This document shows positions 1 through 36,577 of a stretch of DNA of 36,577 bases, one piece after another. Below the pieces are notes generated by a model. It saw nothing but the letters and a program-made list of their open reading frames with translations, did not search any database and was not told the origin of the DNA. The DNA comes from Synergistaceae bacterium (GTDB taxonomy: Bacteria; Synergistota; Synergistia; Synergistales; Synergistaceae). How positions within the stretch are numbered: position 1 is the first letter of the stretch; each line of letters opens with the position of its first letter. A program made the translations under genes and the position numbers. The stretch lies in the NCBI GenBank assembly GCA_031290235.1, contig JAITNX010000183.1, forward strand, positions 1 through 36,577. Direction: 5' to 3'.

Positions 1-399
1 GACTACAACGATGGCACAACCCCAGTGGTGCGGGCAGTGTTCGCCAATACCCCAGAGGGATACGCCGTGTGCGGCGGAGACATCCCAGTGGGGGCGACAC
101 TTTCAGTCGGGACAATAGACATGAACGAAATAATCGCTACGGCCACCGGCGCGCTGAAATCGGCCCTAGCCTCGAAGCCAGACTGTATCTTGATTTTCTC
201 ATGCGTCGGGCGCTATTTTTACATGGGATACGAACCGATGCGCGAGATCGAAGAGGCAAAAGGCATCTTGGATCCATTGGGGCTTCCCTACCAAATCACT
301 TACTCAGGCGGCGAATTCTGCCCAGTCTACTCAGGGAATAAAGAGGGACAAACCATAAACCGCAATCACAATGACACGATTGTGATCTGCACGCTGTAA
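1..399 (+). CDS. FIST C-terminal domain signal-transduction protein, 5'-truncated by window edge
   Basis: Frame is open from base 1 (DYNDGTTPVVRAVFANTPEGYAVCGGDIPVG...), with C-terminal pattern ILIFSCVGRYFYMG...GILDPLGLPYQITYSGGEFCPV typical of FIST_C; sits directly upstream of a sensor kinase. Confidence 0.72.
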   Translation, partial: DYNDGTTPVVRAVFANTPEGYAVCGGDIPVGATLSVGTIDMNEIIATATGALKSALASKPDCILIFSCVGRYFYMGYEPMREIEEAKGILDPLGLPYQITYSGGEFCPVYSGNKEGQTINRNHNDTIVICTL

Positions 400-403
400 G
401 GTT

Positions 404-2284
404 ATGAACGAGATACAACAGACAGCCTCTCAGACCAGCGCGCCGCAGGATGTCCCGTCCAGCGCGGATGAATTGATGGAGGAAAATAAAAAACTTCGTT
501 TAGATAACAAGAAATTAGCCCGAGAGATTAGATATCAACGCGACATCAATGAACGCAATAAAATAAGCGCCGCTGCCAAGGATAACCTCAGCAAGATAGT
601 CTCAGCCGAAAAGTCAAGGCTTGAGAAATATATGAATCTGCTTCTTACCAACTCTCCTGAAATCATCATGCTGTTCGACAGCGACAGACACATCATATTC
701 GCCAGCGAGTCGTACATGCGAATAAACAAAATTCCCGCATTCGGCCTTATCAACGGTAAATCGTACCGCGATCTGCTGTCTCCCGTCGTCAGCGAGGATT
801 TTCTGCAGCGCATGGACGTCATGTTTCAGACCGCCCTCTCCGAAAAGCGCTCCGTCCACATAGATTATGACATAGATTTTGGAGGAAGCGGGAACGTAAG
901 GCACTACAACGTGCAGGTGACACCTATGCTCGGCGAGGGGGGCACGGAGGAAGGCGCTATGGTCTTCTTCTACGACTCGACGGAGATAATGCGGGCGCAG
1001 TTGGAGGCCGAACGGGCAAAGGAGCTGGCGGAGCAATCGACTCGGGCAAAATCGGAGTTCCTCTCCCGCATGAGCCACGAAATGCGCACCCCTATGAACG
1101 CAATAATAGGCATGACTGCCATCGCCAGGACTTCGGACGAGATGGAGCGCAAGGAGTATTGCCTTGAGAAAATAAACGAAGCCTCGACTCATCTCCTCGG
1201 GGTGATAAACGACATACTCGACATGTCGAAGATCGAAGCGAGCAAGTTCGAGCTATCGGTTACAGAATTCAACTTTGAAAAAATGCTGCGGCGCGTTACG
1301 AGCGTCATGAATTTCAAGCTGGAGGAGAAGGAGCAGAACATTTTTGTAGAGATAGACAGAAATATTCCGGCCATGATCGTGTCGGATGAACAGCGTTTGG
1401 CCCAAGTTATAACAAACCTCCTCTCCAACGCGGTGAAATTTACGCCTGGCCGCGGCTCAGTCACCATTATCGCCGAAAAGACCGCCGAGGAGGACGGCGT
1501 TTGCACCATAAGGGTGACGGTGAAGGACACTGGCATTGGGATATCGAAGGAGCAGCAAAAGAAATTGTTCACATCTTTCGAACAGGCGGACGGCAGCATA
1601 TCGAGAAAATTCGGCGGAACTGGGCTTGGACTCGCAATCTCCAAACACATAGTCGAGTTGATGAACGGCCGGATATGGATAGAGTCAGAGGAGGGACGCG
1701 GTTCATCGTTCATCTTCGAGATTAGCGCGGGGTCGCGCCAAAAAGAGGCGGAGAATGAGGCTCACGCTGCCGGAATTTTGCGTTCCGTCCAAAAACCGCT
1801 ATTTCCATCGACTCTTGAGGACCGCGTCAACGCATATACGAATCAATCGCCGCAAAAATCAGAAGGAGAGCTCGATATCAATGCCTCCACCGACGGCACT
1901 TTAGACGGCAAACGCATCTTGATTACTGAGGACGTCAAGATAAACAGGGAGATCGTTGAGGCTTTGATAGAGGACACGGGCGTAAACATCGACTTCGCGT
2001 TCGACGGCGTGGAGGCTGTTGAAAAGTTCTCAGCAGACCCCAGAGTATACGACCTTGTCCTGATGGACGTCCAGATGCCAAACATGGACGGCTATGAGGC
2101 GACCAGAAAAATTCGCGCCTCAGGCCTGCCCGGCGCAGATTCAATTCCTATAATCGCAATGACCGCAAACGTCTTTCGAGAGGATATCGAGCGATGCCTG
2201 GCCGCCGGGATGAACGATCACCTTGGGAAGCCCATCGACGCTTCGGAGGTCATCGCCAAGCTCAGGCGATACATGGCGCGCTGA
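404..2284 (+). CDS. PAS-containing hybrid sensor histidine kinase/response regulator
   Basis: HisKA motif FLSRMSHEMRTPMNAIIGM, HATPase N/G boxes (NLLSNAVKFT, DTGIGIS, GGTGLGLAIS), and C-terminal receiver domain (ILITEDVKINREIV...DLVLMDVQMPNMDGYEATRKIR...PIIAMTAN). Confidence 0.95.
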   Translation: MNEIQQTASQTSAPQDVPSSADELMEENKKLRLDNKKLAREIRYQRDINERNKISAAAKDNLSKIVSAEKSRLEKYMNLLLTNSPEIIMLFDSDRHIIFASESYMRINKIPAFGLINGKSYRDLLSPVVSEDFLQRMDVMFQTALSEKRSVHIDYDIDFGGSGNVRHYNVQVTPMLGEGGTEEGAMVFFYDSTEIMRAQLEAERAKELAEQSTRAKSEFLSRMSHEMRTPMNAIIGMTAIARTSDEMERKEYCLEKINEASTHLLGVINDILDMSKIEASKFELSVTEFNFEKMLRRVTSVMNFKLEEKEQNIFVEIDRNIPAMIVSDEQRLAQVITNLLSNAVKFTPGRGSVTIIAEKTAEEDGVCTIRVTVKDTGIGISKEQQKKLFTSFEQADGSISRKFGGTGLGLAISKHIVELMNGRIWIESEEGRGSSFIFEISAGSRQKEAENEAHAAGILRSVQKPLFPSTLEDRVNAYTNQSPQKSEGELDINASTDGTLDGKRILITEDVKINREIVEALIEDTGVNIDFAFDGVEAVEKFSADPRVYDLVLMDVQMPNMDGYEATRKIRASGLPGADSIPIIAMTANVFREDIERCLAAGMNDHLGKPIDASEVIAKLRRYMAR

Positions 2285-2332
2285 AGGATGGCATAGCCTG
2301 GTTTTTACGTTTTACCCTTCAGGTCTTTAATT

Positions 2333-2352
2333 TCGAATTGATATCAATTCGA
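2333..2352. repeat. 20-bp perfect palindrome at the convergent junction of kinase and TPR genes
   Basis: TCGAATTGATATCAATTCGA, overlapping the stop codon of the minus-strand TPR gene. Confidence 0.9.
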
Positions 2353-3543
2353 CAATAGCCTCCACCGCCTCCCCTTCTCCGTTGACAGCGGAACGTCCCC
2401 TCTGTAAATAACCGCGGTAGCCCCATCCTCGGAGTATAACGCCAGCCCTCCGCCCTTTAGTATGTATCGGTAAACCTCCTCGTCGTCGCCAGCCACCCAG
2501 CGATCGAACCTCTCAGAGTACTTGGGGTCCATGAAATTGCCAAGCCCAAGCCCGTCCGACGTGCGGTGTGACTTGGACCTTGTGGCTATCTCCAATACGC
2601 GCCCGTCCTGGAAAAAAACGTAGGTCGACAGCTCCTCCGAACTGGTGCCGTAGGTCCAAAGTTCGTGTTCCCCCTCCGCCACCCGGTCGACAGGTTTGCC
2701 CCACACGCTCAGGATATCGGGACTCGAGGCCCCGATTTTAATGTTGCCTATGGACTCCCCGGGCGTCACTACAACAGCGTCGTCCGTCGGCCAGCCCATC
2801 ATGCTTTTTGCCGCGTTCATGCCATGAAACGCGCGCTTGTCGTCATCTGGAAGAAATTCGTTTGCCTTTGTGAAGCCGTCAAGCGCCTCCACGTACTGGC
2901 CAAGTTTCATGAGAGCTCTTGCGCTGCTTATCAGCACCTCCGGATCGGTTACAACGTTCGACTCGGTCAGCCACACGTAGCTCTCAGCCGCCTTCTCGTC
3001 CCTCCCAAGCCTCTCGTATAGGACGCTCAGGGCGTACCTCACATCAGGATCGTCCGGGATTCTCTCCGCAGCCTCCTCATAGAGCAACACGGCGTCGTTG
3101 TACATCCCAAGCCTCAGGTATATGCCTCCAAGCCTTACCAGAGCCTCTGTATCCCAGGGGTTGTTCTCCAGATGCGCCGCGTAGGAGTCGACCGCGTCCG
3201 CATAGCGTCCCAGCATCTCATACGAGTAGGCCATACGGTAGAAGATTTCACCCGTCCCTGGTCTCATTTTGAGCGCCTCGCTATATTTCTCCATAGCTAT
3301 GACGTAGTCTCCTCTTTCAAAGCACGCGGCCGCCTCCTCCAACACCCTTTGAGACGCTTCCAGGCTGCGATGGTACAGTAGCCCTCCAACCAGTGCCAGC
3401 GCGAGAAATAAAGACGCGGCGACCAGCAGCAACGTCCTTTTCGAAGTGATCCCGGCCCCATCGCCATCCGGCGCATCGCCCTCGGCATTCAGCTGTTCGT
3501 CGGTCATAAGGGCATCCTCTGCGCGGTGATTTTCTTCAACCAT
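2344..3543 (-). CDS. Membrane-anchored tetratricopeptide-repeat protein with uncharacterised C-terminal domain
   Basis: One TM (LLLVAASLFLALALVGGLLYH) then several TPR-like units (ACFERGDYVIAMEKYSEALKMRPGTGEIFYRMAYSYEMLGRYADAVDSY...). An internal ATG near 3507 with AGAGGA upstream is an alternative start. Confidence 0.8.
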   Translation of the reverse strand: MVEENHRAEDALMTDEQLNAEGDAPDGDGAGITSKRTLLLVAASLFLALALVGGLLYHRSLEASQRVLEEAAACFERGDYVIAMEKYSEALKMRPGTGEIFYRMAYSYEMLGRYADAVDSYAAHLENNPWDTEALVRLGGIYLRLGMYNDAVLLYEEAAERIPDDPDVRYALSVLYERLGRDEKAAESYVWLTESNVVTDPEVLISSARALMKLGQYVEALDGFTKANEFLPDDDKRAFHGMNAAKSMMGWPTDDAVVVTPGESIGNIKIGASSPDILSVWGKPVDRVAEGEHELWTYGTSSEELSTYVFFQDGRVLEIATRSKSHRTSDGLGLGNFMDPKYSERFDRWVAGDDEEVYRYILKGGGLALYSEDGATAVIYRGDVPLSTEKGRRWRLLSN

Positions 3544-3727
3544 GATAAGAATTCAACTCCCCAGACTGATCATCATCCCATGTAACGCCGGCACATATTT
3601 TACCAGTAAATGTTATAAAAAACGCCATGAACAGATAAATTCGCCAGATATTCCACCAGTGTCACAATACCGCTGGACGTACTTCTCGTGTTCAAAAATA
3701 TGTGCTAAAGTTATCTCGGATGGGGGC

Positions 3728-4630
3728 ATGTTTGTGAGACTACTTTTTAAATCCATAAACCTTGACACTATAGAGCATTATCTAAAATTATGGAAACTCG
3801 TCGCGCAAAAATCGTCGGACTATTCGTCGGGAGTTCTGCTCTGTTGGGAAAGATCCCTCGGCTACCAGCTCGCGTTCGAGGAGGACGAGGATCTGGCGTG
3901 GATAAGGGGAAAATCGCCGTACGAGCACTACCTGGCCCCCGTCGGCAGATGGGACCACGGCGACTGGGGGGATATCATCAGGGCCAGGTTCGGGGGCGAG
4001 GCCGAGTTTCATCTCGTGCCTGAGGCATTGTTAAACATCTGGCGCGCTCAGCTTGGCAATGCTGTGGAGGCAGTCGAAAACAGAGGGAGCTGGGAGTATT
4101 TGCACCTGGTCGACGACCTCGCGGAACTCTCAGGCAAGAACTACATGCGCAAGAGGAACAGGGTGCATCAGTTCATCAAGCAGAATCCCTACGAGTATCT
4201 GCCTATAACGGAGGAGCTGCTGCCGCGTTTAGTCGAGTTTCAGGAGGAGTGGTGCGAGTCATACAAGATCTTCAGCGACTCCGGAAGCATAGAGCGCGAG
4301 AGCGAGGGCATAATTCGCAATATTCTTGGGAACTGGAGCAATCTCCCACAGATGATGGGCGGAGCTATAGAGGTGTTCGGCCACATAATAGCGTATACGG
4401 TTGCCGAGGCGGTTGACGACGAGCTAATAATGATCCATTTCGAGAAGGCGAGCCTCGAATATAACGCGGCGTACCAAGTGATAAATCATGAATTCCTTCT
4501 CAACCAGGGGCGGCAATTCAGGGTCGTCAACCGCGAGGAGGATATGGATGACCCTGGATTGCGCGACGCGAAGATGTCATACCACCCGATGGATTTCGTG
4601 AAGAAATTCACTGTAAAGATAAGGCTGTAG
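3728..4630 (+). CDS. DUF2156 / phosphatidylglycerol lysyltransferase C-terminal domain (GNAT-like) protein
   Basis: Protein from MFVRLLFKSINLDTIEHYLKLW with the late pattern NYMRKRNRVHQFIKQNPYEYLPI...VINHEFLLNQGRQFRVVNREEDMDDPGLRDAKMSYHPMDFVKKF typical of DUF2156. ORF track begins at 3542, but the first 62 codons look intergenic. Confidence 0.8.
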   Translation: MFVRLLFKSINLDTIEHYLKLWKLVAQKSSDYSSGVLLCWERSLGYQLAFEEDEDLAWIRGKSPYEHYLAPVGRWDHGDWGDIIRARFGGEAEFHLVPEALLNIWRAQLGNAVEAVENRGSWEYLHLVDDLAELSGKNYMRKRNRVHQFIKQNPYEYLPITEELLPRLVEFQEEWCESYKIFSDSGSIERESEGIIRNILGNWSNLPQMMGGAIEVFGHIIAYTVAEAVDDELIMIHFEKASLEYNAAYQVINHEFLLNQGRQFRVVNREEDMDDPGLRDAKMSYHPMDFVKKFTVKIRL

Positions 4631-4764
4631 CTTTTTGCCAAGGCAGCCCTCATTGACGCACGAGACGTCATGGCGCCGGAGCATCAGCCACAGGCCCTAT
4701 CTTAGCGTACAGCCCTCCAATTTTGGCGTCTTTGAGCTAAGGAGACGGCGGCCATCAATCCTGG

Positions 4765-5841
4765 TTATTCGCCGCCGCCAACTAGTTCTTTGAATATATC
4801 GGACACCTTCTCAAGCTTCGTACACTTGACTACGTTGCTGCCAGTGAAAAAAAGCCCCGTCTCCCAGTTGCCCTGATAGGCGTCCACCAGAGCTTGAGCT
4901 ATGCAGAACGTCGAGCGGTCCTTGAGGTACGAGCAGTGCGACAGGCACGCCGCCATGCAAGGTTTGCTCTCGACGTTGCCTGATATGTATTTCTCCACGA
5001 ACGGATTTCGCAGGACTCGCCCAGGTATGCCGACAGGACTCATTATCACAAGAACGTCGTCAGGGGTTGCGTCTATGTAGGCCTGCTTGTACCTCATGTC
5101 GGCATCGCCCTCCTCCGTGCATGCAAACCTGGTCCCCATCTGGACGCCGCTCGCGCCAAGCCCGAACGCACGAAGCATGTCGGATCTGTCCCATATTCCT
5201 CCAGCGGCAATAACCGGGATGTCCGTTTTAACGACGTCCTGCAGATATTTAGCCAGCTCAGGGACAACTCTCTCCAGCGAGAACGCCTCATCGGTGACGT
5301 GTTCCATCCTCGTCGCCCCGAGATGGCCGCCGGCGTAAAGAGGGGTCTCCACGACTATTGCGTCCGGCAGACGGTCATACAGCTTTCCCCATTTGCGGAT
5401 TATCAGATCCGCCGCCTTCACAGAACTCACTATCGGAGCCAGGGCTACGTCCGGAAAGTCCTTTGTGTATTCCGGCAGCTTCATAGGAAGCCCGGCGCCG
5501 GAAACAATGAGATCCACTCCGGCTTCCGCCGCGCTGCGGACCTGCCTGTCGTAATCAGTGAGCGCCACCATACAGTTGACCGCAATGATTCCGCCCGACG
5601 CTGCCGCGCGCGCCGTCTTCACGGCATCCGCCACAGCCATTTCATTTATGTCAAAGTAATTCCAACCCTCGTAGAGCGGATGGTCACAGGCCAGCCCAAC
5701 GCTGGCTATCGTGCCGATGCCGCCGCTGGCCGCTACTGACCCGGCCAGTCTGGATCCTGATATCTTGACGCCCATTCCTCCCTGTATGATGGGATACCTC
5801 GGCGAATGGTTGCCTATCTTAAGTCGGGGTAGATTTGTCAA
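4765..5841 (-). CDS. NAD(P)H-dependent flavin oxidoreductase, nitronate monooxygenase family
   Basis: PRLKIGNHSPRYPIIQGGMGVKISGSRLAGSVAASGGIGTI N-terminus, plus VIAAGGIWD and GASGVQMGTRFACTEE motifs of the NMO/FabK-like TIM-barrel family. Confidence 0.9.
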   Translation of the reverse strand: MTNLPRLKIGNHSPRYPIIQGGMGVKISGSRLAGSVAASGGIGTIASVGLACDHPLYEGWNYFDINEMAVADAVKTARAAASGGIIAVNCMVALTDYDRQVRSAAEAGVDLIVSGAGLPMKLPEYTKDFPDVALAPIVSSVKAADLIIRKWGKLYDRLPDAIVVETPLYAGGHLGATRMEHVTDEAFSLERVVPELAKYLQDVVKTDIPVIAAGGIWDRSDMLRAFGLGASGVQMGTRFACTEEGDADMRYKQAYIDATPDDVLVIMSPVGIPGRVLRNPFVEKYISGNVESKPCMAACLSHCSYLKDRSTFCIAQALVDAYQGNWETGLFFTGSNVVKCTKLEKVSDIFKELVGGGE

Positions 5842-5954
5842 TGTATTTACTCCTTTTTGCCGCTCTATTGGGTGCCACGCTCAGCTCCGAGCCACTTTCA
5901 ACCAGCGCGATCATACACCAGTATATTGCATTTCGTCCAACAATACAGCAATTT

Positions 5955-6449
5955 TTATGAGTTTTCGTCAAAAAACATTGGCATATTCCCGCTTGCGGCT
6001 CTGCATCTGGCTATGATGCGGGCAAGACGCGGATCCAGGCCAGTGTACTCCCTTAGAAGACACTCGTAGATGGCCTCAACTACAGACTCGTCCGGCGCCC
6101 TTCTCCTTCTCGGCGCAAATTTCGCCACCGATTTAGGCGCACTTATTTCCGTTCTGCGCGGATTTCCAGTCTGGAGCCTCATGTCCCTGACTTTTAATGA
6201 AACCCTGGTCCTGATCTCGCGCATTATCGCGCTTTTCCTGAAGTTCATGTCGTGAAGCGCAGCCTGTCCATCCACCGCCACGACCAGAACCTCGTCGTCG
6301 TATGACACAGGAGAACTCCTCCTGCCAAGAACCGGCCCAACTATCGACTGCCATTCCCTCTCCATGCGGGACAGTTCCATGCAGAGTCCCATTATGGATT
6401 GCAAATCGCCCATTGCGTTAGAAAGAGTGCGCTCCCCCTTACTCGCCAT
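5955..6449 (-). CDS. DUF721 (DciA-like) domain protein
   Basis: MASKGERTLSNAMGDLQSIMGLCMELSRMEREWQSIVGPVLGRRSSPVSYDDEVLVVAVDGQAALHDMNFRKSAIM fits the DUF721/DciA N-terminal domain. ATG overlaps the mnmG stop (ATGGCGAGTAA). Confidence 0.75.
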   Translation of the reverse strand: MASKGERTLSNAMGDLQSIMGLCMELSRMEREWQSIVGPVLGRRSSPVSYDDEVLVVAVDGQAALHDMNFRKSAIMREIRTRVSLKVRDMRLQTGNPRRTEISAPKSVAKFAPRRRRAPDESVVEAIYECLLREYTGLDPRLARIIARCRAASGNMPMFFDENS

Positions 6450-8331
6450 CGTCTGATTCCACCGTTTGTGACTTGCGAAGGCGCTCAATGGCCACCTGTA
6501 CGAGTTGTATATCTACGTTGTTGACGCCCGGAACCCTAGATGCCTGACCCAGAGTTCTCGGTAAAACTGCCGTCAGTTTCTCCGCCGCCTCCGCGGAGAG
6601 TCCGCCAACCACATTATAGGACAGGGACATCGGTATCCTCAGGCGTTCCATGGCGGACAATCTTCGTACTCTTCTATTTTCCCTCTCCACGTAGCCCTCG
6701 TATTTTGTCTCTATCTCTATCCACGTGCCGGACTCATCGTCGAGATTCGTGCCGGTCAGTCTCGTCAGAGTGTTCCATGATACCTCGGGACGCCTCAAGA
6801 TGTCGAGCGCAGGCACTGGCTCCGTAATCTCCGAGGAACCAGCCTCCCTCAGAATTTCGTTCGTCCGGTCATTCGCCTGAATCCTCGCGGCCGACAGGCG
6901 TTCATGCTCAGAATCAGCGGCAATCCACCTCGCTGTCATGGCGCCCCATCTCTCGTCGTCTATCAGGCCGAGGTCCCTTCCTATCCCGGACAGCCTCCGA
7001 TCCGCATTGTCGTGCCTCATTATCAACCTATGTTCACAACGGCTTGGGAGCATCCTATACGGCTCGTCAGTGCCGCGGGACGTGAGATCGTCCACAAGAA
7101 CCCCTATATACGCCTGATCCCGGCCTAAAACCAGAGGTTCACGGCCCTTGACGGAGAGAGCGGCATTGACTCCGGCAATGAATCCAAGAGAGGCCGCTTC
7201 CTCATAGCCAGATGTTCCGCATATCTGCCCCGAACAGTAGAGTCCCCTGACCGCTCTCGTCTCCAGCCACGGCTCGAGCTGGGTAGGCCTCACATAATCA
7301 TATTCTATTCCATATCCTGGGCGAAGCATAAGGGCGCGCTCACAGCCTGGCAGGGTGTGTATTATTTCGAGCTGAACGTCCGGCGGCATGTAGGTGGAGA
7401 AGTTCTGCATGTATATCTCACGGCTGTTTCTCCCTACCGGCTCCAAAAATATGGGGTGAGACTCCTTGTCCGGAAATTTCAATATTTTATCGTCGAGCGA
7501 CGGACAGTATCGGGGACCCCTCACGCCTATTTCGCGGGTGGCCAGAGGCGAGCGGTCAAGGGCCGCCTTTAAGATGTCATGGGTCACCGTGGAAGTTCTT
7601 GTGCGGGCGCAAAAATGTCCTGTATGAACCCTCTTCTCGCCCCAGTGGGAGAAGGCCTCCGGCTGAGGATCGCTCGACTGCAGATCGAGGGAATCCCAGT
7701 CAACGCTGTTTCGGCAGATTCGAGGAGTGGTGTCTGTCCTGAACCTCGCCAGCTCGATGCCTGCCTTCATGATGGAGTCGGACAGGGGACCAGAGGGGAC
7801 CTGGCCCAGCGGACCTGATGGAAAATTGATCAGCCCCATGTGAACCTTACCGCGCATATAGGTGCCACATGCCATGACTACCCGCTTCGCGCTGAATCTC
7901 TCGCCCGCGACAGTGACTATGCCGGATACCCTTCCCGAATCAGTGACTATCTCTGCCGCCATCCCCTGATAGACGTAAAGGTTTGGAACAGAGGCGAGTG
8001 TTTTCGTGTAGTGCGAGCCATAATCGCGCAGATCGCACTGGGCCCTCAGCGTCCTCACCGCAAAACCCTTCGACGTGTTGAGCCATCTAAGGTGGAGTGT
8101 GGCAAAGTCGGCTGCCCTGGCCTGTTCGCCGCCCATCGCGTCCAACTCCCGGACGAGGTTCCCCTTTGCCGGACCGCCTATCGCCGGGTTGCACGGCATC
8201 AGGGCCGTGTTGTCAAGATTGTGATTTAGTATGAGGGTTCTGCACCCCATCCTGGATGCGGCGAGCGCCGCTTCGCAACCGGAATGGCCTCCGCCGATAA
8301 CTATAATCTCGTAGTCGTAGTTCTGATTCAT
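6439..8331 (-). CDS. mnmG: tRNA uridine-5-carboxymethylaminomethyl(34) synthesis enzyme MnmG
   Basis: [23 protein letters not shown] FAD-binding N-terminus, [53 protein letters not shown]; 630 aa. Confidence 0.97.
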   Translation of the reverse strand: [630 protein letters not shown]

Positions 8332-8404
8332 GCCTTCACCTATCCGTCCATCGTCTGATTATGGGAAGCCGGATAATTATACTACATTTGCCCAGACGGA
8401 CCTC

Positions 8405-9463
8405 TTACAAAAACCTTCCGTCATAAAGCTTGTATATTCCTATCTCATCATGTAAAAATGGGTCGGTAGTCGTGGCGAACACCTGGCAGCCAGTCTCCAA
8501 CAACGCGCCGGCAGTCAGGGACTTTCCGTCACCGTCCAACTCGGACGTGAGTTCGTCGAACACAAGAACCGGCTTTCTTCCCAGCCTCCGTTCGACGACA
8601 AGCGCCGACGCCAGGATCAACGCGGACGCCGCTCTCCTGCTTTGACCGCGAGACAGCGTGTCCGACGCGCTTCTGGCCCCGCAGGTTATTTTAACGTCAT
8701 CCCTCTGCGGGCCAACAAGAGGAACCCTCGCCGCCTGTTCTGCCGAAGTTCTGATCTCGATAGATTTTTTAAAATCGGCCGATGGATTCCCGTCGAGCCC
8801 TCCGCCTCCGCGCTCGTAAAACAACCCCAGCGGACACGGAAGAAGGTCGGCGAACTCGTTCATCGCCCCAGAAATTAACCTCAAAATTTCTTCCCTCGCG
8901 GTCCAGATCCAAGATCCAAGCGGAATCATCGCCCTGTTGGCAATTCTCGCGTCGCGTGACCTTCTGAGCAGCACGGCCTTCTGTCTAAGAATCCGCCTGT
9001 AGTCGTGCAACCTCATTGCGTAAGACGGGCTGACTAACGCACCGACCCTGTCAAGCAGAGCCCTTCTGCTGGAGGCTCCTCCGCGAATCAAGGACATATG
9101 GCCCGACAACCATGACATAACCGGCATACGCCCTCTCATGGCAGTGGCGTCTGTCACTGTGTCGCAAAATTTCAAAGAACACCTGACGTTTATGGATGCG
9201 AATATGTCCGCTTCCTCCTCGCCAGAAACCCTGCCCCAGAGGGATGCCCTTTCTTCCCTGTCTGCTCCCTTCCATTTTACTATCGTTGAAATTTTCGTAT
9301 TTTTCTCCAAAGGACCCCAACCGGACATGAGGTTGAGACCCTCCAGAAAATTAGTCTTTCCAGCCCCATTGGGACCAGTTATAAGGTTGAAACCTCGCGA
9401 CCATTCGCGCCGTTCGGGCAAAATATTTCGAAAATTATGAAAATATGTCGCGCTGAAGAACAT
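8405..9463 (-). CDS. recF: DNA replication/repair protein RecF
   Basis: FRNILPERREWSRGFNLITGPNGAGKTNFLEGLNLMSG Walker A; LSRGQSRRAASALILASALV signature; VLVFDELTSELD Walker B; position next to dnaN. Confidence 0.92.
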   Translation of the reverse strand: MFFSATYFHNFRNILPERREWSRGFNLITGPNGAGKTNFLEGLNLMSGWGPLEKNTKISTIVKWKGADREERASLWGRVSGEEEADIFASINVRCSLKFCDTVTDATAMRGRMPVMSWLSGHMSLIRGGASSRRALLDRVGALVSPSYAMRLHDYRRILRQKAVLLRRSRDARIANRAMIPLGSWIWTAREEILRLISGAMNEFADLLPCPLGLFYERGGGGLDGNPSADFKKSIEIRTSAEQAARVPLVGPQRDDVKITCGARSASDTLSRGQSRRAASALILASALVVERRLGRKPVLVFDELTSELDGDGKSLTAGALLETGCQVFATTTDPFLHDEIGIYKLYDGRFL

Positions 9464-9474
9464 CCGACGCTATG

Positions 9475-10635
9475 CTATTCAGAGACGCTTTCTATATCTA
9501 TCCGTTCAAGCTGCTCCTTTGTCAGCTCCAGCGGAGCCACCAGACAAACGAACGAATCAGATTCCTTCGCACGAACCATCATGTGGCCGTCGGACCCGTT
9601 GAAGAGCAGTTGAGTCACCTGATCATCCAATACCTTGACGGCGTCATGAAAATATTTTGAATTTACACCTATCGCTACCTGGTTTCCTCCGACTTCGCAC
9701 TGTATGTTCTCCACAGCCTCCCCAAACTCAGGAGCCCTGCCAGAGAGCACACAACCAGCATCAGGTTCCATATTTATTATCAATATTCTATTGTAATCGC
9801 GAACTACCACGTCGACGCGCTCTATGGCGGCAATCAGTTCCAGCCTGTCAATCGCGGCTGTCGTGCTGAAAGACGTCGGCAATATTTTATCGTAGGCCGG
9901 AAATTTGGACTCAACCCTGCGGACCGCGAACTCCACGTTCTCGGCAACGAAGTAGGCCTGTGAGTCATCAAAAATTATTTTAATCATCAGACTCGGTTCC
10001 AGCAGTCCCAATACCCTCTGAAGCTCCTTCAAACCCTTCATAGGCAACAGTATGGATTTCGAATCGCCGCCATCTGTTATCTCGCTGCGACAGATGGCGA
10101 GCCTTCTCTTATCGGTGGACACTATGTTAATCAGGCCATCCATCGTTTCAAAATAAGCCGACGAGAGATATTGAGGATATTCGTCGCCAGTGGAGGCGCA
10201 GAGTGTCCCCCTATCGAGGGCAAGCTGGAGTTTTGAAGCCTCTATCGAACAGAGCAGCTCCCCTCCATCCGAGGATGGAAGTTTTGGAAAGTCGCCAACT
10301 GGATACGTAGAAAAGCGATATCTGCTCTTTCCTGAATTCATGACCGCGTGACCCTCATCGTCTACCTGAAGCATAAAATCAGACGATCCGGCCTTCCTGA
10401 ACAGCTCTGTAACTCCCTTGAGCGGGATCACTGCTTCCCCTGGCTCTATCACAGTAACGCCCTGTGCCTTGCAGATTATGGAGGTCTTTATATCAGTTGC
10501 CTGAAGCTCTACTCCATTGATATCAGCCTTCATCCGCACGCTGGAGAATATGTTCATGGCTCCGGACGATCCGGCGCTTCTCTCGGCCAGCCCCCAACTT
10601 TTTAAAAAATTTACCTTGTCGACGTTTACCCTCAT
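9475..10635 (-). CDS. dnaN: DNA polymerase III beta subunit (sliding clamp)
   Basis: 386 aa clamp protein (ADINGVELQATDIKTSIICKAQGVTVIEPGEAVIPLKGVTELFRK... RYRFSTYPVGDFPKLP...); synteny dnaA-dnaN-recF. Confidence 0.95.
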   Translation of the reverse strand: MRVNVDKVNFLKSWGLAERSAGSSGAMNIFSSVRMKADINGVELQATDIKTSIICKAQGVTVIEPGEAVIPLKGVTELFRKAGSSDFMLQVDDEGHAVMNSGKSRYRFSTYPVGDFPKLPSSDGGELLCSIEASKLQLALDRGTLCASTGDEYPQYLSSAYFETMDGLINIVSTDKRRLAICRSEITDGGDSKSILLPMKGLKELQRVLGLLEPSLMIKIIFDDSQAYFVAENVEFAVRRVESKFPAYDKILPTSFSTTAAIDRLELIAAIERVDVVVRDYNRILIINMEPDAGCVLSGRAPEFGEAVENIQCEVGGNQVAIGVNSKYFHDAVKVLDDQVTQLLFNGSDGHMMVRAKESDSFVCLVAPLELTKEQLERIDIESVSE

Positions 10636-10680
10636 TCGTCCAACTCCTTCCGCGACGTGCGCAAAATCTTATTCATACTA

Positions 10681-10850
10681 GTTCTATTATCTCTATAATA
10701 TATAAAAATAGCAGTCGAAGTAGTAGGGGCTGTGGATTAGTGGAAAATATATCTGAGCCGGCTAAATCAGCAGATATACACTGTGGACATCCTCATATGA
10801 AATGTCTTGATGTTATACACATTTTCCACAAAAAAATTGTGGAAACATCG
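10681..10850. other. Putative oriC unwinding region (dnaA-dnaN intergenic)
   Basis: Box 10731-10739 TGTGGATTA next to GC cluster and TAC/TAC/TTC/GAC/TGC/TAT triplets on the minus strand, then an AT-rich tract. Further boxes: TTATACACA (10813-10821), TTTTCCACA (10822-10830), TGTGGAAAC (10838-10846). Confidence 0.7.
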
Positions 10851-10903
10851 GACTGAGGATGAAATAACCCCAAATATTCACAAAAAAAGACCACTTTTTA
10901 CCG

Positions 10904-12250
10904 CTAATTTCCCAACTTATTCATGATGTTATCCACTACCGATTTGATTTTGAGATTATTGGTTTTCAATAACTCGCCTATCTTATTATAGGCATGAAGA
11001 ACTGTCGTGTGATCTTTCTTGTTGAACGTACGCCCTATATGCTGGAGGCTGTAGTCGCTAAGAAGTTTTCGGCAGAGGTACATGGCTATCTGACGAGCTT
11101 CGGCCAATTCGGCCGTCCTCTTTGGAGATATGAGATCTTCGACCGAGATATTATAGCTCTCCGCTGTAAGCTGCTGTATGTAATCAATGCTGATCTTGCC
11201 CTTTGTTGTGTTGCGAAGTACGTCGTTGAACCAGATACCCATGTTTTCGGGGCTTATTGGTTCCGCGTTTGTGTTCGAGTAGTGTATTATGCGGTTTAAA
11301 GCGCCCTCCAGTTCTCTGATATTGCTGGATATGTTCTGAGCCAGGAAGAGTATCACTTCCTCTGGTATCTTGTAGCCCTTCATCTCATCCTTTTTTTGTT
11401 CCGCTTTTTTCTGCAGAATGGCCACCCTCGTCTCGAGGTCGGGCTGTTGTATGTCGGTCACAAGTCCCCACTCGAAACGAGATACCAGCCTCTCCTCTAC
11501 CCCTTTTATATCTCTGGGCGGACGGTCTGAGCTGATGACGATCTGCTTGCTCGCCCCGTGCAGGCTGTTGAAGGTGTTGAAAAATTCCTCCTGGGTGCTT
11601 TCTTTTTCCTCTATGAATTGTATGTCATCCACGAGCAGGACGTCCAGGTTTCTGTACTGTGCCCTAAATTCGTAAGTTGTGTTCTGTCTTATGGACGTTA
11701 TAAGGTCGTTGGTGAACTGTTCGGAACTCACGTATAGGGTACGGGCGCCCTGAAGGTTTTGTTCCACGTGGTGGGCTATTGCGTGCATGAGATGTGTCTT
11801 GCCCAGTCCGACACCGCCCCATATAAAAAGAGGGTTGTAGGCGACGCCAGGCGATTCGCTGACAGCAAGGCTGGCCGCGTGCGCAAGCCTGTTGGATTTG
11901 CCTACAACGAACGCGTCAAATACGTAGTTTGGATTTAGTCCGTTCCTGTTTGAATTAGTGGCCTGAGTCTGCACAACCGCTTTGGCCCTTTCCTGCTCCT
12001 GAGGAGTGTCGTTTAGAGTTATCGCCACATGCTCCGCGTGTCCACGCGAGCGCAAAAATTCCTCCATAGGTATCAGTATTTTGTTCTCTATACTTGCCTT
12101 GGCGAAGGGATTTGCCACGTTGATTGTCAGCACCCCACCGTCTATCGATATCGGAAGGCAGGAGTACAGCCATACGTCAGCGCCTTGCGGCAGAAAATCT
12201 TTAGCGGACTGTGTAACATCGTTCCATATCGCGTCCAAGTTTTTTTCCAA
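10904..12250 (-). CDS. dnaA: Chromosomal replication initiator protein DnaA
   Basis: NPLFIWGGVGLGKTHLMHAIAHHV Walker A; VLLVDDIQFI; C-terminal domain IV ...AEARQIAMYLCRKLLSDYSLQHIGRTFNKKDHTTVLHAYNKI. ORF is open to 12409, but the extra N-terminus covers the DnaA-box region. Domain I starts near TTG at 12250, preceded by GGGGTG; ATG at 12316 is an alternative. Confidence 0.95.
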   Translation of the reverse strand: MEKNLDAIWNDVTQSAKDFLPQGADVWLYSCLPISIDGGVLTINVANPFAKASIENKILIPMEEFLRSRGHAEHVAITLNDTPQEQERAKAVVQTQATNSNRNGLNPNYVFDAFVVGKSNRLAHAASLAVSESPGVAYNPLFIWGGVGLGKTHLMHAIAHHVEQNLQGARTLYVSSEQFTNDLITSIRQNTTYEFRAQYRNLDVLLVDDIQFIEEKESTQEEFFNTFNSLHGASKQIVISSDRPPRDIKGVEERLVSRFEWGLVTDIQQPDLETRVAILQKKAEQKKDEMKGYKIPEEVILFLAQNISSNIRELEGALNRIIHYSNTNAEPISPENMGIWFNDVLRNTTKGKISIDYIQQLTAESYNISVEDLISPKRTAELAEARQIAMYLCRKLLSDYSLQHIGRTFNKKDHTTVLHAYNKIGELLKTNNLKIKSVVDNIMNKLGN

Positions 12251-12350
12251 GTCAACACCCCGTCTATTTTTTCGGCTGCGCTCAGCGCGACTGAAGATCG
12301 TGTTATATTCTAGCATGATTGATCGACTGATGTGATCTATTTGCCCAATA

Positions 12351-12534
12351 TTATCCACCAGATTTATCCACATATACACAATTTTCGGCATGAGGTTTGT
12401 GGATATCATGAAAGGTTGATATAACTATCATGATGGGTATAAGTTTATCCGAAAAAAACATCGTTGTATAAAAAACTGGTCTCAGGCGAAGTGGAAAATA
12501 CGCCAAAGATATACACATGTGTGGATATCTTTGG
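12351..12534. other. Putative oriC DnaA-box cluster upstream of dnaA
   Basis: TTATCCACA at 12364-12372 (perfect), TTATCCACC at 12351, ATATACACA at 12372 and 12509, TGTGGATAT at 12398 and 12520. Confidence 0.65.
12503..12534. repeat. 32-bp near-palindrome in dnaA/DUF362 divergent region
   Basis: CCAAAGATAT-ACACATGTGTGG-ATATCTTTGG: 10-bp perfect outer arms and an inner ACACATGTGT palindrome. Confidence 0.85.
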
Positions 12535-12653
12535 TGGGTAACTTTTGGTTAATATTGAATTTGGGTGTATATATATACACTTGTGTAATATGAGTATTAG
12601 GAAGATAATTTATTGCATATTATAAAATATTTGTCCTAAAAGGAGGGTTTGGG

Positions 12654-13571
12654 ATGAACAGGCGTGAGTTTTTGAAAAAATCCGCTATGATAGGAATAGG
12701 CGCGGGGGTGTTGTTTTTGCCAAAGGGTCTCAAAATAATCGCTTCGCCGGCGGAGTCAGCCGAGAGTTATCCGGACCTGGTGGCCCTGAAGGGCGGAGGG
12801 CTCGAGGCGATGCTCGATCGCGGCATGAAGGAAATCGGCGGCATGGGAAGATTTGTGAGCAAGGGACAGAAGGTACTCATTAAACCGAACATGTCATGGG
12901 ATGTAGCGCCGGACGGAGCCGCTAACACGTCGCCAGAGCTAGTTGCCGCGATAGTTAAGCACTGCCAGGCTGCAGGAGCTTCCAGTGTCGTGGTCATGGA
13001 TCACTCGATAGAGTATTGGGATAACAGCAGAAAAGTCTCCGGCATTGACGACGCGATAAAAAGTGTGGGGGCCATCTATGCGCCATCCGAGAAGGATGGA
13101 TACTATCAGAAAGTATCACTGGACGGTAAAACACTGCGCGAGACGATGATTCACGAAGCACTCCTGGAGTGTGACGTGCTCATTAGCGCTCCAGTCCTGA
13201 AGCACCACGGAGGGGCGGGAGTGAGTATATCGGCAAAGGGTCTCATGGGCTGCATCTGGGATAGAAGGGATTATCACTCGATGGGATTGCAGAACTGCAT
13301 AGCCGATTTTATGCACGCCAAAAAACCGGACCTGAATATCATAGACGCGAACAAGGTCATAACGAGGCATGGTCCGCGCGGCGGTTCGCCAAATGACATC
13401 GTTGACATGAAATCTCTATTGATATCGACCGATATCGTCGCCGCCGATACCGCCGGCGCCATGATGCTCGGCCGCAAACAAGGCGAGATTGAGCACATAA
13501 GGCTGGCTGCCGAGGCTGGTTTCGGCGAGATGGACCTCTCGAAAATAAAGATCGAGAGAATAACTGTGTGA
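12654..13571 (+). CDS. DUF362 domain-containing protein with twin-arginine signal peptide
   Basis: N-terminus MNRREFLKKSAMIGIGAGVLF (RRxFLK Tat signal). DUF362 features VLIKPNMSWD, ISAPVLKHHGGAGVSISAKGLMGCIWDRR; AAAAGGAGGG ribosome-binding site. Confidence 0.9.
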   Translation: MNRREFLKKSAMIGIGAGVLFLPKGLKIIASPAESAESYPDLVALKGGGLEAMLDRGMKEIGGMGRFVSKGQKVLIKPNMSWDVAPDGAANTSPELVAAIVKHCQAAGASSVVVMDHSIEYWDNSRKVSGIDDAIKSVGAIYAPSEKDGYYQKVSLDGKTLRETMIHEALLECDVLISAPVLKHHGGAGVSISAKGLMGCIWDRRDYHSMGLQNCIADFMHAKKPDLNIIDANKVITRHGPRGGSPNDIVDMKSLLISTDIVAADTAGAMMLGRKQGEIEHIRLAAEAGFGEMDLSKIKIERITV

Positions 13572-13592
13572 CAGGGCGAATAGCGCCATCAA

Positions 13593-15098
13593 ATGGATAA
13601 AAAATCGGATTCTTTGTCCAGCAGGAGATACTACAAATTCGCGTTTGTCCTCCGATGTTCGGTCGCCGTGTTATTTCTGGCGGCGTTTCTGTTTGTCTAC
13701 GCGAGTTCCAGTCGCAATGATATAACGAGCCGCCTTCTATGGACGCAATTCTCGGGCGGAATTTCGCGCGGCGGCGTCATAAGCGCGCTGTTTATCGGCG
13801 TGGTAGCCTCGGCTCTGATGTTCGGCAGAATATATTGCTCGGTCCTCTGTCCTATGGGTACGCTTCAGGAGATCGTCTGGAGGATATCAGGCAGTATCGG
13901 ACGCGTTTGGGGGAGAAAAAACAAAAAGAGGAGATACGTTCGCCCCTGGAAGATTCGCTATCTCGTTCCCCTGCTCGCGTCGGCCGGATTTGTTCTTGTC
14001 GATCCCCTTCTAGTTATAATTCTCGACCCGATATCAAACTTTGGGAGGGGGATAACTTCCTTGCTGTCCATCTGGAGAGGGGATGTCAGGGGCATTACGA
14101 TAGGTTTCCTCGTGATGTTCGCGGCAATTCTTGTATTATCCGCGGCGAGGGGAAGAAGGTTCTGTGACTGGTGTCCTGTCGGCACGGTTCTTGGGCTGGC
14201 GTCCCGCTTGGCGCCGCTGGGGATGAAAATTGGAGAAGGGTGCGTCTCGTGCGGGATATGCGAGGGAGCGTGCCCAATGAACTGCATCGATGCGGGAGCC
14301 AGGAAACTTGAGCGGGATCGCTGCGTCTTATGCGTTGCCTGCGCCTCGTCTTGTCCGGGTTCTTTCATAAGCTGCGGAGCGGCTGACGCTGCCGGCAGCC
14401 TCGCGAGGGCTGGGCGCAGGGGTTTCTTGAAGGGCGCGGTTCCGTATGTAATGGGCCTCGCTTATCTGTTGGGCAGGAATTTGAGAAATTTATCGGCCGA
14501 TCCATCTGATTTCAGCCGGGCCATGGAGAGGAGCGAGGGGATTGAAGGTGCTATAATGCCACCGGGTGCTGGCGACGTCGTCAACTATTCTTCGCACTGC
14601 GTAGGGTGTCAGGCTTGTGTCGCGGCGTGTCCCGTGAAGGTCATAAAGGCGATTGCTTCCGCAAAACCGGAACTCAGCTACGCCGACGGTTACTGCCAGT
14701 ACAGTTGCGTCGAGTGCGGAAAGGTCTGTCCGTCAGGAGCTATAAGACATCTGTCGGTGGCCGAGAAGAGGATGACCAGAGTTGCCCTCTCGCGCCTTGA
14801 CCTTTCGAAGTGTGTCGTCGTCACGAAATCTCAGGCCTGCGGCGCTTGCGCGGAAGTCTGTCCAACAAGGGCTCTTAGGATGGAGCCCTACGGGGGAAGA
14901 CCGGGCCTGACTATTCCTGTCTTCGAAGAGGAATATTGCATAGGCTGCGGCGCGTGCCTTTACGCATGCCCGGCTCAGCCTAAGGCCTTCACCATAGAGG
15001 GCGCGGCGGCTCAGACTCTGACTCCTGGAATGCGTCCGACGCTGGAGGAGGACGAAGGGCTTCCAGCCTTGCCGGATACGGACGATTTCCCATTTTGA
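13593..15098 (+). CDS. NapH-like membrane polyferredoxin (multiple [4Fe-4S] motifs) with internal Tat-like motif
   Basis: Four hydrophobic segments; CSVLCPMGTLQE and CDWCPVG NapH-type motifs; CVSCGICEGACP, CVLCVACASSCP, CVGCQACVAACP, CVECGKVCP, CGACAEVCP, CIGCGACLYACP; RRGFLKGAVPYVMGLAYLLG in the middle. Confidence 0.9.
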   Translation: MDKKSDSLSSRRYYKFAFVLRCSVAVLFLAAFLFVYASSSRNDITSRLLWTQFSGGISRGGVISALFIGVVASALMFGRIYCSVLCPMGTLQEIVWRISGSIGRVWGRKNKKRRYVRPWKIRYLVPLLASAGFVLVDPLLVIILDPISNFGRGITSLLSIWRGDVRGITIGFLVMFAAILVLSAARGRRFCDWCPVGTVLGLASRLAPLGMKIGEGCVSCGICEGACPMNCIDAGARKLERDRCVLCVACASSCPGSFISCGAADAAGSLARAGRRGFLKGAVPYVMGLAYLLGRNLRNLSADPSDFSRAMERSEGIEGAIMPPGAGDVVNYSSHCVGCQACVAACPVKVIKAIASAKPELSYADGYCQYSCVECGKVCPSGAIRHLSVAEKRMTRVALSRLDLSKCVVVTKSQACGACAEVCPTRALRMEPYGGRPGLTIPVFEEEYCIGCGACLYACPAQPKAFTIEGAAAQTLTPGMRPTLEEDEGLPALPDTDDFPF

Positions 15099-15168
15099 GA
15101 CCAATATATTATTTAATAGAACGCAAATAGGCAGGAAGATAATTGAAAAATAATTGGGGGTGTTATTT

Positions 15169-15354
15169 ATGAATCTCGGCATGGGCGAAATTGCGCTTCT
15201 CATCATTCTGGCTCTCGTCGTCTTCGGTCCGAAGCGGCTGCCTGACGTCGGAAGGGCCGCCGGCGACGCCATAAGAGAGTTTAAATCGGCAATGAGCGGG
15301 ACGCCTGATTCAAAAAAGGAGACTGAAAAAACTGAAACCAGCTCCACGGAGTGA
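15169..15354 (+). CDS. tatA: Sec-independent translocase TatA/TatE family protein
   Basis: MNLGMGEIALLIILALVVFGPKRLPDVGRAAGDAIREFKSAM: TM plus FGPKRLPD hinge plus amphipathic helix; ATG at 15169. Confidence 0.93.
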   Translation: MNLGMGEIALLIILALVVFGPKRLPDVGRAAGDAIREFKSAMSGTPDSKKETEKTETSSTE

Positions 15355-16081
15355 GAGAGGGGAGGCAAAGTCCTCCGGGGAGTGGGAGGAGCACGTCGGG
15401 GAACTGAGGCGCCGAGTAATTTATGTCCTGGCCGTCTTCATGGCCGCAACTCTCGCCTCGCTGGCTCTCTCCGAACGTATCGCGTCGTTTTTGACGACGC
15501 CGGTAGCGCATTTTGGAGTGAAGCTGTATACGTTCGCTCCGACTGAGAAGTTCATGGCCCATCTTAACATCGCTGTAATGACCGGCGTCGTCTTGTCCGC
15601 GCCGTTTTTCATCCTTCAGGCCGGAGTTTTTATATGGCCCGCGCTGCTTGCGGGCGAAAGAAGGTACGTGGTATTTTCGCTTCTGGCCGTGCCGTTCCTG
15701 TTTCTTGTTGGGGCTGCGGCGGCATACAGCTTTTTTGCGCCGGTCGTGCTTGGTTTCTTCCTCTCGTTTGGGGCAGGCGACGGAGTGGAGGCCATGTGGG
15801 GCCTTGGCCAGTACTTGTCTCTCCTGGCCGGCATGATGCTGGCGACTGGCCTGTTGCTGCAGATGCCGCTGCTTTTGCTGGCGCTTTTCGCTCTGGGCGT
15901 GACGACGCCCCAAAAAATCGCCTCCCTCCGTCCCTATATAGTGTTTCTGATATTCCTGTTGGCCGGGATCCTTACCCCCCCGGACGTGACGAGTCAGATA
16001 ATGCTCGGGGCAGCGCTCTATCTGCTGTTTGAGCTGACGCTGATAATCGGAAGATCTTATTGGAGGGGAAAACATGGATAG
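15353..16081 (+). CDS. tatC: Sec-independent translocase TatC; start codon not identifiable in this frame
   Basis: Multi-TM protein with N-terminal EWEEHVGELRRRVIYVLAV (TatC HxxELRxR signature) and FMAHLNIAVMTGVVLSAPFFILQAGVFIWPAL. The frame is continuous from the stop near 15291, but the first ATG (15440) lies after the conserved motif. Confidence 0.88.
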   Translation, partial: ERGEAKSSGEWEEHVGELRRRVIYVLAVFMAATLASLALSERIASFLTTPVAHFGVKLYTFAPTEKFMAHLNIAVMTGVVLSAPFFILQAGVFIWPALLAGERRYVVFSLLAVPFLFLVGAAAAYSFFAPVVLGFFLSFGAGDGVEAMWGLGQYLSLLAGMMLATGLLLQMPLLLLALFALGVTTPQKIASLRPYIVFLIFLLAGILTPPDVTSQIMLGAALYLLFELTLIIGRSYWRGKHG

Positions 16082-16895
16082 AAATCAAATAGAGGCTTTT
16101 ATGACGCGTTTGATCGACGAGCCTGGAGGTAACTACGTCGCGGAGGACGCCGCCATTTTGCCCGATCTCGTCTCGCTGAAGCTGTTCGAGCGTCCGAATG
16201 CAGGAGTGGCCGCGCACGACGACCGGTATTTCACTAAATGCAAGGAACCTGGGGTCGTCGGGCCTCATTACATGCTTCCATCGGAGTGGCTGCCGGATGC
16301 GAGGAGCGTTATATCCATATTTTTCGGGTTCACCCCGAGGGTCTTGAGCAGCAACGCGGCGGATCGCCGGGAACCTTCCGGCGAGTGGCTCCACGCCCGA
16401 ATAGAGGGGCAGAAGTTCATTTCCTGGGCGATGACTGCCCTGAAGGATGAGTTGGAGCGCTGTGGGCACAGGGCGGTAATTCCGTCGTCAGATCCCCGCT
16501 TCTACGCCGTTGGGCGTCCGGACGAGGCCAGTCGGCCAGGGATGTCCTTCACCAGCGTCTGGTCCGAGAGACATGCGGCCTACGCCTGCGGGCTGGGGAC
16601 ATTTGGGCTGTCGAAGGGCCTGATAACAAAAAATGGCATTGCGGGCAGATTCGGAAGCGTAGTGACGACTCTTTTGCTGCCTCCCACCCCTCGAGATTAC
16701 ACGGAAGTGTACGAGTATTGCATAATGTGCGGCGAATGCGCCAGGCAATGTCCAGTTGGCGCCATTACGATCGAGGGGGGCAAGAAACACCCGATATGCG
16801 GTGAGTATGTCGACGCTACCAAGAAAAAATACGCCCCTCGCTACGGTTGCGGCAAATGCCAAGTGGCAGTCCCATGTCAGAGCGGGAGGCCGTAG
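16074..16895 (+). CDS. QueG-like (epoxyqueuosine reductase-related) 4Fe-4S protein
   Basis: VWSERHAAYACGLGTFGLSKGLITKNGIAGRFGSVVTTLLL...YCIMCGECARQCPVGAITIEGGKKHPICGEY...YGCGKCQVAVPC: arrangement of QueG/reductive-dehalogenase-like ferredoxin proteins. Confidence 0.8.
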   Translation: MDRNQIEAFMTRLIDEPGGNYVAEDAAILPDLVSLKLFERPNAGVAAHDDRYFTKCKEPGVVGPHYMLPSEWLPDARSVISIFFGFTPRVLSSNAADRREPSGEWLHARIEGQKFISWAMTALKDELERCGHRAVIPSSDPRFYAVGRPDEASRPGMSFTSVWSERHAAYACGLGTFGLSKGLITKNGIAGRFGSVVTTLLLPPTPRDYTEVYEYCIMCGECARQCPVGAITIEGGKKHPICGEYVDATKKKYAPRYGCGKCQVAVPCQSGRP

Positions 16896-16914
16896 CGTCG
16901 CCGTTTTTCGAAGT

Positions 16915-18207
16915 TCAATCTTTTATATCGCCCCGCGCCAACAGGGACCTGGCGTGGGCCTCCAGCCCTTCCGTCCTGGCTATGACTGTACCGGGCAGAG
17001 ATAGCGCGGCAGCACTCTCAGGGGTCATGTCAAGGTGCGTCAGGGTTCTCATAAACGAGCCAGTCCAGAGGCCGCTGGAGAAACGTGCCCTGCCATCTGT
17101 CGGCAGGGTGTGGTTTGTGCCGGCTATGTAGTCTCCGAAGACCTCGCAGCTGCTGTAGCCCAGGAACGCCGCGCCGTACGCGCGGCACTTCGCCAGCGTT
17201 TCCCTCGGGTCCGAGACTGCCAGTTGGAGATGTTCGGGGGCCATTGCGTTAGCGTACTCGATCGCTGAGTCCAGCGAGTCCGCGAGTCCAATCGCGCCGT
17301 TCTCATTCCACGAGATGGAGGCCACGTCCCTGGTCGGCAGGCCGGGCAGCAGGTTTTCGATCTCGTCCCGCACATTTTGAGCCAGCTCCTCGCTGGTCGT
17401 GACCAGCACCCCGCTCGCCATGGGGTCGTGCTCGCTCTGAGCCAGCAGATCCTTGGCCGTTAGGCGAAAGTCTGCGCCGCCGTCCGCTATTATGAGGACC
17501 TCGCTCGGGCCGGCCACGCCGTCTATACCTATAGTTCCGTAAAGCGCGCGCTTCGCCTCGGCTACGTATGCGTTGCCAGGACCAGCCACGAAATCGACTC
17601 TGGCTATTTCGCCGGCGCCAAGGGCCATCGCCGCGATAGCGTGAGCGCCGCCTATCGCCCATATCTCATCTACGCCAAGGAGCGACAGCACGGCCAGCAC
17701 CGACTCGTGAACGCGTCCGTTCTTTCCAGGCGGGGAGAACGCCGCGATGCGCCTCACTCCTGCCGCTTTAGCAGGTACGACGGACATTATGGCCGAACTG
17801 GGCAGCGGATACCTTCCGCCTGGAATGTAGACGGCCGCGCTTTCTACCGGCATGTATCGGTATCCTGCGCGGACGCCTGGCGATATCTCCCACTCCCGGT
17901 CGATCAAAGTCCCCCTCTGAAGTTCATGGAACATCGTAACGTTGCGAATGGCCGTCTCCAGCGCGCCGCGGACCTCAGGGGAGATTGCGCCGAGAGCTCG
18001 GGCGGCCTCTTCCCGCGGCGTCCTGAACGGTCCGCCGAATCCGTCGAACTTTTGGGAGAGCCTGGTTACAGCTTCCATCCCCATGCCGCGGACATTGTCT
18101 ATTATGCAGGCCACTGTGTTCCGGACGTCCTGCGAAGCTGCCGTGGATGCACCGCCAGCTTTTTTAATCCATTTAATTCCTGAATCGTTCATAACGGCAA
18201 CCCTCAT
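16915..18207 (-). CDS. hisD: Histidinol dehydrogenase
   Basis: YIPGGRYPLPSSAIMSVVPAKAAGV, AIGGAHAIAAMALGAGEIARVDFVAGPGNAYVAEAKRALYGTIGIDGVAGPSEVLIIAD, SEHDPMASGVLVT, GTNHTLPTDGRARFSSGL. Confidence 0.96.
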   Translation of the reverse strand: MRVAVMNDSGIKWIKKAGGASTAASQDVRNTVACIIDNVRGMGMEAVTRLSQKFDGFGGPFRTPREEAARALGAISPEVRGALETAIRNVTMFHELQRGTLIDREWEISPGVRAGYRYMPVESAAVYIPGGRYPLPSSAIMSVVPAKAAGVRRIAAFSPPGKNGRVHESVLAVLSLLGVDEIWAIGGAHAIAAMALGAGEIARVDFVAGPGNAYVAEAKRALYGTIGIDGVAGPSEVLIIADGGADFRLTAKDLLAQSEHDPMASGVLVTTSEELAQNVRDEIENLLPGLPTRDVASISWNENGAIGLADSLDSAIEYANAMAPEHLQLAVSDPRETLAKCRAYGAAFLGYSSCEVFGDYIAGTNHTLPTDGRARFSSGLWTGSFMRTLTHLDMTPESAAALSLPGTVIARTEGLEAHARSLLARGDIKD

Positions 18208-18340
18208 TTCAGATCATGTACTCGCCCATTAATCTATACAAATAAGTCCAATTTGTCAAAATTGCGGGATGACGCGGGTCGCAAGCGTGATAATAAGCAT
18301 ATAATCATGTAATGATATCATTGACTGGAGGTGCGAGCGT

Positions 18341-19081
18341 TTGTTGGCGGGATATAAGAAAATTAAGACTGTATTTGCCCTGTTCGTAGCCCTTTGTGCG
18401 GTATCATTTTCGCCTGGCCAATCCTTGGCCTTTCCAAGTGACGCGGAGATGGCCAACCATATCGCGGATCTGCTTGGGGAAAAATTTTCCCCCGAGTCCG
18501 TCTCAGTGACTGTAAGGGACAGCCGCGCCTACGCGGAGATGCATGGAGCGGTTTTGAGCAGGATACGAATCGACACAATGAGACTCGACGCTCTGATAAC
18601 GCGGAACGAAGCCGCTGTTTCGGACGACGTGAAGTCGCTTGCCTCCCTCATCGGCTACTCGAAGGGAGAGATTGTGCTGCTGGAGCGTGATGTGAACGCT
18701 TACTTCGACAACAACGACACGAGGGGTTTCTCCAACCTGACGTTCGACTTCAAGCCGGATGGCTTCCGAGCCGACGGTATCTTCTCGGCCGCTTTTATCT
18801 TCACCATCAGGATAAGGCTCACGGCAACTGGGGTGCTGGCGCTCGGCTCTGACGGAGTTTACCTCGACGGCGTAGAGATATTCGTTGAGAACATGAGACA
18901 GCCAGAGGTTCTGACGAAGCAGGTGTTGTCGAGGGTAAACCCATTGATCAAGTGGGACGGCATACCGTTCAAGGTCGTCTTCAAGACCGTCACGATGGAT
19001 GGCGACATGGCCCTGATGACAGGCTATCCAGAGACCTTTGAGGGCGGCGTCACAGCGACTTGGACGAGGGACCAAAACTGA
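18341..19081 (+). CDS. DUF2993 / LmeA-like exported lipid-binding protein
   Basis: N-terminal signal-like hydrophobic stretch. DGVYLDGVEIFVENMRQPEVLTKQVLSRVNPLIKWDGIPFKVVFKTVTMDGDMALMTGYPE resembles DUF2993. TTG start preceded by GGAGGTG. Confidence 0.65.
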   Translation: MLAGYKKIKTVFALFVALCAVSFSPGQSLAFPSDAEMANHIADLLGEKFSPESVSVTVRDSRAYAEMHGAVLSRIRIDTMRLDALITRNEAAVSDDVKSLASLIGYSKGEIVLLERDVNAYFDNNDTRGFSNLTFDFKPDGFRADGIFSAAFIFTIRIRLTATGVLALGSDGVYLDGVEIFVENMRQPEVLTKQVLSRVNPLIKWDGIPFKVVFKTVTMDGDMALMTGYPETFEGGVTATWTRDQN

Positions 19082-19097
19082 GGGGCGGGTTGATCGC

Positions 19098-20087
19098 ATG
19101 ACGAAAGCAAGATGGCTCGTTACTGGCGCGGCAGGATTCATCGGTTCTCATCTGGCGGAGCGCATGTTGGGGATGGGGTATCTGGTCAGAGGACTCGATA
19201 ACTACAGCATGGGACACAGGGAGAACGTTGCGGACGCGCTTGCGTCCGCGGAGAAAAAATTTCCGGGCGCATCTGAAAATTTTGAGATGATAGAGGGAGA
19301 CGTAACGGATCGCGCCTTATGTGAGCGAGCCTGCGCCGGAGCCGCGGCCGTGTTTCATCTGGCGGCCCTCGCCTCCGTTCCTGGCTCTATTGAGAACCCG
19401 GCTGAGTCGTTTCGCGTCAATGTGCAGGGCTTCGTCTCAGTGCTGGAGGCGGCGAGGATGAGCGGGGTCAGGCGCGTCGTCTACGCGTCGTCGAGCGCTG
19501 TTTACGGCGACTCGCCCAGCCTGCCCAAGATTGAGAGCGATATTGGGCTGCCGCTCTCCCCATACGCTCTCACAAAGTGGATGGACGAGGAGATAGCCGG
19601 GTTGTACGTTAGGCTCTTCGGAATGGAGTGCGTGGGGCTTCGCTACTTCAATGTATTCGGCCCGAGGCAGGATCCCATGGGAGCTTACGCGGCAGTCATC
19701 CCGCGCTGGTTTGACGCCCTGACCAGGGGCGAGCGCCCTGTCATTTATGGAGACGGCGAGACGTCCCGCGATTTCTGCTACATCGACAACGTCGTAGATG
19801 CCAATATAAGGGCCGCTGTTTCAACCGAAGAGTTGGCCTTTGGCGAGTCCTTCAACATAGCCTGCGGAGAGCGAACGACTCTGAACGAGCTGTTCTCGGT
19901 CATCCGAGACACTGCCGGGGCCTCGCCGGATCTTACTCCTATTTACGAGGACTTCAGGCTCGGGGACGTGCGCCACTCTCTGGCGTCCGCTGAAAGGGCA
20001 AAAAAAATCCTCGGCTGGGCGCCTGAGGTCGATATAAGGGAGGGGCTGAGGAGGGCCGCGGCCTGGTATTTAAGAGAGACGCGATAG
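19098..20087 (+). CDS. NAD-dependent epimerase/dehydratase (UDP-glucose/UDP-GlcNAc 4-epimerase-like)
   Basis: WLVTGAAGFIGSHLAERML GxxGxxG; SSSAVYGDSPSLPKIESD; YALTKWMDEE YxxxK; RYFNVFGPRQDPMGAYAAVIPRW. Confidence 0.93.
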   Translation: MTKARWLVTGAAGFIGSHLAERMLGMGYLVRGLDNYSMGHRENVADALASAEKKFPGASENFEMIEGDVTDRALCERACAGAAAVFHLAALASVPGSIENPAESFRVNVQGFVSVLEAARMSGVRRVVYASSSAVYGDSPSLPKIESDIGLPLSPYALTKWMDEEIAGLYVRLFGMECVGLRYFNVFGPRQDPMGAYAAVIPRWFDALTRGERPVIYGDGETSRDFCYIDNVVDANIRAAVSTEELAFGESFNIACGERTTLNELFSVIRDTAGASPDLTPIYEDFRLGDVRHSLASAERAKKILGWAPEVDIREGLRRAAAWYLRETR

Positions 20088-20106
20088 GGCTGCCCCCCTA
20101 TCCGCG
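20081..20106. terminator. Possible shared hairpin terminator between convergent epimerase and SNF2 genes
   Basis: GCGATAGGGCTGCCCCCCTATCCGCG: GATAGGG/CCCTATC stem spanning the 10-bp convergent gap; no clear U tract. Confidence 0.4.
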
Positions 20107-23100
20107 TATCAGCTCGATAATCTCGTCCGACGAAAGTTTCAGGGGAATCTCGGCCTCGTCCAGGAGGCTCTCGGCAAGGTCTCGCTTCCATGAGTGGAGA
20201 TCGACAATTTTTTCCTCTATCGTATTTTTGGCGACGATTCTGTAAACAGTGACAGGCCTCGTCTGTCCTATCCTGTGGGTGCGATCAGAGGCCTGTTCCT
20301 CTACCGCTGGGTTCCACCACGGATCCATGTGAATGACGTAGTCGGCGGCGGTCAGGTTCAGCCCTGTCCCTCCGGCCCTGAGGCTGATGAGGAATACGTC
20401 CCCCTCGCCAGCCTGAAATGCCTTGACCCTTCGCGCTCTCTCTGAAACCGGCGTAGATCCGTCGAGGTACTGGTAGGGCACGCCGTTTTGATCCAGGTTG
20501 CCGCGGAGTATGGAGAGGTGGGAGACGAACTGGCTGAAGACGAGGGCTCTGTGCCCGCCCGCCCGCAGGTCTTCCATTATCTCAGAGAAGGCGTCGAGCT
20601 TTGCGGAGGGATACGGCGCGCTTCCATGGGGCATCACCAGGGATGCGTTGCAGCAGGCCCTTCTGAGGCGCGTCAGTTGCGCGAATATGAGGAAGCGCGC
20701 GTCAAGGCCCTGGTACGACGCCAGCTCCTCTATAGCGTTCAGCCGTATAGCCTCATACAGCGCCCGCTCGTCCGGCTTCATATCAACTCGCATGGTCACC
20801 TCGGTCTTGGGTGGCAGCTCCGTCAATACCGCTCCTTTTGTTCTTCTCAGGACGAACGGGGATATGATTCGCTTCAGCCTGCTGCTCGCGCTCTTGCTTC
20901 CATCCCTCTCTATCGGTATCGCGAAGCGCGCCGAAAATGACTCGGCGGCGCCAAGCACCGCTGGGTTGATGAAGCGGAAGATGTTCCACAGCTCGAACAG
21001 GTTGTTCTCTATCGGCGTGCCTGTGGTCGCTATCCGAAAATTACCGCGCAGTTTCATTATGGCGGCGCTTCTCTTCGTGGCCGCATTTTTTATCGCCTGT
21101 GCCTCGTCCAGCACAATTGTGTTCCACTCGATCATCGACAGCCTCGTGCCCTCGTTCAGCAACAGGCCATATGACACCACCAGGACGTCCATCGCGCCAA
21201 TGTTTTCCATTGAGCGCTCCCTGTCCTCGTTCCTGAAGTCGATCATGTTCAGGGTCGGTGTAAATCGGGCCGACTCTTCGAGCCAGTTGGCGCATACCGA
21301 CGTTGGCGCGGCGACGAGCGCGGGGCCGTCGGGGGCCCGGGAGAGCAGTACGGCAAGGGCCTGAATGGTCTTGCCCAGGCCCATGTCGTCCGCGAGGCAC
21401 GCGCCGGCGCCCCAGTGCGCGAGGCGCATCAGCCATCTATATCCCTCGGTTTGGTATCCCCTGAGTTCGCCCTTGAAGGTCGCTGGCGGATCGGGCGACA
21501 TGAGTGACGCCTCGTCCACCAGAGCTGCGATCTTCTTCCACTCCTCGCTCCCGTCGAACGATCCGGCGATTTCCGCCAATGGAGAGATGAATGGCGCGGC
21601 GGTCAGTGGAAATCTCATTATGTCTCCATGGGCCTCGCCCACCGACGACAGGTCATCCAGCCGCCGGCGGAATTCTTCGGCGAGGGCCGCGAACTTCCCT
21701 TCGCCAATGGTGATGAACCGGCCGGACGATGCGCGAATGAGCTTCAACAACTCGCCGAAACCAAGCACAAGTCCATCTTCCACTTTAACATGTCCGCTCG
21801 CCGCGAGCCACTCCCGCGAGTTGTGCATGGAGATGCTCATAGAGGATGGATTGAGGCTTGTGACAGACATAGCTCCGCCCTTGGGCCACTCTATCGTGAC
21901 CGACCTGGAGATCGGCCCCAACTGAAGCAGAAACTCCAGAGACGTCTCGACGTCCAGAATCTGCCATCGGTTCTCCGATATCTGGTCCGCCTTGGAGAGT
22001 GCCCAGCATGAACTGACGAGAAAAAAGAGAGCTCCGGTCTCGGCAGTGAGGTCTCGCCTGGTTTGTACACGGCGTCCTCCCGACAGGCCGAACATGTTCG
22101 TTCCCCCTACGCCAGGGCTGCACGACGGTCCATCCCGTCCAAGGGGACGCGTAAGGGCCTCGACGTCCAGCCCAACTCCGCGAGGCTGAAGCTGAACACA
22201 GAGTCCGGAGTCCGGGGGCACGAACTCAGGACCACCTGTGATCCCTTCTATGTCGGAGTGTACAGTGACAATGGAGGAGACGCTGTTCAGCGTCCCCAAT
22301 ATCGCGTCTCTCGCGGATTCAGGCACTGAAAGTCCCTTGGGGCCCAGTATTCTGGCCATCTTGAAGTGGCGTTCGTCCAAGAGGGTTATCTTGAGGCGGT
22401 TATGTCCTTCCTCTGTGAGGATCATGCCGCTATTGCGATCAAACACGTTTGGGTATGGAGTCATAGAGAGCAGATATCCGGCTCCAGATTTACCCAGGGA
22501 TCGCGCCAGGATCCTTGGCGTCTCCGCCGTTATCTCTACGACGCCTCCGTCCTCCGCCCGCTCGAGGTATGGGTGTCCCGCTAGCAGCCGCAGTATGTTG
22601 GACACGTCTATGTAGAACTCGCCGCCCCAGTGGTTGTGGTTTTTCTTTATGGCCTGAAGCGCGGTCCTGTCCCTATCAGTGAAGCCGCCCACCGTCTCCG
22701 GGTTTTCTATCAGCCGTTTTAGCGCGACAGGCTTTCCCTTGCTCCATTTTCCCTTGTCGGAGATTGTCCGCTCAAGCGGCCTGATCCTGGTCGCGCTGGG
22801 GACGCCGTTCTCGCTTGGTCTCCATGATATTTCCCAAACAAGCCTTGCCCCGGATGTATTCTTCTGAATTTCTCCGGTTTCGGCAAGGAGGGATAGCGAG
22901 CGCCTCCAGTCCGCCTCGAGTTCAAGAAGGTTTTTCAAGGAGTATGGCGGGGCTGGGGATGAATCGAATTTCTCCGCGCTCTCCGGGAGAAGATCCTTGA
23001 TAATGGACGCCATTTGACGCGCGAAGTAGTCCATGCCGAGAGTCTCCATCCGTTTGTACGAATCTAGCGCCGCGTCGAAGTGTTCGCCGGCGCTTTTTGC

Positions 23101-24327
23101 GTCTATCCAGGAGGCGCAAAGCATAAAAAAGAAGGGGTCCAATACGTGCTTTGGCACGAGCAGACTGTCGATTATCTCATGGGCGAAGATCCCGCTCCTG
23201 CCCGAGCCCTCCGCAAAGATAAATTTTATCATCTTGTGGGAATCCCTCAGGCAGGCGCCAGGGACAGTGGCCGATTCGATATACGAGTCTAGGTTCTTTC
23301 GTGTTTTTGCGGAGAGAGGAAGCCCCTGAGTCAGCTCGCCGCGCGCCGTCAATATTGGGTAGAAGACTCCGCACCACAGGGGAAACGAGACCTTGCGTTT
23401 TTTAGTTTCGCTCCTTAGCATTTTCATGCCCTCGTCGTAGTGGAGCAAAGCTTCGTCAGCGTTCCCGCGCATTGTACACAATCCGCCCCTCACGCACTCC
23501 GTGCCGGAGTTCCTGCCTCTCGCCTCCAGAGATTCAAGGAGACTTTCAGCCTCGTCCAAGCGCCCCAGGAGGAGTTCGTCCAGGCAGATAGTCATAGCGA
23601 GGCTCGAGGAGTCATAGTACGACTCCCAATACTTTTTCAGGATCCCGCGAAGAATCGGCGCTTCCTCTGTCGAGCTTGAAAAAAACGACATCGCTATATC
23701 CAGGGAGGGCGCGCCAATCTCCTCCGGCAGTCCGGAGAGCACTCCATCGTCAATGGGGTTGCATAGGATCTCCACGACTGGGTGAAGATGCTGAGGTCCA
23801 AACATTGCCCTCGTCGTCTCCTCCGGCCTTGCGTTGGCCGAATCGCCGAAAAGTTTCGAGTGAAGCTCCGAGTCGCCTGAGTAATATGCGCGCCTGGCCT
23901 CCCTGTAGAAGGCCGCGGCGCGGACGCATGAATCCTTTTTCTCGAACATCGAGCGTTTGGGTGCCATCTCCGGCAGTTTGCGGACGGCGTCGTCAAAATA
24001 ACCGAACTCGCCGTTCGCGATCGCCTCTCTGGTAGCTGGTTCGCGCGTCAGCCTGCCGCAAAACCAGTATTTATGACCAGAGATAATGACGCTCTCAACG
24101 AGTCCGGCCGTTTCCCATCTCTCTATCATCGACGCGGTATTCTCGGCGAATCGCCGCTTCGTCGAACCCTTCAACCCCTCCACGACAGCCATGCAGGCAG
24201 TCGTTATTTTCCCAATGCTCATGGGGACATATATGACTGACAACAGCCTATAAGCCCTTCGCTCGTGGGACGGCAGAGCGCTGTAAAGGTTCATGAGTTC
24301 CTGTCTTTTTTTCTCGTCGAATAACAT
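20098..24327 (-). CDS. Large SNF2-family DEAD/DEAH helicase (1409 aa) with long N-terminal extension
   Basis: LADDMGLGKTIQALAVLLS (motif I), VLDEAQAIKN (II), TTGTPIENNLFELWNIFRFI (III), LISLRAGGTGLNLTAADYVIHMDPWWNPAVEEQASDRTHRIGQTRPVTVYRIV (V/VI). Confidence 0.95.
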   Translation of the reverse strand: MLFDEKKRQELMNLYSALPSHERRAYRLLSVIYVPMSIGKITTACMAVVEGLKGSTKRRFAENTASMIERWETAGLVESVIISGHKYWFCGRLTREPATREAIANGEFGYFDDAVRKLPEMAPKRSMFEKKDSCVRAAAFYREARRAYYSGDSELHSKLFGDSANARPEETTRAMFGPQHLHPVVEILCNPIDDGVLSGLPEEIGAPSLDIAMSFFSSSTEEAPILRGILKKYWESYYDSSSLAMTICLDELLLGRLDEAESLLESLEARGRNSGTECVRGGLCTMRGNADEALLHYDEGMKMLRSETKKRKVSFPLWCGVFYPILTARGELTQGLPLSAKTRKNLDSYIESATVPGACLRDSHKMIKFIFAEGSGRSGIFAHEIIDSLLVPKHVLDPFFFMLCASWIDAKSAGEHFDAALDSYKRMETLGMDYFARQMASIIKDLLPESAEKFDSSPAPPYSLKNLLELEADWRRSLSLLAETGEIQKNTSGARLVWEISWRPSENGVPSATRIRPLERTISDKGKWSKGKPVALKRLIENPETVGGFTDRDRTALQAIKKNHNHWGGEFYIDVSNILRLLAGHPYLERAEDGGVVEITAETPRILARSLGKSGAGYLLSMTPYPNVFDRNSGMILTEEGHNRLKITLLDERHFKMARILGPKGLSVPESARDAILGTLNSVSSIVTVHSDIEGITGGPEFVPPDSGLCVQLQPRGVGLDVEALTRPLGRDGPSCSPGVGGTNMFGLSGGRRVQTRRDLTAETGALFFLVSSCWALSKADQISENRWQILDVETSLEFLLQLGPISRSVTIEWPKGGAMSVTSLNPSSMSISMHNSREWLAASGHVKVEDGLVLGFGELLKLIRASSGRFITIGEGKFAALAEEFRRRLDDLSSVGEAHGDIMRFPLTAAPFISPLAEIAGSFDGSEEWKKIAALVDEASLMSPDPPATFKGELRGYQTEGYRWLMRLAHWGAGACLADDMGLGKTIQALAVLLSRAPDGPALVAAPTSVCANWLEESARFTPTLNMIDFRNEDRERSMENIGAMDVLVVSYGLLLNEGTRLSMIEWNTIVLDEAQAIKNAATKRSAAIMKLRGNFRIATTGTPIENNLFELWNIFRFINPAVLGAAESFSARFAIPIERDGSKSASSRLKRIISPFVLRRTKGAVLTELPPKTEVTMRVDMKPDERALYEAIRLNAIEELASYQGLDARFLIFAQLTRLRRACCNASLVMPHGSAPYPSAKLDAFSEIMEDLRAGGHRALVFSQFVSHLSILRGNLDQNGVPYQYLDGSTPVSERARRVKAFQAGEGDVFLISLRAGGTGLNLTAADYVIHMDPWWNPAVEEQASDRTHRIGQTRPVTVYRIVAKNTIEEKIVDLHSWKRDLAESLLDEAEIPLKLSSDEIIELIRG

Positions 24328-24438
24328 GGCCGGGGCTTCCTCTCAGGCAGATTGTCGATCCATAGTGAATTATATTACATATCAAAAGTTATCAACACCC
24401 CCTCCATGTTGAATTTCCACCATAGCAGATAGTTTTTC

Positions 24439-24473
24439 CACAAAGTTATGCACTGAATGGGCATAACTTTGTG
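24439..24473. repeat. 13-bp perfect inverted repeat in SNF2/cbiD divergent intergenic region
   Basis: CACAAAGTTATGC-actgaatgg-GCATAACTTTGTG. Confidence 0.85.
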
Positions 24474-24674
24474 AATTTGGGACACTTACAGCTCCTGAAG
24501 AGAGCGATTTCTGTTTTTTATAGATGAAATCACAATGGACTGGCGTTAAAAACTATTCCGGGTTATACTTGTACGCGATAACGTTGACGCCGGTGTATCG
24601 TCCTGTGAGTAGGCTGGGAAAATAAATAATTTAAGAGCGCTCCCCTTAATTTTCAGCTGTTTGGAGGGATTTTA

Positions 24675-25820
24675 TTGAGCCAGGCGGACCAGACGGTTCC
24701 TTTGAATGGCGTTTCCACAACAAAGGGTTTTACAACCGGCACGGCCGCGGCCGCGGCTGCCGTAGCCGCTGTGCGCTTCATGCAGGATAAAAACTGCAGC
24801 TGCGTAAACCTGAAGCTGCCGGGCAGCGCCGATATCATTATTCCAATAACCGGCTGCCGATTGACCGAAAAAGGAGCAGAGGCCTGGGTCACGAAGGATG
24901 GCGGCGACGATACGGACGTCACTAATGGGGCGGTCATAGTGTCGAGCGTCGAGGTAAGGGACGAGGGCGGTATAACTGTTCTTGGCGGCCCTGGCGTCGG
25001 AGTGGTCACGAGGCCAGGACTTCCCGTGCCGCCTGGAAGAGCCGCGATAAATGCGGGACCGATGGCCCTTATACGCAAATCGCTCGAAACTGAGTTTCCC
25101 AGCGGAAAGGGCGCCAGCGTATCGATATCAATCCCCGACGGAGAGGAGCTGGCGAAGCGCACGTACAACCCGAGGCTCGGCATAGTTGGGGGTCTCCCAA
25201 TAGTTGGAGCCGCGGGCGCCGCGCATCACTCGGCCTTGGATGATGCTGGGGGCGCCATGAAATCAGATCTGCAGAACCTCTCCGAGTCCGGCGCCTCTGC
25301 CGTCTGCCTGGTCCCCGGCAACTATGGCAGGAGGATGGCCATCATCCTGGGAGTGCCGGAAGTTATGATAGTGAACATCAACAACTTGGTGGGTGACGCT
25401 TTATCGATGGCCGGCAACCTTGGCTTCGAGAAACTTGTAATGATAGGGCAGATTGGAAAACTGTCAAAAATTGCGGCTGGCTCGCTCGATACCCACAGCT
25501 CCAAGAGCGATGGCCGCCTTGAGGCCCTCGCCGCTTATGCCGCGCTGTATGGAGCGAACCGTGAGATGATAGGGGAGATATTGAACAGCACGATGGCGGA
25601 CGAGGTCGCGTCCAGGATAGCCAGGACGGAGTGGGGCGCTGAGGCGCTGAGCGAGCTTGTGAGGCGAGTAGTCAGGACCGCGCTTTCGGCCGCGACCGGC
25701 ATTGTGGAGTGCGCATGTCAGACTTTCTCCCTGCCGGACAGGGAGCTTTCCCGGACGAATAATACGGATGCGCTAATAGAGGAGATAAAGGCCGAAGCCT
25801 ATACCCTCAAGAGGAGGTGA
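24675..25820 (+). CDS. cbiD: Cobalt-precorrin-5B (C1)-methyltransferase CbiD
   Basis: TTKGFTTGTAAAAAAVAAV N-terminus; GVVTRPGLPVPPGRAAINAGPMALI; IVGGLPIVG; HSSKSDGRLEALAAYAALYGA. TTG start preceded by GGAGG. Confidence 0.93.
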   Translation: MSQADQTVPLNGVSTTKGFTTGTAAAAAAVAAVRFMQDKNCSCVNLKLPGSADIIIPITGCRLTEKGAEAWVTKDGGDDTDVTNGAVIVSSVEVRDEGGITVLGGPGVGVVTRPGLPVPPGRAAINAGPMALIRKSLETEFPSGKGASVSISIPDGEELAKRTYNPRLGIVGGLPIVGAAGAAHHSALDDAGGAMKSDLQNLSESGASAVCLVPGNYGRRMAIILGVPEVMIVNINNLVGDALSMAGNLGFEKLVMIGQIGKLSKIAAGSLDTHSSKSDGRLEALAAYAALYGANREMIGEILNSTMADEVASRIARTEWGAEALSELVRRVVRTALSAATGIVECACQTFSLPDRELSRTNNTDALIEEIKAEAYTLKRR

Positions 25821-25990
25821 CAGCCGGGTTTGTCTCTTGATACCGGCTGATACCGAGAAGATTTTGCGATAATTGCTCAGCGGCACAGTGTCAATTAATA
25901 TCACAAGCAAACGTCGGCATTGATTTTGAGCTGGCCGCTTGCGAGTCTGAGAGGTAAACTGATATAGACGCCGAAAAACCGTACAGTGGA

Positions 25991-26815
25991 ATGGTATATG
26001 GACTGTTGGAGGAACTGTATTCCGACTACAACAGACGCGAATACGTCTCCCCCGATCCTTTGGAGTTCTTGTATCTATACGACTCCCCGGCAGACAGGGA
26101 AGTCGTTGGGCTGATAGCGTCTTCATTGGCTTATGGCCGTGTCGCGTCCATACTGGCGAGCGTGAGGCGGGTGCTGACAGTCATAGGCGAAAATCCGGCT
26201 GATACCCTTGCAAACGCCGACAGTGACAAACTGACGGAACGTCTCCATGATTTCAAGCATAGGTTCAATGACGGTTTAGAGGTGGCCCGTTTTCTATGTG
26301 GAATAGGGCGGGCGATTGCTGAACATGGCAGCCTGGAGAGACTGTTTTGTTCGGGAATGCGCGACGCGGATAGAGGACCTCGGCGCGGCGGCGATGGGAA
26401 CGATGGGAGAGCGGACGTACTGAGCGCAATGGACAATTTCGCATCATCCATTTTAGGCTATGCCGGGCTTGAATCCTCCCATTTGCTGCCGCGCGCCTCA
26501 AAGGGAAGCGCGTGCAAGCGCCTCGCCCTCTACGTCAGGTGGATGGCTCGGAGTGACGACGTCGACCCCGGAGGGTGGAGCAAAGTTCCCCCCTGCGATA
26601 TAATAGTCCCGCTCGACACTCACATGTTCCACATTGCGTCGGGCCTGGGTTTCACGTCCAGATCATCAGCCGACGGCAGGGCGGCTCAGGAGGCGACGGA
26701 TGCATTTCGAAGGTTGCGCCCGGATGACCCGGTGCGGTATGACTTTGCCCTGACGCGATTTGGGATCCGTACTGGAATGTCTGTGGATGATCTGTTGACC
26801 AGGTTTGCCATTTGA
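25991..26815 (+). CDS. TIGR02757 (DUF2400) family protein
   Basis: DPLEFLYLYDSPADREVVGLIASSLAYGRVASILASVRRVL, KRLALYVRWMARSDDVDPGGWSKVPPCDIIVPLDTHMFHIASGLGFTSRSSADGRAAQEATDAFRRLRPDDPVRYDFALTRFGI. Confidence 0.88.
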   Translation: MVYGLLEELYSDYNRREYVSPDPLEFLYLYDSPADREVVGLIASSLAYGRVASILASVRRVLTVIGENPADTLANADSDKLTERLHDFKHRFNDGLEVARFLCGIGRAIAEHGSLERLFCSGMRDADRGPRRGGDGNDGRADVLSAMDNFASSILGYAGLESSHLLPRASKGSACKRLALYVRWMARSDDVDPGGWSKVPPCDIIVPLDTHMFHIASGLGFTSRSSADGRAAQEATDAFRRLRPDDPVRYDFALTRFGIRTGMSVDDLLTRFAI

Positions 26816-26860
26816 TCGCAGCTTGGCATTGAGCGGAATGGATCGGGGAGGCTGAGGCCG

Positions 26861-29014
26861 GTGGAGACTGCCGAACTGGCAAAAAAAACCGAAAAGACTG
26901 AGAAGGAAAAGGCCGAGACGCCAGAGGAGTTAAGTCCATATATAAACAGGGAGCTGAGCTGGATTCGTTTTAACAGCCGCGTACTCGATGAGGCCACGGA
27001 CAGGACGAAGCCCCTGCTTGAGCGTGTCAAATTTCTGGCGATTTTTTCGAACAACCTGGACGAGTTCTTTATGATTCGCGTCTCCGGATTGGCCAAACAG
27101 CTCCGCAGCGGCGTCGTAGATCTTCCCCCGGATGGGCTGACCCCGGCTATGCAGCTTGCCGCCATAAGGCGCGGATTGATGCCGGATCTCAAGAGACAGC
27201 TCGACTGCTGGCACAACGACGTGCTGCCGGAGCTGATGAAAAATGGCATAGAGGTACTCGACTACAAGGAATTGAAGGACAAACAAAAAAAATATCTGGA
27301 CAATTATTTCAAGAACGACGTGTTCCCCACCTTGACGCCTTTGGCGTTCGACCCTGGGCACCCCTTCCCGCACATCTCGAACCTAAGCCTGAATTTTGCG
27401 CTGGCCCTGAGGGACGAAGGTAAGCGGGAGTTCTTCGCCAGGCTGAAGATACCGGAGTCATTCCCGAGGCTTATTCACCTCCCGCCAGAGACGGAGGACA
27501 AGATGGAAAAGATGGGCTTGAGGCACGTCCCGAGGGTCGATAGGTTTGTATGGCTCGAGGACGTCATAGAGTCGAATCTGAGCATGCTTTTCTCCGGGAT
27601 GAAGATAATCGACGCGGTCCTCTTTCGCGTAACCCGGGACGCGGACTACGAAATAGAGCTGGACGAGGCGGAGGATCTGCTCCACTCCATTAGCGAGATA
27701 GTCGACAGAAGGCGTTTTGGCAGCGTCGTGAGGCTGCAGATAGAGAAGGATTCGCCAAAGCGGATAAGGGAGATCTTGGTCCGCAACCTCGAACTCGATC
27801 TCTTTCAGGTTTACTCTCTGAAGGATCCAACCGGAATGTCGTCGCTAATGCAGCTATGCAAGCTTGACCGGCCGGACCTCAAGGATCCTCCGTTCTCTCC
27901 CGTCAACCCCCTCGAGTTCAAGGACACCAGAGGCATGTTCCACGCTATAGCGACTCAGGATATATTCCTCTATCACCCATACGACAGCTTCATACCAGTG
28001 ATAGATTTTATAAGAGAGGCGTCGAAGGATCCGGATGTGCTGGCGATCAAGCAGACACTTTACCGCGCTGGGGCGAACTCGCCGATAGTGGCGGCTCTCA
28101 AGGAGGCATGTCAGAGGGGAAAGCAGGTAGCGGCGCTGGTGGAGCTCAAGGCCCGTTTCGACGAGGAGAACAATATAGGCTGGGCCAAGTCGCTGGAGAG
28201 CGCCGGAGTGCACGTTGTATATGGTTTCGTCGGCCTCAAGACTCACGCGAAGCTCTGCCTGGTTGTGCGTCGCGAGAAAAGCGGCATAAAGCGCTACGTT
28301 CACATGGGAACCGGCAACTATAACTCGATCACTGCCGGGATTTACTCCGATTTCGGTCTCTTCACCGCCAGCCAGGACATTGGCGCTGACGTCTCCGACC
28401 TATTCAACGTCCTGACAGGATACTCGAAGCAGAAGGAATACAAAAAACTTCTGGTGGCCCCTCATACTCTGCGGCGCGAGATAATTGCCCGAATCGAAAG
28501 GGAGATAGAGTCCCACGCGCAGAATGGCAATGGCCGCATCATGTTCAAGCTCAACTCCATATCGGACAAGGAGAGCATAGACGCGCTCTACAGGGCTTCA
28601 CAGGCTGGGGTGAGCGTCGGTCTCCAGGTGCGGGGTATATGCTGTCTCAGGCCCGGCGTAAATGGGCTGTCCGAGAATATTACCGTCACCAGCATAGTTG
28701 GGCGGTTTTTGGAGCACACGAGGGCATTTTACTTCCACAACAACGGACAGGACGAGCTGTACCTTGGCAGCGCCGATCTGATGCCGCGCAATCTCGACCG
28801 CAGGGTCGAGACTCTGTTTCCGGTGGAGGACGCCGCCATCCGCCAGAGGATACTTAACGTGATACTTCCCGTTCACCTCAGGGATAATGTCCAGTGCAGC
28901 GTTTTGAACCCCTGGGGCGAGTACGAGAGGCTGAACCAGCCGGAAGACGGCGTTCGCGTGGACTCGCAGCAGTGGATGGTGGACAATCCGAGGATGGTCT
29001 TCGCGGATGAATGA
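26861..29014 (+). CDS. ppk1: Polyphosphate kinase 1
   Basis: YINRELSWIRFNSRVLDEA; FLAIFSNNLDEFFMIRVSGL; FLYHPYDSFIPVIDFIREASKDPDVLAIKQTLYR; HAKLCLVVRRE...YVHMGTGNYN; GTG start. Confidence 0.97.
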   Translation: METAELAKKTEKTEKEKAETPEELSPYINRELSWIRFNSRVLDEATDRTKPLLERVKFLAIFSNNLDEFFMIRVSGLAKQLRSGVVDLPPDGLTPAMQLAAIRRGLMPDLKRQLDCWHNDVLPELMKNGIEVLDYKELKDKQKKYLDNYFKNDVFPTLTPLAFDPGHPFPHISNLSLNFALALRDEGKREFFARLKIPESFPRLIHLPPETEDKMEKMGLRHVPRVDRFVWLEDVIESNLSMLFSGMKIIDAVLFRVTRDADYEIELDEAEDLLHSISEIVDRRRFGSVVRLQIEKDSPKRIREILVRNLELDLFQVYSLKDPTGMSSLMQLCKLDRPDLKDPPFSPVNPLEFKDTRGMFHAIATQDIFLYHPYDSFIPVIDFIREASKDPDVLAIKQTLYRAGANSPIVAALKEACQRGKQVAALVELKARFDEENNIGWAKSLESAGVHVVYGFVGLKTHAKLCLVVRREKSGIKRYVHMGTGNYNSITAGIYSDFGLFTASQDIGADVSDLFNVLTGYSKQKEYKKLLVAPHTLRREIIARIEREIESHAQNGNGRIMFKLNSISDKESIDALYRASQAGVSVGLQVRGICCLRPGVNGLSENITVTSIVGRFLEHTRAFYFHNNGQDELYLGSADLMPRNLDRRVETLFPVEDAAIRQRILNVILPVHLRDNVQCSVLNPWGEYERLNQPEDGVRVDSQQWMVDNPRMVFADE

Positions 29015-29987
29015 CGGATTTAAAATCTCAGCATACGCTGTAAATTCGATACTCGATCGAATAGACCCGCTGATCCGCGAGATATCTGGCGTACTAGCGG
29101 GAGTCGATCCTGAGTGCCTGCACAGGATGCGCGTGGGCTCCCGCCGTCTGAGAATGGCGCTTCGCCTGCAGGCGGAATACGCCGGTCTGCCAGACTCGCC
29201 AGCGTTCTCAAGGCTGATTCGCCTCGTGACGCGCACTCTGGGCGAGGCCAGGGATCTGGACGTTCAGATAATGTGGCTGAAGGAATTTCTTAACTCCTGC
29301 ACGACCAACGAAAAGGCCGGGGTGAGCCGCCTGATACTCCGCCTGTCCCAGGAGCGGGAGAGCATTCAGCCGCGCATAGCGCTGACCATTTCGGACATCA
29401 CGGACGACCCCGTGTTTAAAAAGACCACGGAAGCGCTTCGCCTGGCCCGCCTCGACGCTGAGATGAGCGGCATAACCACGGCAAACAGCGACGTGGAGCA
29501 CGCGACAAGGGCTATCAACCTGCAGCTCGACTCCGTCATTCAGCACTCCATGTCGTTGATGACGCCTGAAGCTCACGAGGGCCACCACAGAATGCGCATA
29601 GAGGTGAAGCGCCTGCGCTACGCCATGGAGATCTCCATGGGTGTATATGGGGTGGTCGAGAAGGAGTTGGACGGCTATATGGCCGTTGTGAAGAAATTGC
29701 AGGCCATGCTGGGCGTGCTTCACGACGCCGACGTCTGGATAGGCCGCATCCCGGAGATGTCCGCCGCCGAACTGGAGCGAACAAAAAAATACTTCGGCGC
29801 CCCCACGAACTTCAGCCGCCTCTCCCCCGGCTATGATGCCATAGCCCGTGACAGGCTCCGGTTCAGGGAGGAACAGTACGAAAGGGCGCTTAACTTCTGG
29901 AACGAAACCGTGGACTCCGGGAGATGGAAGGAGTTCAGGGATCTGCTGCTGAGGACGTACAGGGAGATAGTGGGAATGCAGGGGTGA
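29007..29987 (+). CDS. CHAD domain-containing protein
   Basis: CLHRMRVGSRRLRMALRLQAEY and GHHRMRIEVKRLRYAMEISMGVYG: paired conserved His/Arg motifs of CHAD; overlaps ppk1 stop by 8 nt. Confidence 0.93.
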   Translation: MNDGFKISAYAVNSILDRIDPLIREISGVLAGVDPECLHRMRVGSRRLRMALRLQAEYAGLPDSPAFSRLIRLVTRTLGEARDLDVQIMWLKEFLNSCTTNEKAGVSRLILRLSQERESIQPRIALTISDITDDPVFKKTTEALRLARLDAEMSGITTANSDVEHATRAINLQLDSVIQHSMSLMTPEAHEGHHRMRIEVKRLRYAMEISMGVYGVVEKELDGYMAVVKKLQAMLGVLHDADVWIGRIPEMSAAELERTKKYFGAPTNFSRLSPGYDAIARDRLRFREEQYERALNFWNETVDSGRWKEFRDLLLRTYREIVGMQG

Positions 29988-30082
29988 TGAGAGTTTGGAG
30001 GGAGAGCGCCGCGTACCGATAAAATGAATATCGACCCCAAAAGCAGAGTGCAACAAAGGAGGTATTAAAAGAATCCAAAGGA

Positions 30083-31033
30083 ATGAAAAAACACAAGCGT
30101 AAGTTGATGTTGTTGCTGAGAATATTTATTTCTGTCGCCTGCCTTGCTTACGTATTATGGGGGATAGACCTAGGTCTTCTTTTCAAGAGCTTGTCCTCGT
30201 ATCCAATTTATGCCGTTCCGGTAACCGCCATTATCTTCTTCGTGAATGTAATTTTACAGGCACTCCGCCTGTCTTTGCTCTTCGAGCGGAGGTTGCCGTT
30301 CTGGGGTTCGCTCAAATCGGTAATCATAGGCCTGGGACTCAATAATATACTTCCGGCAAAGGGGGGAGAAATAGCCAAGATAATGTATATTAACAAGTCG
30401 TGCGGGAAATCCGCTTCTGAATCATTTGCTTGCGTTGCTTGCGAAAGATTTTTTGATGCGAATTTTTTGTATATTTTCTCCGCGCTCATGCTCCGCGAAT
30501 GGCTGCCCCCGTCTGCGATCAGCAAAATAGGCGTTTTTTTTGTGGCGTGCTGGGGGGCATTCGTGTATTTTCGATTTTTCCCGCATGTTTTTGAGCGTAT
30601 ATGGGCGAAAATCCCCAAAATCCATGGCTCAGAGTTCTTAAATGGCCTAAAAAAAAGTTTTTTATATGAGCTTACGGCGCGCAAACTTTTTGTCGCGGCG
30701 ATAATGAGCCTGGTCGTATGGCTGTCGTATGGGTTTTATTCTTTATATGTCTTCTTGATTTTGGGCAACTTGCGCCTGAACTTTTTCAGCGCGATAACCG
30801 TATTTTTAATCTCCGCGGCGGGCCAGCTCCTGCCGTCTTCGCCTGGTTCTCTGGGGGTCTTCGAGGCCTCGGTGGTATGGGGCATGTCTTTATTTGGAGT
30901 GGAGCGGGAGGCGGCGCTTGGTGTCGCATTTCTCCTTCGTGTGATACAATTTCTGCCGACCCTGGCAGCTATTTTTATTTTTTTTAAGACGCCTGGATTT
31001 AGCATTTTCAAGAAAAGAGACACCCATTTCTGA
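30083..31033 (+). CDS. Flippase-like / lysylphosphatidylglycerol synthase TM-region family membrane protein
   Basis: Multi-TM; LRLSLLFERRLPFWGSLKSVIIGLGLNNILPAKGGEIAKIMYI and LPSSPGSLGVFEASVVWGMSLFGVEREAALGVAFLLRVIQFLPTL typical of the UPF0104/LPG_synthase_TM family. Confidence 0.88.
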   Translation: MKKHKRKLMLLLRIFISVACLAYVLWGIDLGLLFKSLSSYPIYAVPVTAIIFFVNVILQALRLSLLFERRLPFWGSLKSVIIGLGLNNILPAKGGEIAKIMYINKSCGKSASESFACVACERFFDANFLYIFSALMLREWLPPSAISKIGVFFVACWGAFVYFRFFPHVFERIWAKIPKIHGSEFLNGLKKSFLYELTARKLFVAAIMSLVVWLSYGFYSLYVFLILGNLRLNFFSAITVFLISAAGQLLPSSPGSLGVFEASVVWGMSLFGVEREAALGVAFLLRVIQFLPTLAAIFIFFKTPGFSIFKKRDTHF

Positions 31034-31049
31034 GGGCGGTGTTATTCGT

Positions 31050-32489
31050 ATGTGGACAGAGGACGAGGCATTCAAAAAATATACAGCGGAGCGCGTGCTC
31101 AACTGGGATAAGGCGGCTTCGGCGGGGCGTGAAAAACGTTGGCCGCGGTACTACAGGAATCAGCTTGCCAGGACATACCGCTTCTGTATACCGGAAGGCG
31201 CGAGCGTTCTCGAACTCGGTTGCGGCAGGGGCGACCTCATTGCTTCGCTCAAACCGTCGGCGGGTGTCGGCGTTGATTTCTCGCCCGAGATGATAAAAGA
31301 AGCCAGGAAGCGCCATCCAAACCTGAAGTTTATATGCTGCGACGCCCACTCCATTGATATTGAAGGCAAGTTTGATTTTATAATTATGTCCGATTTGCTG
31401 AACGACGCATGGGATGTTCAGCAGGTCTTGACGGCGATCCGCCCGCTTTGCCACAATGAGACCAGGCTCATCTTCAATTTTTTCAGCCATCTCTGGAGGG
31501 GGCCGCTGAACTTTGTGCGCAGGCTAGGTCTTGCAAATCCCACTCTCCAGCAAAACTGGCTTACCAGAGAGGACATGACGAATCTGCTATATCTGTCAGG
31601 TTACGAGGTTTTTCGTTCGTGGCCCGAGTTTTTGACGCCATTCAATATTCCGCTGTTGTCCGGTTTTTCGAATAAATGCCTCGCTAAAATATGGCCCTTT
31701 AAATCATTCGATCTCGCAAATTTCATGATAGCGCGTCCGCTGCAGTCCGTGCGCCAAAAATGGAAGGACTCCTCTCCGACTGTCAGCGTCCTCGTCGCGG
31801 CCCGCAACGAGGCGGGAAATATCGGGGCTATACTGGACAGGGTACCGGAGATGGGAGGCGGCACGGAGATCATTTTTGTCGAGGGCAACTCGACCGACAA
31901 CACTTATGACGTCATAGAAAATGCCATCAAACATACGAGCCGAAATTGCGTCCTGTACAAACAAGCCGGAAAGGGGAAGGGGGATGCGGTGCGGACTGGG
32001 TTTGCAAAGGCCAAAGGGGATATCCTGATGATCCTGGACGCCGATATTACTGTGCCGCCGGAGGATTTGCCTAAGTTCTACGACGTAATTTACTCCGGAC
32101 AGGCCGAGTTTGTGAACGGTGTAAGGCTGGTCTATCCCATGGAAAAACGCGCGATGCGATTCTTTAACCTTCTTGGCAACAAATTTTTCAGCGGCGCTTT
32201 CTCCTGGCTGCTGGGCCAGACACTGAGGGACTCTTTGTGCGGGACCAAGGTATTGACCAGGCTAAACTATGAACGGATAGTGCAAAACAGGTCATATTTT
32301 GGAGATTTTGACCCGTTCGGAGACTTCGACCTCTTGTTTGGCGCCGCGAAGTTGAACCTTAGGATAGTGGACATGCCGGTCCGGTATCGGGACAGAGTAT
32401 ACGGCGAAACCAACATACAGCGCTGGCGGCACGGTTGGATGCTGCTGAAGATGGTGGCGTGCGCCGCGTTTAAAATAAAATTTGTGTAA
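31050..32489 (+). CDS. Fusion: N-terminal SAM methyltransferase plus C-terminal family 2 glycosyltransferase
   Basis: N-terminal VLELGCGRGDLIASLKPSAGVGVDFSPEMI; C-terminal VSVLVAARNEAGNIGAILDRVPEMGGGTEIIFVEGNSTDNT...GKGDAVRTGFAKAKGDILMILDADITV. Confidence 0.92.
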   Translation: MWTEDEAFKKYTAERVLNWDKAASAGREKRWPRYYRNQLARTYRFCIPEGASVLELGCGRGDLIASLKPSAGVGVDFSPEMIKEARKRHPNLKFICCDAHSIDIEGKFDFIIMSDLLNDAWDVQQVLTAIRPLCHNETRLIFNFFSHLWRGPLNFVRRLGLANPTLQQNWLTREDMTNLLYLSGYEVFRSWPEFLTPFNIPLLSGFSNKCLAKIWPFKSFDLANFMIARPLQSVRQKWKDSSPTVSVLVAARNEAGNIGAILDRVPEMGGGTEIIFVEGNSTDNTYDVIENAIKHTSRNCVLYKQAGKGKGDAVRTGFAKAKGDILMILDADITVPPEDLPKFYDVIYSGQAEFVNGVRLVYPMEKRAMRFFNLLGNKFFSGAFSWLLGQTLRDSLCGTKVLTRLNYERIVQNRSYFGDFDPFGDFDLLFGAAKLNLRIVDMPVRYRDRVYGETNIQRWRHGWMLLKMVACAAFKIKFV

Positions 32490-32537
32490 TACGCAAAAAA
32501 GTTGAACGCCGAATGATACAAATTCATCATCTTCCCG

Positions 32538-33299
32538 ATGTCGATTGCTGAGGTTGTGGTTAATATGGAACAGAGCAGAACAAAAAAAGAAGAACAAGAG
32601 GTTTTGCACGGCAAATGGCTTACGGAAAATGACCCTATTTACCAGTGGGGATGGGGCACTCCGGCCGGGCAAAGACGCGCGTCGAGAAGGGGGGCGCTTA
32701 TAGCGGTCGGGGCAGGCCTAAAAGATAACATGACGGCACTGGAGATCGGATGCGGCACCGGCATGTTCACGGAAATGTTTTCATCTTACGGGGCGCATAT
32801 ACTCGCCGTCGATCTTTCTCCAGATCTGCTGGAAGCCGCGAGGAAACGCAATCTGCCAAAGGACAGGGTTGAATTTTTGGAAATCCCCTTCGAAAGATGC
32901 GATGAAAAAGGGCCGTTTGACGCAATAATAGGCTCGTCTGTGCTCCATCATTTGGTTTGCGACATTGCTTTCAAGAAAATATATGATTTGCTCAAGCCAG
33001 GCGGCGTGATGAGCTTTTGCGAACCCAACATACTCAATCCGCAAGTGGGGTTCTGTTTGAAATTCAGGAAATATTTTCCGGAATACTCTCCGGATGAAAC
33101 CGCTTTTGTAAGGTGGAAATTATCCAAACAGCTCAAAATAGCCGGTTTTTCGGATGTCAAAATCAAGCCGTTTGACTGGCTTCATCCGGCGGTGCCTAAA
33201 ACATTGATTCCCATGGTTAAGGCGTTGGAATATGCCTTGGAGCGATTTCCAGGAATCCGTGAATTTTTCGGTTCCCTTTGGATCGTCGCGAAAAAATGA
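32538..33299 (+). CDS. Class I SAM-dependent methyltransferase
   Basis: ALEIGCGTGMFTEMFSSYGAHILAVDLSPDLLEAARKRN; IIGSSVLHHLVC; LLKPGGVMSFCEPN. Confidence 0.92.
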   Translation: MSIAEVVVNMEQSRTKKEEQEVLHGKWLTENDPIYQWGWGTPAGQRRASRRGALIAVGAGLKDNMTALEIGCGTGMFTEMFSSYGAHILAVDLSPDLLEAARKRNLPKDRVEFLEIPFERCDEKGPFDAIIGSSVLHHLVCDIAFKKIYDLLKPGGVMSFCEPNILNPQVGFCLKFRKYFPEYSPDETAFVRWKLSKQLKIAGFSDVKIKPFDWLHPAVPKTLIPMVKALEYALERFPGIREFFGSLWIVAKK

Positions 33300-33400
33300 G
33301 CGATATGTGTGGTTGGCGGTGGATTGAAAATTGCTCAAGAGATTAGCGAGAGCATATTTGCATATAATGACGGATTAAATTCGGAAGGAGTTACCGGCAA

Positions 33401-35317
33401 GTGGATCTCTATTTAAAAAAGTCAAGCAAGGTATCGTCCGTTATTATTTGTGTCAGTGCAATTTTGCTTTATATAATTGTACTGACATATTTTGAACCCT
33501 TGTTTTTGGGTTTCCGCTGGCAATATGATTATGTTGTCATTCCGATGGTCATGGCGATATTTTGTGTTCTTGCCAAAAACCGCCCTGACTCCATTCAAAA
33601 CTCGCTGGGGTTTTCTGTTACACTGGTGCTATCCGGGGTTATTTTATCGGAGTTATGGAAACTTGGAGTCTCCTCAGGGGGCATGCTCGCAGGTTGCATG
33701 CCGTATTCGGATTCATACGCGTATCTCGATGGAACGCTGCGTTTTTTGAATGGCGAAGGGTTGTCAATATGGACTTCACGGCGTCCGCTAGCGACTGCCT
33801 GGCTCTCCTTGAGCTTTTTTGTGACAGGAGAAAATTTAAAATACGCTCTTGCGCTGATAACGGTGTTGAACTCTTTCGCCCTTACTTGTGCGGTATGCGA
33901 GGTTCGTAGGCATTTAGGTTTTTTGTCTGGCTGGCTGGCTCACGTGCTGCTTTTCTTTTGCTATCGTACGTTTCTAGGTTCTACTCTGTCTGAGCAGTGC
34001 GGTTTTTTCTTCGGCTGTATGGCTTTTTCGATGCTTTGGAAAACCGCTTTCAGTGATCCTAAGGAATCACAAGTCCGCTTTTTGACAGGGTTATTTGTGC
34101 TTACAATAGGACTTGTGGCGCGGGCGGGAACATTTTTTGCGCTTCCAGCGTTTGTGTTGTGGCATTCGCTAAGGATTGGTCATGGGAAGAAAATGTTCCT
34201 GAAAGTTTTTTTAACGTCGTGTTGCGTAATTGCGCTGGTTTTTGGGTATAACGGGATTCTGCTCAGGGTCGCGGGGTACCCCGAGGCCGCGTTTGGCAAC
34301 TTCGCGCCTGCTTTGTACGGTTTGCTTCATGGGGGAACATGGACGCAGGTATACTCCGATTACCCGGAACTTGAGTCCCTTCCGGATATCGAAAGCAATC
34401 AGCGGATATACGCCCTTTCCATTGCGAGATTGAGAGAACAGCCCGTTTCTTTGCTAAAGGGCGCATTGAGGGCGTACAGGTCGTTTTTTATCTCGCCTCT
34501 TGGAGCGTACAGCTTTGTGGTGTCGCCGCTGGCTCTCTCCCTTGATTTTCACGACTTTGCGGTCGCGCAGAAAAATGGCAGCAAAGAGGTAATGATGGCA
34601 TTTTTAGCCTCGGGCATGGAGCAAAAATATTACGCCGCGACTGCGTTTTTATGGTTTTTATTGTCATCGCTTCTCGCTTTCGCTGGCCTGATCCGGTTGA
34701 TCATGACAAAATCACGCTACCGAGGACTCGTAATTTCAGCCGGAATAGGAATACTGCTGTCAGTCCCCTTTTTGCCGCCGTGGGATGTTCCCTTGATGCG
34801 CGTCTATATCACTACAATGCCGTTTTTTATCATTTTGCCGTGTATAGCTTTGAGCGGCATGAACGCCTTGGATGAAAGGATTGAGAGGCATGACCGCGGT
34901 CTATGGCTGGAGGCGTGCGTTTTGTTGTTGTGCGCGGTAGTTATGGTCTTTCCCCTTGTTCTGCAACTTAACCAGGGCCGCATTCTGGCGCGTATCCCGA
35001 AAGCCGAATACGGCGCGGAAATAGCTAAAATAATTCCAGGTACGGTTGTAACGCGTAAAGACTGGGGTATTTTGGAGAATTTTACATCGAGTATCGACTT
35101 GATAGCAGATGCGCTGAAAAACGATCAACTGAGAGAATACGGCACTATATCTGGGGATGTCGCTCTAGGCATGGTATATCTTCCAAGGGAAAAGGTCACG
35201 TCTTACGCGTACTGGGATGCCGCCTCTGGCATGGCCGCGGGGGAGTGGGTCGAAGTGCGGGAATGGCCTGATAAAGAAGGGCTATATCTGAGACGTCTGG
35301 AACAGCTTCAACAGTAG
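33401..35317 (+). CDS. Polytopic membrane protein, probable polyprenyl-phosphate-dependent glycosyltransferase (GT-C-like)
   Basis: About 10 hydrophobic segments, early extracytoplasmic DSYAYLDGTLRFLNGEGLSIW loop; GTG start with GGAG upstream; in glycan cluster. Confidence 0.6.
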   Translation: MDLYLKKSSKVSSVIICVSAILLYIIVLTYFEPLFLGFRWQYDYVVIPMVMAIFCVLAKNRPDSIQNSLGFSVTLVLSGVILSELWKLGVSSGGMLAGCMPYSDSYAYLDGTLRFLNGEGLSIWTSRRPLATAWLSLSFFVTGENLKYALALITVLNSFALTCAVCEVRRHLGFLSGWLAHVLLFFCYRTFLGSTLSEQCGFFFGCMAFSMLWKTAFSDPKESQVRFLTGLFVLTIGLVARAGTFFALPAFVLWHSLRIGHGKKMFLKVFLTSCCVIALVFGYNGILLRVAGYPEAAFGNFAPALYGLLHGGTWTQVYSDYPELESLPDIESNQRIYALSIARLREQPVSLLKGALRAYRSFFISPLGAYSFVVSPLALSLDFHDFAVAQKNGSKEVMMAFLASGMEQKYYAATAFLWFLLSSLLAFAGLIRLIMTKSRYRGLVISAGIGILLSVPFLPPWDVPLMRVYITTMPFFIILPCIALSGMNALDERIERHDRGLWLEACVLLLCAVVMVFPLVLQLNQGRILARIPKAEYGAEIAKIIPGTVVTRKDWGILENFTSSIDLIADALKNDQLREYGTISGDVALGMVYLPREKVTSYAYWDAASGMAAGEWVEVREWPDKEGLYLRRLEQLQQ

Positions 35318-35380
35318 GTGTTTCTAATTGTATAATTTAAAAAAAGGACTGACCTTAGACGAGGGAGGTGTTTTAAGGAT

Positions 35381-36328
35381 ATGAACAAAAATTCCAGGAT
35401 CTACGTCGCGGGTCACAGGGGTATGGTCGGTTCCGCCATACTGCGGCATCTGGCCGCCGGAGGCTATGAAAACATCATTACGAGGAGCCACGGCGAGCTC
35501 GATCTGCTGAATCAACCCTTTGTAAACGCGTTCTTTGAGCGGGAACGCCCCGACGTCGTATTTCTCGCCGCCGCCCGCGTCGGCGGCATCATGGCCAATA
35601 TGACGAACCAGGCCGCGTTTCTCTACGAGAACCTTCAGATACAGAACAACGTCATGTGGGCGGCGGCTAAGAATGGGACGAAAAAATTTATCTTTCTCGG
35701 CAGCTCGTGCATATATCCCCGCGACTGTCCCCAGCCCATAAAGGAGGAATATTTCCTGACCGCTCCCTTCGAGCCTACTAACGAGGGATACGCTATTGCG
35801 AAGATCGCTGGGATGAAGCTGTGCGGCTACCTGGCGAGCGACGGGGTGTGGGACGGGGTTACGGTCATACCATGCAATCTCTACGGGCCAGGGGATAATT
35901 TCGACCTGGAGAACTCTCATGTCATGGCCGCCCTTGTCAGGAGATTTGCGGACGCCGTCGATTCTGGGGCGCACAGCGTCACATGCTGGGGCACCGGTGC
36001 CCCTCGGCGCGAATTTCTGCACGTGAATGACCTGGCGAGGGGGATTTTTATGCTGCTCAGTGAAAATCCATTTGGCAGCGAGCCGGTCAATATAGGTTAT
36101 GGAGACGATGTTACGATAAAAGAACTTGCGTATATAATAGCGAAGAAGAGCGGTTTTGCCGGCGAAATCGTCTGGGACGCCACGAAGCCCGATGGGATGG
36201 AGAGAAAATTGATGGACGCAACTCGCGCGAGGCAAATTGGCTTTGTCCCTGAAATCGGTCTCGAAAAAGGCGTGGAATCCCTGATAGCCGAGTATCGCAA
36301 ATCTACTAACGTTCGGGGGAAACGGTGA
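35381..36328 (+). CDS. fcl: GDP-L-fucose synthase
   Basis: [95 protein letters not shown]. Confidence 0.96.
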
Positions 36329-36329
36329 T

Positions 36330-36577
36330 ATGGGAAAAATTGCCCTCATAACTGGCATTACAGGACAGGACGGAGCATACCTCTCCTCTCTGCTCCTCGA
36401 GAAGGGCTACACGGTTCACGGCGTTAAGCGCCGCAGCTCGCTCTTCAACACGGCCAGAATCGACCATCTCTACGCGGATCTTCACAGCGAGGACCCTCGT
36501 TTTTTTCTGCACTACGGAGACCTCACGGACAGCAGCAACTTGATTCGCATCATTCAGGAGACTCAGCCGGACGAGAT
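36330..36577 (+). CDS. gmd: GDP-mannose 4,6-dehydratase, 3'-truncated by window edge
   Basis: [82 protein letters not shown]. Confidence 0.96.

Follow-up and report, generated by a model that had tools for sequence, protein, structure and literature searches.

In the Nap systems (periplasmic nitrate reductase), NapH and NapG are two proteins: NapH works with quinol, and NapG is a separate protein that bears a Tat signal. A family of NapH-NapG fusions, termed "polyferredoxins," was found by Tooke and colleagues with a pattern search of prokaryotic genomes (Tooke et al. 2017, eLife 6:e26577; PMC5449189). The member from MLMS-1 (Q1NSB0) has five transmembrane helices (TMs), a twin arginine (RR) before TM5, and seven clusters, of which three are inside and four are outside (PMC5449189). 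When MBP or AmiA was joined to its TM region, the fusions were exported in E. coli; changing RR to KK abolished the export of both, and export of the AmiA fusion was lost in a tat mutant (PMC5449189). Release from Sec was governed by the low hydrophobicity of TM5 and by positive charge at its C-terminal end, and in a related case, Sco3746, the last helix partly used Sec (PMC5449189).

The actinobacterial Rieske protein (QcrA) likewise uses Sec for its early helices and Tat for the last one, and its folded Fe-S domain is exported (PMC5449189). As for Tat genes that are linked to their cargo, the Tat genes of phoD-tatAd-tatCd in Bacillus subtilis adjoin and specifically serve their own substrate (PMC3827258).

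We analyzed a complete 36.6-kb contig ("the window") from the draft genome of a Synergistaceae bacterium (2.48 Mb, 94% complete). A first-pass annotation, made from the sequence alone, had described a membrane polyferredoxin that is encoded next to tatA and tatC and had proposed that it is inserted by both Sec and Tat. It had overlooked the DUF362 gene of the operon, whose product bears a Tat signal of its own. Taking the evidence as a whole, we think it highly likely that the window encodes a dual Sec/Tat polyferredoxin with clusters on both faces of the membrane and with the DUF362 protein as its likely partner. Because two-machine insertion was established for the family in 2017, the window protein opens no new mechanism; the useful part is the neighborhood, which gives a candidate partner (DUF362) for the polyferredoxin family. 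The features of the operon, all on the + strand, are:

12654..13571, +: DUF362 protein (PF04015, Pfam E = 1e-46), 305 amino acids, with an N-terminal Tat signal (MNRREFLKKSAMIGIGAGVLFLP; TIGR01409 over cut-off)
13593..15098, +: polyferredoxin (PFD, NapH-NapG fusion type), 501 amino acids, identified by translation, matches to NapH/NapG/NapF models, and the family alignment
13635..14150, +: four Sec-type hydrophobic segments, NapH-like, residues about 15-186, from hydropathy and the positive-inside count
13836..14354, +: cysteine sets predicted to be on the cytoplasmic side, CX3CP (82/86) with CX2CPVG (191/194) and the ferredoxin sets 217-227 and 244-254, invariant in the alignment
14415..14486, +: residues 275-298, comprising the internal Tat motif (RRGFLK) and the weak TM5, at whose end are the basic residues R295 and R298
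14598..14969, +: C-terminal four-cluster domain, NapG/NapF-like, residues 336-459, predicted to be extracytoplasmic (16 invariant cysteines; matches to napF, napG and mauM_napG)
15084..15095, +: conserved tail DFPF, whose FPF is the last three residues (F499 in 34/36 homologs, P500 in 34/36, F501 in 35/36)
15169..15354, +: tatA, 61 amino acids (PF02416, E = 2e-19), the single clear TatA/B/E family match in the genome assembly
15308..16081, +: tatC (PF00902, E = 3e-49), the sole copy in the genome

Architecture of the polyferredoxin

The polyferredoxin gene is an intact open reading frame of 501 codons with an ATG start. Hydropathy places its four N-terminal hydrophobic segments at residues about 15-37, 58-80, 122-144, and 163-186, and the same region matches Fer4_5 (PF12801), with a weak match to the napH_ model TIGR02163 at residues 63-257. 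The NapH-type motifs are CSVLCP and CDWCPVG. The N-terminal tail is rich in positive charge, as are loops 2 and 4 (11 and 12 lysines or arginines, versus 2 each in loops 1 and 3). This enrichment suggests that the N terminus is inside and that the first three clusters are cytoplasmic; the C-terminal domain would then be extracytoplasmic. An AlphaFold model from three input sequences had a mean pLDDT of 33 and was unusable.

Three sets of cysteines precede TM5 (82/86/191/194, 217/220/223/227, and 244/247/250/254) and four follow it (336/339/342/346, 368/372/375/379, 407/416/419/423, and 449/452/455/459). All 28 of these cysteines are invariant across 36 aligned homologs (35 from Synergistota, including the window protein, and one from Stygiobacter). 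A homolog of about 50% identity comes from another Synergistaceae bacterium (L012). These sets are predicted to hold seven [4Fe-4S] clusters, three before TM5 (at the cytoplasmic face, if the topology is as we propose) and four after it. The translation confirms the positions and motifs that the first-pass annotation gave, and the four hydrophobic segments and the split of the clusters around TM5 that it described are borne out by hydropathy and by the alignment.

Like the NapH-NapG pair, the protein combines a membrane half resembling NapH, which has CX3CP-type motifs and two cysteine sets of the ferredoxin type, with a NapG-like half that holds four clusters and would be exported by Tat; unlike the pair, it is a single protein. 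Its matches to the NapH and NapG models are partial and do not reach the cut-offs for NapH (53 bits versus 213 for TIGR02163; 42 versus 234 for NF007013) or for NapG (43 versus 269 for NF007012; 38 versus 179 for TIGR00397), and no nap genes adjoin the locus. Judging by these scores, the polyferredoxin is a relative of NapH and not NapH itself.

The D/E-FPF tail is near-invariant in most homologs from two bacterial groups. We considered whether it might be a docking tag for DUF362 and rejected this, as the two do not co-vary: a related subfamily that lacks the tail still has DUF362 adjoining, and no DUF362 gene is present in the stretch that we fetched for one tail-bearing member.

A conserved twin arginine before a weak fifth helix

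The RR codons (CGC AGG) at 14415-14420 encode residues 275-276. They begin the motif RRGFLK (residues 275-280), which fits the Tat consensus RRxFLK. The residues that follow (278-298) are weakly hydrophobic: the maximum over 19 residues is 0.93 (segment 278-296), as compared to 2.51 for TM1. (Hydrophobicity was gauged with Kyte-Doolittle values and by plainly adding up Hessa-scale values.) Across the alignment, 35 of 36 homologs have a TM5 that is less hydrophobic than their TM1, and all 36 have at least one lysine or arginine within the 24 residues after TM5.

R276 is present in all 36 aligned homologs and R275 in 35, the remaining homolog having KR. Between C254 and P323, these are the only two positions that reach 90% conservation; the other positions of the linker are variable. 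Of 25 homologs from the class of Stygiobacter, 14 have RR and 11 have KR. Combining the two sets, which share the Stygiobacter protein, gives 60 distinct proteins, with RR in 49 and KR in 11, so that a basic pair is present in every one and arginine is always in second place. That RR or KR is kept while the surrounding linker drifts implies that the twin arginine is meaningful. By chance, a motif of the form RR.F[LIV][KRSTNQ] arises in 159 of 20,000 shuffles of the polyferredoxin (0.8%), which is not decisive; the conservation is the stronger evidence. KR is a natural variant of the internal pair (loci L095-L101, L103, L104, L106, and L116). In a more distant subfamily that lacks the FPF tail, RR is present in 10 of 11 loci; the eleventh (L202) was missed by the pattern that we used.

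The proposal that RR and a short TM form a Tat-like signal thus fits the conserved pair, the weak TM5, and the basic residues behind it. The Tat-signal models TIGR01409 and PF10518, both of which are built on N-terminal signals, miss the internal motif.

With the polyferredoxins of Tooke and colleagues, the window protein has in common the NapH-NapG fusion, an even number of helices (four) before RR and one directly after it (from hydropathy and the charge pattern), the conserved twin arginine, a weak TM5 followed by positive charge, and seven cysteine sets arranged 3+4. It is shorter before TM5 than Q1NSB0 is (TM5 at about 278-298 versus 338-359). Assignment of the window protein to the dual Sec/Tat polyferredoxin family, as a member from Synergistota, is well supported by this architecture, as opposed to an alignment to Q1NSB0. 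By analogy with the MLMS-1 homolog, whose Tat dependence was demonstrated, it is very probably inserted by Sec and then by Tat, as the first-pass annotation had proposed. That annotation had taken the Rieske protein as the known paradigm. The published polyferredoxin family, being dual Sec/Tat itself, supersedes it as the sole paradigm. QcrA is unrelated in sequence, carries one Rieske [2Fe-2S] cluster, has three TMs, and is part of cytochrome bc1 (PMC5449189).

Alternative topologies

We considered three other explanations for these features. If the C-terminal ferredoxin domain were cytoplasmic, then residues 275-298 would be a loop or a surface helix, and the protein would be a one-sided polyferredoxin with four TMs. 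Cytoplasmic polyferredoxins are common (MvhB and FwdF, for example), and the low Kyte-Doolittle value of segment 278-296 (0.93) is poorer still in some homologs. However, the published work describes low hydrophobicity as the mark of the family's Tat-dependent helix (PMC5449189), a loop would not be expected to retain RR or KR amid a drifting linker, and the linkage to tatAC would then depend on the DUF362 gene alone. We consider a cytoplasmic C-terminal domain to be highly improbable. That Sec alone inserts all five helices, with RR as a mere positive-inside topology signal, strikes us as extremely improbable: a folded Fe-S domain cannot pass through Sec. Two arginines at the inner end of a helix can act as such a signal, and the last helix of Sco3746 partly uses Sec (PMC5449189). 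However, every homolog has basic residues behind TM5, TM5 is poorly hydrophobic compared to TM1, and the change of RR to KK, which preserves the charge, abolished export for MLMS-1 (PMC5449189).

Alternatively, TM5 might be cleaved after export, which would free a soluble four-cluster domain similar to NapG, so that the gene would functionally encode two proteins. NapG itself is a stand-alone protein that bears a Tat signal, and some homologs of the second class have short segments that resemble signal peptides and end in AQ or VQG. The window protein, in contrast, lacks a clear signal peptidase site (LAYLLGRNLRNL) and has basic residues directly behind the helix, and Tooke and colleagues needed to engineer a cleavage site (PMC5449189). 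Cleavage of the window protein is very unlikely.

Conserved linkage to DUF362 and tatAC

As the first-pass annotation had noticed, tatA and tatC are next door: they follow the polyferredoxin gene within one operon. The gene order DUF362 - polyferredoxin - tatA - tatC recurs throughout Synergistota. Among the 44 Synergistota genomes with the polyferredoxin, tatC is directly adjoining in 37, about 2 kb away in one, and on another contig in four; it was not detected in two, which are 55% and 77% complete. Across 188 genomes, TatC is present in 42 of 44 genomes with the polyferredoxin versus 29 of 144 genomes without it (Fisher P = 2.6e-20, which overstates the independence of the genomes, as they are related to each other). 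One genome that we scored as lacking the polyferredoxin (G002) has a contig (L077, 1-126) that opens in the last codons of the gene, ending in DDFPF, just before tatA.

DUF362 is directly upstream of the polyferredoxin in nearly all of the homologous loci from the two bacterial groups. Of the 25 best loci from the Stygiobacter class, 24 retain DUF362 together with the polyferredoxin; Stygiobacter itself has its tatC on a different contig. The N-terminal RR of DUF362 is present in all 55 distinct homologs with an intact start (four of which were read by eye), which implies that Tat should be required for two of the proteins that the operon encodes.

The species in Table 5 of Tooke and colleagues include no Synergistota, and their main text does not mention DUF362 or tatC, so the gene linkage was not reported there. 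We found no paper joining DUF362 and the polyferredoxin in the literature that we searched, and as far as that literature shows, the conserved linkage to DUF362 and tatAC has not been described before.

A putative electron line across the membrane

Under the dual Sec/Tat explanation, Sec would insert TM1-4, with clusters one to three remaining on the cytoplasmic side. TM5 would be rejected by Sec, being too weakly hydrophobic and having too much positive charge behind it. Once released, the C-terminal domain would fold and acquire its four clusters in the cytoplasm; the neighboring TatAC would then recognize RRGFLK, export the folded domain, and release TM5 into the bilayer. Outside, this domain would give electrons to, or take them from, an extracytoplasmic partner; the likeliest one is the DUF362 protein, which is exported by Tat and presumably soluble. 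The other end of the line would be the inner clusters or the quinone pool. NapH works with quinol, and given the likeness of the inner half to NapH, the electrons could come from quinol or from a cytoplasmic ferredoxin. The sequence establishes the anatomy, the conservation, and the operon structure; the topology of the window protein, the filling of its clusters, the partnership with DUF362, and the direction of electron flow are inferred from them.

DUF362 belongs to the same Pfam clan (CL0471) as the LarA family (DUF2088) (PMC11770544). Among PDB structures, the one that best matched a fold model of the DUF362 protein (mean pLDDT 48) was that of a LarA-like nickel-pincer enzyme (E = 4e-3, TM 0.30); this agrees with the clan assignment, and the match is too weak to rest on. 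The clan and the model hint that a cofactor might be loaded in the cytoplasm, which would account for the Tat signal of DUF362.

A possibly dedicated Tat system

The window genome encodes one TatC and one clear TatA. Besides the DUF362 gene, TIGR01409 has just one match across the genome (C194:3037), which we rejected because it is a spurious frame within another gene. Two pattern scans of the genome (for a ribosome-binding site, a start codon, and RRxF) found no further convincing Tat signal: other candidates with RRxF near the start were out of frame, were without a hydrophobic stretch, or resembled Sec signals. Atypical signals and genes absent from the assembly would escape these scans. 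It is possible that the Tat system works almost exclusively for its own operon. If so, its cargoes might number just two, the soluble DUF362 protein and the dual Sec/Tat polyferredoxin, and it would be a compact natural model for the handover from Sec to Tat. In phoD-tatAd-tatCd the Tat genes also adjoin their substrate; the cargo here differs, as it is a module for electron transfer, one part of which is a polytopic substrate of both Sec and Tat. A bolder version, which we offer as speculation and think somewhat doubtful, is that the four genes make up a self-sufficient cassette for export and electron transfer, that TatAC serves essentially one transmembrane electron line (the polyferredoxin and the DUF362 protein), and that DUF362 is an unrecognized extracytoplasmic redox enzyme of the LarA clan that is fed with electrons from the cytoplasm or from quinone.

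The start of tatC and the flanking genes

The open frame of tatC begins at 15296 and encodes the conserved EEHxxELRRR at 15386-15415, and it contains no in-frame ATG, GTG, or TTG before 15440, which lies inside the protein. In a relative from the same genus (G003), tatC is also without an ATG, GTG, or TTG start, and the frame opens with ATT (the observation covers 15296-15440 of the window and position 7755 of L046). Because both genomes lack a usual start, initiation at a rare codon (ATT or CTG) is more probable than an error in the assembly. We also considered a fusion of tatA to tatC by frameshifting at a slippery A AAA AAG in tatA and rejected it, as the -1 frame hits early stops.

The gene after tatC (16074-16895, + strand) encodes a 4Fe-4S protein with weak scores to models of reductive dehalogenase and QueG; it was not seen beside tatC in related loci. 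Farther away (20098-24327, - strand) is a gene for a 1409-amino-acid protein with a C-terminal Snf2-type helicase, which is distantly similar to ZorD and DrmD of defense systems and scores well below the cut-off for the SCO1167/SCO6262 helicase.

On the other side of the operon, sites that resemble DnaA boxes flank both ends of dnaA (10813-10830, 12364-12372, and 12410-12653), and chance could by itself account for their number (8 of 100 shuffles). About 250 bp separate dnaA from the start of the operon, and the sign of the GC skew switches close by, which together suggest that the operon lies beside the probable origin of chromosomal replication.
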